A stretch of DNA of 64,000 nucleotides, taken from assembly GCA_016215605.1 (NCBI GenBank), contig JACRJB010000019.1, forward strand, positions 1 through 64,000. The letters run 5' to 3'. Of this stretch, positions 1 to 64,000 are shown piece after piece. The position numbers and the translations under genes are program-made. The notes below the pieces were generated by a model. The model was given only the letters and a program-made list of their open reading frames with translations. It was not told where the DNA came from and made no database searches. Position 1 is the first letter of the stretch; each line of letters begins with the position of its first letter. The stretch comes from Rhodopseudomonas palustris. GTDB lineage: Bacteria; Pseudomonadota; Alphaproteobacteria; Rhizobiales; Xanthobacteraceae.

Positions 1-299
1 CCCGACGATTATCGACCCAGGGGATCCGCCGTGGCGGCCTGAACGCCACCTCCCGAACTCGATCGCAACCATGCGTCTGCTCCTGATCCGCGCACTTGCC
101 AAAACCCTGCCGCGATGCCCCTGTTGTGGCCTCGCCGCAGCGTCAAGCCGGTGGCGGAAACTTATGACGCAGTAGTACTAACCCACCCTACGGCGGTGGT
201 GCTTTCGACGAACGCCACGGCCGGCTTCCACAGCGAACTCTTTGCGAGTGATCCCCTTGCCACTAGACTTCCGCTTCGCTCTCGCCAAAGATTCCGCCC
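1..299. other. Left edge, no confident gene
   Basis: In the first forward frame a reading frame is open from the window edge to a TGA at 40-42 and could be the last 13 codons of a gene lying mostly outside the window, but 42 bases cannot establish that. A 34-codon forward frame at 71-175 contains a CPCCG cluster but has no clear ribosome binding site. I see no RNA gene or repeat here. Confidence 0.3.
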
Positions 300-836
300 A
301 TGCGTCGACGCACCCGCGATTACGGTCCCCGTCCCTCTGTCCCCGAGCCGCGGCCGGTGCTGCTGGCGGCGGTGCGGGATTTCGTGGGGGCTGCGGCGGC
401 GATCGACGGGGTGCGGCGGATCGCGCTGATCGGCTCGCTCGTCACCGACAAGCCGGTACCGAAGGATGCGGATTTGCTGGTCACGATCGCGGCCGAGATG
501 GATCTCGACGCATTGGCGCGAGCTTCCCGGCAGATGCAGGGCAAGGCGCAGAAGATCAATCTCGGCGCCGAGGCTTTCCTCGCCGATCAGAACGGCCGCT
601 ATCTCGGCCGGATCTGCCACTGGCGGGAGTGCCGTGCGCGCGCCCTCTGCCGCGCGCAGCACTGCGGCGCGCGCAATCATCTGAACGACGACCTGCATGA
701 CGTGACGTTGCCCGCCAAGCTGATCGCCGAGCCTCCGCTCGAACTGTGGCCGACCATCGTGCGCCGCGTTCAGCCGGCAGCGGACGTCGAAGCGATCCTA
801 CTGGCGCAAGCGCCGAGTCGCGAAAATGGTCCGTAA
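300..836 (+). CDS. Nucleotidyltransferase-like protein
   Basis: 178 aa. Residues about 40-62 read IALIGSL...PKDADLLV, which resembles the GS-x(n)-D-x-D core of minimal nucleotidyltransferases (Pol beta fold), here as G-S followed by K-D-A-D. A Cys/His-rich stretch (CHWRECRARALCRAQHC, about 107-123) follows and could bind a metal. The start is the ATG at 300, which lacks a good ribosome binding site, so the true start is uncertain. It stands alone between a poorly annotated edge and a convergent gene. The substrate cannot be inferred. Confidence 0.6.
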   Translation: MRRRTRDYGPRPSVPEPRPVLLAAVRDFVGAAAAIDGVRRIALIGSLVTDKPVPKDADLLVTIAAEMDLDALARASRQMQGKAQKINLGAEAFLADQNGRYLGRICHWRECRARALCRAQHCGARNHLNDDLHDVTLPAKLIAEPPLELWPTIVRRVQPAADVEAILLAQAPSRENGP

Positions 837-969
837 GATGGGTTGAGCGCAGAGATCCATCAGAACGACTGCATGTCCGCAAAATGCCATTGCGGAGCGA
901 CGCGAACTTCCACCGTCCTTGCCCGCCCGCGCGGTCGCTTCGCTCCACGCGGACCGCGACGCGATGCCC

Positions 970-1434
970 TTATGGCTGGCCGAAGCGTTGCTGCGCCCGA
1001 CGGATCACTTCCGCGATCATCGGCCCGCTGTTCTTCAGCTCGTCGGCAATCTCGGTGGCGCGGTCCGGCGTGATCAGGGCGCCCTCCTCTCCGTCGAGGA
1101 TACAGCCGCCGGTGGCGTCGGCATAGGCGGCGGCCGCCAGATAGCCGGCCTCGCTGGCCGCCAGATCGCCTCCCCAGCGGAACGCCAGCACATAGCGCCA
1201 GCGATGATCGAACACGACATCCTCCGTTTCGTCCATCAGCTCGCCGGCGTCGAAATGATCGCATTCGAACGCCGTCGGGCGATCGCGCAGCACCGCCGGC
1301 AAGGCGCCGCTCAGCTCCGCGAACGGCCGGGTGACGGACAGACGCAGCGGCGCGCCGCGGCGGTCGAGCGCCTGCTGCCAGTCCTCGATCGTGGTCAGTT
1401 GCCGGTCCGAGAAGACATAAATTTCTATCGACAT
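970..1434 (-). CDS. Hypothetical protein, 154 aa
   Basis: The frame stays open upstream, but the ATG at 1434 (MSIEIYVFSD...) is preferred because the extra upstream residues are Arg/Pro-rich and not protein-like. The product is soluble and acidic, with no signal peptide or membrane segment. It contains an aromatic patch (HRWRYVLAFRWGGD) in the middle and a C-terminal helix ending in RRAQQRFGQP. I do not recognise a named family. Its 5' end faces the DUF2314 gene at 1631 across about 200 bp that carry the LexA-type box, so the two are divergent. Confidence 0.6.
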   Translation of the reverse strand: MSIEIYVFSDRQLTTIEDWQQALDRRGAPLRLSVTRPFAELSGALPAVLRDRPTAFECDHFDAGELMDETEDVVFDHRWRYVLAFRWGGDLAASEAGYLAAAAYADATGGCILDGEEGALITPDRATEIADELKNSGPMIAEVIRRAQQRFGQP

Positions 1435-1557
1435 GTCGGTTGCTCCTGATCCCCATCGGCGGCGGCGCGCGACCGGCGCTCCGGCGATGCGCGGCCTGCG
1501 ACCGACCTCCGTCGGAGACACCCGCGTAACGGTAAATTATTAAACTACTCGCCTGTC

Positions 1558-1586
1558 TTGACATTCGGAACATATCATGAACAAAT
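1558..1586 (+). promoter_or_regulatory. Promoter with LexA-type SOS box (copy A)
   Basis: GAAC at 1568-1571 and GAAC at 1579-1582 are separated by exactly 7 bases, which is the alphaproteobacterial LexA operator (GAAC-N7-GAAC; Rhodobacter and rhizobial LexA). It lies inside a promoter-like stretch: TTGACA at 1558-1563 and a weak -10 around 1581. The ATG at 1577 falls inside the operator, which supports the downstream start at 1631. The same arrangement, almost base for base, recurs at 3994-4022. Confidence 0.75.
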
Positions 1587-1630
1587 GGCTTGGCAAGTTT
1601 TCAAGCGAAGTTTTTTTTGCGGAGGCGGCA

Positions 1631-2125
1631 ATGTTGCTGTGGGGCGTGATTTCACTGGTTGCGTTGTTCATCGCGCCGGTCCGGGCGCAGTCGCTGATCG
1701 ACAAGTCCGTGCGCGACGAGACCGCACGCGTCAGGAACGACGATCCGGCGATGGCGGCGGCGATCGCCAAGGCGCGCGCCGGGCTCGACGATTTTCTCGC
1801 CCGCGCCGATCATCCGGCCGGCGATCAGCGCGAGTTCTCGATCAAGGTGAAAGTGCCGCTCGGCGCCAACAGCGAGTTTCTCTGGCTGCGCCCGTTCGTC
1901 CGCGACGGCGACGGCTTCATCGGCCGCGTCGTCAACACGCCGCGCTACATCGCCAATCTGAACTATGGCGACCGCCTCGCCTTCGAACGCAACGACATCG
2001 CCGACTGGTCGTACAAACAGGACGACCGGGTGATCGGCAATTTCACCGCCTGCGTGCTGATCGCGCGCGAGCCGGCGGCGCAGCGCGCCGCGTTCCGCTC
2101 CCGATACGGCATCGATTGCGAGTGA
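1631..2125 (+). CDS. Secreted DUF2314 protein, copy A (SOS-box gene)
   Basis: 164 aa from the ATG at 1631, which follows a GGAGG at 1621-1625; a longer start at 1577 would sit in the LexA box. Residues 1-20 form a signal peptide ending in A-Q, so the product is exported. The body (about 60-155) matches the DUF2314 pattern: FLWLRPF, GFIGRVVNTP and DIADWSY motifs. A paralogue lies at 4072 with the same operator. The function of DUF2314 proteins is unknown; induction after DNA damage is inferred from the operator only. An independent unit: about 110 bp of spacer precedes the next small frame. Confidence 0.8.
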   Translation: MLLWGVISLVALFIAPVRAQSLIDKSVRDETARVRNDDPAMAAAIAKARAGLDDFLARADHPAGDQREFSIKVKVPLGANSEFLWLRPFVRDGDGFIGRVVNTPRYIANLNYGDRLAFERNDIADWSYKQDDRVIGNFTACVLIAREPAAQRAAFRSRYGIDCE

Positions 2126-2277
2126 CCGCCCGGAGGAAGCGGGCCGGCTGCGGCTGCCGGCGGGCCGCCGTGCCCGCCGGCCGCAAGCGCTTGACGATTT
2201 GTTAACCACGCCCCCAGCGGCACCGAACTGATCGCTTGCATTTTAATTATCGCCTCGACAGCAACAAGGAGCAGACG

Positions 2278-2469
2278 ATGAACGAAGCGCTACTGATCAT
2301 GCCCAACATGCGCGGCGGCTGCGCGACGGTTGGTAGCAAGGTGCACACGTTGTTCCGCGTCAACGGCCGGCGGCCGGGCCTGGCGCAGCTGGAGACGGAC
2401 GCAGAAGCGGCGGCGGATCGCGACGACCAGAGCGCGGGCCATGATGAAGCGAACAGGTCGAGCCGGTAA
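2278..2469 (+). CDS. Small hypothetical protein, 63 aa
   Basis: The ATG at 2278 has a very good ribosome binding site (AAGGAG at 2265-2270, 7 bases away), the main reason to list it. The product begins MNEALLIMPNMRGGC and becomes Asp/Ala/Arg-rich, with no signal peptide, membrane segment or recognised family. The C-terminal half has a composition typical of chance frames in GC-rich DNA, so it may be a truncated remnant. It lies between DUF2314 copy A and a palindromic repeat pair. Confidence 0.35.
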   Translation: MNEALLIMPNMRGGCATVGSKVHTLFRVNGRRPGLAQLETDAEAAADRDDQSAGHDEANRSSR

Positions 2470-2487
2470 CGATCAGCTGGTCGTGGC

Positions 2488-2567
2488 GTAGCCCGGGTGA
2501 GCGAAGCGACACCCGGGTTGTTGCTTTGAGGCAGACCCCGCGTATCGCTACGCTCATGCGGGCTACA
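2488..2567. repeat. Inverted pair of palindromic intergenic repeats
   Basis: A unit starting gtagcccgggtgagcgaagc at 2488-2518 is followed by a diverged inverted copy at about 2536-2567, which reads gtagcccgcatgagcg on the other strand. Such paired palindromes (REP/BIME-like) are common between genes in the Bradyrhizobium/Rhodopseudomonas group. The pair lies just past the end of the monooxygenase gene and may act in transcript termination. Confidence 0.7.
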
Positions 2568-2598
2568 GGCCGACAGGCCAGCTACGCGCGTCGACGAA

Positions 2599-3891
2599 CT
2601 ACACTCCCGCCCGCTCCTTCACCCGCGCGCCCTTCGCGATCGTCGGCGGTGCGGCGTTCAACGTCTCGATCGCGAAGCCGGCGGCGGCCTTGTAGCCGGC
2701 CATGAAGGCGGCGCGCTCGGCCGGCGGGATGACGTCGTCGATATTGTCGAAGGTGCCGCCGCAGCGCTCGTCCACCAGATTGAGCAGACCGAACGGGCCG
2801 GCGCCGCGGTTGCGCAGGATCAGCTGCGAGATCGGGCCGCACATCTTGGCGTCGAACGCCGCCAGCGCCGCTTGGTTAGCACCGTGCGCCACCATCGCGG
2901 CGCCGAGTTCGCGCGCGTCGATGATCGCCTGGCTGCCGCCGTTGGAGCCGGTCGGATACATCGCATGCGCGGCGTCGCCGAGCAGCAGCACCGGGCCGTC
3001 GCGCCAGGTCGGCACCGGATCGCGGTCGATCATCGGATTCTCGAACGCGCTGGTGGATTCGCGGATCAGGGCCGGCACGTCGAGCCAGTCCCACACCCAG
3101 CCGTCGAAATGATGCGCGAAGTCGGCGGTGGGCACCTGGCGGAACCAGCCCTGCTGCTTCCAGCCTTCGCTGTTGTCGAGGGTCACTTCGGCGATCCAGT
3201 TGATCATCGACAGCCCGGTCGCGGGATCGGGATGCGAGATCGGATAGATCACCACGCGATGCTTGTGCGTGCCGAGGCCGATGAACGACGCGCCGGTGCG
3301 GGTCGGCTTGCCCCAGGTGGTGCCGCGCCACATCACCGCGCCGCCCCAATGGATCGGCGGCTGATCGGGATGCATCTGCGCGCGGATCGCCGAGTGGATG
3401 CCGTCGGCGCCGATCAGGAGCGCGCCGTGATCCTCCGTGGTGGTGCCGTCGGCGTGCTCGACCCGGACGCTGACGCTGTCGCCGGTGTTGCGATAGGACG
3501 TGACGCGGCAGCCGAGTCGCACCGCATCGGCGCCGAGCCGCTTCACCACTTCGTCGTGCAGCAGCACTTGGAATTGGCCGCGATGCACCGCGTATTGCGG
3601 CCAGGCGTAGCCGGCCAACCTGCCGCGCGGCTCGGCGTAAATGTCGTTGCCGTTGAGGCCGACCAGCGCCCATTCCTGCGCCGGCAGGCCGACGCGATCG
3701 AGTTCGGCCTCGCCGATGCCGAGATCGCCGAGCTCGCGCACCGCGTTGGGCTGCAGATTGATGCCGACGCCGAGCGGCCGCATCTCGCGCGCGGCCTCGT
3801 AGACCACGCAGGGCACGCCGATCTGATGCAGCGTCAGCGCCGTCGCCAGCCCGCCGATGCCGCCGCCGGCAATGATGACCTTGTCGCTCAT
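2599..3891 (-). CDS. PhzS-type FAD-dependent monooxygenase
   Basis: 430 aa; start ATG at 3891 (MSDKVIIAGGGIGGLATA). The N-terminal GGGIGG dinucleotide fold binds FAD. RPLGVGINLQPNAV, YAVHRG, the GADGIHSAIR motif (about 160) and the second FAD motif GDAAHAMYPTGSNG (about 300) are all present, as in group A flavoprotein hydroxylases. The GVGINLQP and IHRG-like stretches closely resemble PhzS, which hydroxylates a phenazine carboxylate, but no phenazine genes are here, so the substrate is unknown. It sits between two DUF2314 paralogues and is divergent from the second, whose LexA-type box lies about 110 bp upstream of this start. Confidence 0.8.
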   Translation of the reverse strand: MSDKVIIAGGGIGGLATALTLHQIGVPCVVYEAAREMRPLGVGINLQPNAVRELGDLGIGEAELDRVGLPAQEWALVGLNGNDIYAEPRGRLAGYAWPQYAVHRGQFQVLLHDEVVKRLGADAVRLGCRVTSYRNTGDSVSVRVEHADGTTTEDHGALLIGADGIHSAIRAQMHPDQPPIHWGGAVMWRGTTWGKPTRTGASFIGLGTHKHRVVIYPISHPDPATGLSMINWIAEVTLDNSEGWKQQGWFRQVPTADFAHHFDGWVWDWLDVPALIRESTSAFENPMIDRDPVPTWRDGPVLLLGDAAHAMYPTGSNGGSQAIIDARELGAAMVAHGANQAALAAFDAKMCGPISQLILRNRGAGPFGLLNLVDERCGGTFDNIDDVIPPAERAAFMAGYKAAAGFAIETLNAAPPTIAKGARVKERAGV

Positions 3892-3993
3892 GAACGCCCC
3901 ACCCTCGACCTGCTTGTGATTGCGATGTGCTGTAGCCAGCCACGACCGGCGAGGCAACCGGCCCGGCACCAAGATGTCCGGGGAATGACCGAC

Positions 3994-4022
3994 TTGACGC
4001 TCGGAACATATCAAGAACAGAA
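3994..4022 (+). promoter_or_regulatory. Promoter with LexA-type SOS box (copy B)
   Basis: GAAC at 4004-4007 and 4015-4018 with a 7-base spacer, preceded by TTGACG at 3994-3999. The core (CGGAACATATCA then GAACA) is nearly identical to copy A at 1558-1586, although the surrounding DNA is not. It lies 50 bp upstream of the DUF2314 copy B start. The box is between divergent genes, so it could also affect the monooxygenase, but its position suits the forward promoter. Confidence 0.78.
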
Positions 4023-4071
4023 TTGCAGCCGTTACTTGATGCATTGTTTTTGCTTGTTTCAGGAGGGCGCC

Positions 4072-4602
4072 ATGACGCGCCGGACCTTTGCGCTGGCAGC
4101 CGTCGGGCTGCTGCTCTCGGCGCTTCCGCCTGCCGGGGCGGGCAATTTGCTCGACCGGGTCGAGCGCGACGAACTTCGCTACGTGCCCGACGACGATCCG
4201 GCGATGCAGGCGGCGATCGCCAAGGCCCGCGCCACCCTGCCCGATTTCCTCGCCAAGGCCGCGCGCCCGCGGATCAACCAGCGCACCTTCGCGCTGAAGG
4301 TGGAGGTCAGGCTCGCCGACGGCCGCAGCGAATTCCTGTGGGTCACGCGCTTCGCCAACCAGGGCGACGATTTCATCGGCGTGGTCGACAACGAGCCGCG
4401 GCTGGTGCCGACCCTGAAACGCGGCGGCTATCTGGTGTTCAAGCGCGACGAGATCGCCGACTGGCTGTATCTCGAAGGCGACCGGATGGTCGGCAATTTC
4501 ACGCTGTGCGCGATGACGGCCGCGGTGCCGGAGGATCGCCGCATCGCCCGCGAGCAATTCGGCCTCGCTTGCGACGACGCTCCACCCGCGGCACCGCGAT
4601 GA
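4072..4602 (+). CDS. Secreted DUF2314 protein, copy B (SOS-box gene)
   Basis: 176 aa; ATG at 4072 behind AGGAGG at 4061-4066. Residues 1-23 form a signal peptide that starts MTRRTF and ends in AGA, so it could use the Sec or a weak Tat route. The DUF2314 core is conserved with copy A: DDPAMQAAIAKAR, SEFLWVTRF, DFIGVVDNEP, DEIADWLY and the closing GNFTLCAM. It overlaps the next gene by four bases (ATGA), so the two are translated together. Role unknown; damage induction is inferred from the operator. Confidence 0.8.
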   Translation: MTRRTFALAAVGLLLSALPPAGAGNLLDRVERDELRYVPDDDPAMQAAIAKARATLPDFLAKAARPRINQRTFALKVEVRLADGRSEFLWVTRFANQGDDFIGVVDNEPRLVPTLKRGGYLVFKRDEIADWLYLEGDRMVGNFTLCAMTAAVPEDRRIAREQFGLACDDAPPAAPR

Positions 4603-5039
4603 GCAACGCCCGCGCCGCGCTGATCGTCGCGCCGGACGGCGACCATGTCACCGGCCATTGCGCCTGCTGTGGCAGAGTCAGCCGCTGTGTGTGGGGCACC
4701 GTGTCGACCGACGATGCAGGCCTCGCCATGTACTACGTGCACTGGAGCGTCGGCCACGTCGCCGAGGTCGGCGCCGATCTCGACCTGATCATCGGCCGCT
4801 GGGGCGACGGCACCGGCGCGGCGGATCGTTGCGTGGTGCGACTACATCACGTCGTGAGCCCGGACGGGGTGATGGTGCAGGACGCGGCGATGCGCGACGG
4901 GTTCGATCGTCTGGCGGCGCGGGCGCTGGCGCGCGCCGAGGTGATCGGCACCCCGCTCGCCGCGGAAGTGTTCGCCGTCTACGACGCGATCCTGCTGCAG
5001 GATGCGCGGCTCGGCGAATTGCATGGCGCCGCGGCGTGA
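4599..5039 (+). CDS. Hypothetical Cys-rich N-terminus protein, coupled to DUF2314
   Basis: 146 aa, starting in an ATGA overlap with the DUF2314 copy B gene, so it shares that transcript and presumably its LexA-type control. The N-terminus carries four cysteines (GHCACCGRVSRC, residues about 19-30), a possible metal or redox site. The middle contains MYYVHWSVGHVAEVGADLDLIIGRWGDG. No signal peptide, so it is predicted cytoplasmic while its partner is exported. I do not recognise the family. Copy A has no such partner. Confidence 0.7.
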   Translation: MSNARAALIVAPDGDHVTGHCACCGRVSRCVWGTVSTDDAGLAMYYVHWSVGHVAEVGADLDLIIGRWGDGTGAADRCVVRLHHVVSPDGVMVQDAAMRDGFDRLAARALARAEVIGTPLAAEVFAVYDAILLQDARLGELHGAAA

Positions 5040-5104
5040 CGATGCCGTGCGCCGCGCCGCGCACGACAGCTCGGGCATGCGAGGCGAGTTCCGCAGCGGT
5101 CCGC

Positions 5105-5533
5105 CTAGCGCAGGCCGATCGCGAGGCCGCTGAGGTCGAGGTCGGCGATCAGGCCGACCTGCCGGCCGGAGAGTTCGAGCACCGCGCCCTTCTCGTTGCG
5201 CAGCACGATGGCGCGGGCGCCGACGCCGATCGCGGCACCCGCGCCGGCGGCGCCGTAGATGCCGGCGACATCGCTGGCGCTGCGGATGTTGCTGACGCGG
5301 CCGACCAGGTCGGCCTTCGAGCCGCCGAACACCAGGCCGTAGGACAGGCCGCCGATCGACAGCGGATAGCGCCGGCCGTTGAAGGTCAGCGTGCCGGAGC
5401 CGCCCGAGCCGCCGATGATCCAGCCGCCCTTGAGGATGGTGAGCGCGATCCGGCCCTCGGCCGCGCGCGCGGCGGTGGTGCCGGCGATCGCCGCGAGCAT
5501 CAGGGCGAACGCAACTCCGAACAATCGACGCAT
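5105..5533 (-). CDS. Secreted glycine-rich hypothetical protein
   Basis: 142 aa; ATG at 5533 preceded by GGAGA. Residues 1-24 are a signal peptide ending in ARA. The mature part alternates short beta-like strands with glycine stretches (GGWIIGGSGGSGTLTFNGRRY, then LSYGLVFGGSKADLVGRV) and ends in a hydrophobic strand, LDLSGLAIGLR. This suggests a small periplasmic beta-rich protein, loosely like the EipA/DUF1134 type, but I cannot assign a family. Convergent with the Cys-rich gene upstream. Confidence 0.65.
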   Translation of the reverse strand: MRRLFGVAFALMLAAIAGTTAARAAEGRIALTILKGGWIIGGSGGSGTLTFNGRRYPLSIGGLSYGLVFGGSKADLVGRVSNIRSASDVAGIYGAAGAGAAIGVGARAIVLRNEKGAVLELSGRQVGLIADLDLSGLAIGLR

Positions 5534-5726
5534 CGGTCTCTCCTGCTGACGACGAGCCGATCGGCGACCGGCGACACGACCGCGCCACCACGGCGCGACG
5601 ATTCGTGCAGCCACCATAGCAGAGCGCGCCCCGCCCGGCGGCCTCGTCTGGCGAGACGATGCGTCTCGACATGTTTGTCCATCATTCCGTGGCTCGCGCA
5701 GATCGCGAACCCTTGCCTATCGTTCG

Positions 5727-5876
5727 TCATTCCGGGGCGCGAGCGCAGCTCGCGAACCCGGAATCTATAGCCCCTGGAGTCGCGATCGTGCGCAGCGGCG
5801 CAACCGCCGTGCCTCGAGACGGAGCGCGGGGATGATGGATTCCGGGCTCGCCGCTGCGCGGCGCCCCGGAATGACG
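5727..5876. repeat. Inverted REP pair (attccgggg family)
   Basis: The unit cattccggggcgcgagcg at about 5727-5768 recurs in inverted orientation at about 5836-5876, ending gccccggaatgac, and the pair encloses about 70 bp. The same family appears at 27597-27692 and 32326-32369. Confidence 0.75.
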
Positions 5877-5934
5877 GACGAGAAGCCGCGCATGATGTGG
5901 GCGCAGCGCAAGTCTGCCTGCCGGAAAGGTCTTC

Positions 5935-6085
5935 GTGTCCCGCACGCGGTGCAGCGCGCAGCGCTGCGCCGCAGATGCGGGACCCCGGTTTCTTCTGGAG
6001 AAGTAGCAAGTGTTGTGGGCCCCCCGAACCGGGGTCCCGGATCTGCGCAGCGGCACTGCGTGCCGCGGCGCGTCCGGGACACGCG
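5935..6085. repeat. Inverted REP pair (gtcccg family)
   Basis: Left arm from about 5936 (gtcccgcacgcggtgcagcg) to the 'gggaccccggtttc' near 5990; right arm from about 6022 (gaaccggggtcccgg) to 'gtccgggacacg' near 6084. Read on opposite strands the arms match well, making a long imperfect inverted repeat of about 150 bp. It is a different family from the neighbouring element, so two BIME-like elements sit in tandem in this gap. Confidence 0.7.
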
Positions 6086-6093
6086 AAAGCCCC

Positions 6094-6121
6094 TTGACAA
6101 TAATCCTAATATGATTATAGT
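6094..6121 (+). promoter_or_regulatory. Near-consensus promoter with internal palindrome
   Basis: TTGACA at 6094-6099, a 16-bp spacer and TATAGT at 6116-6121 make the best sigma-70 match seen in the window. The spacer holds ATAATC (6100-6105), 7 bases, then GATTAT (6113-6118), an exact inverted repeat that overlaps the -10, as expected for a repressor site. No recognised gene starts within 700 bp downstream, so it may drive an sRNA or a small frame (6226-6363). Confidence 0.65.
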
Positions 6122-6225
6122 CCGCTTCGTCCTGTCCGTGAGGGGCGCTTCGCGAGGCGTCGTACAAGCGGGACAGATCGGACGGGCTGGGCGACCGGCC
6201 CCGATGATAGTTCGATGAAGCCGGC

Positions 6226-6363
6226 ATGGCGCTGGCGGAGTCGGACGGACGCGGCGTCCTGCGCGTTGCGGTTCGCACCCGCACGTCCGGGAGGCTTCGG
6301 GTACCCGTCCGGGCCTACTACGAGGCTCTGCGACTTGTTAGTTCGCTGGACGGGGGCAGGTGA
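6226..6363 (+). CDS. Candidate 45-aa small protein downstream of strong promoter
   Basis: Reads MALAESDGRGVLRVAVRTRT..., contains VRAYYEALRLV, and stops at 6361-6363. Listed only because it lies about 100 bp after the near-consensus promoter at 6094 and is followed at once by a GGCGG-N6-CCGCC hairpin (6365-6380). It has no convincing ribosome binding site. The leader (6126-6180) can fold, as CTGTCC and GGGACAG are complementary. A noncoding structured RNA is an equally good explanation. Confidence 0.25.
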   Translation: MALAESDGRGVLRVAVRTRTSGRLRVPVRAYYEALRLVSSLDGGR

Positions 6364-6600
6364 AGGCGGCGTAATCCGCCGGATCCGTGGGGTTTCATTA
6401 CCCTTGCCTGTCCCCGGAAGCACGGGCCTGAAAGCCTAAAACCGCCGCGGTGGGCGCGCCGGAAGGCGTTGCGCGATGGTCCGCAAAGCCATCGCGAGAA
6501 CCACCAACTATCCGCGCCGACCGGCGCGCCCCCACCCCTCGCTGTGATAGCGACGGGCGCAAAGCTCGGGCTCGATGGAGCCGCGAGACCAATTCGCCAT

Positions 6601-6675
6601 GGCTGTTTGAAAATTGGCTGTTCGAAAATTGGCTGTTCGAAAATTGGCTGTTCGAAAATTGGCTGTTTGATATTC
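6601..6675. repeat. 15-bp tandem repeat, four full copies
   Basis: The unit ggctgttcgaaaatt is repeated at 6601-6615, 6616-6630, 6631-6645 and 6646-6660 with one T/C difference in the first, then a decayed fifth copy to 6675. It is AT-rich compared with its surroundings and holds the palindrome TTCGAA. The period of 15 keeps both strands open as frames (FENWL forward, FSNSQ reverse), but neither frame looks like a real protein. It lies in a gene-free gap. Confidence 0.9.
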
Positions 6676-6779
6676 GCATCGGCAAGCGCGATGAGGCGAA
6701 TGGCGATGAGGCACGGCGGCGCGACGCGCATGCGTGCGACGCTTCTCGGCCGCGCTTCGCCACCGCCGCCGTTTCGTCC

Positions 6780-6793
6780 TTGATACAGGTCAA
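6780..6793 (+). promoter_or_regulatory. FNR/FixK-type box
   Basis: TTGATACAGGTCAA matches the FNR/FixK consensus TTGAT-N4-ATCAA at nine of the ten defined positions. It lies about 120 bp upstream of the ATG at 6915. In this bacterial group such sites are read by FixK or AadR-type regulators under low oxygen. A single match in 64 kb could be chance; the position between genes favours function. Confidence 0.5.
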
Positions 6794-6914
6794 AGCCGGG
6801 CCGCCGCTCGCGATGATTTGTCCGCGTGTTGCACCAATGATCGATGGGTAAAACCCGCGCCGCGGCGCAGGTCCGGCTTTCGGCGGCGCGTAATTGGCGG
6901 TAGGTTGCGGGATC

Positions 6915-7940
6915 ATGCTGTGGGGACTCGCGGTGCTGCGCAAAGCTTTCATGAAAGTGTTCTCGGCCCACCCGGTCGAGACCATTGCCGCCTGCACCGG
7001 TCTGTTCATGATCGTGCTCGGCTTCGCGCTCGGCACGCAAACCGGCTGGGTGTGGTTCTGGGGCCAGGTCTCGGCGATCTTCGGCGCCAGCCTCGCCACG
7101 CTGGCGATCGTCTGGACCGTGCGCCAGCGCGCCGCCGAGGCCCGCACCGCCGCCCATCTCAACGTGCTGGCGCGCCAGCTCGAGACCTCGATCAGCCAGA
7201 TCCACAAATCGATCAAGGGCGGCCGCGACGAGTCGCTGCCGTCGGCGGTGTATCTCGCCCAGATCGAGCAGTGCATCGACAATCTGATCGGCGTCACCCA
7301 CGAGATCGGCGAGATCACCGGCCGGCAATTGCCGTTCGACGTGATCGAGATGCTGACCGCGCGCGACACGCTGCAGATCGAGGCGCACATCACCGACGCG
7401 CGCGCGCCGGAGCGCAAGCTCGCCACCGAGACCGAGAACTGCCCGGCCTGCAAGAAGGCGGTCGAATTCCAGATCGGCAGCCTGCCGGGCGACAGCGCCA
7501 AGCCGACCTGCCCGCATTGCGGCCAGCGCTTCCACGCCCACCGCTCCACCACCGGCAACATCTTCCTGCGGATGCCCGGCGCGTCGCAATTCACCCGCGC
7601 GGTGTCGGTGAACTGCCCGGTCTGCGCCAGCAAGATCCCGGCGAATATCGACCAGGGCAAGCAGCAATCGGAGACGCGGTTCTGCTTCTCCTGCGGCGCC
7701 AAGGTGTCGATCGATCCGCTCGGCCAGGAATGCACGCTGATCAGCAAGCAGGAGCGGCTGCCCGGCCACTTCAACGCCGCCGGCAGCCTGGTGTGCGGCC
7801 AATGCAGCGATCCGGCGATCGTGCTGACCTCGAACAGCGCCGGCACCTACGGCATCTGCCGCAAGGACGACGGCCTGGTGTTCCTCCCCGCCAACACCAC
7901 GCCGAACGCCGCGCCGCCGCGCAGCGACGCCGCCGAGTAG
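6915..7940 (+). CDS. Membrane protein with three tandem zinc-ribbon modules
   Basis: 341 aa from the ATG at 6915 (a TTG at 6894 would add seven residues). Two membrane helices (about 22-42 and 46-66) are followed by a helical region (about 70-165) and then a Cys-rich cytoplasmic tail. CxxC pairs lie at about 176, 199, 234, 257 and 294: CPAC/CPHC, CPVC/CFSC and CGQC with a single Cys near 315. Module spacing is 58-60 residues with 23 between the two pairs, so it looks like three tandem zinc ribbons, the last degenerate. I do not recognise the family. An FNR/FixK-type box lies upstream. Confidence 0.75.
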   Translation: MLWGLAVLRKAFMKVFSAHPVETIAACTGLFMIVLGFALGTQTGWVWFWGQVSAIFGASLATLAIVWTVRQRAAEARTAAHLNVLARQLETSISQIHKSIKGGRDESLPSAVYLAQIEQCIDNLIGVTHEIGEITGRQLPFDVIEMLTARDTLQIEAHITDARAPERKLATETENCPACKKAVEFQIGSLPGDSAKPTCPHCGQRFHAHRSTTGNIFLRMPGASQFTRAVSVNCPVCASKIPANIDQGKQQSETRFCFSCGAKVSIDPLGQECTLISKQERLPGHFNAAGSLVCGQCSDPAIVLTSNSAGTYGICRKDDGLVFLPANTTPNAAPPRSDAAE

Positions 7941-8043
7941 CAGGCGACCGACGTCCCCGGCCGCGACGGGCACGCGCCGCGACGCGTGCTGCGATGCGGC
8001 ATGGTTTCAGTTTGACAGCCGCGCCCCGCTTGATCACGCTTGC

Positions 8044-8059
8044 AGTTGCCTTGGCAACT
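8044..8059. promoter_or_regulatory. Perfect inverted repeat upstream of P450
   Basis: AGTTGCC-TT-GGCAACT is a perfect 16-bp palindrome ending 25 bp before the P450 start codon. Size and position suit a repressor operator, but no regulator gene is adjacent. Confidence 0.35.
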
Positions 8060-8084
8060 TCTCTCGCACTGCAGCAGATCCCGC

Positions 8085-9266
8085 ATGAGCAACGCCCCGC
8101 ATTTCGACATCGACGTCGCTTCGTTCTGGGCCGATCCCTACCCCGCCCTCGCCAAGATGCGCGCCGAAGCGCCGATCGCCTTCGTGCCGCAGCTCGGCTC
8201 GACCATCTTCACCAAGCGTGACGACATCTTCGTCACCGAGAAGCGCATCGACGTGTTCTCGTCGCACCAGCCGGCCGGACTGATGAACCGGCTGATGGGC
8301 CACAACATGATGCGCAAGGACGGCGACGCGCATCTGGCCGAGCGCACCGCGATGTTTCCCGCGGTGTCGCCGCGCACCGTCAAGGACGTCTGGCGCGGCC
8401 AGTTTCAGGCGCATGCCGACCGCATCCTCGATCAGCTCGCGCCGCAGGGCGCCGCCGATCTGGTCAAGGCGTTCGCGCTGCCGCTGTCCGGCGAATGTCT
8501 CAAGGACATCACCGGCCTCACCAATATCAGTTACCACGAGATGGATGCGTGGTCGCAGGCGATGATCGACGGCATCGCCAACTACACCGGCGACAAGGCC
8601 GTGGAGGATCGCTGCCACGCCGCGACCGCCGGCATCGACGCCGCGATCGACGACATGGTCCCGGTGGTCCGTGCCCATCCCAACCATTCGATGCTCAGCG
8701 TACTGCTCGCCGCCGGCATGGCGATGGAGTCGATCCGCGCCAACATCAAGCTGGCGATCTCGGGCGGGCAGAACGAGCCGCGCGACGCCATCAGCGGCTG
8801 CATCTGGGCGCTGCTGACGCATCCGTCGGAATACGCCAAGGTGGCCGCGGGCGAAGCGAGCTGGCTCGCGGTGTTCGAGGAATATGCGCGCTGGATCGCG
8901 CCGATCGGAATGTCGCCGCGCCGCGTGGCACAGCCGTTCCATTATCGCGGCGTCGATTTCGAGCCGGAGGACCGGGTGTTCTTCATGTTCGGCTCGGCCA
9001 ATCGCGACGAGGCCTGCTTCAGGGACCCGGACGTTTTCGACGTCGGCCGCGACCACGCCAAGAGCATCGCCTTCGGCGCCGGCCCGCATTATTGCGCCGG
9101 CGCGTTCGCGTCGCGCGCGATGGTCGCCGACGTCGCGCTGCCGAGCGTGTTCGCGCGGCTGCAGGATCTGCGGCTCGATCCGCGCGACAGCGTGCGGATC
9201 GGCGGCTGGGCGTTTCGCGGGCTGCTCAATCTGCCGGTGGCCTGGAACAGCGCGGCGCCGAATTGA
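8085..9266 (+). CDS. Cytochrome P450
   Basis: 393 aa; ATG at 8085 (MSNAPHFDIDVASF). Soluble bacterial class P450. The heme loop FGAGPHYCAG puts the cysteine ligand near residue 337, and the ExxR pair is E266/R269. The I helix reads SGGQNEPRD (226-234) instead of the usual acid-Thr pair, so the oxygen-activating threonine is absent. No ferredoxin or ferredoxin reductase gene is adjacent, so redox partners must come from elsewhere. Substrate unknown. A perfect palindrome lies just upstream. Confidence 0.9.
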   Translation: MSNAPHFDIDVASFWADPYPALAKMRAEAPIAFVPQLGSTIFTKRDDIFVTEKRIDVFSSHQPAGLMNRLMGHNMMRKDGDAHLAERTAMFPAVSPRTVKDVWRGQFQAHADRILDQLAPQGAADLVKAFALPLSGECLKDITGLTNISYHEMDAWSQAMIDGIANYTGDKAVEDRCHAATAGIDAAIDDMVPVVRAHPNHSMLSVLLAAGMAMESIRANIKLAISGGQNEPRDAISGCIWALLTHPSEYAKVAAGEASWLAVFEEYARWIAPIGMSPRRVAQPFHYRGVDFEPEDRVFFMFGSANRDEACFRDPDVFDVGRDHAKSIAFGAGPHYCAGAFASRAMVADVALPSVFARLQDLRLDPRDSVRIGGWAFRGLLNLPVAWNSAAPN

Positions 9267-9322
9267 TGCCGTCACCTCACCTCTGCTAAGGGTGAGCGGA
9301 CAGCAATCGTTTGGGGGCGCGT

Positions 9323-9976
9323 GTGGCCGAAGCAGAATCCACCCGCCGCGGACGTCCGGGGCCGCAAGGGCCGCGCGGACGTCCCGGCGAACCGGGACGT
9401 CCCGGACCGCAGGGACATCCGGGACGCCCGGGACCCGAAGGCCCGCGCGGCAAACCCGGCCCGGTCGGCAAGCCCGGCCCGCTGGGTAAGGCCGGTCCGC
9501 AGGGCAAGCCCGGCGCCGATGGCAAGCCGGGGCCGCAAGGCAAGCCCGGCGCCGACGGCAAGCCCGGCCCGGTCGGTCCCGACGGCAAGGCCGGACCGCA
9601 AGGCCCGCGCGGCGAGCAAGGTCCCCGTGGCGAACAGGGACTGCGCGGCGAGCAAGGGCCGCGTGGCGAAGCGGGTCCGCGCGGCGAGGCCGGCCCGCCC
9701 GGCGCCCTGCCCTCGATCGAGCAGGTGATGCCCTGGCTGCACCTGATCTTCGACGCCTATGAGGACTACAAGGCGAAGCGCAAGCAGGAGGCGCGCGACC
9801 GCGCCGAGCGCGACGCGGCGGAAGCGCGCGAAGCGATCGAGCGCGAAGCCGCCGAGCGCGAGATGGCCGCGGCGCTGGACGATGCGGGTCACGCCGACGA
9901 CCATGAGCCTGATCGCGAGGACGACGACGACAAGCACGACGGCAAGAAGAAGAAAAAGCGCAAGCACAAGGACTGA
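9323..9976 (+). CDS. Collagen-like Gly-X-Y repeat protein
   Basis: 217 aa from a GTG at 9323 with GGGGG five bases upstream; a TTG at 9311 is also possible. Residues 10-129 are 40 uninterrupted Gly-X-Y triplets rich in Pro, Arg and Lys, with GEQ/GPR runs at the end. A short hydrophobic segment ([22 protein letters not shown]) follows, then a highly charged helix (about 150-190) and a tail of Asp/His then Lys residues ([10 protein letters not shown]). No signal peptide. Bacterial collagen-like proteins form triple helices, and the charged helix may trimerise it. Role unknown. Confidence 0.85.
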
Positions 9977-10059
9977 GGCGCGGTCCTCCGCGCCATTGTG
10001 CAATTCTGCTTGTTGTCGGCTCAGAGCTGATGATCTGCAGCTCGTGCCACACGTCCAAC

Positions 10060-10175
10060 CTCATGGTGAGGAGGCGCGAAGCGCCGTCTCGAACCATGCG
10101 CCGCGAGTCCTGCGTTGCCCTCATCCTTCGAGACGCCCGGCTTTGCTGGGCTCCTCAGGATGAGGACTCAGTGCT
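10060..10175. repeat. Palindromic intergenic repeat pair
   Basis: Two arms, ctcatggtgaggaggcgcga (about 10060) and cctcatccttcgagacgccc (about 10118), the latter closing with ctcctcaggatgagg near 10163. They are typical Rhizobiales palindromic elements. The pair lies between convergent genes. Confidence 0.6.
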
Positions 10176-10213
10176 CTGGAAAGGCCGCATGGCTTCAATC
10201 AATCGAGCGCGCG

Positions 10214-10480
10214 CTAACCGAACCGCGCGCGCGAGCGCTCTCTCGCCTTTTCGGCTTCGATCTCGCGATTGCGCGGCTCGGCCCCAGTCTGCAACGACGC
10301 CAGCAATCGGCGCGCGACCGCGACGACGTCGTCGACGGCGCGGTCGAACGTCGGCTGATTGATCTGCGACGGGGTCTGAAACCCCGAGAGCTTGCGGACG
10401 AATTGCAGCGCCGAGGCGCGGATTTCGTCGTCGGTCGCCGGCGGTTCGAAATTGAACAGCGTCTTGATGTTGCGGCACAT
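10214..10480 (-). CDS. DUF2277 family protein
   Basis: 88 aa; ATG at 10480 (MCRNIKTLFNFEPPATDDEI). The MCRNIKTLFNF opening and the ALQFVRKLSGFQTPSQ segment are the signature of DUF2277, a small conserved proteobacterial family of unknown function. The C-terminal helix is charged (EIEAEKARERSRARFG). Length is normal for the family. It is divergent from the SOUL-domain gene. Confidence 0.9.
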   Translation of the reverse strand: MCRNIKTLFNFEPPATDDEIRASALQFVRKLSGFQTPSQINQPTFDRAVDDVVAVARRLLASLQTGAEPRNREIEAEKARERSRARFG

Positions 10481-10624
10481 GACGTGATCCCTGAGCGGTG
10501 TCATCCGATGCCGATGGTAATGTCGTCTCCGCGGCGCGCAACGCGGAACTCGTCGTCCGCGGCTCTTGTGATCACCGGCGCAGTGACTAGCTGATCCTGC
10601 AGGTCAACAACTGCAGGGATCTCG

Positions 10625-11251
10625 ATGTCGGCGATCTGGTACTACACCGTGCTGGCATTCGAATCCGTGCTCGGCGTGTTCGGGCTGCGGCTGTACGAGG
10701 AGCCGGCCTACACGGTGCTCGACCGGCCCGCCGACACGATCGAGATCCGCCGCTACGCGCCGCGGCTCGCCGCCGAAGTGGCGCTCGATCGCCAGACCGA
10801 TGCCAGTGGCCGCGCCTTCAGCCTGCTGTTCAACTACATCGCCGGCGCCAATCGCAGCGCCTCGGGGCAGGCGGAGCGCGTCGCGATGACCGCCCCGGTC
10901 GACGTCACCCGCCCGGAGAAGATCGCGATGACCGCGCCGGTGCAGACCGAGCGCAACGACGGCGCGGTCCGGATGCGGTTCTTCCTTCCCGCGCAGTTCA
11001 CCGCGGAGACCGCCCCGGCCCCCACCGACCCGCGCGTCAAGATCGTCACCGTGCCGGAGCAGACCATCGCGACGCTGCGCTTCACCTGGACCGGCCGCGA
11101 TCTCGCCGCGCGCCAGCAGCAGCTGATCGCAGCGCTCGCCACGACCAACTGGCAGCCGACCGGCGCGCCGTTCGGCCTGTTCTACGACGCGCCCTTCACC
11201 ATTCCCTTCCTGCGCCGGAACGAAGCGGCCGTCGCCGTCGCGCCGCGCTGA
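10625..11251 (+). CDS. SOUL-family heme-binding-like protein
   Basis: 208 aa. A hydrophobic N-terminus (about 3-22) may anchor it. The SOUL/HEBP pattern follows: EEPAYTVLDRPADTIEIRRYAPRLAAEV, then the repeated (V/I)AMTAPV motif typical of the family, and a closing GLFYDAPFTIPFLRRNE. Members bind heme or tetrapyrroles or have unclear roles. It probably stands alone; the DUF2188 gene follows after about 65 bp on the same strand. Confidence 0.88.
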   Translation: MSAIWYYTVLAFESVLGVFGLRLYEEPAYTVLDRPADTIEIRRYAPRLAAEVALDRQTDASGRAFSLLFNYIAGANRSASGQAERVAMTAPVDVTRPEKIAMTAPVQTERNDGAVRMRFFLPAQFTAETAPAPTDPRVKIVTVPEQTIATLRFTWTGRDLAARQQQLIAALATTNWQPTGAPFGLFYDAPFTIPFLRRNEAAVAVAPR

Positions 11252-11315
11252 GCAGCGGAACCGGGCTCGAACGCAAACGTTGACCGCGCAACTCCAGGCA
11301 ACCAACGAGGCGAAC

Positions 11316-11561
11316 ATGAGCGACGTCACCTACACGATCGTCGAGCACGACGGCGGCTGGGCCTATCAGGTCGACGGCAGCTTTTCCGAAACCTTCCCGA
11401 CCCACAAGGACGCGTCCGCCGCCGCCGAACGCGCCGCGAGCGAACAGCGCGTGCCGGGCGACACCGAAGTGATTCAATACGAGGACGACAGCGGCAAATG
11501 GCGCGAAGAAACCGCGCGCGGCGACGACCGGCCAACCACGACGATCGTCGACAACGGCTGA
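11316..11561 (+). CDS. DUF2188 family protein
   Basis: 81 aa; ATG at 11316 (MSDVTYTIVEHDGGWAYQVDG). The pattern of an N-terminal strand pair, then FPTHKDASAAAERAA and VIQYEDDSGKWREE, matches the DUF2188 domain (small alpha/beta proteins of unknown function). Acidic and soluble. It may be cotranscribed with the SOUL gene. Confidence 0.8.
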   Translation: MSDVTYTIVEHDGGWAYQVDGSFSETFPTHKDASAAAERAASEQRVPGDTEVIQYEDDSGKWREETARGDDRPTTTIVDNG

Positions 11562-11589
11562 GGCGCAAGCCTTGCGCGAGGGCTCAGCC
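11556..11589. terminator. Nested hairpin between convergent genes
   Basis: Outer arms GGCTGAG (11556-11562) and CTCAGCC (11583-11589) enclose inner arms GCGCAAG (11563-11569) and CTTGCGC (11571-11577). It sits at the stop of the DUF2188 gene and just before the DUF1501 stop, so it could end transcripts from both sides. There is no T-run. Confidence 0.5.
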
Positions 11590-11592
11590 TGC

Positions 11593-12786
11593 TCAGATCA
11601 GGCCGAGATCCGTCGGCCTGGCCGCGGCGAACACCCGCGCGACGCTCGTAGCATCGAGTCCGTACATCCGCTGGATCAGGCCGGCGAACAGCGCACGATA
11701 GTCGGTGAGCACCGGGTAGTCGCGGTTCTGAAACAGCCTCGGCTGTTCGACCTTGACCTGTTCGCCGACGATCCGGCCGCCGTTCAGTCCGCCTCCGAGC
11801 ACCCAATACACGCTGCCGTGGCCGTGATCAGTGCCACGATCGCCGTTCTCGCGGAACGTGCGACCGAATTCCGAAATCACCACGACGACGGTGTCGCGCC
11901 ACGCGTTGGGTCCGATTTCCTCACAGAAGCCGCTGATGCCGCGGCCGAGTTCACCGAGCCGATCGGCGAGATAACCGGTCGCCGCGCCCTGATTGACGTG
12001 GGTGTCCCAGCCGCCGACGTCGACGAAGCCGAGGTTGAACTGCTCGCGCATCAGCCGGCCGATCCGACGCGCCGACAATTCGAAGCCGCGCGGCGACACC
12101 GCGCCGCGATTGGCCGCGGTCATCTCGTCGGAGATCGACTTCACGACTTCGTCGCGCACGCGAAACCCTTCGGAGACGGCCGATGCGAGCCTGGTCTTGG
12201 CGTACATCTCCTTGATCAGCTGCGCCTGCCGATCGTCGACGCCGGGCTTGCCGACGCTGTTCAGCGCGATGTTCGGGATATCCGCCTTGCCGCGGAAGAT
12301 CAGCGGCAACTGATCGGTGAAGGCGATCGGCCGGACGCGCGTCAGCTCGGCCGCGAGCCGGCTCATGAAGCCCGAGCGATAATCACGCGAGCCGCCGGTC
12401 GCCTGGCCGAGTTCGATCGTATCTTGCGTCTCGAAATGGCTGCGGGTGACGTCGTCGCTGGTGCCGGCGAACGGCACGAACGCGATCTCGCGCTTTGCCC
12501 ACAGCGGCATCAGGCTGTCGCGCAGCGCCGGATGCAGGCCCCATTCGGCGTCGAGCGCGAGCGCGGCAGTGGGGTTGCCGACATCGGGCCTCGCGATCGC
12601 GAGGGTCGGGCGGGATTCGTAGTAGAAGCTGCTCGACACCGGCACCAGCACATTGGCCGCGTCGTAGGCGCCGCGCAAGAACACCACCAGCAGCTTGGCG
12701 TCGGTCGCGGGGGCGGCCCAGACGCGGCCGGCGACGGTGAGCGGCGCGAGCGCTGCGAACGCCTTCAGCAGATCACGACGGTTCAT
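11593..12786 (-). CDS. DUF1501 protein, Tat-exported
   Basis: 397 aa; ATG at 12786. Begins MNRRDLLKAFAAL, a twin-arginine signal, so it is exported folded. DUF1501 proteins belong to the alkaline-phosphatase/sulfatase-like fold. Here FLRGAYDAANVLVPV, DVGGWDTHVNQG, ISEFGRTFRENGDRGTDHG and HGSVYWVLGGG carry the expected Asp/His metal-site residues. Its gene overlaps the end of the DUF1800 gene by 14 bp; the two families are almost always paired. Role not established. Confidence 0.9.
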   Translation of the reverse strand: MNRRDLLKAFAALAPLTVAGRVWAAPATDAKLLVVFLRGAYDAANVLVPVSSSFYYESRPTLAIARPDVGNPTAALALDAEWGLHPALRDSLMPLWAKREIAFVPFAGTSDDVTRSHFETQDTIELGQATGGSRDYRSGFMSRLAAELTRVRPIAFTDQLPLIFRGKADIPNIALNSVGKPGVDDRQAQLIKEMYAKTRLASAVSEGFRVRDEVVKSISDEMTAANRGAVSPRGFELSARRIGRLMREQFNLGFVDVGGWDTHVNQGAATGYLADRLGELGRGISGFCEEIGPNAWRDTVVVVISEFGRTFRENGDRGTDHGHGSVYWVLGGGLNGGRIVGEQVKVEQPRLFQNRDYPVLTDYRALFAGLIQRMYGLDATSVARVFAAARPTDLGLI

Positions 12787-14350
12787 GGGGAGCCTCCGCG
12801 TGCAGTCGGGACATGAATTCGGGCGACGACAGGAACAGCGTGTTCCAGTCCTGCGGCGAGATCGCCTTGTCGAGCGCGCCGCGCGTGGTCGCACTCAACG
12901 TCTGGCGCAGGCCGCCGAAGTAAAGCGCGTTCTGGAGCAGCGGGAATGCCGGCCGATCCTTCGCATCGGGGCCTTCCGGCTTGAACAGCCCGGCCGATCC
13001 CGAGCCGATCTGCCGTGCGATCTCGAACCGCAGCATCATCTGCCCCGGCCCGTTCCACGCGTCCGAGGTCAGCGCGTAGCCGTCCGGCGTCTGCCGGTTG
13101 TACAAACCCTCGCCGAGCCGGTTGAGCCAGTTCTGGATCGGCGCGGTGTTGACGATCAGCTTGTCGTCGTAGGCCAGCCGCACCGCGGAGTAGACGTATT
13201 GCACCGGATCCTTGAAGCGCTCGCCGCTCTTCAGGGCGGTTTCGAAGTCCGGCGACTGGATCATGGCGGTGAGCACCGCGGCGATATCGCCGTCCGATGT
13301 GACGAACGCCTTCGTCATTCTGGCGATCAGGGCCGGCGGCGGATTGTCCGAGACGAAATACACCGCGATCTTGCGCGAGATGAATTGCGCGGTCGCCGGG
13401 TGATGCACGATCAGGTCGAGCGCCTCCTCGACCTCGGCGTAGCCGCGGCCCTGGATCGGATGGCCGAGAAAGGTCTTGTCGCTGTAGTCGTGACGCGCCG
13501 GATTGAACTCGAAGGCGCCGTCGCGGACCAGCTGCGGCCGCAGCTCCGGCTTGAGCTTGGGATCCTCCGGCCGCACGTCGACGCCGACGCCGGTGAGAAT
13601 CTTCGCCAGCGCCTCGACGTCGGCCTGGGTGTAGCCGCTGCCGACACCCATGGTGTGCAGCTCCATGATCTCGCGCGCGTAGTTCTCGTTGAGGTGCCCC
13701 ACCGCGTTGCCGGCGTTGTCGAGATAGCGCAGCATCGCCGGATGCCGCAGCGTCGCGCGCAACAGATCGCCGAACTTGCCGAGCGCGTGCGGGCGTATCG
13801 CGCGATCCTCGTAGTCGCCGACCAGCAGTCGCAGATCCGCCTTGCCCTGGTGGACGTTGAAATGGTTCAGCCAGAACCAGCCCATGCGCTGGCGCAATTG
13901 GTCGGGCGCATACAGGGCGCGCAGAATCGAGCGCGCGGCGGCCTGCCGGACGCGCTCGTTCATGGTCTGCTGCTGCGCCTGCTTGGCGGCCTTGCGTTGT
14001 TGCTCGTCGGGGATCTCATTGGCCGCCTTGGCCTGCTCCTGATAGCTCGCCAGCATCGCGGGCGTGACGCCAGCCGCGTCGGGCATCGCGGCGATCTGCG
14101 CGGTCACCGGTTCCGGCAGCGCGATCTCTGCGGCGGGGTGCAATTGCTCCTGCAGCCAGCGCGTCGCGCCGATGCTGCGGACCCGCTCGGCGGTCGAGAC
14201 GTTGACGCCCCAGCTCAAACGATCGATCAACGCCAGATCGTGGGCGGACAATTCGGCGGCGTCGGCGCCGGCGCGGCTCAGCGCCAGCAGCAACACGACA
14301 CTGGCCGTGACCGAGGTGAAGAGCTTTCGACTGTTCGTCGTGAACACCAT
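12773..14350 (-). CDS. DUF1800 protein, exported
   Basis: 525 aa; ATG at 14350 (MVFTTNSRKLFTSVTASVV). The hydrophobic N-terminus (about 10-32) is a signal peptide. DUF1800 hallmarks: ALIDRLSWG near the N-terminus, ARSILRALYAPDQLRQRMGWFWLNHFNV, NENYAREIMELHTMGVGSGY and HDYSDKTFLGH. Predicted periplasmic, helix-rich. Transcribed ahead of and overlapping the DUF1501 gene, so the two are probably made together. Function unknown. Confidence 0.9.
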   Translation of the reverse strand: MVFTTNSRKLFTSVTASVVLLLALSRAGADAAELSAHDLALIDRLSWGVNVSTAERVRSIGATRWLQEQLHPAAEIALPEPVTAQIAAMPDAAGVTPAMLASYQEQAKAANEIPDEQQRKAAKQAQQQTMNERVRQAAARSILRALYAPDQLRQRMGWFWLNHFNVHQGKADLRLLVGDYEDRAIRPHALGKFGDLLRATLRHPAMLRYLDNAGNAVGHLNENYAREIMELHTMGVGSGYTQADVEALAKILTGVGVDVRPEDPKLKPELRPQLVRDGAFEFNPARHDYSDKTFLGHPIQGRGYAEVEEALDLIVHHPATAQFISRKIAVYFVSDNPPPALIARMTKAFVTSDGDIAAVLTAMIQSPDFETALKSGERFKDPVQYVYSAVRLAYDDKLIVNTAPIQNWLNRLGEGLYNRQTPDGYALTSDAWNGPGQMMLRFEIARQIGSGSAGLFKPEGPDAKDRPAFPLLQNALYFGGLRQTLSATTRGALDKAISPQDWNTLFLSSPEFMSRLHAEAPHEPS

Positions 14351-14561
14351 GGCGACGCCGTTCAATGTCGGCCGAAGCGGCCGGGTCAATTTGACGCGGA
14401 TGATACGAACCCGGCCAATGAACCGACCGTGAATGGAGCTTGGCATGCCGATGGCGGAAACAAGATCGTGAACGCCGCGATCCGGGACGATGCCCTTCAC
14501 GAAATTGTCGTGCCCGCGGATGTTCACGACGCAGCCGCTCCGATGATGACAGGCATGGCCC

Positions 14562-14990
14562 ATGGTTGAACCTCCCAGCGATCCGGCCTCGGCGACGCAT
14601 CGCGTCGTATTGCGCTGGGTCCTCGCGGCGTTCTTCGCTGCGGCCGGCGTCGCGCATCTCGCGGTCCCTGACAAATTGCTGGCGATGACGCCGGCGTGGG
14701 TCCCGTTCGCGCCGGACGTGATCCTGATCACCGGGCTGTGCGAATTCGCCGGCGCCGTCGCGCTGGTGACGCGGCCGCTGCGCTGGTGGGCCGGCGTCGC
14801 GCTGGCGCTGTATGCACTTTGCGTCTGGCCGGCGAATATCCATCACGCGCTCGGCGGCATCGAGATTCCCGGCCTGCCGAGCAGCTGGTGGTACCACGGC
14901 CCGCGACTGGCGGCTCAGCCGCTGATCATCTGGGCCGCGCTCTACGCCGCCGGCGTGATCGACTGGCCGTTCCGGCGCCGACACCGCTGA
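14562..14990 (+). CDS. DoxX-like membrane protein
   Basis: 142 aa. Four predicted membrane helices (about 18-38, 52-72, 76-93 and 112-133). The pattern AAGVAHLAVPDKLLAMTPAWVP, GLCEFAGAVAL and the WPANIHHA motif is typical of the DoxX-like family of small membrane proteins. Role unknown; some relatives are linked to redox or stress responses. Divergent from the DUF1800 gene. Confidence 0.8.
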   Translation: MVEPPSDPASATHRVVLRWVLAAFFAAAGVAHLAVPDKLLAMTPAWVPFAPDVILITGLCEFAGAVALVTRPLRWWAGVALALYALCVWPANIHHALGGIEIPGLPSSWWYHGPRLAAQPLIIWAALYAAGVIDWPFRRRHR

Positions 14991-15067
14991 GCAGATCGCG
15001 CCTTTGACGAAGATCGTGATGAGGTCGGCTCCACCCGGCACATGATAGGGTTGCCGGCTTCGCGTCA

Positions 15068-15086
15068 GGGTTGCACATTGCAACCC
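15068..15086. promoter_or_regulatory. Hairpin just upstream of lipoprotein start
   Basis: GGGTTGC (15068-15074) and GCAACCC (15080-15086) flank a 5-base loop. It ends just before the ribosome binding site (GGAGG near 15090) of the GTG start at 15100. It could be an operator or a 5' leader hairpin. Confidence 0.4.
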
Positions 15087-15099
15087 GGCGGAGGCTGAC

Positions 15100-15648
15100 G
15101 TGGCTGGCGTGTTGCGTGTTTCGGCGTTGGTGGGGGCGATCGTGCTGGCCGGGTGCGTGACCCACGGCTCGCTGCGCTCGGGAAGCTGGCTGATCGACCA
15201 GCGGCCGGATCGCATCACCGGCGCCCCGGTGGGTGGCGCCTACACCTCGGTCTGGGGCGCCACCAACTCCAACGATCCGTCGATCTACACCGCCAGCCTT
15301 CAGCTCACCTGTTTCGAAAACCGGCCAATCGCGCGCATCGCGTTCCAATTCAAGATCGGCTCGGACCGCAACACCAGCTTCGGCTATCGGTTCGACAACA
15401 AGCCGGGACACGACGCGGTCGAGTCGCGCGTACTGCTCGGCTATCGGGTGCTGGTGATCGAGGACAATGCGGCGCTGCAGCAGTTCATCGACGATCTGCG
15501 CGGCTCGGCCAAGCTCTACGTCCGGATCCGCTCGCTCAACGCCGGCCATTCAGCCGCGGAGTTCAAGGTCGACGGCTCGGAACCGGCGATCGAGGCGGCC
15601 TATGCGGCCTGCCCGCTGTCGACGCCGCCGGCGCGCCGGACGACGTGA
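15100..15648 (+). CDS. Putative lipoprotein, 182 aa
   Basis: Starts at GTG 15100, preceded by GGAGG. Residues 1-18 end in the lipobox LAGC, so the cysteine near residue 19 should be lipidated and the protein membrane-anchored facing the periplasm. The mature part contains SWLIDQRPDRITGAPVGGAY and a beta-rich body (LQLTCFENRPIARIAFQFKIGSDRN). I do not recognise a named family. Convergent with bfr. Confidence 0.75.
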   Translation: MAGVLRVSALVGAIVLAGCVTHGSLRSGSWLIDQRPDRITGAPVGGAYTSVWGATNSNDPSIYTASLQLTCFENRPIARIAFQFKIGSDRNTSFGYRFDNKPGHDAVESRVLLGYRVLVIEDNAALQQFIDDLRGSAKLYVRIRSLNAGHSAAEFKVDGSEPAIEAAYAACPLSTPPARRTT

Positions 15649-15651
15649 CAA

Positions 15652-15677
15652 GGCGCGTACCCGAAGGGATACGCGCC
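15652..15677. terminator. Bidirectional hairpin terminator candidate
   Basis: GGCGCGTA (15652-15659) and TACGCGCC (15670-15677) form an 8-bp stem between the convergent lipoprotein and bfr genes. No T-run follows. Confidence 0.5.
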
Positions 15678-15689
15678 CGGTCATTGCAA

Positions 15690-16172
15690 TCAGTCGTGGT
15701 CGAGTTCGCCGATGTGGTGCTGCTGATACAGCTCGACGCCGATCCGGTTGACCAGATCGATCTGGGTCTCGAGGAAATCGATGTGATGCTCCTCGTCCTT
15801 CATCAACTGCTCGAACAGGTCGCGCGACACGTAGTCCTTCACGCTGTGGCAGTAGGTCGCCGCCTCCTGGTACAGCTCGCGCGCGCCGATCTCGGCCTGC
15901 AGGTCGGAATTCAGCACTTCCTTGACGTTCTGGCCGATCCGCAACGGATCCAGCACCTGCATGTTCGGGAACCCGTCCAGGAAGATGATGCGGTCGGTCA
16001 GCTTGTCGGCGTGCTCCATCTCTTCGATGGATTCCTTGCGCCAGGTCTTGGCGAGGTCCTTCAGTCCCCAATTGTCGAGCAGGCGATAATGCAACCAGTA
16101 TTGGCTGATCGCCGTCAGCTCGCTCCGCAGGCCGCGGTTCAGATATTCGATGACCTTGGCATCGCCCTTCAT
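15690..16172 (-). CDS. bfr: Bacterioferritin
   Basis: 160 aa; ATG at 16172 behind AGGAG. Stores iron as ferric mineral in a 24-subunit shell in the cytoplasm. Ferroxidase residues E18, E51, H54 and the later EEHHIDFLE (E127/H130) are present, and the heme-ligand Met52 is conserved (EEMEHADK). Length is typical. The bfd gene lies upstream on the same strand, and an Irr-like palindrome lies in the 139-bp gap between them, suggesting that bfr has its own iron-dependent promoter. Confidence 0.97.
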
Positions 16173-16231
16173 GACTTCTCCTGTCGCATAGCGGCGCACC
16201 CCGGCAACAGGCCGGAGCGCCGTTCTCGATT

Positions 16232-16250
16232 TAGAATTGGAATAATTCTA
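16232..16250 (-). promoter_or_regulatory. Irr/ICE-type palindrome upstream of bfr
   Basis: TAGAATT (16232-16238), 5 bases, AATTCTA (16244-16250): a perfect palindrome resembling the iron control element TTTAGAA...TTCTAAA bound by Irr in Bradyrhizobium. It lies 60 bp upstream of the bfr start. In this group Irr represses iron-storage genes when iron is low. Spacing differs slightly from the canonical element. Confidence 0.6.
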
Positions 16251-16311
16251 GATCACAATTCCAACGAATCGCAATCCCCGCGATGGCTTGGGCCTAGCGC
16301 GTTTGAAGGGG

Positions 16312-16515
16312 TCAGGAAACGTGGGTGTGAGCGTGTCCGGGGGTGCAGCCGGTGTCGTTCATGATCTTCCGGATCGTGTGCATGCAGCGGCCGCACTGGC
16401 GGCTGCAGCCCAGGCAACGATGAACCTCGCCGGCGCTGCGCGCTTTCCCGCTGTCGGGATTCAGCGCGCTACGGACGTCGTGGTCGGTGAGGACGTTGCA
16501 GGAACAGACGATCAT
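16312..16515 (-). CDS. bfd: Bacterioferritin-associated ferredoxin
   Basis: 67 aa; ATG at 16515. BFD-type [2Fe-2S] domain: C4-x-C6 at the start and C41-x2-C44 (RQCGRC) as the second ligand pair; a further C34-x2-C37 pair is present. It binds bacterioferritin and passes electrons to release stored iron. The His-containing tail (GHAHTHVS) is not part of the family core. Upstream of bfr on the same strand. Confidence 0.93.
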   Translation of the reverse strand: MIVCSCNVLTDHDVRSALNPDSGKARSAGEVHRCLGCSRQCGRCMHTIRKIMNDTGCTPGHAHTHVS

Positions 16516-16850
16516 GGAATTCAGCAGTCCCAATGATGACGGTGCAAGCTTTTCGATAGTGAAGAGATAGGACCGACGCAAAAGGAAAACGTCTGTTTTG
16601 AAGCTATTCCAAACTCGGTGAGCGGTCTTGATCTCGCTCAAGCGCCGGCGAAAAGCCGAGTTGTCCAGACCCGCTCCAGTTAGTTGGCGGTTGGAGCGCC
16701 CCGGATCATCCGCGGCTCGCGCCGCAGCCCAAACGTGGCCACTCTGCGGCCGCGCCATTCATTGATCGTTCAACAGTATTGTGGAACCTTCCGACCGCGA
16801 CGCTGGTGCAAAATCCCGTCGCGGCACGATGAAAATCGAAGGAAGACGCC
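16516..16850. other. Gap between bfd and the glycine-rich gene
   Basis: About 335 bp holding the divergent promoters. An imperfect palindrome TTTGAAG-CTA-TTCCAAA (16597-16613), about 85 bp upstream of bfd, is a weak candidate for an Irr- or Fur-type site. I see no further gene. Confidence 0.4.
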
Positions 16851-17153
16851 ATGAAGAAATCGATGATGGCGCTGGCCGCAGCGGCGGCGCTGGGGATTGC
16901 AGCGGTCGGCTCGCCGGCCCCGGCACAGGCCCATGACGGCTTCGGCGTAGGGCTGGCCGCCGGGCTTCTCGGCGGCGCGCTGGTCGGCGGTGCGGTCGCC
17001 GGCCCCGGCTATTACGGCTACGGACCCGGCTACTATCGGCCGGCGCCGGCCTATGTGGTCGAACCGGGCTACTACGGCGGCTGCTTCTGGCAGCGCCAGC
17101 GCTTCTGGGACGGCTATGGCTGGCGCATCCGCAACGTGCGCGTCTGTGAATAG
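16851..17153 (+). CDS. Small secreted Gly/Tyr-rich protein, copy 1
   Basis: 100 aa. Signal peptide MKKSMMALAAAAALGIAAVG...AQA (about 1-27). A glycine zipper follows (GVGLAAGLLGGALVGGAVAG, about 32-51), then GYYGYGPGYYRPAPAY, and a C-terminal motif with two cysteines (GGCFWQRQRFWDGYGWRIRNVRVCE). The second glycine-rich gene at 17377 has the same layout and tail, so they are paralogues. The zipper suggests membrane or self-association. Function unknown. Confidence 0.75.
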   Translation: MKKSMMALAAAAALGIAAVGSPAPAQAHDGFGVGLAAGLLGGALVGGAVAGPGYYGYGPGYYRPAPAYVVEPGYYGGCFWQRQRFWDGYGWRIRNVRVCE

Positions 17154-17328
17154 CATTGAACCTTCAAGCACCTGCGCCGACTAATATATCTGCCGGGTCC
17201 GCAGCGGAACCGGGGGTTCCACCCGGGGCGGCCCGAAAAAGACCGTTTTTGAGGGACAGTGATCCGCAGCTGATCTGCGACGATTGACGGCATTGCGCTT
17301 TTTTGGTGCTGTGCGGTTGGTTTTGCGA

Positions 17329-17342
17329 GTTTTGATCAAAAC
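17329..17342. promoter_or_regulatory. Perfect 14-bp palindrome GTTTTGATCAAAAC
   Basis: Lies 34 bp upstream of the ATG at 17377, in the likely promoter of the second glycine-rich gene. It resembles overlapping FNR half-sites (TTGATCAA) but lacks their usual spacing. The equivalent region of copy 1 has no such site. Confidence 0.4.
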
Positions 17343-17376
17343 ACGCGCCGGTCGCGGCGCTACTCTGGAGAGACAA

Positions 17377-17661
17377 ATGAAGAAGACTGTTTCGATCCTG
17401 GTTGCAGTCGCGACCCTCGCCGGTTCGCTGGTCACTGCCGTTCCCGACGCGAAGGCCGATGGCGGCCGGATCGCAGCCGGCGTCGCCGGCGGCCTGATCG
17501 GCGGCGCCCTGCTCGGCGGCGCGATCGCCGCCAGCCGCCCGGCCTACGCCGCGCCCGCCCCGGTCTATGTCGAAGAGCCGGCCTGCCGCGTCGTCCGCCA
17601 GCGCTTCTGGGACGACTATCGCGGCGTCTGGCGTTCGCGCCCGGTCGAAGTCTGCGATTGA
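17377..17661 (+). CDS. Small secreted Gly-rich protein, copy 2
   Basis: 94 aa; ATG at 17377 behind TGGAGAG. Signal peptide to about residue 27 (...DAKADG), then a glycine zipper (IAAGVAGGLIGGALLGGAIAAS) and the same C-terminal motif as copy 1: CRVVRQRFWDDYRGVW...VEVCD. The pair of cysteines bracketing QRFWD is conserved between the two and probably forms a disulfide. A strong hairpin terminator follows at 17718. Confidence 0.78.
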   Translation: MKKTVSILVAVATLAGSLVTAVPDAKADGGRIAAGVAGGLIGGALLGGAIAASRPAYAAPAPVYVEEPACRVVRQRFWDDYRGVWRSRPVEVCD

Positions 17662-17717
17662 TCCGACCGATCCGGATCGCGCTTCGCGGATCCTGATGTT
17701 CGACGCATGAGTTGTTG

Positions 17718-17745
17718 AACCCGGCCGAGCGATCGGCCGGGTTTT
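17718..17745 (+). terminator. Rho-independent terminator
   Basis: An 11-bp stem (17718-17728 with 17733-17743), loop GCGA, followed by a short T-run (TTTTC). Ends the glycine-rich copy 2 transcript; the opposite strand may also use it for the convergent transglycosylase. Confidence 0.8.
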
Positions 17746-17770
17746 CGTTTCGGCGGACCTTGTATCGCCG

Positions 17771-19006
17771 TCAGCGCGCCGCTTCGATCGCGCGCAGCAC
17801 GCTTTCGCTCGGCCAGCAATCGAGCTTCAGCCGCGCCGACTTCTGATACGCGCCGAGCGCGGCGCGAGTCAGCATCCCGGCCTTGCCGTCGACCTTGTCA
17901 TTGTAGAAGCCGAGCCGCGTCAGCCCGCGCTGCATCGCCTCGACGTCCGCGGTGCGCAGCTGCTTGGACGCGGCCCATGGCGTCGCGAACGGCCGAGGAT
18001 CAGTCATCCGATCGGCGAGATGGCCGACGAACAGCACGTAGAGATCGGAAAAATTGTATTCCTTGATCACGAAGTAGTTCTTCGTGGTCAGGAAGGACGG
18101 TCCGTAGATTCCCTCGGGCTGCAGCAACGAGGCCGGCTCGGCGAGTTCCTCGGCGCTCAGCCGCTCGCCGCGCACCGGCGCAAAGCCTTCACGCACCCAT
18201 TGCCCGAGCGGCTTGGTCACCTCCGGGCGACCCTGCGTGCAATCGGCGTTCGCCGGCGCGCGAACCTCGTAGGCCCAGCGGACGCCCGGCTTCCAGCCCT
18301 TGTTGACGAGCTGTTGCGCGGCCGAGGCCAGCGCGTCCGGCACCGAATGCCAGATGTCGACCTTGCCGTCGCCGTCGAGATCGATCCCGTGCTTGTAGTA
18401 CTCGGAGGGCAGAAACTGCGTGAGGCCGGTCGCGCCGGCCCATGACGAACGCATCCCCTCGCGGGTCACCGCGCCGTCTTCGATGATCTTCATCGCCATG
18501 ATGAATTCGGTGCGATACTGGTCCTTGCGACGGCCGACATAGGCCTGCGTCGCCATCACCCGCACCGCGTCATAGGGCAGCCGGTAGCGGCCGTAGTCGG
18601 TCTCGCGGCCCCAGATCGCCAGCACCACCGTCGCCGGCACCCCGAAGCGCTGTTCGATCGCGCGCAGCGTCGGCCCGTATTGCGTCAGCAGCTTGCGGCC
18701 GTGCCCGGCCAAAGCCTCGATCCGCGCCTCTTTCACATAGTCGGCGGGGACCTGCACGAACTCGGCCTGCGACGGCGCGCCGGTCTTCGGCCGCCCCGGC
18801 AGGATCAGATCCGGAAGTTTGTAGTCCGGCTCGAGCCCCGCCGTGACGGCGTCGAAGGTGGCGCGGGAGACGCCCGCCTGCTGCGCCTCGGGCCACAGCG
18901 AGGCGATGAAGCGCGCGAAGCCGGCATCAGCGGCTCTTGCGGCCGTCGGCAGCAGCGCCAGCGACAGGGCCATGCACGCCGCGACGACGACCGCCCCCAC
19001 GCGCAT
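17771..19006 (-). CDS. Lytic murein transglycosylase, MltB type, with PG-binding domain
   Basis: 411 aa; ATG at 19006, two bases after the stop of the upstream gene. Signal peptide to about residue 25 (ARA). The SLT_2/MltB domain (about 28-330) carries the catalytic Glu in WGRETDYGRY and the SSWAGATGLTQFLPSEYY and DLDGDGKVDIW motifs. A C-terminal peptidoglycan-binding repeat (about 350-405, MQRGLTRLGFYNDKVDGKAG) follows. Cleaves peptidoglycan glycan strands in the periplasm with 1,6-anhydro products. Coupled to the UPF0114 gene. Confidence 0.92.
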   Translation of the reverse strand: MRVGAVVVAACMALSLALLPTAARAADAGFARFIASLWPEAQQAGVSRATFDAVTAGLEPDYKLPDLILPGRPKTGAPSQAEFVQVPADYVKEARIEALAGHGRKLLTQYGPTLRAIEQRFGVPATVVLAIWGRETDYGRYRLPYDAVRVMATQAYVGRRKDQYRTEFIMAMKIIEDGAVTREGMRSSWAGATGLTQFLPSEYYKHGIDLDGDGKVDIWHSVPDALASAAQQLVNKGWKPGVRWAYEVRAPANADCTQGRPEVTKPLGQWVREGFAPVRGERLSAEELAEPASLLQPEGIYGPSFLTTKNYFVIKEYNFSDLYVLFVGHLADRMTDPRPFATPWAASKQLRTADVEAMQRGLTRLGFYNDKVDGKAGMLTRAALGAYQKSARLKLDCWPSESVLRAIEAAR

Positions 19007-19008
19007 CG

Positions 19009-19596
19009 TCAATGTCCGGCGTGGGCCTTCGCCTCGTCGATGGCCTGGTTCGAGATCCGGTCCACCCACGCGATCCCGATCGCCGACAGGATGAACACGG
19101 TGTGGATGATGGTCTGCCACATCACCCCGGTCTCGGTGTAGCCGGCCCGGCCCGGCGCGCCGAGACTGCCCGCTTCGATGAAGGTCCGCAGCAGATGGAT
19201 CGACGAGATGCCGATGATCGCCATCGCCAGCTTGATCTTCAGCACGCTGGCGTTGACGTGGCTGAGCCATTCCGGCTCGTCCGGATGCCCGCGCAGATTG
19301 AGCCGCGACACGAACGTCTCGTAACCGCCGACGATCACCATCACCAGCAGGTTGGAGATCATCACCACGTCGATCAGCCCGAGCACCGCCAGCATGATCT
19401 GCTGCTCGCTGAAATCGAAGGAGTGCTGGAACAGGTGCCACAACTCCTTCAGGAACAGCACGACGTAGATGCCCTGGGCAACGATCAGGCCGACATAGAG
19501 CGGTAATTGCAACCAGCGCGAGCCGAAGATCAGCATGGGAATCGGGCGCAGCGCCGAGCCTTTCGGCGGCAGCGGCGTCTCGGGCGTCATCGACAT
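19009..19596 (-). CDS. UPF0114 (YqhA-type) membrane protein
   Basis: 195 aa. Starts MSMTPETPLPPKGSALRPIP; four hydrophobic segments (about 32-52, 70-92, 118-138 and 157-178). The FGSRWLQLPLYVGLIVAQG and IDVVMISNLLVMVIVGGYE motifs are those of UPF0114/YqhA inner-membrane proteins of unknown function. Translation runs straight into the transglycosylase gene, suggesting a shared cell-envelope role. Confidence 0.88.
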   Translation of the reverse strand: MSMTPETPLPPKGSALRPIPMLIFGSRWLQLPLYVGLIVAQGIYVVLFLKELWHLFQHSFDFSEQQIMLAVLGLIDVVMISNLLVMVIVGGYETFVSRLNLRGHPDEPEWLSHVNASVLKIKLAMAIIGISSIHLLRTFIEAGSLGAPGRAGYTETGVMWQTIIHTVFILSAIGIAWVDRISNQAIDEAKAHAGH

Positions 19597-19714
19597 GGGG
19601 GGCAGCTCCAGACGGGGTCAGTTGGGGACCTCTCAAGTGGGAACTCCGTTCGATTCTGTCGAGACACCGGGGAGCGGCGATTAACCGCAGCCGAGACCGT
19701 GAACGCGCGGGCCG

Positions 19715-20485
19715 CTACTTGATCGCGACAATGAAGATACGCGGGAAACGCAGCAGCACCTTGCCGTCCGCCTGGGGCGGATAAGCGGCGGCGACCCGCG
19801 CCGTATAGGCGGCCAGATAGGCCTTGCGCTCGTGCAGGTCGAGCGGATCGATGAACGGCCGCAGGCCGGTCCCCTTGACCCATTCGACGATCGCCACCGC
19901 ATCGTCGAGGACGTGGTTGTAGATCGTGTGCCAGATCTCCAGCCGGCTGCACAGCGGCCGCAGCGCGTCGTAATACACGCCCGGCTTCGGCAAGGAGTCG
20001 CGCAATTCCGCGGCCTGGGACAATTGGTGACGCCATGGTTCCTGGAACGCCACTTCGCGCATCATGATGTGCGACGGCTCGTCGAGATTGTCGGGCATTT
20101 GAACCGCGAGCACCCCGCCCTGCTCGAGGCCCGTCACCAATCGCTTCAGATGCTTGAGGTGGTCCGGCACCCACTGAAACACCGCATTGGCGAACAACAC
20201 GTCCGTACCGGGCGGCGGCGCCCAATGCGCCACATTGGCCTCGATGAATTTATGCTGCGGCAACCGTTCGCGCGCCTGGCGGAGCATGTCGGCGGACGTG
20301 TCGACGCCGATCACCGCCGCCTCCGGCCAGCGCTCGACCAGCAGCGCGGTGGAATTGCCGGGCCCGCAGCCGATATCGGCGACCTTGCGCGGCGCGAGCA
20401 CCGGAATCTGCGCCAGCAGCTCGCGCGCCGGCCGGGTGCGCTCGTCCTCGAATTTCAGATACTGCTCGGCACTCCAGTCGGCCAT
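19715..20485 (-). CDS. tam: Trans-aconitate 2-methyltransferase
   Basis: 256 aa. Transfers a methyl group from S-adenosylmethionine to trans-aconitate, an inhibitory by-product of the TCA cycle. SAM motif I is [10 protein letters not shown] (about 35-44), followed by GVDTSADML, and [12 protein letters not shown] is typical of Tam. The opening [24 protein letters not shown] closely matches the family start. Cytoplasmic; divergent from the BrnT/BrnA locus. Confidence 0.92.
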
Positions 20486-20561
20486 CCATCCACCCTTACG
20501 CCCCCGAGTCGGGCAGGAAAGCTATTGATCCGGCAGGATTTTGCAATATCCTCGATCCATC

Positions 20562-20583
20562 GTATATTTGTGACATATACAAA
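20562..20583. promoter_or_regulatory. Operator-like palindrome at brnT start
   Basis: GTATAT (20562-20567) with ATATAC (20575-20580), and overlapping TTTGT (20567-20571) with ACAAA (20579-20583), make a nested palindrome that runs into the brnT ATG. A candidate promoter (TTGCAA 20541, TATATT 20563) would give an almost leaderless mRNA, which fits the lack of a ribosome binding site. A CopG-type antitoxin probably binds it. Confidence 0.6.
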
Positions 20584-20885
20584 TGATCGATCTGAGCCGC
20601 ATCGTCGGGTTCGACTGGGATGACGGCAACGCGCGTAAGAGCACTCACAGGCACGGCGTCAGCCGCAGTGAAGTCGAGCAGGTTTTCGGCAACACACCGT
20701 TGCTGTTGCTCGACGATTTGCGGCACAGCGCAGCGGAGCAGAGATACCATGCCTATGGGAAGACCGACGCTGGTCGCCTGATCCAGATCAGCTTCACGCT
20801 GCGTCGCGACGGTGCCCTAATTCGAGTGATATCCGCCCGACCGATGAGCGGAAGGGAGCGAGCGCGATATGGCGAAGAAACTTAA
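20583..20885 (+). CDS. brnT: BrnT-family toxin
   Basis: 100 aa. BrnT ribonuclease toxin fold (RelE-like): FDWDDGNARKSTHRHGVSRSEVEQVF, then DDLRHSAAEQRYHAYGKTDAGRLIQISFTLR and the closing VISARPMSGRERARYGE, all family signatures. Inhibits translation when free. Overlaps the antitoxin gene by 17 bp, with the usual toxin-first order of brnTA. The start lies inside a palindrome and has no ribosome binding site. Confidence 0.9.
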   Translation: MIDLSRIVGFDWDDGNARKSTHRHGVSRSEVEQVFGNTPLLLLDDLRHSAAEQRYHAYGKTDAGRLIQISFTLRRDGALIRVISARPMSGRERARYGEET

Positions 20886-21129
20886 GCAGGTCCCCGAATT
20901 CGCAAGCGAAGCCGAAGAACGCGAGTTTTGGGAAAAGCACGATACGGCGGACTACTTCGACCTGTCGAAAGCCGTTCGGGTCCGTTTCCCGAATCTCAAG
21001 CCTTCAACAACCGCAATCTCCATTCGCCTGCCGACGGATCTTTTAGAGCAGATCAAGGTCGCCGCGAACAAGCGGGACGTGCCGTATCAGTCGCTGATCA
21101 AGATGTGGCTCAGCGAGAAGGTGGGATAG
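20869..21129 (+). CDS. brnA: BrnA-type antitoxin (CopG/RHH)
   Basis: 86 aa. Region 1-30 contains FASEAEEREFWEKHDTADYFD, the toxin-binding N-terminal segment seen in these antitoxins. The C-terminal part, TAISIRLPTDLLEQIKVAANKRDVPYQSLIKMWLSEKV, is a ribbon-helix-helix DNA-binding domain. Neutralises BrnT and should repress its own promoter through the palindrome at 20562-20583. Confidence 0.88.
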   Translation: MAKKLKQVPEFASEAEEREFWEKHDTADYFDLSKAVRVRFPNLKPSTTAISIRLPTDLLEQIKVAANKRDVPYQSLIKMWLSEKVG

Positions 21130-21160
21130 CGCACGCCTCCCACCTCTCTCAGCACGCGCC

Positions 21161-22810
<1,650 letters not shown>

Positions 22811-23048
22811 CGTGGTCCTTGAAAGCGGTGCTTGTGGGGGAATTTGTTGTGGCTGATGTAACGGTGCGCCCGGCAAAGGGCAACCCGAGCGGGCGGACTG
22901 TTAAGCAATCATTCAGCCTGCCGCAGCCATTGAGCCCCCGGCCGGGACCATTCGCATAAAGTTTTAACGACCCCGGCCAACACTCGCTGTGAGGGCTGCG
23001 CCGATGCGGCCTTCGCGCCCGAATGGCGCCGAACACGGGGCCGAACCC

Positions 23049-23258
23049 ATGGCAAGCCTCACCTCGACCACATCCGTTTCAAGCGAAGCCGCCGAGCAAC
23101 GCCGGCCGTCCGGCTGGATCGGCGAAGTGCGCGAATTCTGGAGCCAGTTCTTCGTGCAGGCATTCAGCCCCTACCGGCCCGAACTGCACTACATGCGCGG
23201 CCCTGGACCGGCCTGGCGCGCCAAGCACGGCCACAGCAAACGATCGCGACACGACTGA
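23049..23258 (+). CDS. Small hypothetical protein, 69 aa
   Basis: ATG at 23049 is chosen as the first sensible start (MASLTSTTSVSSEAAEQRR). It has a Ser/Thr-rich start, then a central segment WIGEVREFWSQFFVQAFSPYRPELHYMRGPGP that could be an amphipathic helix, and a basic tail. No signal peptide or known family. A perfect 20-bp hairpin follows at 23292, which supports real transcription. Confidence 0.5.
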   Translation: MASLTSTTSVSSEAAEQRRPSGWIGEVREFWSQFFVQAFSPYRPELHYMRGPGPAWRAKHGHSKRSRHD

Positions 23259-23291
23259 CGTCGCCGGGTCAAACCACTCCGACCAACCCCA

Positions 23292-23335
23292 CAACACAAC
23301 GCCCGCACGGATCGCTCCGTGCGGGCGTTGTGTTG
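23292..23335. terminator. Bidirectional terminator, perfect 20-bp stem
   Basis: 23292-23311 pairs with 23316-23335 without a mismatch around a TCGC loop. It lies between convergent genes. The outer part is CAACACAAC/GTTGTGTTG and the inner part GC-rich. Both strands have a short T-rich flank. Confidence 0.8.
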
Positions 23336-23351
23336 ACCGATGATTTCAGCG

Positions 23352-24572
23352 TCAGCGGATCGTCACCGGCGCCGGAAGCGGTGCAACGGTGGTCGGCTGG
23401 GCTCCGGGGACGGACATCTGCAGCGACTGCTGCGGAGCCTGCGCCGGTGCAGCGGACGCGACCGGCTGAGGCTGCGCGCTGGCCGTCGGCGACGGCGGCG
23501 CACCGCCGGGCAGCACCACGACACGGGTGCCGACCTTGACGCGCTCGAACAGGTCGCTGACGTCGTCATTCAGCATGCCGATGCATCCCGACGACACGAA
23601 CTTGCCGATCGTCGAGGGCTGGTTGGTGCCGTGGATGCGATAGACGGTGGAGCCGAGATACATCGCGCGGGCGCCGAGCGGATTGCCCGGGCCGCCGGCC
23701 ATGAAGCGCGGCAGATAGGGCTGACGCTCGATCATCTCGGTCGGCGGATGCCAATCCGGCCATTCCGCCTTGCGGGTGATCTTCTGCACGCCGTTCCAGG
23801 TGAAACCGTCACGGCCGACGCGAACGCCGTAGCGCATCGCACGGCCGTTGCCGAGGATGTAGTACAGATAGGTGTTGCTGGTATCGACCACGATGGTGCC
23901 GGCCGGCTCCTTGGTCGGGAACGCCACTTCCTGGCGACGCAGGTTCGGCGGCAGCTGGAAGCCCTGGTCGGATTCCGGCTGCTCTTCCGGCGGCAGCGCC
24001 GCGACCTGCAGCGGCCGGCCATCGGCGCCGAGTTGCGGCGAAGGCGCCACCGAGCCGGTGGACTGCTGCGGAGCGCCGGGCCCGACGGCCTCCGGGGGAC
24101 GCGGCGAACCATCGCCGCGATTGGAATAGATCACCGACGGCGGACCGGCCGGGCGGCCGTAACGCGGATCATCGGGCGACATCACCGGGCCCTGCGGCGC
24201 CGGCGCACGGTCGGAGTAGACAGGAGCGCCCATCGGGCGGCCGTAGCGCGGATCGTCCGGCGACAGCACCGGGCCCTGCGGGACCGGAGCGCGGTCGGAA
24301 TACACCGGGGGCGCGCCGACCGGGCGGCCGTAACGCGGATCTTCGGGCGACATCACCGGACCCGGCGGCGGCAGCGCAGCCGACGGACCGGCGGCAACGC
24401 CCTCCTCGTCGTCGACATTGTCGAAGTCCGGCATCTGGCGGCGATATTCACCCGGCGCCGTCGTCGCATACGATCCCGGAGCCGTCGAATAGCTCTGCGC
24501 GTGCGCCATCGAAGATCCGGCGGAGATCGCCGCAACCGTCGCCAACAACGTCAAGATTCGCTTGTTCATCAT
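23352..24572 (-). CDS. L,D-transpeptidase (YkuD) with N-terminal Pro-rich repeats
   Basis: 406 aa. Signal peptide to about residue 25 (AHA). A linker (about 70-150) carries three tandem copies of a unit like GPVMSPEDPRYGRPVGAPPV. The YkuD domain (about 225-355) has the catalytic pattern HGTNQPSTIGKFVSSGCIGM with the active-site Cys. Forms 3-3 peptidoglycan cross-links or links proteins to the wall in the periplasm. The tail is Ala/Pro/Gln-rich. Start is MMNKR or the second Met. Confidence 0.9.
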   Translation of the reverse strand: MMNKRILTLLATVAAISAGSSMAHAQSYSTAPGSYATTAPGEYRRQMPDFDNVDDEEGVAAGPSAALPPPGPVMSPEDPRYGRPVGAPPVYSDRAPVPQGPVLSPDDPRYGRPMGAPVYSDRAPAPQGPVMSPDDPRYGRPAGPPSVIYSNRGDGSPRPPEAVGPGAPQQSTGSVAPSPQLGADGRPLQVAALPPEEQPESDQGFQLPPNLRRQEVAFPTKEPAGTIVVDTSNTYLYYILGNGRAMRYGVRVGRDGFTWNGVQKITRKAEWPDWHPPTEMIERQPYLPRFMAGGPGNPLGARAMYLGSTVYRIHGTNQPSTIGKFVSSGCIGMLNDDVSDLFERVKVGTRVVVLPGGAPPSPTASAQPQPVASAAPAQAPQQSLQMSVPGAQPTTVAPLPAPVTIR

Positions 24573-25023
24573 CGCCCGTTTGTAAACCGAAGCCGAGACC
24601 GGATCGTTAAACCGGCAGATGCCGCAGGATCACGGCACATTCAAGACAAGACCAGCACAATCACGCCAAATTCGATCAGATTTGAAGGCGTGTGCTGCTT
24701 TTGTCGCGAGTTCGCTCCGTCTGGTCGCGATTTCGGCGCGGCTGCGCGAGGTTTCGCCCTGTTTCGGAGCATGTCCGGGTTCGTCCCGCGACGATCGACG
24801 CCGGATTGAACCGAGGCGCCTTTGGGCGTGGTCATCCGCCCACGCGACTCCATGACACCGCAAATTTTCGCGCGGAGCTGCGAATCCATTGCGCTATTCT
24901 CGATCTGCTCTGATTCGCAGCGCGCGTCGCGTTTTGCCCGTCGATCAAAGCCGTGTGGTCGCCGCGTTGGTGTTGCTCAAGTGGTCTTCGTGCGCCCGTC
25001 GCCGAAGACGGAATGAACCCGAG
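24573..25023. other. Divergent promoter region
   Basis: About 450 bp between the transpeptidase and the Pro/Ala-rich gene. No supported gene; one reverse frame (about 24641-24831) ends in a hydrophobic stretch but has no ribosome binding site. No repeat or strong operator seen. Confidence 0.5.
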
Positions 25024-26151
25024 ATGCTTCCCGGAGTCCGGTTCCTGTTCGCGGCGGTTGCGCTTGCGGTGTCGATGCTGGTGTTTGGGCTAGGTGCAGC
25101 GGCCTTGCTGCGCGCCGCCCACGAGCAGTTCGCCAATGTCCGATCGATCCGTCCGGCGCCGACCGCACTGGCGGCACGGCCCGTCGAACCGGCAATGCCG
25201 ACGCTGAGCATGTTGCGGGTCGAACCCGCGGCGCCGGATCCCAAGGTGCTGGACTCCGCACCCGTCGCAGTGCCGCCTGCACAGACGGAGCGACCGGCCC
25301 CGCAAGCCTTCGACCTGAACCAGCCCAAGCCGGCCGAGAATGCCGTGCCGGACGCCAAGGTCGCGGCGCTGCCGGCACTCGAACCGAAAACCCCGGAGAT
25401 CGGGGCGGCGGAGACGGTGCCCCTCGACATCAAGACCCCGGAGGCGAAGCCTGCCGAGGCCGCGAGCCCGGAGGCCAAGGCTTCCGACTCCAAAGCTCCC
25501 GAGGCCAAAGCTTCGGCCCAGGTCCCGCCGAAGCCCGCCCAGGACAGCTCGTCGCAGCAGGCCAGCCTGACCACGCCGGCACGGGAGTCGGCCGGCATTC
25601 CCGCGATCGAACCGGTCAAGACCGAGCAGAGCTCGATGCCGGAGGCCAAGCCGCAGCCGTCGCCTCCCTCGTCGACGGCGCAGTCGGACGCCGCTCCGCC
25701 GGCGATCGCCCCCGTCGCCAAGTCCGTTCCAGCAGCCGCCCCGCCGGCTCCCGAGCCGACAACGGCGATCACGACCGCCGAACCGCCGAAGGCCGAGCCG
25801 GCCAACAGTGAGCCTGTTGTGGCCGAGCCGCTGCCGCAGGTCGCTGCGCTGACGGGCCCGATCCCGACGCCGAAGCGGGATCCGCGCGCGCCGTCCAAAC
25901 CTGCGGCGCTCAATTCCGATCCGGCGCCCGCGACCGATCAGGCGGCGAAGCCCGACGGCTCGGAGACGACTTCAGCGATCAACGGCGCTCCGCCGAAAGC
26001 CGCGGCGCCGGCAGTTGCGCCGCCGAAGGCCAGCAAGCCGAAGCAGGCGAAGCGCAAGGCCAAGCGCGCTCGGCAGGCTGAGGAACGGCGCTCGCGTTCG
26101 CGGGCCGCACGCCCGGCGTCGGAGTCGCCGTTCGGCTTTCCGCCGACCTGA
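25024..26151 (+). CDS. Membrane-anchored Pro/Ala/Lys-rich protein
   Basis: 375 aa; ATG at 25024 is the first Met before a membrane helix (about 5-28: FLFAAVALAVSMLVFGLGAAALL). The rest is low-complexity Pro/Ala/Glu/Lys, TonB-linker-like (repeats such as PEAKA and PAEAAS), followed by a very basic tail (KPKQAKRKAKRARQAEERRSRSRAARP). Probably spans the periplasm. No globular domain and no recognised family. Confidence 0.7.
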   Translation: MLPGVRFLFAAVALAVSMLVFGLGAAALLRAAHEQFANVRSIRPAPTALAARPVEPAMPTLSMLRVEPAAPDPKVLDSAPVAVPPAQTERPAPQAFDLNQPKPAENAVPDAKVAALPALEPKTPEIGAAETVPLDIKTPEAKPAEAASPEAKASDSKAPEAKASAQVPPKPAQDSSSQQASLTTPARESAGIPAIEPVKTEQSSMPEAKPQPSPPSSTAQSDAAPPAIAPVAKSVPAAAPPAPEPTTAITTAEPPKAEPANSEPVVAEPLPQVAALTGPIPTPKRDPRAPSKPAALNSDPAPATDQAAKPDGSETTSAINGAPPKAAAPAVAPPKASKPKQAKRKAKRARQAEERRSRSRAARPASESPFGFPPT

Positions 26152-26164
26152 CCGGACGGTGTGA

Positions 26165-27022
26165 TCAGGCCGGTCCGGTAGCGATCGGCGGGCCGTCGAG
26201 TGCGCCCCATTCCGACCAGGACCCGTCATACAGCGCCGAGCCGCGCACGCCGAGCCGGTACAGCGCCAGCGTCAGCACCAGCGCCGACACGCCGGAACCG
26301 CAGCTCGTGACGATCGGCCGATCGAGATCGACGCGCGCGCGGACGAAGGCTTCGCGCAGCTCGTCACGCGATTTCATCAAGCCGGTCTTGGCGTCGAACA
26401 GCTCGTTGTAAGGCACGTTGCGGGCTCCGGGGATATGACCGGCGCGCAGGCCCGGCCGCGGCTCCGGGACCCGCCCCTCGAAACGATCGGCGGCGCGGGC
26501 GTCGATCACCTGCTCGGCGCCGCTGTCGAGATTGGCGACCAGCTGCTGCTTGCTGCGCAGATAGTTCGGATCGAGCTTCGCGGTGAACGTGCCGGGCGTC
26601 GGCGACGGCTCGCCGGACTCGGTCGGCCGGCCTTCCGCCTGCCATTTCTTCAAGCCGCCCTCGAGAATGCGGACGTCGGCATGGCCGAACGACAGGAACA
26701 TCCACCACGCCCGCGGCGCGGCGACCCAGCCGCCGGCATCGTAGACGACGACGGTGTCGCCCGAGGAAACGCCCAGCGCCCCGACATCGCGCGCGAACTG
26801 CGCCTCGTCCGGGTACATGTGCGGCAGCGGGTTGCCGCGATCGCAAATCGCCTCGACGTCGAAATACACCGCGCCGGGAATGTGCGCGGCGAGATAATCG
26901 TCGCCCGGCCGCGGCATCACGCCCGGCATCTTGAACGAGGCGTCGAGCACTTTGACCTTGGGATCGCCGAGACGCGCGGCGAGCCATTCGGTGGAAACCA
27001 GCGGGTCGTCGGTGGCGGTCAT
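26165..27022 (-). CDS. sseA: 3-mercaptopyruvate sulfurtransferase
   Basis: 285 aa; ATG at 27022 behind GGAGA. Two rhodanese domains: the inactive first (about 10-135) and the catalytic second (about 165-280) with the CGSGVSA loop, the mercaptopyruvate type rather than the CRKGVT thiosulfate type. Transfers sulfur from 3-mercaptopyruvate to thiol acceptors in the cytoplasm. Followed on the same strand... upstream side by a second, single-domain rhodanese gene about 110 bp away. Confidence 0.92.
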   Translation of the reverse strand: MTATDDPLVSTEWLAARLGDPKVKVLDASFKMPGVMPRPGDDYLAAHIPGAVYFDVEAICDRGNPLPHMYPDEAQFARDVGALGVSSGDTVVVYDAGGWVAAPRAWWMFLSFGHADVRILEGGLKKWQAEGRPTESGEPSPTPGTFTAKLDPNYLRSKQQLVANLDSGAEQVIDARAADRFEGRVPEPRPGLRAGHIPGARNVPYNELFDAKTGLMKSRDELREAFVRARVDLDRPIVTSCGSGVSALVLTLALYRLGVRGSALYDGSWSEWGALDGPPIATGPA

Positions 27023-27136
27023 CGGGATATCTCCGGCGTAGCCGAACAAGACACGGGAGCGCCGGAAGCCGGCCGGCGCCGCACCGTCATTGAGAAAACC
27101 GCGGCGCCGGTCAAGCCGGCGCCTGGTCGGTGCCGA

Positions 27137-27562
27137 TCAGCCTTTCGGCGCCTTCGGCGTCCACGGCTCGACCGGTCCGCCGGCATCGCGCCAGGCGGCG
27201 AAACCACCCTCGATGTGCGCGACCGGCTTCAGCCCCATGTCCTGCGCGGTCTTCGCCGCCAGCGCCGAGCGCAGGCCGCCGGCGCAATAGAACACGAACT
27301 TCTTGTCACCTTGAAACACCGGCTTGGCGTACGGGCTTTCCGGGTCGATCCAGAATTCCAGCATGCCGCGGGTGCAGGCGAACGAGCCCGGGATGCGGCC
27401 GTCGCGCTCGATCTCGCGCGGGTCGCGGATGTCGACGATCACCACGTCGCTGGCGGGGCCGGCCTGATGCAGCGCGATCGCGTCGGCGGTGCCGATCGTT
27501 TCGATCTGCGCGTTGGCCTCGTCGAGCATCGCCTTGATGCCGCGGGTGATCGTCTGGGGCAT
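27137..27562 (-). CDS. Single-domain rhodanese
   Basis: 141 aa; ATG at 27562 behind GAGGA. Rhodanese fold: DVVIVDIRDPREIERDGRIPGSFACTRGMLEFWIDPESPY, with the active loop FYCAGGLRSALAAK (Cys in CAGGLRS). The C-terminus carries HIEGGFAAWRDAGGPVE, typical of thiosulfate sulfurtransferase-like proteins. Upstream of sseA on the same strand, so both may act in sulfur transfer. Confidence 0.9.
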   Translation of the reverse strand: MPQTITRGIKAMLDEANAQIETIGTADAIALHQAGPASDVVIVDIRDPREIERDGRIPGSFACTRGMLEFWIDPESPYAKPVFQGDKKFVFYCAGGLRSALAAKTAQDMGLKPVAHIEGGFAAWRDAGGPVEPWTPKAPKG

Positions 27563-27596
27563 GGTCGTCCTCGTTTCATTTCTTATCAGTTGGCAC

Positions 27597-27692
27597 GTCA
27601 TTCCGGGGCGCGCGAAGCGCGAACCCGGAATCTCGAAGTTGAACAGCTCGAGATTCCGGGTTCGCTCGCTGTGCGAGCGCCCCGTAATGACG
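27597..27692. repeat. Inverted REP pair (attccgggg family)
   Basis: Left unit from cgtcattccggggcgcgcga (27597) to ggaatctcga; right unit from tcgagattccgggttcg to gccccgtaatgacgg near 27692, the inverted copy. The two arms nearly abut (11-base spacer), forming one long imperfect hairpin between a VWA gene end and the rhodanese gene start. Confidence 0.8.
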
Positions 27693-27707
27693 GACCGATG
27701 CGATCTC

Positions 27708-28883
27708 CTAACGCACCAGCTCCCGCATCGCGCCTTCCAGGCCTTCGAGCGTCAGCGGAAACATCCGCTCCGAGAACAGCCTGCGGATGATGGTGGTGGA
27801 TTCGGAATAGTCCCAGTGCCGCTGCGCCACCGGATTGAGCCACACCGCGTGCGGATAGGTCCGCAGCACGCGGTCTAGCCAGACCGAGCCGGACTCCTCG
27901 TTGACGTGCTCCACCGAGCCGCCCGGGACCATGATCTCGTAAGGCGACATCGAGGCGTCGCCGACGAACACGACTTTGTAGTCGTGCGGGAATTTGTGCA
28001 GCACGTCCCAGGTCGGGGTGCGATCGGTGAAGCGGCGCTTGTTCTGCTTCCACACGCCTTCGTACAGGCAGTTGTGGAAGTAAAAATATTCCATGTGCTT
28101 GAATTCGCTCTTCGCCGCCGAGAACAGCTCCTCGACCTGCGCGATGTGCGAATCCATCGAGCCGCCGATGTCGAAGAACACCAGCACCTTGACGGCGTTG
28201 CGCCGCTCGGGGCGCATGTGCACGTCGAGATAGCCGTGGTTGGCGGTCTCACGGATCGTGGTGTCGAGGTCGAGTTCGTCCGGCGCGCCGGTGCGGGCGA
28301 ATTTGCGCAGGCGACGCAGCGCGACCTTGATGTTGCGGATGCCGAGTTCGACGTTGCCGTCGAGATCCTTGAATTCGCGCTTGTCCCAGACCTTCACGGC
28401 TCGCTGGTGGCGGCTCTTCTCCTGGCCGATCCGCACGCCTTCGGGATTGTAGCCCTCGGCGCCGAACGGCGAGGTTCCGGCGGTGCCGATCCACTTGTTG
28501 CCGCCCTGGTGCCGCCCCTTCTGCTCCTTCAGGCGCTCGCGAAGCGTCTCCATGAGCTTGTCCCAGCCCATCGCCTCGATCTGCTTCTTCTCTTCCTCGG
28601 TGAGATATTTTTCGGCGAGCTTCTTCAGCCATTCGGCCGGAATGTCGGCCTTCTCCATCGCGTCCAGCAGATTTTCGAGGCCCTTGAAGGTCGCCCCGAA
28701 CACGCGATCGAACTTGTCGAGATTACGCTCGTCCTTCACCAGCGCCGAGCGCGACAAATAATAAAAATTCTCCACGCTCTGATCGGCGAGATCGGCGTCG
28801 AGCGCCTCCATCAGCGTCAGATATTCGCGAAGCGAGACCGGGACCTGAGCGTCGCGCAGCGACGTGAAGAATTGAAGGAACAT
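27708..28883 (-). CDS. VWA domain protein (CoxE-like), MoxR partner
   Basis: 391 aa; ATG at 28883. N-terminal helical region (about 1-115), a charged stretch about 105-190 with GNKWIGTAGTSPFGAEGYNPEG, and the C-terminal VWA-like domain. The metal site reads DIGGSMD (238-244), where Gly replaces the first Ser of the DxSxS motif. Such proteins act with MoxR AAA+ ATPases in maturing enzymes or complexes. Its likely ATPase partner is at 31477, separated by two unrelated genes. Confidence 0.88.
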   Translation of the reverse strand: MFLQFFTSLRDAQVPVSLREYLTLMEALDADLADQSVENFYYLSRSALVKDERNLDKFDRVFGATFKGLENLLDAMEKADIPAEWLKKLAEKYLTEEEKKQIEAMGWDKLMETLRERLKEQKGRHQGGNKWIGTAGTSPFGAEGYNPEGVRIGQEKSRHQRAVKVWDKREFKDLDGNVELGIRNIKVALRRLRKFARTGAPDELDLDTTIRETANHGYLDVHMRPERRNAVKVLVFFDIGGSMDSHIAQVEELFSAAKSEFKHMEYFYFHNCLYEGVWKQNKRRFTDRTPTWDVLHKFPHDYKVVFVGDASMSPYEIMVPGGSVEHVNEESGSVWLDRVLRTYPHAVWLNPVAQRHWDYSESTTIIRRLFSERMFPLTLEGLEGAMRELVR

Positions 28884-29054
28884 GGCCGACAGATTGCCCG
28901 ACCCTGCGCTCCCGTCAAGGGCGCAATACCTTCGCGGCGGCTGTTGAAAACTCCGATCGGAACCGCGAATGCCGTCAAACGGACCGATCGGATTATGGGT
29001 TGGGTAATCAAAGCGGCGCACTGCTGTGCCCGCAACAAAGCCCCCCGAAGGCCG

Positions 29055-30989
29055 ATGACATCCCGCAATCTCCCATCGTCCAATCCGACCGGACGGCTCT
29101 CCACGCCGTCCCTGATCGTCACCATGTTCGTGCTGGCGATGAGCGCCTGCGTGCTCGCGCTCGTGGTCTGGAAGGGCTACGACGCGAGGCGCAACGCGCT
29201 GGCGCAGAGCGAGACCGAGATGCGCAATCTGGCGCATTCGCTGGCCGAGCACGCCACGCATTCGATCGAGGCCGCCGACGTGGTGATGGACGACATCGTC
29301 GCGTTCATGCGCTTCCAGCCCGTTCCCGACGCCCCCCTACTCAACGCCCGGCTGCGCGAGGTCGCCGACAAGCTGCAGCAAATCAAGGAACTGGCGGTAC
29401 TCAGCGCCAACGGCTCTGTGCAATATGCGTCAATGACACCGCTTCCCATCGTCAACAATGCGGATCGCGACTACTTCATCTATCACCGCGATCACGCCGA
29501 CCGGATGCTCAGGATCACCGGTCCGATCGTGTCGCGAGTCTCGGGCCAGCCGGTGATCGCCGTGACGCGGCGTCTGGAAACCAGCGACGGCCGCTTCGCC
29601 GGCGTCGTCGTCGCGACCATCGAAAGCGACTATTTCAACGAGTTCTACAAGACGTTCGCCCTCGGCGCCGGCGGTGGCATCACATTGTCCGGGATCGACG
29701 GCCACGTCGTGATCCGCTGGCCGACGCCGGTCGCGGGCCGCGACTTGACGAAGAGCCAGTTGTTCCAGACCCTGCTGCCGAGCAGCCCGGTCGGATACAA
29801 TCTGGCGACCTCACCGTTCGATGGCCTCACCAAATATTACGCCTATGAACGGCTGTCGCGCTATCCGCTGGTCGTGACGGTCGCGCGCACGGAAGACTCC
29901 GTGCTGTCGGGCTGGCACGAGGCGGTGCGATCCGATGCGGTGGTGGCGACGGCGATGCTCGCCTGCGTGGTGCTGCTGGCCGCAGGGCTGGCGGTGCAAT
30001 TGCGCAACCGCGAGCGCTTCGAGAGACTGCTGCGCGAGCGCGACGCGCGTCATCGGCTGATCGACGCCAACATCGGCGACGTCGTCGTGGTGCTCGATGG
30101 CGACGGCGTCGTCACCTTCGTCTCGATGTCGGTCGAAACCGTGCTCGGTTTCAGGCCCGAGGAGATCCTGGGCCGGGTCTATCTCGACCTGGTGGATCCC
30201 GAAGACGTCCCCGGCCTGCGGACGATGGGCAAGCGTCTGTCGCATTCGCCCGGCGGCCTGCGTGCCGAATTCCGGATGGAGCGGGCCGACGGCACCACCG
30301 TCTGGCTCGAGGCGAACTTCAGATTCAGCCGCCACGACGGCCGCACCGACCGCAACATCGTCTGCACGCTGCGCGACGTCACCCGCCGCAAGGAGGTGGA
30401 GGACGAAGTCGAGGCGCTCAATTCCCGCCTGGCGGAAATGGCGCGGACCGACGGTCTCACCGGCCTGCCGAACCGGCGTTCGCTCGACGGCTTCCTCAGC
30501 CGCCAATTCGAAGCGCGACAAACATTGTCGGTGCTGATGATCGACGTCGACAACTTCAAAGGCTTCAACGACCAACTCGGTCATCATGCCGGCGACGACG
30601 CACTCCGGCAGTTCGGCCGATTGCTGGCGCAGACCGCAGCCGGCGTCGACGGTTTCGCCGCGCGCTACGGCGGCGAGGAATTCACCATCGTGCTGCCCGG
30701 CACCGCGATGGCGGCCGCGCTCGCCTTCGCCGAGGAACTGCGGGCGGGCGTCCGTGCGCTCGGCATCGTCAATCCCAGCGCGGCGCGCGGCCGGCTGACG
30801 GTGAGCATCGGCATCGCCGCCAAGGACCACGGCATTCGCGACCCGGAAATGCTGCTACGCGCGGCCGACAAGGCGCTGTACGAGGCCAAGCGGCGCGGGC
30901 GCGACTGCAACGTCGCCGCGCCGGCCTTTGTCGACGATGCGGCGTCGCTGGTCCCCGACGCCGTCGTCCGCTCCACCACGCGTGTCTGA
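29055..30989 (+). CDS. Membrane diguanylate cyclase with extracytoplasmic sensor and PAS
   Basis: 644 aa; ATG at 29055 has GAAGG upstream; a Met 60 bases earlier is possible. Membrane helix about 16-38, a periplasmic Cache-like sensor (about 40-290), a second helix (about 295-315), a PAS domain (about 335-450) and GGDEF (about 465-625). The active loop is RYGGEEF (539-543), so it should make c-di-GMP. The RxxD inhibitory site is absent (AGVD instead), so product feedback is not expected. Confidence 0.93.
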   Translation: MTSRNLPSSNPTGRLSTPSLIVTMFVLAMSACVLALVVWKGYDARRNALAQSETEMRNLAHSLAEHATHSIEAADVVMDDIVAFMRFQPVPDAPLLNARLREVADKLQQIKELAVLSANGSVQYASMTPLPIVNNADRDYFIYHRDHADRMLRITGPIVSRVSGQPVIAVTRRLETSDGRFAGVVVATIESDYFNEFYKTFALGAGGGITLSGIDGHVVIRWPTPVAGRDLTKSQLFQTLLPSSPVGYNLATSPFDGLTKYYAYERLSRYPLVVTVARTEDSVLSGWHEAVRSDAVVATAMLACVVLLAAGLAVQLRNRERFERLLRERDARHRLIDANIGDVVVVLDGDGVVTFVSMSVETVLGFRPEEILGRVYLDLVDPEDVPGLRTMGKRLSHSPGGLRAEFRMERADGTTVWLEANFRFSRHDGRTDRNIVCTLRDVTRRKEVEDEVEALNSRLAEMARTDGLTGLPNRRSLDGFLSRQFEARQTLSVLMIDVDNFKGFNDQLGHHAGDDALRQFGRLLAQTAAGVDGFAARYGGEEFTIVLPGTAMAAALAFAEELRAGVRALGIVNPSAARGRLTVSIGIAAKDHGIRDPEMLLRAADKALYEAKRRGRDCNVAAPAFVDDAASLVPDAVVRSTTRV

Positions 30990-31101
30990 ACCGCGCCCGC
31001 ACCCGGTTCCGACTGCCTAGACCTCGCGGGTTTTTCCACTAAAGTCGCCTCGGCCGGACCGCCCAGGCGTCCGGCTGAGTGAAATTCATCCGGGGGTTGT
31101 C

Positions 31102-31356
31102 ATGGGGATCGATTCCATCATCATCTGGCTGCTGGTCGGCGCGATCGCCGGCTGGCTCGCCGGACTGCTCGTCCGCGGCGGCGGCTTCGGCCTGATCGGC
31201 AACATCGCGATCGGCATCGTCGGCGCAGTGGTCGCCGGCTGGCTGCTGCCGTTTCTCGGCGTCAACCTCGGCACCGGCATTTTCCGCGCGATCATCAACT
31301 CGGCGATCGGCGCGGTGATCGTGCTGGTGTTGCTGGCCATGATCCGCAGAGCCTGA
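31102..31356 (+). CDS. GlsB/YeaQ/YmgE-family membrane protein
   Basis: 84 aa. Three hydrophobic segments (about 4-22, 29-50 and 60-80). IDSIIIWLLVGAIAGWLAG and GGFGLIGNIAIGIVGAVVAGWLL are the family pattern (transglycosylase-associated protein superfamily, stress linked). An inner-membrane protein of unknown role. Between the diguanylate cyclase and the MoxR gene on the same strand. Confidence 0.92.
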   Translation: MGIDSIIIWLLVGAIAGWLAGLLVRGGGFGLIGNIAIGIVGAVVAGWLLPFLGVNLGTGIFRAIINSAIGAVIVLVLLAMIRRA

Positions 31357-31476
31357 TACGCAGACGAACAACGAGAAATGCGGCCGCCGTGGGCGGCCGC
31401 GTGCCCGAGACCACGCGACAACGACAAACAACAAGAACGGCGCGCGCCGCCTGACGACAGACGAGGCAGAAAACGC

Positions 31477-32319
31477 ATGAAATTCACCGGCACCAAGGAC
31501 TACGTGGCGACCGACGATCTCAAGGTCGCCGTCAATGCGGCGATCGTTCTCGAAAGGCCGCTCTTGGTGAAAGGCGAACCCGGCACCGGGAAGACCGTGC
31601 TGGCCGAGGAGGTCGCCAAGGCGATCGATGCGCCGCTGCTGACCTGGCACATCAAGTCGACCACCAAGGCGCAGCAGGGTCTCTACGAATACGACGCGGT
31701 GTCCCGACTGCGGGACAGCCAGCTCGGCGACCCGCGCGTCTCCGACATCTCCAACTACATCAAGCGCGGCAAGCTATGGGAGGCGTTCACCCATCCGAAG
31801 CGCCCGGTGCTGCTGATCGACGAGATCGACAAGGCCGACATCGAATTCCCGAACGACCTCCTGCTCGAACTCGACCGGATGGAATTCCACGTCTACGAGA
31901 CCGGCGAGACCATCAAGGCGGCCAAGCGCCCGATCGTGGTGATCACCTCGAACAACGAGAAGGAACTGCCCGACGCGTTCCTGCGCCGCTGCTTCTTCCA
32001 CTACATCAAGTTCCCCGACGCCGACACCATGCAGGCGATCGTTGACGTCCACTTCCCCGGCATCAAGCAGCGGCTGGTGGCCGAGGCGCTGAAGATCTTC
32101 TTCGAGGTCCGCGACGTGCCGGGCCTGAAGAAGAAGCCGTCGACCTCCGAACTGCTCGACTGGCTGAAGCTGCTGCTCAACGAGGAAATGAGCCCGGAAC
32201 AACTGCGCGAACGCGACCCGCGCAAGCTGATCCCGCCGCTGCACGGCGCGCTGCTCAAGAACGAGCAGGACGTGCATCTGTTCGAGCGGCTGGCGTTCCT
32301 GAGCCGGCGGGAAGTGTAA
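31477..32319 (+). CDS. MoxR-family AAA+ ATPase
   Basis: 280 aa; ATG at 31477. Walker A GEPGTGKTVLAEEVA (about 33-42), Walker B VLLIDEIDKAD, sensor ITSNNEKELPDAFLRR. The MoxR/CoxD group works as a chaperone-type ATPase with a VWA partner, probably the CoxE-like protein at 27708. Cytoplasmic. A palindromic repeat right after the stop probably ends its transcript. Confidence 0.93.
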   Translation: MKFTGTKDYVATDDLKVAVNAAIVLERPLLVKGEPGTGKTVLAEEVAKAIDAPLLTWHIKSTTKAQQGLYEYDAVSRLRDSQLGDPRVSDISNYIKRGKLWEAFTHPKRPVLLIDEIDKADIEFPNDLLLELDRMEFHVYETGETIKAAKRPIVVITSNNEKELPDAFLRRCFFHYIKFPDADTMQAIVDVHFPGIKQRLVAEALKIFFEVRDVPGLKKKPSTSELLDWLKLLLNEEMSPEQLRERDPRKLIPPLHGALLKNEQDVHLFERLAFLSRREV

Positions 32320-32325
32320 AGCTTC

Positions 32326-32369
32326 TCTCGTCATTCCGGGGCGCGTAGCGCGAGCCCGGAATGACGAGA
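32326..32369. repeat. REP element with perfect arms, likely terminator
   Basis: Left arm 32326-32340 and right arm 32355-32369 (TCTCGTCATTCCGGG and its reverse complement) match over 15 bp. The loop gcgcgtagcgcg is that of the attccgggg family. It directly follows the moxR stop. Confidence 0.8.
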
Positions 32370-32538
32370 TGTTCTGCGCAATGCACGACTCCCCGCGGCT
32401 AGCAGACAGCCGCAAGATCGATCCATCAGCGTTTACGTCGTGGCCGGGCTTGTCCCGGCCATTTTCGTTTTAACCCAGCAGATTACCGCCAGCGGATCCT
32501 GCGTGGCGCAACGAGACAGACGCCAATTCGCGCAACAC

Positions 32539-32610
32539 TGTATACATTTACGGCAGCCGATTGACCGAATTCTGCAATCTTTCCTTGCCATTCCACCTTT
32601 CTTGTATACA
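32539..32610 (+). promoter_or_regulatory. Two TGTATACA operator sites upstream of vanA
   Basis: The palindrome TGTATACA occurs at 32539-32546 and again at 32603-32610, start to start 64 bp (about six helical turns), within the promoter region of vanA. GntR/FCD regulators of the VanR type bind such symmetrical sites, and the vanR-like gene lies directly downstream of vanA. Spacing on one face of the helix suggests cooperative binding. Confidence 0.65.
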
Positions 32611-32646
32611 GTCTGAACCCAATCAATAATGCACAGGGAGGCCATG

Positions 32647-33690
32647 ATGCCCGCCTTTCCGCTCAACGCCTGGTATGCGGCCGCTTGGGACGCCGACATC
32701 AAGCATGCGCTGTTTCCGCGCACGATCTGCAACAAGCACGTGGTGATGTATCGCAAGGCCGACGGCAGCGTGTCTGCGCTCGAGGACGCCTGCTGGCATC
32801 GGCTGGTGCCGCTGTCGAAGGGCCGGCTGGAAGGCGACACTGTGGTCTGCGGCTATCACGGGCTGAAGTTCAATCCGCAGGGCCGCTGCACCTACATGCC
32901 GTCGCAGGAGACGATCAATCCGTCGGCCTGCGTGCGCAGCTACCCGGTGGTCGAGCGCCATCGCTTCATCTGGCTGTGGATGGGCGATCCGGCGCTGGCC
33001 GATCCGGCGCTGGTACCGGACATGCACTGGAACGACGATCCCGAATGGGCCGGCGACGGCAAGACCATCCACGCGCGTTGCGATTGGCGGCTGGTGGTCG
33101 ACAATCTGATGGACCTGACGCACGAGACCTACGTGCACGGCTCCTCGATCGGCAATGAGGCTGTGGCCGAAGCGCCGTTCGACGTCACCCATGGCGACCG
33201 CACCGTCACCGTGACGCGCTGGATGCGCGACATCGAGGCGCCGCCGTTCTGGGCCGCGCAGCTGCGCAAGCCCGGCCTGGTCGATCGCTGGCAGATCATC
33301 CGCTTCGAGGCGCCCGGCACGGTGACGATCGACGTCGGCGTCGCGCCGGCCGGCAGCGGCGCGCCGGAAGGCGATCGCTCGCAGGGCGTCAACGGCTTCG
33401 TGCTCAACACGATGACGCCGGAGACCGACACCACTTGCCACTACTTCTGGGCGTTCGTGCGCAACTATCGGCTCGGCGACCAGCGCCTCACCACCGAGAT
33501 CCGCGAAGGCGTCTCCGGCATCTTCCGCGAGGACGAGATCATCCTCGAGGCGCAGCAGCGCGCGATGACCGAGAACCCGGACCGCGTGTTCTACAATCTC
33601 AACATCGACGCCGGCGCGATGTGGTCGCGGCGGCTGATCGACCGGATGGCGGCGCAGGAAGCCGCGCCGCGCCTGCAGGCCGCGGAGTAA
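32647..33690 (+). CDS. vanA: Vanillate O-demethylase oxygenase subunit
   Basis: 347 aa. The ATG at 32647 has GGGAGG six bases upstream; the ATG at 32644 is only three bases from it. Rieske-type ring-hydroxylating oxygenase: CWH...CGYH (about 50-75) for the [2Fe-2S] center and DNLMDLTHETYVHGSS (about 155) for the mononuclear iron. Demethylates vanillate to protocatechuate plus formaldehyde, with VanB supplying electrons. The aromatic methoxy substrate fits lignin-derived carbon. Confidence 0.9.
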   Translation: MPAFPLNAWYAAAWDADIKHALFPRTICNKHVVMYRKADGSVSALEDACWHRLVPLSKGRLEGDTVVCGYHGLKFNPQGRCTYMPSQETINPSACVRSYPVVERHRFIWLWMGDPALADPALVPDMHWNDDPEWAGDGKTIHARCDWRLVVDNLMDLTHETYVHGSSIGNEAVAEAPFDVTHGDRTVTVTRWMRDIEAPPFWAAQLRKPGLVDRWQIIRFEAPGTVTIDVGVAPAGSGAPEGDRSQGVNGFVLNTMTPETDTTCHYFWAFVRNYRLGDQRLTTEIREGVSGIFREDEIILEAQQRAMTENPDRVFYNLNIDAGAMWSRRLIDRMAAQEAAPRLQAAE

Positions 33691-33693
33691 GCG

Positions 33694-34449
33694 ATGAACG
33701 AGAAGGTCGTCGACCGCTCGATGTCGCAGACGGTACGCGCGCAGCTGGCGCTGCGCGACATGGTGCTGTCCGGCCGGCTCCGCGCCGGCGAGCGGATCTC
33801 CGAATTGCAGGCGGTCGAGATCACCGGCGTGTCGCGCACGCCGGTGCGGCTCGCTTTGGTGCGGCTGGAGGACGAAGGCCTGCTGCAGGCGATCCCGTCC
33901 GGCGGCTTCATGGTCAAGGCGTTTTCCGAACGCGACATCCTCGATGCGATCGAACTGCGCGGCACACTGGAAGGCCTCGCCGCCCGCTTCGCCGCCGAGC
34001 GCGGCGTCACCGCCCGCAGCATCGAACCGCTGAAGGAATGCCTCGCCGACATCGACCAGCTGGTGCAGCAGGATCCGATTTCGGTCGAGGCGTTTTCGGC
34101 CTACGTCACCCTGAACGCGCGCTTCCACGCGCTGCTCAACGAACTGTCCGGTTCGGCGCCGGTCATGCGGCAGATCGACCGCGTCGCCGCCCTGCCCTTC
34201 GCCTCGCCGAGCGGCTTCGTGATGGCGCAGTCGGCGTTGCCGGAAGCGCATCAGATCCTGCTGATCGCGCAGGACCATCATCGCATCGTGGTCGACGCGA
34301 TCGAGAACCGCGAAGGCGCCCGCGCCGAGGCGGTGATGCGCGAGCACGCCCGCCTCGCCGCGCGCAATCTGCGCCTCGCGCTGCGCAACCGCACCCATCT
34401 CGATTTGCTGCCGGCGCTGACGCTGCTGACGTCGGCCGCGGACAGATAA
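33694..34449 (+). CDS. vanR: GntR/FCD transcriptional regulator (VanR type)
   Basis: 251 aa. N-terminal winged helix (about 12-75: LRDMVLSGRLRAGERISE...VSRTPVRLALVRLEDEGLL) and C-terminal FCD ligand-binding domain (about 95-235). Lies three bases after vanA and twelve before vanB, so the whole unit is one operon and the regulator is made with its targets. Probably represses through the TGTATACA sites and is relieved by vanillate; that is inferred from relatives. Confidence 0.88.
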   Translation: MNEKVVDRSMSQTVRAQLALRDMVLSGRLRAGERISELQAVEITGVSRTPVRLALVRLEDEGLLQAIPSGGFMVKAFSERDILDAIELRGTLEGLAARFAAERGVTARSIEPLKECLADIDQLVQQDPISVEAFSAYVTLNARFHALLNELSGSAPVMRQIDRVAALPFASPSGFVMAQSALPEAHQILLIAQDHHRIVVDAIENREGARAEAVMREHARLAARNLRLALRNRTHLDLLPALTLLTSAADR

Positions 34450-34460
34450 CGGAGGCCCCG

Positions 34461-35462
34461 ATGCGTTTCGCCGAGCACTGGAGTTCTGCCACCGTGGTCG
34501 CGACGCGCGATCTCGCGCCGACGATCCGCGAGATCGTCCTGAAACCGGATGCGCCGGCGGCGGCCTGGGCGCCCGGCAGCCACGTCAACGTCGCGCTGCT
34601 GATCGACGGCCGGCCGGAACGCCGCAGCTACTCGCTGGTGCCGTCGGCGGCCGACGGAACGCTGCGCATCGCGGTCCGCCTCGCCGACGACAGCCGCGGC
34701 GGTTCGCGCGCGATGTGGGCGCTGCAAGCGGGCCACCGGCTGGAGATCACCAACCCGACCTCGCTGTTCGAGATCGACTGGACGCGCAGGCACTACTGCC
34801 TGATCGCCGGCGGCATCGGCGTCACGCCGATGCTCGGGATCGCCGCCGCGCTGGCGCGCAAGGGGCTCGCGCCGTCGATGCACTACGCGGTGAAGTCCCG
34901 CGGCGACGCCGCGCTGCTCGACGAACTCACCGCGCTGCTCGGCGACCGTCTCGCGATCCACGCCGGCGACGACGGCGCGCGGCTCGATCTCGGCGCCACC
35001 TTCCGCGCCCTCCCCGACGACGCCATCGCCGTACTGTGCGGCCCGCTGCGGATGCTGGAGGCGGCGCGCCTCGCCTGGAGCGAGGCCGGCCGCGCGCCGA
35101 TCGATCTGTGCTTCGAGACCTTCGGCTCCAGCGGACGGCTGCCGACCAGCGATTTCCGGGTCCGGATCGCGTCGACCGGCAACGAGATCGTGGTGCCGCG
35201 CGACCGCTCGATGCTCGATGCGCTGAACGCCGCCGGCTACGAGGTGATTTCGGATTGCCAGCGCGGCGAATGCGGCGTGTGCGCCATCGACGTGACCGCG
35301 GTCGACGGCGAAATCGACCACCGCGACGTGTTCTTCAGCCCGCACGAAAAGCAGCAGAGCGGCAAGATGTGCGCCTGCGTCTCGCGCGCCCGGGGCACCG
35401 TCACCGTGGATACTTTGTACCGCCCGGATCAGTTGCCAGCGCGGGAAGCTCTCGACGCCTGA
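34461..35462 (+). CDS. vanB: Vanillate O-demethylase reductase subunit
   Basis: 333 aa; ATG at 34461 behind GGAGG. FAD-binding part (RSYSLVPSA near residue 55), NAD-binding part (GGIGVTPMLG near 118) and a C-terminal plant-type [2Fe-2S] ferredoxin domain with C-x4-C-x2-C (CQRGECGVC, about 270) and a later Cys (KMCACVSRA). Transfers electrons from NADH to VanA. The arrangement matches the class IA oxygenase reductases. Cytoplasmic. Confidence 0.93.
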   Translation: MRFAEHWSSATVVATRDLAPTIREIVLKPDAPAAAWAPGSHVNVALLIDGRPERRSYSLVPSAADGTLRIAVRLADDSRGGSRAMWALQAGHRLEITNPTSLFEIDWTRRHYCLIAGGIGVTPMLGIAAALARKGLAPSMHYAVKSRGDAALLDELTALLGDRLAIHAGDDGARLDLGATFRALPDDAIAVLCGPLRMLEAARLAWSEAGRAPIDLCFETFGSSGRLPTSDFRVRIASTGNEIVVPRDRSMLDALNAAGYEVISDCQRGECGVCAIDVTAVDGEIDHRDVFFSPHEKQQSGKMCACVSRARGTVTVDTLYRPDQLPAREALDA

Positions 35463-35471
35463 CGTCGGGCG

Positions 35472-35756
35472 TCAGCGCCAGCCTTCATGCACGTCGGTCG
35501 GCTGGTCGCAGACCCATTCCGGCCGCAGCATCACCTGGCAGCCCTTCTCGAACGGCAGCGCGCACACCGTGCGCTGGTCCTGCATGATCTCGATCGCCCA
35601 GGTCAATGGGACCGTCGGCTGCAGCTGCACCAGCCGCTGGATCACGCCGGCTGCGAACAGCGTGGCGTCGATATCGTCGGCCAGTGCCGCCCCGTCGTGG
35701 CCCGGGCCATCGACGCGGTTGATCGGATCACGGACGTGAAAGCGATAAAACGGCAT
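35472..35756 (-). CDS. Small DUF6894-like protein
   Basis: 94 aa. MPFYRFHVRDPINRVDGPGHDGAALADDIDATLFAAGVIQRLVQ resembles the DUF6894 fold (start MP-x-Y-x-F, an acidic G-x2-L segment, then a helix), and a clearer DUF6894 gene lies at 44193. The last third has ALPFEKGCQVMLRPEWVCDQP. Convergent with vanB; unknown function. Confidence 0.55.
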   Translation of the reverse strand: MPFYRFHVRDPINRVDGPGHDGAALADDIDATLFAAGVIQRLVQLQPTVPLTWAIEIMQDQRTVCALPFEKGCQVMLRPEWVCDQPTDVHEGWR

Positions 35757-35871
35757 GGCAACAAGATGGCGGCGTTGGGCACGTCACAGAATGATGTAGA
35801 TCAAACAGCGGTTGTTTAGCCGATCATTCTTTCGGCGAGCAAGCTGTTATCACGGCGGAACCAGGCCGAGT

Positions 35872-36486
35872 TCAACCGGAAACCGTCGGTTCCGGCCGAA
35901 GTTTGCCGGACAGCTGATAGTTCAGATGCGCCTTCACGGTCGGCCATTCGGCGGCAATGATCGAATACACCACGGTATCGCGCAGCGTTCCATTCGGCGC
36001 GATCTGGTGACTGCGCAAGATGCCATCCTGCTTGGCCCCGAGCCGCTCGATCCCGCGCCGGGACTGATGGTTGAAGAAGTGTGTCCGGAACTCGACAGCG
36101 ATGCAGTCGAGCGCCTCGAACGCATGCTGCAACAGCATCAGCTTGCACTGCGTATTCAGCCCGGTGCGCTGCACGCGCGGCGTGTACCAGGTCGAGCCGA
36201 TCTCGACCCGGCGGTTGGCGGCGTCGACGTTCATGTAGGTGGTCATGCCGGAAATCCGGCCGGCGGCGTCCTTCACCGTCCACGGCAGCATCGCGCCCTG
36301 CGCCTGCAGCGCCAGCCTCCGGGCGATCTCCGCCTCCATCCGGTCCGGCGCCGGCACCGCCGTGTACCACAGCTTCCACAGCTCGCCGTCCTGCACCGCC
36401 TCGATCAGCCCGTCGCGATGCGCCGGCTGCAGCGGCTCCAGCGTCGCATGGGGGCCACTGAGGGTGATCGGTTCGAGCCAGGGCAT
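35872..36486 (-). CDS. GNAT-family acetyltransferase
   Basis: 204 aa; ATG at 36486 behind AAGGA. RimJ/RimL-type GNAT: HATLEPLQPAHRDGLIEAV at the start, WTVKDAAGRISGMTTYMNVDAANRRVEIGSTWY in strands 3-4, QRTGLNTQCKLMLLQHAFE with the acetyl-CoA loop (RTGLNTQCK), and FFNHQSRRGIERLGAKQDG. Acetylates an unknown amine or protein N-terminus. Single gene. Confidence 0.88.
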   Translation of the reverse strand: MPWLEPITLSGPHATLEPLQPAHRDGLIEAVQDGELWKLWYTAVPAPDRMEAEIARRLALQAQGAMLPWTVKDAAGRISGMTTYMNVDAANRRVEIGSTWYTPRVQRTGLNTQCKLMLLQHAFEALDCIAVEFRTHFFNHQSRRGIERLGAKQDGILRSHQIAPNGTLRDTVVYSIIAAEWPTVKAHLNYQLSGKLRPEPTVSG

Positions 36487-36652
36487 TGCTGTGGTCCTTG
36501 ATGAATTCTGCCGCCCCTCCTTACGCCGCGACGACCGGATTTGTCCCGCTCATCGACGGCTAAATTCAGGGACGCCGTGCTGAAACAATGGGCGCGCCCC
36601 GGGGCCGAAATTTCCGGCACGATCTCGCGCGCGTTGCAGCCGGACGGCAGTA

Positions 36653-37582
36653 CTACTTGTTCAGGAAATTCAACGGCAACCCGCCGCGCGGCCAGTCCAT
36701 GGCAATCAATTCGCCCTTGCCGGACAGGGTGATGTAGGCGGTCTTCAGCTCCGCGCCGCCGAAGGCGATGTTGGTGGTGACGCGGTCGCCGGTCGGCACC
36801 TGCTCGACCAGCGTGCCGTCCGGGGCGATCACCGAAATGCAGCCGGACACCAGCGTCGCGACGCAGACGTTGCCGCCGGCTTCGACTGCCAGCGAATCGA
36901 ACATCTGATAGCCGCCGAGGCCGGCGATCGGCTTGCCCTTCTCGCCGCGGTAGATCACGTCGCGCGGCTTGACCTCGCCGGGCGCGACGATGTCGTAGGC
37001 CCACAGCCGCGCCGTCGGCGTTTCGGCCGCGTACATCGTGGTCTCGTCGGGCGACAGGCCGATGCCGTTGAGCGGCAGCGTGCCGAACACCTGCTCGGTG
37101 ATCTCGGTCATGCCGGGCTTGATGTAGTAGGCCGCGCCGACGTCCATGTCGCGGGCGCGGCGCTTGCCGAGGTCGGTGAACCACAGCCCGCCGTGCTTGT
37201 CGAACACCAGATCGTTCGGCCCTTTCAGCGGATGCTCGCCGCATTTGTCGAACAGCGTCTCGATGTTGCCGCTCTGCAGGTCGATCCGCTGAATCGAGCC
37301 GCCGATATATTCGTGCGGCTCCGGCGCGCCGGGCATCATCGTGCCGCGCGACGGAAACCAACCGAAGCCGCCATTGTTGCAGATGTACATCTTGCCGTCG
37401 GGGCCGAGCGCCGCGCCGTTCGGGCCGCCGGGCACCTTGGCGACGACCTCCTTGCGGCCGTCGGGCCAGATCCTGGTGAGCTGCTGGGCGCGAATCTCGA
37501 CCAGCACTACCGAGCCATCGGGCATCACCACCGGGCCCTCGGGAAACGCCAGATCGGTGGCGAGAACGCGGATGTTGGTCAT
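36653..37582 (-). CDS. SMP-30/gluconolactonase-like protein
   Basis: 309 aa; ATG at 37582 behind GGAGG. Six-bladed beta-propeller lactonase. Metal ligands fit the expected places: FPEGPVV (Glu), GGPNGAALG (Asn), KGPNDLVFD (Asn) and LNGIGLSPDE (Asp). No signal peptide. Hydrolyses a sugar or other lactone; substrate unknown. It is separate from the gluconate genes downstream, so a link is speculative. Confidence 0.85.
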   Translation of the reverse strand: MTNIRVLATDLAFPEGPVVMPDGSVVLVEIRAQQLTRIWPDGRKEVVAKVPGGPNGAALGPDGKMYICNNGGFGWFPSRGTMMPGAPEPHEYIGGSIQRIDLQSGNIETLFDKCGEHPLKGPNDLVFDKHGGLWFTDLGKRRARDMDVGAAYYIKPGMTEITEQVFGTLPLNGIGLSPDETTMYAAETPTARLWAYDIVAPGEVKPRDVIYRGEKGKPIAGLGGYQMFDSLAVEAGGNVCVATLVSGCISVIAPDGTLVEQVPTGDRVTTNIAFGGAELKTAYITLSGKGELIAMDWPRGGLPLNFLNK

Positions 37583-37732
37583 GAATCCTCCCGATGGTTG
37601 TTATTATCGCAGGGCGGATCGCGGTCTCGCACGCTGCTCATTGTGCGGCGATGTTAGGTCATGTCGGCCGGCATTGCCAAGCAGGCCGGCGCTCGTGAAT
37701 TCCGCCGAACGGAAGCGTCCGCCTGTTTCGCA

Positions 37733-38104
37733 CTACTTGGCGTCGGCTTTGGGCGGCGCGCTGTCCTTGGCCGGTGCAGTGTCCTTGGCCGGCGCGGCCG
37801 CAGGTTCAGGCTTCTTCGGCGGCGCCTGCAATTGCGCGACGGTCTTCTGCATCGCGGCCAGCGCGGTCTTCAGCGCCTCGATCTGACGGTTGGCGGCATC
37901 GAGCTTCTGCTGCTGATCGAGCCGCACCTTGTCGAGCGACTTCTGCAGAAAGTCGACATTGCTTTGCAGGCAGCTGGTGCGGCGTTCCATCGTCTTCTCG
38001 ACGGTGCAGATCTCGATGCCGGGAACGTCCTGCGCCGCCGCCACGCTGCTCCAGCCGAGCGCCATCAGCATCGCCATCGGGATCGTGCGGGCGGTCATGG
38101 TCAT
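37733..38104 (-). CDS. Secreted coiled-coil protein
   Basis: 123 aa from an ATG at 38104 with GGAG six bases upstream; ATGs at 38110 and 38098 are alternatives. Signal peptide to AQD (about 1-24). A long helix follows (about 28-85: TMERRTSCLQSNVDFLQKSLDKVRLDQQQKLDAANRQIEALKTAL) with heptad-like Leu spacing, then an Ala/Pro/Lys tail (PEPAAAPAKDTAPAKDSAP). Periplasmic, perhaps trimeric. No recognised family. Confidence 0.65.
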   Translation of the reverse strand: MTMTARTIPMAMLMALGWSSVAAAQDVPGIEICTVEKTMERRTSCLQSNVDFLQKSLDKVRLDQQQKLDAANRQIEALKTALAAMQKTVAQLQAPPKKPEPAAAPAKDTAPAKDSAPPKADAK

Positions 38105-38214
38105 CTCCATCTCCAGTTGATTGAACGCCAGCCAAGCGACGTCGGCGGCCGGCTGTCAACGCGCCGAGGCCGCGGCGGATTGCCGGACTCGCAGCCGCGT
38201 GCAAATTTCGCCCG

Positions 38215-38496
38215 ATGCAGGACCCTCCCGTCGAAGAGTGCTTCGTCTATGTGCTCGGCTGCGCCGGCCCGAGCCGCTATCTGACCTATGTCGGCTGGAC
38301 GCTCGATCTCGACCGCAGGCTGTCGCAGCACAATGCCGGCACCGGGGCGCGCTCGACCCGCGGCCGGAGCTGGGTGCTGATCCACAGCGAGCGCTTCACC
38401 AGCCGCCAGGACGCGATGAGCCGCGAATGGCACCTGAAGCGCGACCGCGCCTTCCGTCGCCGCCTCGCCGCCCAGGCGCAGGGTCTGAAGAGCTGA
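38215..38496 (+). CDS. GIY-YIG endonuclease-family protein
   Basis: 93 aa. Single GIY-YIG domain: FVYVLGCAGPSRYLTYVGWTLDLDRRLSQHNAGTGARSTRGRSW carries the fold and the Arg, and SREWHLKRDRAFRRRLA closes it with the catalytic Glu and Lys-rich helix (UPF0213/YhbQ type). Such small nucleases act in DNA processing, but cellular roles are unclear. Two LexA-type repeats lie directly downstream in the gap. Confidence 0.88.
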   Translation: MQDPPVEECFVYVLGCAGPSRYLTYVGWTLDLDRRLSQHNAGTGARSTRGRSWVLIHSERFTSRQDAMSREWHLKRDRAFRRRLAAQAQGLKS

Positions 38497-38540
38497 TCCC
38501 GCCCACACCTGTGCCGCTTTGTGACAGCGTCGCTGACACA

Positions 38541-38625
38541 TTTTAACATTTGGAACGCGGCCGGAACGAAGCAGGGCCGAATCACTGCGACTCGGCTGTT
38601 CCAGCCGTTCACGCCCCACATCTCG
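38541..38625. repeat. Direct-repeat element, copy 1 (GAAC-N7-GAAC core)
   Basis: Begins ttttaacatttggaacgcgg. GAAC at 38553-38556 and 38564-38567, with 7 bases between, fits the LexA spacing. A later GTTCC/GCC stretch (38598-38606) is complementary to the first core (GGCCGGAAC, 38559-38567), so a hairpin can form. Matches copy 2 (38830-38914) at about three quarters of positions; similarity fades over another 25-30 bp upstream. Confidence 0.75.
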
Positions 38626-38829
38626 GGGGTATGTCGCGGAACAGGCCCAACCACCATCACGACATGAGGTCGAATCCGCGTGCGGCCGAGCCCAACTCGT
38701 TAATGTCGGCAGCTCTTGCGGGAGACGTCCGCCGTTCGGGCGGCCGCAGGGCCGTTCAGGCCGCTGCTTCGGCAAGGCGCAGAGCGCCCAGCGTCCGATG
38801 TCTCGCGTTGCGACACCGTTCCTCGGCGA

Positions 38830-38914
38830 TATTAACTTTTGGAACGGCGACGGAACGAAACGGCGACGAATCACCGCGAATCGCCCGTTCTGCGCGTTCA
38901 CGCCCCATATCTGG
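38830..38914. repeat. Direct-repeat element, copy 2 (GAAC-N7-GAAC core)
   Basis: Begins tattaacttttggaacggcg and keeps the GAAC pair at 38842-38845 and 38853-38856 with the 7-base spacing, plus a GTTC-N5-GTTC pair further on. Copies 1 and 2 are 289 bp apart. Position between two 3' ends makes a protein-gene operator unlikely on either side. Confidence 0.75.
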
Positions 38915-39040
38915 ACTGCAACCGCCCACGAAGCACAACAGCTGCTCCCGACCACTGGCGATCGCTGCTGCGAAACCGGAACAATCGTTAACGGCCCATC
39001 GCCGGCGAGGCAGTCGGCCCGGCCGCCGGCCGATCCAAAC

Positions 39041-39694
39041 TCAGGGCCTGATCGCCAGTTCCTCGATCTCGGCCGGCTCGAGCAGCGCGGCCGCGATCCA
39101 TTCGCGCATCTCGGACATTTCCATGATCGTTCGGGCGTAGCTCGCCAGCCCGGCATCGAGCTTGACGTCGTAGGTCATGAACCGCGTCACCACCGGCGCA
39201 TACATCGCATCCGCCATCGTGCGCGGACCGAACAGGAACGGCCCGCCCGACCGGTCGAGGCATTCGCGCCAGATGGTGCAGACCCGGTCGATGTCGGCCT
39301 GCGCGCGCGGCCAGATCTTGAAGCCGGGAAAGTGGCCTTTCAGATTGACGGGCAGCGACGCCCGCAGCGTGGTGAAGCCGGAATGGATCTCGCCGCAGAT
39401 CGATCGGCAATGCGCCCGTGCGATCCGCTCTGCCGGCAGCAGCCCGGCCTCCGGCCTGAGCTCGTTGAGATATTCGGCGATCGCCAGCGTATCCCAGATC
39501 TCCGCGCCGTCATGGCGCAGGCACGGCACCAGGATCGACGACGACAGCAACAAGATCTCTGCCCGCGCCGCGGCATCATCCGGCGGAACCACGACCTCGT
39601 CGAACGCGAGTCCTGAGAATTTGGTAAGAAGCCAGCCTCGGAGCGACCAGGACGAATAGTTCTTGCTGCTGATCGTCAGCGTGGCCTTCGCCAT
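39041..39694 (-). CDS. Glutathione S-transferase family protein
   Basis: 217 aa from the ATG at 39694, six bases after GGAG (the ATG at 39697 is closer). N-terminal thioredoxin-like domain with ISSKNYSSWSLRGWLLTKFS (catalytic Ser/Tyr region) and VPCLRHDGAEIWDTLAIAEYL (Val-Pro and the Glu/Asp-Ser/Thr glutathione site). C-terminal helical domain from about 90. Substrate unknown. Single gene, convergent with the gap above. Confidence 0.87.
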   Translation of the reverse strand: MAKATLTISSKNYSSWSLRGWLLTKFSGLAFDEVVVPPDDAAARAEILLLSSSILVPCLRHDGAEIWDTLAIAEYLNELRPEAGLLPAERIARAHCRSICGEIHSGFTTLRASLPVNLKGHFPGFKIWPRAQADIDRVCTIWRECLDRSGGPFLFGPRTMADAMYAPVVTRFMTYDVKLDAGLASYARTIMEMSEMREWIAAALLEPAEIEELAIRP

Positions 39695-39935
39695 CATTGT
39701 CTCCAGAGCGCCCATCACACCGCCGGCCGAAGCCCTGCGGCTCGGCCAAAACGCGCACGTGCTTAGCGAGCGTTTGTTTCACGATGATTTCGTCCCGGGG
39801 CGGCGTGCGGCAGATCAGGTGGCAATTTTGGGCATGGCACGACGTCGCCGGGCTGGCGCTCCATCCCGATGAACCTGATTCAAAATCGGATGCCGGGCAG
39901 CACCAGCCCGCGCGCCCCAGCCTTCCGCTTGAGCG

Positions 39936-41711
39936 CTAGGCTGCGCCTCGGGTTAGGTTGAGCACCTTGTTCCGGTGCGCCACGGCCTGCTTGGCGGCAG
40001 TGGTGTGGGTGAACATTTCGAGTTCGGTCTCGTCCTCGGCCGACACCGGCGTCAGCGCCGCATCCATGTAGTCGTAGCGCTTGGGATCGCGCGCCACCCG
40101 GTAGGCGAGTTTGCTCAGCCCCCAGGCGGTCGACAGGATCACGCCGGTCTTGCGCGCCAATTCCAGCGCCAGCCGCGGCCAGAACAGCAGCGCGTTCTCG
40201 CGCGGCAGGCCGGGCCGCCGCTCGGACGGATGGCGCAGCCGGAAAATGCCGCTTTGCAGCGGATGGACGTTCTCCAGCGACACCGCCAGCGAGAACGTCA
40301 GCAGCAGCTTCACCATGCTGTCCATCTTAATGCCGGTCTTGCCGGCGCGGCGCAGCAGGGTTTCGATATGCGCCGGTTCGTAGTAGTGCCGCCAGACTTG
40401 CTGATAGATACCTTCCCACTGCTGCTGCGACATCTTCGGATGCGCGGTGCAGACGTGCTCGATGTCGTATTTGTTGAGGTCGGGGTCCATCGCGATCCCG
40501 GCCTTCCACAGCTTCTGGTGATCCTCCGAGCCCGGCAGCGGCGTCAGGCAGAAGAACTCCAGAATGTCGATCGGCAGTTCGCGCTTGATGATGTCGATAT
40601 CGGCGAGGATGCTCTCCGGCGTATCGGCGGGGAAGCCGAGGATGTAGCCGGCCAGCGTGATGATGCCCTGCGCCTTCCAGGCGAGCAGCATCGCGCGATA
40701 TTCGGTGATCTTGTTCTGCCGCTTGTTGGCGGCGAGCAGCGTCTCGGGATTGATGCTCTCGAGCCCGAGGAACACGCGGGTGACGCCGGCGCGTTTGCAT
40801 TTCTCGATGAAGTTCGGAATCTTGTGGCACAGCGTGTCGACCTGAATCAGCAGGCCGAGCGGGATGCCCTGCTCTTCCTTCAGCCAGATCAGCCGGTCGA
40901 GAATGGCTTCCCAATCCTTGTTGCGTGCGAAATTGTCGTCGGTGATGAAGAATTTCGAGACGCCCTGCTGCCAGTTGGCGCGCACCAGCGCCTCGACGTC
41001 GTCCGGCGAGCGAAACCGCGACTTGCGACCCTGGACGTTGATGATGGTGCAGAACGAGCACTGATACGGACAGCCGCGGCCGGCATCGAACGACGTCGAC
41101 AGGCCGAGCGTGCGCTTGACGTTGGCGAGCGGCAGATACGGCACCGGCGTGCCTTCGATGCCGGGCAGATCGTCGAGATAATTGTACAGCGGCTTCAACT
41201 GGCCGGTCGCCGCGTCCTGCAGCAGCGCATCGATCCGGCCCTCGGCCTCGCCGGCGAAGATCGAGACGCCGAGGTCGCGGCAGGCGTCGAGATCGACCGC
41301 CTGGCCGTCGAGCATCGACAGACAGCCCGAGACGTGAAAGCCGCCGATCGCCACCGGAATGCCGGCCGCGCGGAACGGCCGGGCAATGTCGAGCGCCCGC
41401 GGATACTGGTTCGACTGCACGCCGATCAGCCCGACCAGGCCGAAATTGTCGTGCTCGGCGAGCCGCTTCAGCAGCTTCGGAATGTCGATCCTGGTGTTGA
41501 ACTCGTCCATCGCCTCGATGTCGATCTCGACATCGGGACCGAGCACTTTTCGCGCGGCGCTTTCCTGGGCGATGCCGTAGACGCTGGCCAGCGAGTTCGA
41601 CGGGATGGTGGCGCGCCACCACCGGATCACATAGCCGTCGTCGCCATAGTGCGAAGGCTTGATCAGCAACAGCTGAAAACGGCGCTTCGGGCGGTCCTCG
41701 ACAATCGACAC
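39936..41711 (-). CDS. B12-binding domain radical SAM protein
   Basis: 591 aa from a GTG at 41711 with GGGG seven bases upstream; an ATG at 41768 would add 19 residues unlike the family start. N-terminal cobalamin-binding-like domain (about 10-190, LLLIKPSHYGDDG...VGLIGVQSN...IGGFHVSG). Radical SAM core (about 205-430) with the cluster motif CPYQCSFC and GLESINPETLLAANKRQ. C-terminal extension with YEPAHIETLLRR (about 430-590). Such class B enzymes often methylate unactivated carbons or remodel lipids or cofactors; the substrate here is unknown. Confidence 0.88.
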   Translation of the reverse strand: MSIVEDRPKRRFQLLLIKPSHYGDDGYVIRWWRATIPSNSLASVYGIAQESAARKVLGPDVEIDIEAMDEFNTRIDIPKLLKRLAEHDNFGLVGLIGVQSNQYPRALDIARPFRAAGIPVAIGGFHVSGCLSMLDGQAVDLDACRDLGVSIFAGEAEGRIDALLQDAATGQLKPLYNYLDDLPGIEGTPVPYLPLANVKRTLGLSTSFDAGRGCPYQCSFCTIINVQGRKSRFRSPDDVEALVRANWQQGVSKFFITDDNFARNKDWEAILDRLIWLKEEQGIPLGLLIQVDTLCHKIPNFIEKCKRAGVTRVFLGLESINPETLLAANKRQNKITEYRAMLLAWKAQGIITLAGYILGFPADTPESILADIDIIKRELPIDILEFFCLTPLPGSEDHQKLWKAGIAMDPDLNKYDIEHVCTAHPKMSQQQWEGIYQQVWRHYYEPAHIETLLRRAGKTGIKMDSMVKLLLTFSLAVSLENVHPLQSGIFRLRHPSERRPGLPRENALLFWPRLALELARKTGVILSTAWGLSKLAYRVARDPKRYDYMDAALTPVSAEDETELEMFTHTTAAKQAVAHRNKVLNLTRGAA

Positions 41712-41952
41712 CAGCCATCCCCCTGCAATCAAAGCGATGAAACGAAGTCTGATCCGATGGAGAAACAAGCAAATTCGGCTGGGATGCTGCCGGGAATGAC
41801 GCTTTGCCGCAAGCGCAATTAGTCGGCTGAACGGCCCGGACGGTCAATCGACCGTCTCAACGTTGCGCAAATGCCGCATTCTAACGGCCAAAACAGACCA
41901 AGATCGTCGTCAGGGCGTCATCAAGACGCGATCAGTAACAAAAATCAGCAGC

Positions 41953-41970
41953 GCGTGACGCAGGTCACGC
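41953..41970 (-). terminator. Hairpin terminator for DUF3297 gene
   Basis: GCGTGAC (41953-41959) and GTCACGC (41964-41970) make a 7-bp stem just past the stop at 41972. Read on the minus strand it is followed within ten bases by a run of T. Confidence 0.55.
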
Positions 41971-41971
41971 G

Positions 41972-42241
41972 TCAGCTACGCGGCCGGATATAGGGCTCGA
42001 CCGGGCCGTGCACCTTGATCGCCAACTGATTGCCGAACCGGTCCTTCGCCGTGCCGGCGGCGACGCGGACCCAGCCCTCGCTGATGCAGTATTCGATCAC
42101 GTTGGTCTTTTCCTGGCCCTTGAAGCGGATGCCGACGTCGAGTTCGAGGATCGCTTCGTTGTAGTAGGGGCTGCTCGGCTCGATCGAGAGACGGTCCGGG
42201 AATTCGATCGCGGGCTCGGTGGGCGTGGTCTTATCGGTCAT
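41972..42241 (-). CDS. DUF3297 family protein
   Basis: 89 aa; ATG at 42241 in an ATGA overlap with the end of the glutathione peroxidase gene. The core PDRLSIEPSSPYYNEAILELDVGIRFKGQEKTNVIEYCISEGWVRVAAG is the DUF3297 signature. Small cytoplasmic protein of unknown function. Overlap with gpx implies co-translation and perhaps a link to oxidative stress. Confidence 0.9.
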   Translation of the reverse strand: MTDKTTPTEPAIEFPDRLSIEPSSPYYNEAILELDVGIRFKGQEKTNVIEYCISEGWVRVAAGTAKDRFGNQLAIKVHGPVEPYIRPRS

Positions 42242-42714
42242 AGCAAGGTCTCGATATCCTTCGCGAGCGACTCCGGTGTGGTCGTCGGCGCGTGCCGCGA
42301 TACCACATGGCCGGCGCGGTCGACCAGAAATTTGGTGAAATTCCATTTGATCGCGGAGCCGAGCAGCCCGGATTTCTCGCCCTTCAGATACCGATAGAGC
42401 GGATGGGCCTGCGCGCCATTGACGTCGATCTTGGCGAACATCGGAAAGCTGACGCCGTAATTGCTCGCGCAGAATTGCGCGATCTGCGCCTCGCTGCCGG
42501 ATTCCTGCGCGCCGAACTGATTGCAGGGAAAGCCCAGCACCGAAAAGCCGCGCGGACCATAGGTCTTCTGCAGCGCTTCGAGGCCCTTGTATTGCGGCGT
42601 GAATCCGCAGGCGCTGGCGGTGTTGACGATCAGCAGCACCTGCCCGTCGAACCGCTTCAGCGGCAGTTCTTCGCCCGCAAGCGTCCGGGCCGAAAACTCA
42701 TAGATCGACGCCAT
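42238..42714 (-). CDS. Glutathione peroxidase family protein
   Basis: 158 aa; ATG at 42714. Thioredoxin-fold peroxidase: NTASACGFTPQY with the peroxidatic Cys (about 36), LGFPCNQFGAQE with the Gln (about 70) and KWNFTKFLV with the Trp (about 124). This Cys-type reduces hydroperoxides, usually via thioredoxin. Between the amidase and DUF3297 genes on one strand, with an 11-bp gap to the amidase. Confidence 0.95.
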   Translation of the reverse strand: MASIYEFSARTLAGEELPLKRFDGQVLLIVNTASACGFTPQYKGLEALQKTYGPRGFSVLGFPCNQFGAQESGSEAQIAQFCASNYGVSFPMFAKIDVNGAQAHPLYRYLKGEKSGLLGSAIKWNFTKFLVDRAGHVVSRHAPTTTPESLAKDIETLL

Positions 42715-42725
42715 CCTCGGCCGCC

Positions 42726-44123
42726 TTACCGCACCGGATCGATCGGCGATGCCGGCGTGCCGCCCGCCTCGATCGCCTCGCCGGCGAGCAGGCAGAGGTC
42801 CTCGCGATAGCGGCCGGCGACGAGTTGCACGCCCACCGGCACGCGGCCGACCAGACCGGTCGACACCGTCAGCCCCGGCAGCCCCATGAACGGAATGCCG
42901 ACCTGCGGCATCTGCGCAGCCCACACCCGCCTGAACGATGCTTCGTCCTTCAGATCGAGCCGCTGCGGAAACGGCAGCTCGCCCGACACCGGCATCAGCA
43001 GCACCGCATAGCGCTCGAAGAACAGCTGCCAGTCGCGCGTCAGCGTCGCGCGGCGGGTGAGGAGCTTCGCGTAAGTCGCCGCATCCGGGATTTCCCGATC
43101 GCGATTGCCGTTGAGGCAGGCCAGCGCGCCCTCGTCGCCCTCGCGCGCGGCGGCCGCCAGCATCGCCTGATAGCCGTCGCCGAGCCACATCCGCGACTGC
43201 AGATCGGCGGCCTCGCGCAGCGGCGGGGTGTTCTGCAATTCCTCGACGGTCCAGCCGGCCTTCTCCAGCCGCCGTGCGGCGTCGATCACCGCGTCGCGCA
43301 CCGCGGGGACGACGTCGAGCCCGTCGGGCGCGACGCACAGCGCGGCGTGCTTCGGCATCGGCGGCCCTTGCAGCGGCGCCGGCACCCACCAGGGGTCGCG
43401 CGCATCCGGCTGCGACATTGCCGCAAGCGCAAGCCGCAGATCGCCGATGGTCCGCGCCAGCGGTCCCGACACCGCGCTGATCTGCGGACAGATCGTCCGC
43501 TCCGGCGACGATGCGTTGTAGGCGGCGATCCGCCCGAGCGTCGGCCGCAGGCCGTGCACGCCGCAGGCATAGGCCGGATAGCGCACCGATCCGGCGATGT
43601 CGGTGCCGTGCGCGATGTGGCCGATCCCGGCCGCGAGCGCCGCGCCGGCGCCGCCCGAGGAGCCGCCGGGCGTGATCGACGGATCGCGCGGGTTGAGGGT
43701 TTCGCCGTGCAGCTTGTTCGAGGTGAACCAGCGATAGGAGAACGCCGGCGTGTTGGTGCGGCCGACGATCACCGCGCCGGCCTTGCGCAGATTGTCGACC
43801 ACCGGGCTGTTGGATGTCGCGATCAGGTCGCGCTGCTGCGTCAGGCCGTTGGTGGTGGCGAAGCCGGCCTGATCGACATTGACTTTGACGGTCACAGGCA
43901 CGCCGGCCAGCGGCCCCGCGTCACCGCCCTCGGCGAGCGCGCGATCGACCGCATCGGCCTGCGCCAGCGCATCGCCCGGACGATGATCGATCACGGCATT
44001 GATCGCCGGATTGACGGCGTCGAGCCGATCCAGCGCCGCCTGCGTCGCTTCGCGTGCCGAGATCTTGCGGGTGCGGATCAATCCGGCCAGTTCGGCCGCG
44101 GGCAGTCGCCAGATGTCTTGCAT
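42726..44123 (-). CDS. Amidase signature family enzyme
   Basis: 465 aa; ATG at 44123 (MQDIWRLPAAELAGLIR) behind a GGGGG. Ser-cisSer-Lys triad: Lys in VTVKVNVDQAG (about 79), cis-Ser and Ser in PGGSSGGAGAAL (about 150) and GTDIAGSVRYPAYACG (about 176). Hydrolyses an amide of unknown identity in the cytoplasm. Related to GatA-type and aryl-amidases. Same strand as gpx and DUF3297. Confidence 0.9.
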   Translation of the reverse strand: MQDIWRLPAAELAGLIRTRKISAREATQAALDRLDAVNPAINAVIDHRPGDALAQADAVDRALAEGGDAGPLAGVPVTVKVNVDQAGFATTNGLTQQRDLIATSNSPVVDNLRKAGAVIVGRTNTPAFSYRWFTSNKLHGETLNPRDPSITPGGSSGGAGAALAAGIGHIAHGTDIAGSVRYPAYACGVHGLRPTLGRIAAYNASSPERTICPQISAVSGPLARTIGDLRLALAAMSQPDARDPWWVPAPLQGPPMPKHAALCVAPDGLDVVPAVRDAVIDAARRLEKAGWTVEELQNTPPLREAADLQSRMWLGDGYQAMLAAAAREGDEGALACLNGNRDREIPDAATYAKLLTRRATLTRDWQLFFERYAVLLMPVSGELPFPQRLDLKDEASFRRVWAAQMPQVGIPFMGLPGLTVSTGLVGRVPVGVQLVAGRYREDLCLLAGEAIEAGGTPASPIDPVR

Positions 44124-44192
44124 GTTCCCCCCGGTTGACAATGACGTGATAGCGCGGAGACCGATGTCGCGCCACCGTGAATCCGAGGGACG

Positions 44193-44450
44193 TCAGTGCC
44201 TGTTCCGTGGCAGATTCGGCATGTCGAGCAGCGCCTCGCTGAAGGGAAAATCCAGCACCACGTCGCCGTCTTCGTCGGTGACTTCGAGGCTCGCCCGAAT
44301 CAGATCGACCTGCGCGGCCTCGGTCTTGATGATCTCGCGGATCGTGGCGCGCGCGACCTGCCAGGCGTGATCGGCGTCCTGCAGATCCTCGCCTTCGGGG
44401 TCGGGGATCAGTTCCTCACCGATCCGTGTGTTGAAATAATATCTGGGCAT
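44193..44450 (-). CDS. DUF6894 family protein
   Basis: 85 aa; ATG at 44450. MPRYYFNTRIGEELIPDPEGEDLQDADHAWQVARATIREIIKTE is the DUF6894 pattern (MPRYYF, acidic D-x2-G-x-E-L/D-x-D, long helix). Then LEVTDEDGDVVLDFPFSEAL. Small cytoplasmic protein of unknown function, common in rhizobial genomes. A more distant relative is at 35472. Confidence 0.85.
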   Translation of the reverse strand: MPRYYFNTRIGEELIPDPEGEDLQDADHAWQVARATIREIIKTEAAQVDLIRASLEVTDEDGDVVLDFPFSEALLDMPNLPRNRH

Positions 44451-44573
44451 CCAAGGTTTCCATTTCGCTCGGCCTCAAAGGTGAGGGCAAGCCGCTCGAT
44501 CCGCAACCCTGTCTGCCGCATAGCGCGTCTTCATGCGCTCGCGTTGGACGTGGTTTCGCTGTAACCAAACGTG

Positions 44574-45557
44574 ATGGCACACGACGCAAAGTCCGACATC
44601 CGCTCCGAGAGCAGCAGCGGCGCAGGCCCCCTCACCTCGCGGATGCTCGCGGTCGGCGACGGCCACGAACTCTACATGGAAACCAACGGCAACGCCGATG
44701 GCCTGCCCGCGGTCTATTTGCATGGCGGCCCCGGCAGCGGCTGTCAGCCGGATCATCGCCGGTTGTTCGACGCCCAGCGCTTTCACGCGGTGCTGTTCGA
44801 TCAGCGCGGCGCCGGCCGCAGCCGGCCGAAGGGTGGGCGCGAGGCGAATACGCTGCCGCATCTGATCGCCGACATGGAGACGGTCCGCACCACGCTCGGC
44901 ATCGAGCGCTGGCTGGTGGTCGGGGGGTCATGGGGTGCAACGTTGGCGCTTGCCTATGCGCAGGCGCACCCGGATCGCGTCAGCGGCATCGTGCTGCGGG
45001 CGACGTTTCTCGGCACCCGCGCTGAACTCGATGCCGCTTTTCTCGAGACCCTGCCGCGATTCTATCCGCAACTGCATGCCGATTTTCTCGGCGTGCTGCC
45101 GGACTCCGAGCGCGCCGCCCCGCTCGATGCTTATTGGCGACGGATCCTCGATCCCGACCCCGCCGTGCACGGCCCCGCCGCACGCGCCTGGGGCGAGACG
45201 GAATCGATCCTGTCGCAGATCGCGCCGAAGCGAACGCGGCTCGACCTTTCGCCATCAGGCGCGCGGCCGCTGCCGGCCACGCCGTTCATGGAGGCGCACT
45301 ACTTCGCCAACGATTGCTTCATGCGTCCCGATCAGCTGCTGCGGGACGCCGCTGCGCTCGCCGGCATCCCCGGCATTCTGGTGCAGGGGCGCTACGATCT
45401 GCTGTGCCCGCCCGCGACTGCGCATCGGCTGGTCGCGGCGTGGCCGGGCGCCGAACTACGCACGGTCGACGCTGCCGGGCACCTGCTGTACGACCCGGGC
45501 ATTCGCGATGCGGTGATCACCGCGATCAACGACATCGCCGCCAAGATCGACAAGTAA
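44574..45557 (+). CDS. pip: Prolyl aminopeptidase (proline iminopeptidase)
   Basis: 327 aa; ATG at 44574, with a GTG at 44571 directly before it. Alpha/beta-hydrolase: oxyanion motif HGGPGSGC (about 51), nucleophile Ser in GGSWGATLALAYA (about 121), catalytic Asp in QGRYDLLCP (about 282) and His in AAGHLLY (about 305). The cap insertion is present. Releases N-terminal proline from peptides. Length and motifs match the S33 family. Confidence 0.93.
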   Translation: MAHDAKSDIRSESSSGAGPLTSRMLAVGDGHELYMETNGNADGLPAVYLHGGPGSGCQPDHRRLFDAQRFHAVLFDQRGAGRSRPKGGREANTLPHLIADMETVRTTLGIERWLVVGGSWGATLALAYAQAHPDRVSGIVLRATFLGTRAELDAAFLETLPRFYPQLHADFLGVLPDSERAAPLDAYWRRILDPDPAVHGPAARAWGETESILSQIAPKRTRLDLSPSGARPLPATPFMEAHYFANDCFMRPDQLLRDAAALAGIPGILVQGRYDLLCPPATAHRLVAAWPGAELRTVDAAGHLLYDPGIRDAVITAINDIAAKIDK

Positions 45558-45569
45558 GGACATTCGCCG

Positions 45570-46244
45570 ATGCCGCTCGCCGGACAAGGAATGCTGCTGA
45601 CTTCGATGGACGTCGATCCGGCAGACGAGGCCGACTTCAATCGCTGGTACGATCGCGAGCACATCGCCGAGCGCGTCGCGATCGACGGCTTCCTCGAAGC
45701 GCGGCGCTACGTCGCGCACGACGCCGCGCCGAAATATCTCGGCCTGTATTCGACCGCAACTTTCGAGGTGCTGAGCAGCCCGGCCTATCGCGCCGCGCTC
45801 GCCAACCAGACCGAATGGTCGAACCGCAACATCGCAAAATTCAGGAACATGATCCGCGGCGTCGCGCGGATCACCGCGAGTCGCGGTCAGGGTCGCGGCG
45901 CCGTGCTCGGGCTGGTGCGGATCAGGCCGGCAGCCGGCGCCGAGGACGCATTGCGCACGGCGATCGTCGCCGCGCTCGACCCCTTGCCGTTCGACGGCCT
46001 CATTTCAATGCACCTCTTGGAGAACGATCCGGCGCTGTCGAAGCCGCTGACCGACCCCCCGGGCGTCACCAGCCCCAGCGCGGCGGATTGGTTCGTGCTG
46101 ATCGACGGCACCGGCGTGGATGCCGTCCGGGCCGCGACGATCGGCGGTTTCGACCAGCTCGTGGCCGAAAACGGCGCGGCGCTGATCGCGGCCGGCGTCT
46201 ACAAGCTGCTGTGGGACCTGGCGAAGAGCGATCTCGGCGGCTGA
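45570..46244 (+). CDS. Hypothetical protein, possible dimeric alpha/beta-barrel
   Basis: 224 aa; ATG at 45570 behind AAGGA, 12 bases after pip. The opening MLLTSMDVDPADEADFNRWYDREHIAERVAIDGFLEARRYVA has the pattern of ferredoxin-like dimeric barrel proteins (compare DUF4286 and EthD), and a second half (VLGLVRIRPAAGAEDALRTAIVAAL...) may repeat it. Probably cotranscribed with pip. Function unknown. Confidence 0.65.
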   Translation: MPLAGQGMLLTSMDVDPADEADFNRWYDREHIAERVAIDGFLEARRYVAHDAAPKYLGLYSTATFEVLSSPAYRAALANQTEWSNRNIAKFRNMIRGVARITASRGQGRGAVLGLVRIRPAAGAEDALRTAIVAALDPLPFDGLISMHLLENDPALSKPLTDPPGVTSPSAADWFVLIDGTGVDAVRAATIGGFDQLVAENGAALIAAGVYKLLWDLAKSDLGG

Positions 46245-46441
46245 AACGGAGTGCCCTGTTATCCCAGCATCACATCATTGCGATAGGCCTCCCCCCGGAA
46301 CCGATTGTCGCTTCAAGCGTAATTCACCATCGGCGGGATCGGCTGCCACGCAAGCTGGCACTGAGGATGAGTTGACAAGCCTCCACTCCCGGACGGAAAT
46401 GCCCGCGAGGCCTTCTCGCACCGAATGAACAGACAAAGCAC
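46245..46441. other. Promoter region of the pentose phosphate operon
   Basis: About 200 bp with no gene. TTGACA at 46372-46377 and GGAAAT about 17 bases later are a possible promoter. The tal-pgi start has no clear ribosome binding site. Confidence 0.45.
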
Positions 46442-49294
46442 ATGAACCCCGTCAAAGCGCTCGAACAACACGGCCAGGCGGTCTGGCTCGATTTCCTGGC
46501 CCGCGGCTTCATCGCCAAGGGCGACCTCAAGAAGCTGATCGACGCCGACGGTGTGAAGGGAGTTACCTCCAACCCGTCGATCTTCGAGAAGGCGATCGGG
46601 TCTTCCGACGAATATGACGGCGCGATCGGCGCAGCCCTGCAGCAGGGCGACCGCGCGGTCGGCGATCTGTACGAAGCGGTCGCGGTCGAGGACATCCAGC
46701 ACGCCGCCGACGTGCTGCGCCCGACCTACGACAAGCTCGACGGCCGCGACGGCTTCGTCAGCCTCGAAGTCTCGCCCTATCTGGCGCTCGACACCAAGGC
46801 GACGATCGTCGAAGCCGAGCGGCTGTGGGGCGCGGTGAAGCGCGACAATCTGATGGTCAAGGTGCCGGCCACGCGGCAGGGCCTGCCGGCGATCAAGCAT
46901 CTGATCTCCAAGGGCATCAGCGTCAACGTCACGCTGCTGTTCTCGCAGAAGGTCTATGTCGAGGTCGCCGAAGCCTATCTGTCCGGTCTCGAGGCGCTGA
47001 TCGCGAACGGCGGCGACCCGGCGCATGTCGCCAGCGTCGCCAGTTTCTTCGTTAGCCGGATCGACAGCGCCGTCGACAACGAGCTGGACGACAAGATCGC
47101 GAAGGCCAACGATCCGGAAGAGAAGGCCCGGCTCGAAAAGCTGAAGGGCAAGATCGCGATCGCCAACGCCAAGCTCGCTTACCAGGACTACAAGCGGCTG
47201 TTCTCGGGCGACCGCTGGAAGAAGCTGGAGATTTGCGGCGCCAAGCCGCAGCGGCTGCTGTGGGCCTCCACCGGCACCAAGAACAAAGCCTACAGCGACG
47301 TGCTTTACATTGAGGAGCTGATCGGCCCCGACACCGTCAACACCGTGCCGCCGGCGACGCTGGATGCCTTCCGCGATCACGGCAAGGCGCGCGCCAGCCT
47401 CGAAGAGCACGTCGACGAGGCCCGCGCGGCCCTGAAGGACCTCGACAGCGTCGGGATTTCGCTCGATGCGATCACCGACCGGCTGGTGAAGGAAGGCGTG
47501 CAGTTGTTCGCCGACGCGTTCGACAAGCTGCTGGGCGCGGTGGCGTTCAAACGCCAGACCGTGCTCGGCGGCGGCATCGACACGCAGAAGCTCGCGCTCG
47601 CCGCCGATCTCGCCAAATCCGTCAAGGAGCACGGGGAGGACTGGCGCAATGCCGGCAAGATTCGCCGGCTGTGGGATCGCGACAAAGCGGTCTGGACCGG
47701 GACCGACGAAGACAAATGGCTCGGCTGGCTGAGTTCGGCCGCCGCTGAAAAGGCCAAGCTCGCCGACTACACCGAATTCGCGAAATGGGTGAAGGCACGC
47801 GGCTTCACCGACGCCGTCGTACTCGGCATGGGCGGCTCCAGCCTCGGTCCGGAAGTGTTCGCCGAGACCTTCGCGCAGCACAGCGGTTTTCCGAAGCTGC
47901 ACGTCCTCGACTCCACCGATCCGGCGCAGGTGCGCACGCTGGAACACAGCGTCACTCTCGCCACCACGCTGTTCATCGTGTCGTCGAAATCCGGCGGCAC
48001 CACCGAGCCGAACGTGATGAAGGACTACTTCTTCGCCCGCGTCGGCGAGACCGTCGGCGCCGACAAGGCCGGCCAGCATTTCGTCGCGGTGACCGATCCC
48101 GGCTCGTCGATGGAAAAGGTCGCGACCGAGAACAAGTTCGCGCGGATCTTTCACGGCGACCCGACGATCGGAGGACGCTATTCGGTGCTGTCGCCGTTCG
48201 GCATGGTGCCGGCCGCCGCCGCCGGGATCGACCTCGGCAAACTGCTCGATCTGACTCTGGCGATGGTGCGCTCCTGCGGACCGGACGTGCCGCCGCAGGA
48301 AAATCCGGGCGTGCAGCTCGGCCTCACGATGGGCTGTGCCGGGCTGGAAGGCCGCGACAAGGTGACGATCACCTCGTCCAAGGCGGTCGCCGATTTCGGC
48401 GCCTGGGCGGAGCAACTGATCGCCGAGTCGACCGGCAAGGACGGCAAGGGACTGATCCCGATCGACGGCGAACCGCTGGCGGCGCCGTCGGCTTACGGCA
48501 ACGACCGGCTGTTCATCGATCTGCGCACCGAGAGCGAAAGCGATGCCGCGCACGACGCCAAGCTGTCGGCGCTGGAGCAGGCCGGGCATCCGGTGGTGCG
48601 GATCGTGCTGAAATCGCCCGACGCCATCGGTCAGGAGTTCTTCCGCTTCGAACTCGCCACCGCAGTGGCGGGCGCGATCCTCGGCATCAACCCGTTCAAC
48701 CAGCCGGACGTCGAATCCGCCAAGATCAAGACCCGCGAACTCACCGCGGCGTTTGAAAAATCCGGCGCGCTGCCGGACGAGACGCCGGCGCTGTCGACGA
48801 CCGAAGCCGATCTCTACACCAACGAGTCCAACGCCGCGGCGCTGCGCAAGGCCGGCGCCGACGGCACGCTCGGCTCCTGGATCAAGGCGCATCTGTCGCG
48901 CTCGCAGGCGGGCGACTACGTCGCGCTGCTGGCCTATATCGAGCGCAACGCCGCCCATATCGAGGCGCTGCAGACGATGCGGCTGGCGGTGCGCGACGCC
49001 AAGCATCTGGCGACCTGCGCCGAGTTCGGCCCTCGCTTCCTGCACTCGACCGGGCAGGCCTACAAGGGCGGGCCCGACAGCGGCGTGTTTCTGCAGATCA
49101 CCGCGGACGACGCCAACGACCTCCCCGTCCCCGGCCACACCGCAAGCTTCGGGGTGATCAAGGCGGCGCAGGCGCGCGGCGATTTCGACGTGCTGACAGA
49201 GCGGGGCCGCCGGGCCCTCCGAGTTCACATCAAGGGCGATCTCGGCACTGGACTGAAGGCGCTCGACGCCGCCGTCCGCGCCGCTCTGAACTGA
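46442..49294 (+). CDS. tal-pgi: Bifunctional transaldolase/glucose-6-phosphate isomerase
   Basis: 950 aa; ATG at 46442. The transaldolase part (about 1-365) has the Schiff-base Lys in LMVKVPATRQG (about 140), GVTSNPSIFEKAI near the start and SKGISVNVTLLFS. The isomerase part (about 390-945) has GMGGSSLGPEV, SSKSGGTTEP, and RNHD-like motifs near the end. The fusion links pentose phosphate exit and entry to glycolysis. Heads a forward operon with gnd, zwf, pgl and gntK. The fusion form is known in several alphaproteobacteria. Confidence 0.94.
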   Translation: MNPVKALEQHGQAVWLDFLARGFIAKGDLKKLIDADGVKGVTSNPSIFEKAIGSSDEYDGAIGAALQQGDRAVGDLYEAVAVEDIQHAADVLRPTYDKLDGRDGFVSLEVSPYLALDTKATIVEAERLWGAVKRDNLMVKVPATRQGLPAIKHLISKGISVNVTLLFSQKVYVEVAEAYLSGLEALIANGGDPAHVASVASFFVSRIDSAVDNELDDKIAKANDPEEKARLEKLKGKIAIANAKLAYQDYKRLFSGDRWKKLEICGAKPQRLLWASTGTKNKAYSDVLYIEELIGPDTVNTVPPATLDAFRDHGKARASLEEHVDEARAALKDLDSVGISLDAITDRLVKEGVQLFADAFDKLLGAVAFKRQTVLGGGIDTQKLALAADLAKSVKEHGEDWRNAGKIRRLWDRDKAVWTGTDEDKWLGWLSSAAAEKAKLADYTEFAKWVKARGFTDAVVLGMGGSSLGPEVFAETFAQHSGFPKLHVLDSTDPAQVRTLEHSVTLATTLFIVSSKSGGTTEPNVMKDYFFARVGETVGADKAGQHFVAVTDPGSSMEKVATENKFARIFHGDPTIGGRYSVLSPFGMVPAAAAGIDLGKLLDLTLAMVRSCGPDVPPQENPGVQLGLTMGCAGLEGRDKVTITSSKAVADFGAWAEQLIAESTGKDGKGLIPIDGEPLAAPSAYGNDRLFIDLRTESESDAAHDAKLSALEQAGHPVVRIVLKSPDAIGQEFFRFELATAVAGAILGINPFNQPDVESAKIKTRELTAAFEKSGALPDETPALSTTEADLYTNESNAAALRKAGADGTLGSWIKAHLSRSQAGDYVALLAYIERNAAHIEALQTMRLAVRDAKHLATCAEFGPRFLHSTGQAYKGGPDSGVFLQITADDANDLPVPGHTASFGVIKAAQARGDFDVLTERGRRALRVHIKGDLGTGLKALDAAVRAALN

Positions 49295-49357
49295 CGACGA
49301 CGACGACAACGAGGCTCCGCATTCAAGCGGAGCCCGGACACATAGGAGATCCTGCGG

Positions 49358-50395
49358 ATGCAGCTCGGCATGGTCGGCCTCGGCCGAATGGGTGGCAACA
49401 TCGTTCGTCGGCTCATGAAGGATGGTCACCATGCCGTGGTGTATGATCGGGATCCAAAGGCTGTCGAAGCGCTGACGCGCGAAGGCGCGGCCGGCTCGCA
49501 AGGCCTCGAAGACCTGGTGGCCAAGCTCGACGCGCCACGCGCGGTGTGGGTGATGCTGCCGGCCGGTCACATCACCGAGACCACCATCGAAGCGCTCGGC
49601 AAGCTGCTGTCGCCCGGCGACGTCGTCATCGACGGCGGCAACACCTTTTGGCAGGACGACATCCGCCGCGCCAAGACGCTCAAGGAGAAGAACGTCAGCT
49701 ACGTCGACGTCGGCACTTCGGGCGGCATCTGGGGCTTCGAGCGCGGCTATTGCATGATGATCGGCGGTGACAAACCGGTCGTCGACCGGCTCGATCCGAT
49801 TTTCGCCACGCTGGCGCCGGGCATCGGCGACATTCCGCGCACCCCGGACCGCGACGGCCGCGACCCGCGCGTCGAGCAGGGCTACATCCATGCCGGACCG
49901 GTCGGCGCCGGCCACTTCGTCAAGATGGTGCACAACGGCATCGAATACGGCCTGATGCAGGCCTATGCCGAAGGCTTCGACATTCTCAAGAACGCCAATA
50001 TCGACGCGCTGCCGAGCGAACACCGTTTCGATCTCGACATCGCCGACATCGCCGAGGTGTGGCGGCGCGGCAGCGTGATCCCGTCATGGCTGCTCGACCT
50101 CACCGCCTCCGCCCTGGCGCGCAACGGCGAGCTCGACACCTATTCGGGCTTCGTCGAGGATTCCGGCGAAGGCCGCTGGACCATCAACGCCGCAATCGAG
50201 GAAGCCGTCCCGGCCGAGGTGCTGACCTCGGCGCTGTTCGCACGCTTCCGCTCGCGCAAGGAGCACACTTTCGCGGAGAAGATCCTGTCCGCAATGCGCG
50301 CGGGCTTCGGCGGCCACAAGGAGCCGCAGCAACATCCCGACGCCGCGCACCAGTCCGCCCCCGAAATCCTCAAGCCGAAAGCGGAGCGCGCGTGA
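49358..50395 (+). CDS. gnd: 6-phosphogluconate dehydrogenase (decarboxylating), short form
   Basis: 345 aa; ATG at 49358 with GGAG nine bases upstream. N-terminal Rossmann motif [36 protein letters not shown] and [19 protein letters not shown] carry substrate and catalytic Lys and Asn. Oxidises 6-phosphogluconate to ribulose-5-phosphate and CO2. This shorter type (about 330 aa, GndA/YqeC-like) is often NAD-preferring. Ends in a GTGA overlap with zwf. Confidence 0.93.
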
Positions 50396-51906
50396 CCACT
50401 CAAGCCAACCCACAGGTCCCGGACGGCTGCGCCTTCGTCATCTTCGGCGTCACCGGCGACCTCACCCACCGCCTGGTGATCCCGGCGCTGTACAATCTCG
50501 CCGAAGCCGATCTGCTGCCGGAGAAGTTCTGCGTGGTCGGCATCACCCGCAAGGAGATGTCGAGCGAGGATCTGCGCGCCAGCCTGATGCACGGCCTGCG
50601 CAAATTCGCGACCCGGCCGGTGAACGAGGACATCGCCGACAAGCTGCTCTATTGCGTCACCTCGGTCAGCGCTGATCCGTCCGATCCGGCGTCGTTCGAT
50701 CGTCTCCGCGAGCGGCTGGAAAAGCTCGAGGCCAATCGCAACACGGGCGGCAACCGGCTGTTCTATCTGGCGACGCCGCCCGACGCGTTCGCGCCAATCT
50801 CGACCGAACTCGGCCGCGCCGGATTGCTGAAAGAGGATGGCGAGGCGTGGCGACGGCTGGTGGTCGAGAAGCCGTTCGGCACCGACCTCGCCTCCGCCAA
50901 GGCGCTGAACGATCATCTGCTCAGCATCGTCACCGAGCACGAGCTGTACCGGATCGATCACTATCTCGGCAAGGAGACGGTGCAGAACATCCTGGTGCTG
51001 CGGTTCTCCAACGGCATGTTCGAGCCGATCTGGAACAGGGATCACATCGACCACATCCAGATCACCGTCGACGAAAGACTCGGCGTCGGCCATCGCGGCA
51101 GCTTCTACGACAAGACCGGCGCGCTGCGCGACATGGTGCCGAACCATCTGTTCCAGTTGCTGTCGCTGGTCGCGATGGAGCCGCCGGCGCATTTCAACGC
51201 GCATTCGGTGCGTTCCGCCAAGGCCGAGGTGCTCACCGCGATCCAGGTCCAGAGCGAAGAGGAAGCTCTGCGCAATTCGGTGCGCGGGCAGTACACCGCG
51301 GGCAAGGTCGGCGACACCGAGATTCCGGATTATCGCAGCGTCGAGGACGTCGCACCGGGCAGCACCACCGAAACCTATGCGGCGCTGAAGCTGACGATCG
51401 ACAACTGGCGCTGGGCCGGCGTGCCGTTTTATCTGCGCACCGGCAAGGCGCTCGGCGCCAAGCGCACCGAGGTCGCTATCAAGTTCAAGCAGGCACCGTT
51501 CGCGATGTTCCGCTGCACGCCGGTGGAAGAACTATCGCAGAACTATTTGGTGATCGGGATCGAGCCGGTCGAAGGCATCTCACTGCAGTTCAACACCAAG
51601 ATTCCCGGCCCGTCGATCGCCATCGACGGTGTCGAAATGACCTTCCGCTACAAGGATTACTTCAAGGTCGCGCCGAGCAATGGCTACGAGACGCTGCTGC
51701 ACGACTGCATGATCGGCGACAACATTCTGTTCCAACGCGCAGACGGCGTCGAGGCGGGATGGCGCGCGGTGCAGCCGTTCCTCCATGCCTGGGACAAGGC
51801 CGGCGCGGAGGGTCTGCAGACCTACCCGGCCGGCAGCGAAGGCCCGGAGGACGCTGAAACGCTGCTCACCCGCGACGGCCGCAACTGGCGGAGCCCGGCC
51901 AAATGA
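50392..51906 (+). CDS. zwf: Glucose-6-phosphate 1-dehydrogenase
   Basis: 504 aa; GTG at 50392 overlaps the gnd stop. Rossmann motif [13 protein letters not shown] (about 14-24), the active site [13 protein letters not shown] (about 183) and EKPFGTD (about 160) are exact family motifs; KPxG and the catalytic His are present. Produces 6-phosphogluconolactone with NADPH or NADH. Coupled to pgl by an ATGA overlap. Length normal. Confidence 0.96.
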
Positions 51907-52649
51907 AGGCCGGCGACCGACGCCAGATCGTCGTCGCCGCCGATGCCGAAGCCCTGGCGCGGATCGCGGCGCAGCGGCTGATCGCCTGCATCGAGCTGCA
52001 TCACGACCGCCCGGCGATCTGCCTGACCGGCGGCTCCGGACCGCAGCGGATGTTCGAACTGCTCGCGACCGAGTTCGTCGACCAGGTCCCGTGGTCGCGC
52101 GTGCACTGGTTCATCAGCGACGAACGCTTCGTGCCGCTCGACGACAAGCTGAGCAACATGGGTGCGATCCAGCGCGTGCTGCTCGACGGCCGCGCGCCGC
52201 CGCAGAATATTCACGCGATTCCCGTCGGCGACAGCGCGACGCCCGACGACGCGGCGCGGCGCTATGCGAAAGAGCTGCAGGCTTTCTACGGCGCGGCAAC
52301 GCTCGATCCGGCGCGGCCGCTGTTCGATCTGGTGCTCGGCGGCGTCGGGCCCGATGGTCATACTGCGTCGCTGTTTCCCGGCTGGCCGCAACTCGCCGTC
52401 ACCGATCGCTGGACCGCGGGCGTCGATACGGCGCATGTCACTCCCTTCGTGCCGCGCGTCACCCTCACCTTCCCGGCGCTGGAGGCTTGCAACGAGATGC
52501 TGTTCCTCGTTCACGGCGCCGGCAAACGCGACATCGTGCGCCGCGTTTTCGCCGGCGACGACCTGCCGGCCGGCCACGCGCGCTCGAACGGCGAAACGGT
52601 GTGGCTGATCAGCGAAGACGCGCTGCCGGAGAGCCTTAGTGACCGATAA
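51903..52649 (+). CDS. pgl: 6-phosphogluconolactonase
   Basis: 248 aa; ATG at 51903 overlaps the zwf stop (ATGA). Family motifs: CLTGGSGPQRMF (about 40), VHWFISDERFVPLDD (about 68) and GGVGPDGHTASLFPG (about 144). Hydrolyses 6-phosphogluconolactone to 6-phosphogluconate between Zwf and Gnd. Ends in an 11-bp overlap with gntK. Confidence 0.95.
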   Translation: MKAGDRRQIVVAADAEALARIAAQRLIACIELHHDRPAICLTGGSGPQRMFELLATEFVDQVPWSRVHWFISDERFVPLDDKLSNMGAIQRVLLDGRAPPQNIHAIPVGDSATPDDAARRYAKELQAFYGAATLDPARPLFDLVLGGVGPDGHTASLFPGWPQLAVTDRWTAGVDTAHVTPFVPRVTLTFPALEACNEMLFLVHGAGKRDIVRRVFAGDDLPAGHARSNGETVWLISEDALPESLSDR

Positions 52650-53181
52650 GTCGGTGCCGCACGTTCTGATCGTCATGGGCGTGTCCGGCTCCGGCAAAAG
52701 CACGATCGGCAAGACGCTCGCCGAGCGACTCGGCTGGACCTATCAGGATGGCGACGATTTCCATCCGCCGAGCAACGTCGCCAAGATGAGCGCCGGGCAG
52801 CCGCTCACCGACGACGACCGCTGGCCCTGGCTGCGCGCCATCGCCGCCGAGATCGACCGGATCGCCGACGACGGCCGCCAGGCCGTGTTCGGCTGCTCGG
52901 CGCTGAAGCGCGCCTATCGCGATGTCCTCGTGCACGGCCGCGCCGATGTCCGCATCGTCTATCTCGACGGCAGCCGCGCGCTGATCGCCGAGCGCATGGC
53001 GGCGCGCAAGAACCACTTCATGCCGCCCGGTCTGCTCGACAGCCAGTTCGCAACGCTGCAAGTGCCCGGCCCGGACGAGCGCCCGTTCACCGTGAGCATC
53101 GACGCTCCGGTCGAAGCCATCGTCGACGCCATCGTCGAACAACTCCCGCAAGCCACGCAACAACGGACCCCGAACCGATGA
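52639..53181 (+). CDS. gntK: Gluconokinase
   Basis: 180 aa; GTG at 52639. P-loop VMGVSGSGKSTIGKTLA, then YQDGDDFHPPSNVAKMSAGQPLTDDDRWPWL, the gluconate kinase signature. FGCSALKRAYRDVL and KNHFMPPGLLDSQFATL also match. Phosphorylates gluconate to 6-phosphogluconate, giving a second entry to this pathway. Overlaps pgl and the following gene by four bases (ATGA). Confidence 0.94.
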   Translation: MTDKSVPHVLIVMGVSGSGKSTIGKTLAERLGWTYQDGDDFHPPSNVAKMSAGQPLTDDDRWPWLRAIAAEIDRIADDGRQAVFGCSALKRAYRDVLVHGRADVRIVYLDGSRALIAERMAARKNHFMPPGLLDSQFATLQVPGPDERPFTVSIDAPVEAIVDAIVEQLPQATQQRTPNR

Positions 53182-53990
53182 GCCGGATCGCCCTGGTGGT
53201 TTCCGACGTCGACGGCACCTTGGTGACGTCGGAGAAGAAACTGACCGACAAGTCCCGCGCCGCCGTGGCCAAGCTTGCGCAGGCCGGCATCGGCTTCACC
53301 CTGACGTCGAGCCGGCCGCCGGTCGGGATGCGGATGTTCAGCGATCCGCTCGGGATCACGCTGCCGCTCGGGCCGTTCAACGGCAGTTCGATCGTCGAGC
53401 CGTCGCTCGCGGTGATCGAGCAGCACCTCATTCCCGCCGCGGCGGTGAAGACCAGCCTCGACCTGCTCGACCGCTACGGCATCGATGTCTGGATCTTCAC
53501 CAACGACAATTGGTACATCCGCCGCGACGACGGCAAGTACGTGCCGCACGAACAGCGCACCATCCTGTTCGATCCGACGCAGCTCGACGATTTCACGCCG
53601 CTGATCGGCCAGGCCTGCAAGATCGTCGGCGCCAGCCCGGATTTCGCCCTGCTCGAACGCTGCGAGAAAGAGCTGCAGGCCGCGCTCGGCGACGCCGCGC
53701 TGGCGATCCGCTCGCAGCACTACTATCTCGACGTCACGCCGCCCGGACAGAACAAGGGCACCTTCGTACAGGCGATGGCCAAGCGCCTCGGCATTCCGAC
53801 TCAGGCGATCGCCACGCTCGGCGACATGCAGAACGATCTGGCGATGTTCAAGGTCAGCGGGCTGCCGATCGCGATGGGCAACGCCACCGACGACGTCAAG
53901 CGGCTCGCCGCGCACGTCACCGCGCCGAACGACGAGGACGGCTTCGCCGCCGCGATCGACTTCATCCTCGCCCGCAACGCGCAAGCCTGA
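53178..53990 (+). CDS. Cof-type HAD hydrolase
   Basis: 270 aa; ATG at 53178 in an ATGA overlap with gntK. HAD motif I VVSDVDGTLVTSE, motif II TLTSSRPP, motif III Lys in GTFVQAMAKRLG, motif IV GDMQNDLAMF. The Cof (type IIB) cap is present. Such enzymes dephosphorylate sugar phosphates. Its position suggests a sugar phosphatase balancing this pathway, but the substrate is unknown. Confidence 0.9.
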   Translation: MSRIALVVSDVDGTLVTSEKKLTDKSRAAVAKLAQAGIGFTLTSSRPPVGMRMFSDPLGITLPLGPFNGSSIVEPSLAVIEQHLIPAAAVKTSLDLLDRYGIDVWIFTNDNWYIRRDDGKYVPHEQRTILFDPTQLDDFTPLIGQACKIVGASPDFALLERCEKELQAALGDAALAIRSQHYYLDVTPPGQNKGTFVQAMAKRLGIPTQAIATLGDMQNDLAMFKVSGLPIAMGNATDDVKRLAAHVTAPNDEDGFAAAIDFILARNAQA

Positions 53991-54004
53991 CGCCCCGCCA
54001 GCGA

Positions 54005-55810
54005 TTATTTCGAGCGCTGCACCGCGGGCTTGTCGGCGGCCGCCTTCGCCGCGCTGAGATTGTCGGCGGTGATGATCAGCGCGATATGGGTCAGCGCCTG
54101 CGGGAAGTTGCCGGTCTGCCGCCCGGCGTCGGGGTCGTATTCCTCGGCGAGCAGACCGACGTCGTTGGCGATGCCGACCACCCGATCGAACAAGTCCTTG
54201 GCCTTGTCGATCTCGCCGGCCAGGACATAGGCGTCGGCCAGCCACAGGCTGCAGGCGAGGAACGCGCCCTCGACCGGCAGCGGCTCGTCCGGCGTCTCGC
54301 GCGGATCGTGGCGCAGCACGAATCCGCGATGCACCAGATGCTTTTCGATCGCCTCGATCGTGCCTCGCACCCGTGGATCGTCCGCCGGTAGAAAGCCCAC
54401 CGCGGGGATCACCAGCACGGCAGCATCGAGAAACGCCCCGCCATAGTGCTCGACGAACGCATTCTGCCCGGCGTCGAAGCCCTTGGTGCAGACGTCGCGG
54501 TGGATCTCGTCGCGCAGCGCCCGCCATTTCGCCAGCGGCGCTTTCAGCCCGAACGTCTCCGCGCTCTTGATGCCGCGGTCGAACGCGACCCAGGCCAGCA
54601 CCTTGGAGAACACGTAGTGCTTGGTCGGTCCCCGGCGCTCCCAAATGCCACTATCGGGGCGATCCCATATCGTCGACAGATGCTCAAGGATCGCGCATTC
54701 CATCGACCAGGATTCGCCGTCGAGTTCGAGCCCCGCCACCCGCCATTGATGAAACGCGTCGATCAGTTCGCCGTAGACGTCGAGCTGCAATTGCGCGTGC
54801 GCGGCGTTGCCGATCCGCACCGGCTGCGCGCCCTCGTAGCCGGGCAGCCAGTCCGCCTGCCATTCCAGCAGCCGGCGATGGCCGTAGATCGAATACATGA
54901 TCTGCAGATTGGCGGGCGCGCCCGCAGCGGCGCGCAGCAGCCAGTCGTGCCAGGCGGAGGCTTCCGCGGTGTAGCCGTTGTTCATCAAGGCGAACAGCGT
55001 GTAGGTCGCGTCGCGCAGCCAGCAGAAGCGATAGTCCCAGTTGCGGGAGCCGCCGAGCTGTTCCGGCAGCGACGTGGTCGGCGCGGCGACGATGCCGCCG
55101 CTCGGCGCGAAAGTGAGCGCCTTCAGCGTGATCAGCGAGCGCATCACCAGGTCGCGATATTCGCCGCTGTAGGTGCAGCGCCCGGCCCAGTCCGCCCAGA
55201 ACTCCTCGGCGTCGCGCAGCGCGGCGATCGGATCGATCGCCGCCGGCACCGGCAGATGCGACGGACCGTAAGTCATCACGAACGGCACGGTGTCGCCCTG
55301 GCTCACCGTGAATTCGGCGACCGTCGTCATGTCCTCGCCGTGGGTTTCGATCGGCGAGCGCAGCACCGTCATGTCCGGCCCACAGATCGCCAGCAGTTCT
55401 CCGGCCTTCTCGCCGTGCTTGACCCACGGGATGTCGGCGCCGAACCCGAAGCGCAGCGCCAGATGCATCCGCATCGCGACCTGGCCGGACTCGCCGCGCA
55501 CCAGCCGGACGATGTCGGACGCCTTGCCGCGCGGCGGCATGAAGTCGATCAGCGTCACGGCGCCGGTCGCGGTCTCGAACCGGGTTTCCAGGATCAGGCT
55601 GTCGCCGCGATAGCGCCGCGTCGTCGTGACGATCGCTTCGGACGGGCCGATCCGCCAATGGCCGTGGTTGTCGTCGCCCAGCAATGCGGAGAAGCAGGCG
55701 TCGGAATCGAACGACGGCCAGCACAGCCAGTCGATCGATCCGTTGCGTCCGACCAGCGCCGCCGTCTCGCAGTCGCCGATCAGCGCGTAGTCCTCGATCT
55801 TACCCGGCAA
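54005..55810 (-). CDS. Glycoside hydrolase family 15 enzyme
   Basis: 601 aa. The family start (KIEDYALIGDCETAALVGRNGSIDWLCWPSFDS) is reached only from a TTG at 55810, so a TTG start is inferred. The substrate and catalytic segment SRNWDYRFCWLRDATYTLFAL (about 255) and the later EEYDPDAGRQTGNFPQALTH segment carry GH15 carboxylates. Glucoamylase- or trehalase-like; substrate not settled, though the cluster suggests alpha-glucan or trehalose. Its start overlaps the malQ stop by about ten bases, so the pair is coupled. Confidence 0.85.
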   Translation of the reverse strand: MPGKIEDYALIGDCETAALVGRNGSIDWLCWPSFDSDACFSALLGDDNHGHWRIGPSEAIVTTTRRYRGDSLILETRFETATGAVTLIDFMPPRGKASDIVRLVRGESGQVAMRMHLALRFGFGADIPWVKHGEKAGELLAICGPDMTVLRSPIETHGEDMTTVAEFTVSQGDTVPFVMTYGPSHLPVPAAIDPIAALRDAEEFWADWAGRCTYSGEYRDLVMRSLITLKALTFAPSGGIVAAPTTSLPEQLGGSRNWDYRFCWLRDATYTLFALMNNGYTAEASAWHDWLLRAAAGAPANLQIMYSIYGHRRLLEWQADWLPGYEGAQPVRIGNAAHAQLQLDVYGELIDAFHQWRVAGLELDGESWSMECAILEHLSTIWDRPDSGIWERRGPTKHYVFSKVLAWVAFDRGIKSAETFGLKAPLAKWRALRDEIHRDVCTKGFDAGQNAFVEHYGGAFLDAAVLVIPAVGFLPADDPRVRGTIEAIEKHLVHRGFVLRHDPRETPDEPLPVEGAFLACSLWLADAYVLAGEIDKAKDLFDRVVGIANDVGLLAEEYDPDAGRQTGNFPQALTHIALIITADNLSAAKAAADKPAVQRSK

Positions 55811-57773
55811 CGGCGTTCACCGCAGGCCGGCGCTCCGAAGTGGCGGCGAGCAGCGCCGGTTGGTTGATCACCGCTGCGATCTCGTTGAGAGCGCGCGGCA
55901 GCCGGCGCCGCCAGTTCGGATGTTCGAACACGGTGCCGGGCACGTTCGGCTGGTCGAGCACGCCGAGCAGATCCTCCAGCGAGATCGCAAGCAGGCGCGA
56001 CCTCGTGCGGGCCAGGAATGTCAGCACCGCGTAGATGTCCTCGTGCTGGATGCCCTGGTGCCGCAGCACGTCGCCGAGCATCGCCAAAGCGTATCGCCGG
56101 GCGTCGTCGCTCTCGCCGGGATCGATGCCGACGGAGTGCTTGAACTGCAGATCGGTGAAGCTGCGCCAGCCCGAATAGGTGGCGAGGTCGTGGGTGTTGA
56201 ACGTGACCAGCGCCTCCGGCAGGTAGTGATCGAGGCCGAAGAACCAGCCCTGGTGAAAATCGCGTTCGAACATCATCACGCGATACGACCACACGCCCCA
56301 CGCCGCCAGGCGCTCGCGGAAGCCCTCCGGCACCGTGCCGAGATCCTCGCCGATCACCACGCAGCGATTGGCGACGCTCTCCTGCGCGGTCACCGCAAGC
56401 AGCGCCTCGAACGGCATCTGCACATAGACGCCGCTGTTGGCGGCGAAACCGTGCGGCACCAGATAAAGCCGGTTCAAGCCGAGCACGTGATCGAGGCGGA
56501 TCGCGCCGGCATAGCGCATCGAAGCACGCAACATGTCGCGGAACGGCGCGAAGCCGGTCAGCTCCAGCCCCGCGGCGTTGAAGCCCGCAAGGCCCCAGTT
56601 CTGGCCGGCGGAATTCAACTGATCCGGCGGCGCGCCGACCGACAGATGCCGCGAGATCGCGACCTGTTCGTTCCAGGCATCGAAGCCGTCGCTCTGCACG
56701 CCGACGGCCACGTCCAGATACAGGCCGACATCCATGCCGCGCGCGGCGGCAAGATCGTGGCACGCACGCAACTGATCGTCGGCGCACCACTGCACGTATT
56801 CGATGAATTCGATCTCGGCGCCGTCGGGGCTCGCGCGCAAGGCGTCGCAGCGGTCGTCCTCGGGATGCTGCCACTCGTCGGGCCATTCCCACCACGGCGT
56901 CTTGAACCGATGCCGCAGCGCCTCGAAACAGGCGAACCGGGTCAGCAGCGGCGCACGGTCGCGGCGGAAGGCCTCGAACGCGGCACGGCGGCCGGAGCTC
57001 GGCGTGGCACGAAACGTCTCGTAGGCCCGCCGCAGCGCGCGCCATTTGAGTTCGGCGACGGCGCGATAGTCGATCAGTTCGACGTCCCGCAGCGGCGCGA
57101 TCGCCTCGGCGCCGCCGGGCAGATCGGCGAGCCTGAATTCGGGCAGTCGCTCGACGTCGATATAGAGCGGGTTGAGAAACAGCCGGCTGTTCGGCGAATA
57201 AGGGCTGCAATCGCCCGGCCGGTCGTCGAACAGAGCATGCAGCGGGTTCAGCCCGATGCCGCCGGCGCCCCATCCCGCGGCGATCTCGATCAGCTGGGCC
57301 AGATCGGTGAAATCACCGATCCCCCAATTGCGCGACGATCGCAGCCCGTACAGCTGGATGGCGACGATCCAGGACCGCTCGAACGCGCCGCGAAACGCGC
57401 CCGGCGGCGCCACCAGCAGCGGGGCCTCCTCGACGTGGCCGTCCGCGTCAGACAGCTGCAGCCGATAGCTGCCGACCGGCAAATGTGACGGCCAGGCGAC
57501 ACGTCGCTCCTGCGCCTCCCCCTCCGCCACGCAGGCGTCGCCTGCGACGATTTTCCACGCCACCGGCAAAGCCGCCGCGGCGCTCAATTCCGAAACGCCG
57601 TGTTCTCCGGCACGAATGACGGCAAGTCGATCCAGCAATCGATGCGTCGCCCGGGCGGGCATCGCATCGAGGATGATCTGGAGGGCGGCGGGCTGGGTGA
57701 CGTGACGCTGTCCCTGCCCATCGAAGAATTCGGTTTGAATCCCGAGTTCTGCAGCTTTGGTAAATAGATTCAT
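55800..57773 (-). CDS. malQ: 4-alpha-glucanotransferase
   Basis: 657 aa; ATG at 57773. GH77 disproportionating enzyme: GGIGLNPLHALFDDRPGDCSPYSPNSR in the N-terminal part, nucleophile Asp in GAIRLDHVLGL (about 440), acid Glu in VIGEDLGTVPEGFR (about 490) and the closing TFNTHDLATYSGW. Moves glucan segments between chains and releases glucose. Divergent from glgE with a 187-bp gap; gene order fits glycogen/maltooligosaccharide turnover. Confidence 0.93.
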   Translation of the reverse strand: MNLFTKAAELGIQTEFFDGQGQRHVTQPAALQIILDAMPARATHRLLDRLAVIRAGEHGVSELSAAAALPVAWKIVAGDACVAEGEAQERRVAWPSHLPVGSYRLQLSDADGHVEEAPLLVAPPGAFRGAFERSWIVAIQLYGLRSSRNWGIGDFTDLAQLIEIAAGWGAGGIGLNPLHALFDDRPGDCSPYSPNSRLFLNPLYIDVERLPEFRLADLPGGAEAIAPLRDVELIDYRAVAELKWRALRRAYETFRATPSSGRRAAFEAFRRDRAPLLTRFACFEALRHRFKTPWWEWPDEWQHPEDDRCDALRASPDGAEIEFIEYVQWCADDQLRACHDLAAARGMDVGLYLDVAVGVQSDGFDAWNEQVAISRHLSVGAPPDQLNSAGQNWGLAGFNAAGLELTGFAPFRDMLRASMRYAGAIRLDHVLGLNRLYLVPHGFAANSGVYVQMPFEALLAVTAQESVANRCVVIGEDLGTVPEGFRERLAAWGVWSYRVMMFERDFHQGWFFGLDHYLPEALVTFNTHDLATYSGWRSFTDLQFKHSVGIDPGESDDARRYALAMLGDVLRHQGIQHEDIYAVLTFLARTRSRLLAISLEDLLGVLDQPNVPGTVFEHPNWRRRLPRALNEIAAVINQPALLAATSERRPAVNAVAG

Positions 57774-57960
57774 CAGGCACGCTGTCTGCAACGCTGCGCC
57801 AGGGCGCCGCGAATCCGCCAAGTCGGAACAGGATAGTCGTGTGCAACGCGATTGCGTAGGGTGAGTTCCGGGAACCTTGGCCGGCCAGAAGCTTTGTTAC
57901 GGGACGACCGCCCGTTGTTCGATTTCCAGGGAATGGGACGGCAGTCCTATAAGCATCACC

Positions 57961-59916
57961 GTGAACAGATCGACTCAAGCCATTCAGACCGCCGTGGCCG
58001 GCGGCGCTTTTCACATCGAAGACATCTACCCGATCATCGATAGCGGCCGATTTCCCGTCAAACGGGTCGTCGGCGAGCCGATCGAGGTGTGGGCGGACAT
58101 CTATCGCGACGGCCACGAGGTGATCGCCGCGGCGCTGATCTGGCGACGCGAGCAGGATCAGGAGTGGCAGCGCGCGCCGATGCGGCTGGCGGTCAACGAC
58201 CGCTGGACGGCCTCGTTCACGCCCGACCGACTAGGCCGATATGTCTATGCGATCGAAGCCTGGACCGATGAATTCGCGACCTGGCGGCACGGCATCGAGC
58301 TGAAGCAGAAGGCCGGCCAGGACGTCACGCTGGACGCGCTCGAAGGCGCCGGCCTGCTGACCAAGGCGCTGCACGGCGGCGCCGAAGCCCTGGCGGTCGT
58401 CCATCGCCAATGCGAGGACTATCTGCAGACCGGCGAAGTCACCCCCCTGCTCGCCCCCGAATTGCGCGACGCAATGGCCGAAAGCCAGGCGCGGCCCGAC
58501 CTCACCCGCTCCGCGCTGCTGCCGCTGATGGTCGACCGCGAGCGCGCCCGCAACGGCGCCTGGTACGAAATGGTGCCGCGGAGCCAGAGCGCCGTGCCCG
58601 GCCAGCACGGCACCTTCCGCGACTGCATCGCCCGGCTGCCGGACATCGCCGCGATGGGCTTCGACGTGCTGTATTTCACGCCGATCCATCCAATCGGCCG
58701 GGTCAACCGCAAGGGCCGCAACAATTCGCTCAAGGCTGAACCGGGCGATCCGGGCAGCCCCTATGCGATCGGCGCGGAGGAAGGCGGCCACGACGCCGTG
58801 CATCCCGAACTCGGCACGCTCGACGACTTCCGCGCGCTGGTCGACGCCTGCAAGACGGTGAACCTCGAGATCGCGCTCGACATCGCGGTGCAGTGCTCGC
58901 CCGATCACCCCTGGCTGAAGCAGCATCCGGACTGGTTCAAGCGCCGGCCCGACGGCTCGATGAAATACGCCGAGAATCCGCCGAAGAAATACGAAGACAT
59001 CGTCAATCCGGATTTCAGCTGTGACGACGCCGGCTCGCTGTGGAATGCGCTGCGCGACGTCATCCTGTTCTGGGTCGATCAGGGCGTGAAGATCTTCCGG
59101 GTCGACAATCCGCACACGAAGCCGCTGCGGTTCTGGGAATGGATGATCCGCGAGGTGCAGCTTCGTCATCCCGACGTGCTGTTCCTGGCGGAGGCGTTCA
59201 CCCGGCCGAAGCTGATGAAGGGGCTCGCCAAGCTCGGCTTCACCCAGTCCTACACCTATTTCACCTGGCGAACCCAGAAATGGGAGATCGAGGAGTATCT
59301 GCGCGAGCTGACCGGCTATCCCGAGCGCGATTTCTATCGGCCGAATTTCTTCGTCAACACGCCCGACATCCTGCCGTTTCATCTGCAGGGCGGCGAGCCG
59401 TGGATGTTCAAATCCCGCCTTGCGCTCGCCGCGATGCTGTCATCGACCTATGGCATCTATAACGGCTTCGAGCTGCTCGAACACGCGCCGATCCCCGGCA
59501 AGGAGGAATATCTCGATTCCGAGAAATACGAGATCAAGGTCCGCGACTGGGACCAGCCCGGCAACATCAAGCCCTATATCCGCGATCTCAACCAGGCCCG
59601 CCGCGCCAACCCGGCGCTTCAGCAGACCAGCAATCTGCGCTTCGTCGACATTCAAGATCCCAACGTGACCGGCTTCATCAAACAGTCGACCGACCTGACC
59701 AACGTCGTCGCCGTCGCGATCGCGCTGTCGCGCGACTTCCACGAATTCTGGTTTCCGCTCGGCGACACCCAGATCGAGGTCGGCGGCGAGCGCCGTCCGG
59801 TCGTCGCGGTCGAAAACCTGCTGACCGGAGAACGCCACGCCGTCGAATGGGGCGGCCTCAACCTCCGGATCGACCCGCAACGCGATCCTGCGCTGCTTTT
59901 CCGCTGCCTGGCGTGA
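57961..59916 (+). CDS. glgE: Alpha-1,4-glucan:maltose-1-phosphate maltosyltransferase
   Basis: 651 aa from a GTG at 57961 (VNRSTQAIQTAVAGGAFHIEDIYP). GH13 family: N-terminal beta-sandwich (about 20-115), catalytic barrel with LYFTPIHPIGRVNRKGRNN, nucleophile Asp in FRVDNPHTKP (about 382) and acid Glu in LAEAFTRP (about 411). EPWMFKSRLALAAMLSSTYGIYNGFEL is typical of GlgE. Elongates alpha-glucan using maltose-1-phosphate made by TreS-Mak. Followed by treS-mak after 11 bp. Confidence 0.95.
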   Translation: MNRSTQAIQTAVAGGAFHIEDIYPIIDSGRFPVKRVVGEPIEVWADIYRDGHEVIAAALIWRREQDQEWQRAPMRLAVNDRWTASFTPDRLGRYVYAIEAWTDEFATWRHGIELKQKAGQDVTLDALEGAGLLTKALHGGAEALAVVHRQCEDYLQTGEVTPLLAPELRDAMAESQARPDLTRSALLPLMVDRERARNGAWYEMVPRSQSAVPGQHGTFRDCIARLPDIAAMGFDVLYFTPIHPIGRVNRKGRNNSLKAEPGDPGSPYAIGAEEGGHDAVHPELGTLDDFRALVDACKTVNLEIALDIAVQCSPDHPWLKQHPDWFKRRPDGSMKYAENPPKKYEDIVNPDFSCDDAGSLWNALRDVILFWVDQGVKIFRVDNPHTKPLRFWEWMIREVQLRHPDVLFLAEAFTRPKLMKGLAKLGFTQSYTYFTWRTQKWEIEEYLRELTGYPERDFYRPNFFVNTPDILPFHLQGGEPWMFKSRLALAAMLSSTYGIYNGFELLEHAPIPGKEEYLDSEKYEIKVRDWDQPGNIKPYIRDLNQARRANPALQQTSNLRFVDIQDPNVTGFIKQSTDLTNVVAVAIALSRDFHEFWFPLGDTQIEVGGERRPVVAVENLLTGERHAVEWGGLNLRIDPQRDPALLFRCLA

Positions 59917-59927
59917 AGGACGCAGCC

Positions 59928-62900
59928 ATGAACGTGATGTCCCCGATCGATTCCACCGTGTCCAAGCCCGACGTCGAGACCACCGACGAGCTTTGGTACA
60001 AGGACGCGATCATCTATCAGCTGCATGTCAAGGCGTTCGCCGACAGCAACAATGACGGCATCGGCGACTTCGCCGGACTGACCGAGAAGCTCGACTATCT
60101 GCAGGAGCTCGGCGTCACCGCGCTGTGGCTGCTGCCGTTCTATCCATCGCCGCAGCGCGACGACGGCTACGACATCGCCGACTACGGCTCGATCAATCCC
60201 GATTTCGGCACGATGAAGGATTTCCGCCGCTTCATCGTCGAGGCGAAGAAGCGCAATCTGCGGGTCATCACCGAACTCGTGATCAACCACACCTCCGACC
60301 AGCACGACTGGTTCAAGCGGGCGCGGCGCAGCGGCAAGGGCTCCAGCGCGCGCGACTGGTACGTCTGGAGCGACACCGACCAGAAATATCAGGGCACCCG
60401 GATCATCTTCACCGACACCGAGAAGTCGAACTGGACCTGGGATCCGGAAGCCGGCCAGTACTACTGGCACCGCTTCTTCTCGCATCAGCCCGATCTGAAT
60501 TTCGACAACCCGCACGTCGTCAGCGCGGTCGTCAAGGTGATGAAGCGCTGGCTCGACACCGGCGTCGACGGCTTCCGGCTCGACGCCATTCCGTATCTGT
60601 GCGAGCGCGACGGCACCAACAACGAGAACCTTCCCGAGACCCACACCGTCATCAAGACGCTGCGCGCCGAACTCGACGCCTATGCCAAGGGCAAGGTGCT
60701 GCTCGCCGAGGCCAATCAATGGCCCGAAGACGTCCAGGAGTATTTCGGCGACAGCGACGAGTGCCACATGGCCTATCACTTCCCGCTGATGCCACGGATC
60801 TACATGGCGATTGCCCAGGAAGATCGTTTCCCGATCACCGACATCATGCGGCAGACGCCGGAAATTCCCGCGAACTGCCAATGGGCGATGTTCCTGCGCA
60901 ATCACGACGAGCTGACGCTCGAAATGGTGACCGACGTCGAGCGCGACTATCTCTGGACCACCTACGCGGCCGATCCGCGCGCGCGGATCAACGTCGGCAT
61001 CCGTCGCCGGCTCGCGCCGCTGATGGACAACGACCGCCGCAAGATCGAGCTGATGAATTCGCTGCTGCTGTCGTTCCCGGGCACGCCGATCATCTACTAC
61101 GGCGACGAAATCGGCATGGGCGACAACATCTATCTCGGCGACCGCAACGGCGTGCGCACGCCGATGCAGTGGTCGTCGGACCGCAACGGCGGCTTCTCGC
61201 GCGCCGACCCGGCGCGGCTCTACGCGCCGCCGATCATGGACCCCGTCTACGGCTACGCGTCGGTGAACGTCGAGGCTCAGGCGCGCAGCCTGTCGTCGCT
61301 GCTCAGCGCCACCAAGCGGCTGATCTCCGTGCGCAAGTCGACTTTGGCCTTCGGGCGCGGGACGATGACCTTCATCCGGCCGGTCAATCGGTCGGTGCTG
61401 TCCTATGTCCGGCAATACGAGGACGAAGTGATCCTGTGCGTCGCCAATCTGTCGCGCTCGGCGCAGGCGACCGAACTCGACCTGACGCCGTGGAAGGACC
61501 GCGTGCCGCAGGAGATGCTCGGCCGCACGAAATTCCCGGCGATCGGCGAGCTGCCTTACATGATCACGCTCGCGCCCTACGGCTTCTACTGGTTCAAGCT
61601 GGAAGAGCGCGACACCTCGCAACACGTGGCGCCGGCCGCGACCGTGCCGGAGTTCGAAACGCTGGTGGTGCCGCTGGGGTCGACCTGGATGTCGCTGGCC
61701 CGCACCCGCGGCGTGTTCGAACGCGACGTGCTGCCGGCCTATCTGTCGCGCACCCGCTGGTTTCCGGAGCGGTCGCCGCGGGCGATCCAGCCGCATCTCA
61801 CCTCCGCGATCCCGTTCTCGATCACCCACGAGAACCGGCCGTGGCTGGCGTTCTTCGAGGCGACCGTCCGCGGCGCGAATGCCCGCTACGTGCTGCCGAT
61901 GCAGATCGACTGGGTGCGGTTCGATCGCGAACGTTACAATCCGCGCGCTTTCGCGGCGGTCCGCCAGGGCGCGCGCGAGGGAACGCTGCTCGATGTCGCC
62001 GCCGACGGCGAATTCACCACGATGCTGCTCGACAATCTGCGCGAGTCGCTGGTGGTCGAGAACGAAGGCGACCGGCTGGAATTCCGCCCCGGCTCGCGGC
62101 TCGCCGACAAGCCGCCCGGCCCGTACCAGAACATTCACGCGGTGCAGACCGAGCAGTCGAATTCGACCGCGCTGGTCGACGAGAACTACGTGGTCAAGCT
62201 GTATCGCCGGCTGGAGAGCGGCATCAATCCCGAGATCGAGATGGGACGCTTCCTGTCGGAGGTCGCGGGCTACGCCAACACGCCGTCGCTGCTCGGCAGC
62301 GTCGAACTGGTCGAGGGCGACACGGTCAGCGCGATCGCGGTGGTCCACGACTTCGTCGCCAATCAGGGCGACGGCTGGACGGTGACGTCGGGCTATCTCG
62401 ACCGCTATGTCGACGACCAGCGGCTGTTGATGAACACCGAGCAGGACAGCGTCAGCGAGGAGCTCGCTCCGTATCTGCGCTACATGCAACAGACCGGCAA
62501 GCGCGTCGCCGAGATGCACGTCGCCTTGGCGAGCCATCCCGAGCTGCCGGACTTTGCGCCGGCGCCGATCAGCGCCGAGGATTCGCAGCGCTGGACCGAG
62601 ACCGTCATCGAGAATGCCAAGCGGGTCCTCGACGAGCTGCAGCGCAAGCGCGACGGCTTAAAGGATGCCGACCGCGCTTTGGTCGACGAGGTGCTGTCGC
62701 ATCGACAGAATCTGCTGGAGCGGCTGCGCGGCCTGTTCGGCGGCGACGGCGGCCTGAACATCCGCCACCACGGCGACTTCCATCTCGGCCAGATGCTGAT
62801 CGTCAAGGACGACATCTTCATCATCGATTTCGAGGGCGAGCCGCGGCGATCGCAGGCCGAACGCCGGGCCAAGGCGCCGGCCGCGCGGGACGTCGCCGGG

Positions 62901-63230
62901 CTGGTCCGTTCGATCGACTACTCCACGACGGCCGCGCTGGAGCGCGCGCTGCGGACGCTGCCCGACGAGTCCGGCAAGATCGCCGCCGCGCTCGACGTCT
63001 GGCGGATGCGCTCGACCGACGCGTTTCTCGCCGCCTATCGCGAGACGATGGCCGACAGCCCGGTCTGGCCTTCGGATCGCGCTGCGTCCGACCAGATCTT
63101 GGACTTCTTCCTGATCGAAAAGGCGCTATACGAGATCGAGTATGAACTCGCCCATCGTCCCGATTGGCTCCGCGTGCCGCTGGCTGGCATTCTTCGCATC
63201 CTGACTCGGCAGCCCGAGGAGAATTCATGA
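59928..63230 (+). CDS. treS: Trehalose synthase-maltokinase fusion
   Basis: 1100 aa; ATG at 59928 behind AAGGA. Trehalose synthase (about 20-570): [43 protein letters not shown] nucleophile (about 222), [11 protein letters not shown] acid region and [11 protein letters not shown]. The maltokinase part (about 600-1095) has [25 protein letters not shown] (catalytic Asp) and IIDFEGEP. It turns trehalose into maltose and phosphorylates it for GlgE. The stop overlaps glgB by four bases. Confidence 0.95.
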
Positions 63231-64000
63231 CTGTGCAATTGACCGACGAGGCGTATGCGGTGCTCGAAGGCCGCCACGCCGATCCGTTTCGCTATCTCGG
63301 TCCGCATCCCGAAAACGACCGCGTCGTGGTGCGCGCCTTGCTGCCGGACGCGGCCTCGGTCGAAGCCGTCGGCGAGCACGGCGAGACCGCCAATCTCGAA
63401 CTCATCCACGAGTCCGGCCTGTTCGCGGGGCCGCTGCCGAATGGCTCGCACCGTTATCAGCTCCGCGCCCGGTTCGGAGATACCTCCGTCGACCTCGAAG
63501 ACCCGTATCGTTTCCCGCCGATCCTGACCGACTTCGACCTGTATCTGCTCGGCGAAGGCACGGATCAGCGGCTGTACGACAAGCTCGGCGCCCATCCGAT
63601 GGTGCTGGAAGGCGTCAGCGGCGTGGCCTTCGTGGTGCTGGCGCCGAACGCCCGCCGCGTCAGCGTGGTCGGCGACTTCAATTTCTGGAATCCGCGACGG
63701 CACCAGATGCGGGTGCGCGGCAACGGCTATTGGGAGCTGTTCATTCCCGGCGCCACCGCCGGCGATCACTACAAATTCGACATGACCGGGCCGCACGGCG
63801 AGACGCTGCCGCAGAAGTCCGATCCGATGGCATTCGAAGCCGAGCTGCGGCCGAAGACCGCCTCGATCGTGGTCGATCAAACCAAGCTGCCGCATCCCCG
63901 TCCGGCGCCGGAGCAGATCAACGCGCTCGGCGCGCCGATGTCAATCTACGAAGTCCATCTCGGCTCGTGGCGCCGCAAGGACGGCGAACAGTGGCTGACC
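63227..64000 (+). CDS. glgB: 1,4-alpha-glucan branching enzyme, partial (window edge)
   Basis: First 258 codons; ATG at 63227 in an ATGA overlap with treS-mak. An N-terminal CBM48-type module (about 5-100: [25 protein letters not shown]) and a second (about 115-220: [30 protein letters not shown]) lead to the catalytic barrel start ([12 protein letters not shown]). Forms alpha-1,6 branches in the glucan made by GlgE. The rest lies beyond the window, so active-site residues are not visible. Confidence 0.95.

Follow-up and report, generated by a model that had tools for sequence, protein, structure and literature searches.

Gene organization of the locus

The first 64,000 nucleotides of contig JACRJB010000019.1 of Rhodopseudomonas palustris (assembly GCA_016215605.1), referred to here as the window, contain two genes for DUF2314 proteins, which we term A and B, on either side of a gene for an FAD-dependent monooxygenase. 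Upstream of each DUF2314 gene stands a TTGAC hexamer followed by a direct repeat of GAAC, and the end of B overlaps the start of a gene for a 146-residue protein with a cysteine cluster, which we term CxCCG. The features of the locus and the evidence for each are as follows.

1558..1563, + strand: TTGACA, presumed -35 hexamer of A, as read from the sequence
1568..1582, + strand: LexA-type box of A, GAACATATCATGAAC; exact in 5/5 Rhodopseudomonas A loci and in 2/2 loci of a second genus
1631..2125, + strand: DUF2314 paralogue A (164 aa, counted from the probable start codon); PF10077, E 1.1e-16; dN/dS 0.21-0.43 in 10 pairs
2599..3891, - strand: FAD-dependent monooxygenase, a syntenic landmark between A and B that is probably outside the unit; PF01494; orthologue in this position in 12/15 other genomes of the genus
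3994..3999, + strand: TTGACG, presumed -35 hexamer of the B-CxCCG promoter; identical in 13/13 aligned intergenic regions
4004..4018, + strand: LexA-type box of B, GAACATATCAAGAAC; exact in 11/13 orthologous intergenic regions, one mismatch in 2/13
4018..4023, + strand: CAGAAT, weak -10-like hexamer overlapping box B by one base; consensus match only
4072..4602, + strand: DUF2314 gene B, 176 aa; PF10077, E 1.8e-17; dN/dS 0.17-0.43 in 10 pairs
4072..4140, + strand: putative signal peptide of B, MTRRTFALAAVGLLLSALPPAGA; found by sequence inspection, with an N-terminal hydrophobic segment in 5/5 orthologues by eye
4507..4509, + strand: Cys146 codon of B, with Cys167 as a possible partner; nearly invariant in an alignment of 13 sequences
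4570..4572, + strand: codon of Cys167 of B; nearly invariant in the same alignment
4599..4602, + strand: ATGA overlap of the B stop and the CxCCG start; identical in 5/5 genomes
4599..5039, + strand: CxCCG-family gene, 146 aa; no Pfam match over cut-off; dN/dS 0.24-0.65 in 44/45 pairs and 0.82 in one
4659..4673, + strand: CACCG motif (C21, C23, C24, G25); the four residues invariant in 12/12 aligned members

Both boxes are GAAC-N7-GAAC direct repeats and each starts ten bases after the start of its TTGAC hexamer. A reading of the sequence alone had proposed that the same operator geometry and a nearly identical promoter core precede the two DUF2314 paralogues, and the boxes at 1568-1582 and 4004-4018, each with TTGAC upstream, bear this out. 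For B, a consensus promoter scan pairs TTGACG with CAGAAT, 18 apart, at a weak score of 9/12, with the -10 element touching the last base of the box; for A the scan found no promoter on the + strand. The ATG at 1577, which opens the longest ORF of A, falls within the LexA box, making an annotation of A from 1577 doubtful. The likely start is at 1631, where the start codon and the purine-rich stretch before it are conserved in all five genomes that carry A. A terminator-like hairpin in the A leader (1588-1606) was considered and dropped, being poor in the relatives by eye. Between A and the monooxygenase there is also a 63-aa ORF (window 2278-2466) without a Pfam match, which was matched beside the monooxygenase in 12/12 regions compared, and also in genome G557 of the second genus. 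Further along, at window 6605-6670, lies an apparently intergenic direct repeat of a attggctgttcgaaa-like unit in about four copies by eye.

The boxes, chance, and the SOS genes of the genome

Judged by its sequence, the GAAC-N7-GAAC repeat at A and B is of the known alphaproteobacterial LexA site type, which a passage in PMC3323433 gives as GTTC-N7-GTTC for Alphaproteobacteria and one in PMC12700426 gives in the same form for Caulobacter. The exact pattern occurs seven times in the window, against a mean of 1.84 in shuffled sequence, and none of 100 shuffles reached seven. With the hexamer included (TTGAC-N5-GAAC-N7-GAAC) there are three sites in the 5.8 Mb genome, namely those of A and B and one before radA, and none for the reversed pattern used as a control. 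A looser form, TTG-N4-9-GAAC-N7-GAACA, gives eight genomic sites (reversed control, one): those of A and B, one each before recA, ssb, radA, sidA-like/dnaE, and an ORF of the type that we call MADITYY, and an eighth without an assigned gene.

The boxes were also scored with a matrix for which 15 boxes of other SOS genes (recA, lexA, ssb, radA, sidA-like/dnaE, and MADITYY type), with every gene identified, served as the training set. Most of these training boxes had come from finds with the GAAC-N7-GAAC pattern, so the matrix is informative mainly on the inner and flanking bases and on ranking. Box A (22.8) and box B (22.1) rank first and second in the window, where the third site scores 15.0, and both fall within the range of the training boxes (20.6-29.7). 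When all positions of 100 Markov-model windows were scored, the best site per window averaged 14.3 with a maximum of 20.2, and none of the 100 reached the score of B. The same genome encodes LexA (PF01726 match) with a box upstream of its own gene, recA has two boxes, and ssb and radA are boxed as well. Taken on these comparisons, LexA control of both predicted units is very likely.

Two small ORFs were seen behind LexA-type boxes elsewhere. In the R. palustris genome analyzed here (L034, C2:221829), an ORF for a 32-aa membrane peptide, presumably SidA-like after Caulobacter SidA, lies between a LexA-type box and dnaE. The same order of box, short SidA-like peptide ORF, and dnaE, with dnaE recognized by motif or reading, was found at L072, L074, L076, L077, L081, L082, L083, L086, L089, and L092, making 11 loci with L034. 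In four Rhodopseudomonas genomes (L032, L073, L080, and L093) a small ORF beginning MAD(I/V/L)TYYVALPF stands behind a LexA-type box.

Conservation within Rhodopseudomonas

Five of the 16 Rhodopseudomonas genomes carry both A and B, and the other 11 carry neither; one was never seen without the other. The CxCCG gene is more frequent (11/16), as it is found in the five genomes with A and B and in six more without DUF2314, and in these six the same operator immediately precedes the lone CxCCG gene. Co-occurrence of the two-gene unit had been suggested as a check by the sequence-only reading, and the same ATGA-linked pair is present in all five Rhodopseudomonas genomes with B; the operator is likewise conserved in relatives, the box being exact at 5/5 A loci, 4/5 B loci, and 6/6 lone CxCCG loci. 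Neither outcome that was to refute that reading, a pair that never recurs or an unconserved operator, is borne out. The one B box that departs, in G012, has a single mismatch and scores 16.6, a level that random windows attain. Since the CxCCG gene retains the operator where DUF2314 is gone, the B-CxCCG pair is not obligatory, and the CxCCG protein is probably useful by itself.

The monooxygenase provides a frame for comparing the intergenic region, as its orthologue is at this place in 13/16 genomes of the genus; G005, G009, and G014 hold only distant relatives. Among these 13 genomes the box is exact in 11 and has one mismatch in two (G012 and G008), and the count includes two genomes that lack both B and CxCCG, G013 with an exact box and G008 with a one-mismatch box. 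Mean column identity over the 13 genomes is 1.00 for TTGACG, 0.98 for each GAAC half-site, and 0.87 for N7, compared with 0.54 for the spacer and 0.61 for the downstream leader. The hexamer and half-sites thus stand clear of the spacer and leader, and less sharply of the upstream intergenic part (0.82). The six genomes with a lone CxCCG gene form one clade with 100% bootstrap in an unrooted monooxygenase tree, so this state probably arose in a single event. Loss of B is most simply what that event was, although a gain plus losses would be compatible with the unrooted tree. A separate observation is that G011 has a third A-type box and leader (L054:6506-6520), which lack both the TTGAC hexamer and a following DUF2314 gene and may be what is left of another duplicate.

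Distribution outside the genus and origin of the two boxes

A pattern search of 296 genomes of the family for the ATANC-type box gave 17 sites in 13 genomes, 14 of which are promoters of this locus in Rhodopseudomonas. One of the remaining three precedes an exported-looking DUF2314 gene that adjoins the same monooxygenase in another genus. Of 18 genomes of this second genus searched with the profile, two contain DUF2314; in each the gene is preceded by TTGAC and an exact box, and the stretch examined shows neither B nor CxCCG. The N7 bases of these two boxes (AAACAAA and ATAACGC) differ from those of Rhodopseudomonas while the half-sites are intact. Two further observations concern these relatives: in G557 an ORF matching TY-Chap3 (PF22552; L106:1511-2089) lies divergently beside the LexA-type box of the second-genus DUF2314 gene, and in G640 (L101), from another genus of the family, TTGAC and an exact LexA-type box stand just upstream of a DUF1963 gene.

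Family-wide there are 37 DUF2314 places in 31 of the 296 genomes, and of the 27 outside Rhodopseudomonas, 25 have an inspectable locus. The two second-genus loci are the only boxed ones; the other 23 lack one within 450 bases upstream of the profile match, a stretch that may miss the promoter where the match is partial. Among these 23 is the DUF2314 gene of G471, which adjoins the same monooxygenase and has no recognizable signal peptide. In about 400 bases before the approximate starts of six distant DUF2314 genes (L009-L014) there were two one-mismatch sites and no exact box. With 23/25 outside loci unboxed, SOS control would characterize most of the monooxygenase-linked lineage, not DUF2314 as a whole.

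In a tree of DUF2314 proteins, A and the G471 protein join the second genus at 75% support, apart from B. Because A groups with the boxed second-genus genes and apart from B, the boxes of A and B may descend from one ancestral box and have been kept separately later. The sequence-only reading had taken the two boxes as independently maintained and chance as unlikely; the boxes are indeed conserved and chance is unlikely, but an independent origin is not required by this tree.

The encoded proteins

The PF10077 matches of the two DUF2314 genes score 64.2 and 61.6 bits, against a curated cut-off of 22. The orthologues of both have hydrophobic N-termini with small-residue sites, as judged by eye, which suggests that A and B are exported, and the two near-invariant cysteines would suit a periplasmic disulfide. 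A twin-arginine signal in B (TRRTFAL) was set aside, as the RR is absent in G007. In G001 the signal region of B (L006:1417-1560) looks enlarged by tandem repeats (LKVILLKVILLKVI...). Our structure model of B, built from four sequences, has a mean pLDDT of 75 and consists of N-terminal helices followed by mainly beta structure, and that of CxCCG has a mean pLDDT of 63. Foldseek gave no match at E <0.001 with either model, and the sub-threshold matches of B were led by Mtr4 chains and included chromo, Tudor, and KOW domains; with models of middling quality and no significant match, these fold names are hints only. Sequence searches of the PDB gave nothing meaningful for DUF2314 (best E 0.025) and no match for CxCCG.

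The 146-aa ORF carries GHCACCGRVSRC, and C21, C23, C24, G25, S28, and R29 are invariant in the 12 aligned members. The sequence-only reading had described an ATGA overlap between the DUF2314 paralogue and a 146-aa protein with a CACC cluster, and the overlap is confirmed in all five genomes with B. B and CxCCG would be expressed from a single transcript, and inspection of the two sequences suggests a pair consisting of an exported B and a cytoplasmic CxCCG protein. We define the CxCCG (R388 orfA-like) family, which is one of this analysis and not a curated one, by the HCxCCGxxSR motif together with alignment over most of the length, both of which the 146-aa protein shows. A Pfam scan of six members gave nothing over cut-off. 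Relatives are sparse, with 5 of 385 alphaproteobacterial genomes (the R. palustris genome counted) one more from another search, and two plasmid records, a Phyllobacterium plasmid and R388 with its orfA cassette. In the Phyllobacterium plasmid (L143:4001-4376) the match to the homologue is split into two segments that lie in different frames. Around five relatives outside Rhodopseudomonas, about 3.4 kb of sequence holds no exact box, and by eye no DUF2314 gene lies beside them.

All three genes appear to be under purifying selection, as none of the 65 pairs for A, B, and CxCCG together reaches a dN/dS of 1; the near-neutral value of 0.82 belongs to the CxCCG pair of G000 and G012. A toxin-antitoxin pair does not fit, as CxCCG stands without DUF2314 in six genomes of the genus and elsewhere. 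A defense system was set aside, as nothing in NCBIfam scored over cut-off and PADLOC gave no more than a weak match to PtuA (E 0.041). A phage origin was also set aside, as A and B have no PHROG match at E 0.1 and CxCCG has one at E 0.045. No phage record has CxCCG and no viral contig has DUF2314, while seven plasmid records have DUF2314 matches, none covering 80% of B.

A hypothetical mechanism and function

Based on the comparisons above, which strongly indicate the identity of the operator, its conservation, the linkage of the genes, their overlap, and purifying selection, we propose that the stretch is a LexA-repressed, SOS-inducible transcription unit in which an exported DUF2314 protein, B, is coupled to a CxCCG protein, and we give this reading a probability of about three in four. 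RecA-promoted cleavage of LexA is the established mechanism of SOS induction. In the undamaged cell LexA would bind the GAAC-N7-GAAC operator directly downstream of the TTGACG hexamer and repress B together with the cytoplasmic CxCCG-family gene, to which B would be translationally coupled by the ATGA overlap, and it would likewise repress a second unit, 2.4 kb away, that encodes the paralogue A. DNA damage would lead to RecA-stimulated cleavage of LexA and the release of both units. We hypothesize that A and B then enter the periplasm, fold there while forming a single disulfide bond, and target either the envelope or its attacker, and that the CxCCG protein acts in the cytoplasm, partly independently of DUF2314.

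What the three proteins do is a matter on which our proposals are far less firm, and we give close to an even chance to some function other than the two discussed here. The first of these, which we slightly and speculatively favor but which is still unlikely, is that A and B are orphan immunity proteins of the Imm34 type, raised by the SOS response upon attack by a nuclease-bearing competitor, with CxCCG as a further protective factor that is useful in its own right. PMC3482391 lists DUF2314 as Imm34, found in heterogeneous polyimmunity loci, in a row that names no toxin partner; the distribution of A, B, and CxCCG across the genus is patchy, and one member of the CxCCG family, orfA of R388, is an integron cassette. 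However, no toxin or other Imm family was found in the eight neighboring ORFs scanned (window 300-5533). Nuclease toxins are normally neutralized in the cytoplasm, and an exported location is thus a misfit for immunity against them. In its most complete form, as a new SOS-inducible protection module of A, B, and CxCCG in which damage is taken as a sign of attack and induces Imm34-type proteins in the periplasm and a cysteine-rich factor in the cytoplasm, the proposal is doubtful; if true, it would mean that a damage-triggered layer of immunity is wired into the housekeeping LexA regulon.

The second proposal, to which we assign about one chance in several, is a brake on the envelope or on division timed by the SOS response, comparable in role to SidA, where the exported DUF2314 proteins would disturb or sense the envelope and slow division during repair, with CxCCG as a moderator. 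It draws on the report that overproduction of E. coli YegJ leaks the envelope, induces Cpx and Psp genes, and halts growth, but the same text classes YegJ as cytoplasmic (PMC13232886). The joint occurrence of A and B in 5/5 genomes and the conserved coupling of B to a cytoplasmic partner are in accordance with such a brake, while the genome already has a SidA-like peptide gene behind a LexA box of its own, and the persistence of CxCCG without DUF2314 in six genomes means that CxCCG is not merely an antidote.

Returning to the proposed LexA control itself, it is improbable that the repeat is recognized by another regulator or is just a promoter motif. The inner bases at this locus in Rhodopseudomonas (ATATC or near) are more constant than, and unlike, the AAAAT type common at other LexA boxes, which could hint at a different protein. 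Nevertheless, the half-sites, their spacing, and the nearby upstream TTGAC equal those at the radA, dnaE/sidA, and MADITYY genes of the same genomes, one of the two recA boxes of the R. palustris genome has ATATTGC as its inner bases, and in the second genus the N7 has changed with the half-sites unchanged. Chance, in the form of two unrelated matches and a fortuitous gene overlap, might be entertained from the expectation of about 1.8 exact GAAC-N7-GAAC sites per 64 kb but is opposed by the first and second ranks under a matrix from other genes and by the absence of any random window at the score of B, and is refuted by conservation across 13 genomes and in a second genus.

Comparison with known systems

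In its regulatory part the locus resembles the LexA/SOS regulon of Alphaproteobacteria, with the same direct-repeat operator, TTGAC just upstream at several sites, and boxed recA, lexA, ssb, radA, and sidA-like/dnaE in the same genome. It differs in its cargo, which here is two exported-looking DUF2314 proteins and a CxCCG protein. Among the matches listed in the open-licence literature, judged by title, opening of the abstract, and passages, none ties DUF2314 or the CxCCG family to LexA or SOS. SidA-type SOS division inhibitors are also LexA-controlled with a product acting outside the cytoplasm, which for A and B would be the case if they are exported; the SidA-like gene of this genome is, however, a separate gene for a 32-aa peptide upstream of dnaE, whereas A and B are of 164-176 aa with a soluble domain behind a signal-like segment.

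A and B share with YegJ of E. coli and PA2504 of P. aeruginosa the DUF2314/Imm34 domain (PF10077 over the gathering cut-off for both), a widespread domain that is known, in the literature consulted, only from overexpression, interaction, and mutant-transcriptome data. Unlike YegJ, which its authors list as cytoplasmic (PMC13232886), the proteins here look exported; they also have two conserved cysteines, and their genes lie behind LexA boxes. PA2504, a DUF2314-DUF2185 fusion, is described in PMC8466066 as evenly spread in the cell, in contrast to the exported appearance of A and B; the same source predicts a Tudor-like fold for its DUF2314 domain, with which the sub-threshold barrels (chromo, Tudor, and KOW) of B agree. 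The closest named counterpart of the 146-aa protein is orfA of the class 1 integron In3 of R388, with 32.6% identity over 93% of the protein and HCxCCGxxSR kept, although orfA is an integron cassette between dfrB2 and qacEdelta1; a passage of PMC3518468 states it to be of unknown function. The PLSDB gene annotation of orfA in R388 (L142:5001-5423) begins downstream of the CxCC motif.

The operator motif is thus known, and what is new is a predicted LexA-controlled unit with unusual, exported-looking cargo. In this phototroph genus, which is well studied, the predicted SOS regulon would grow by three genes, DUF2314 would gain a testable expression condition, and the CxCCG family a regulatory context. 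A switch that is kept even where one gene is lost points to an unrecognized part of the DNA-damage response, and the natural series of genomes, with a box and both genes, one gene, or none, or with a decayed box, is well suited to the question of why LexA control is retained.
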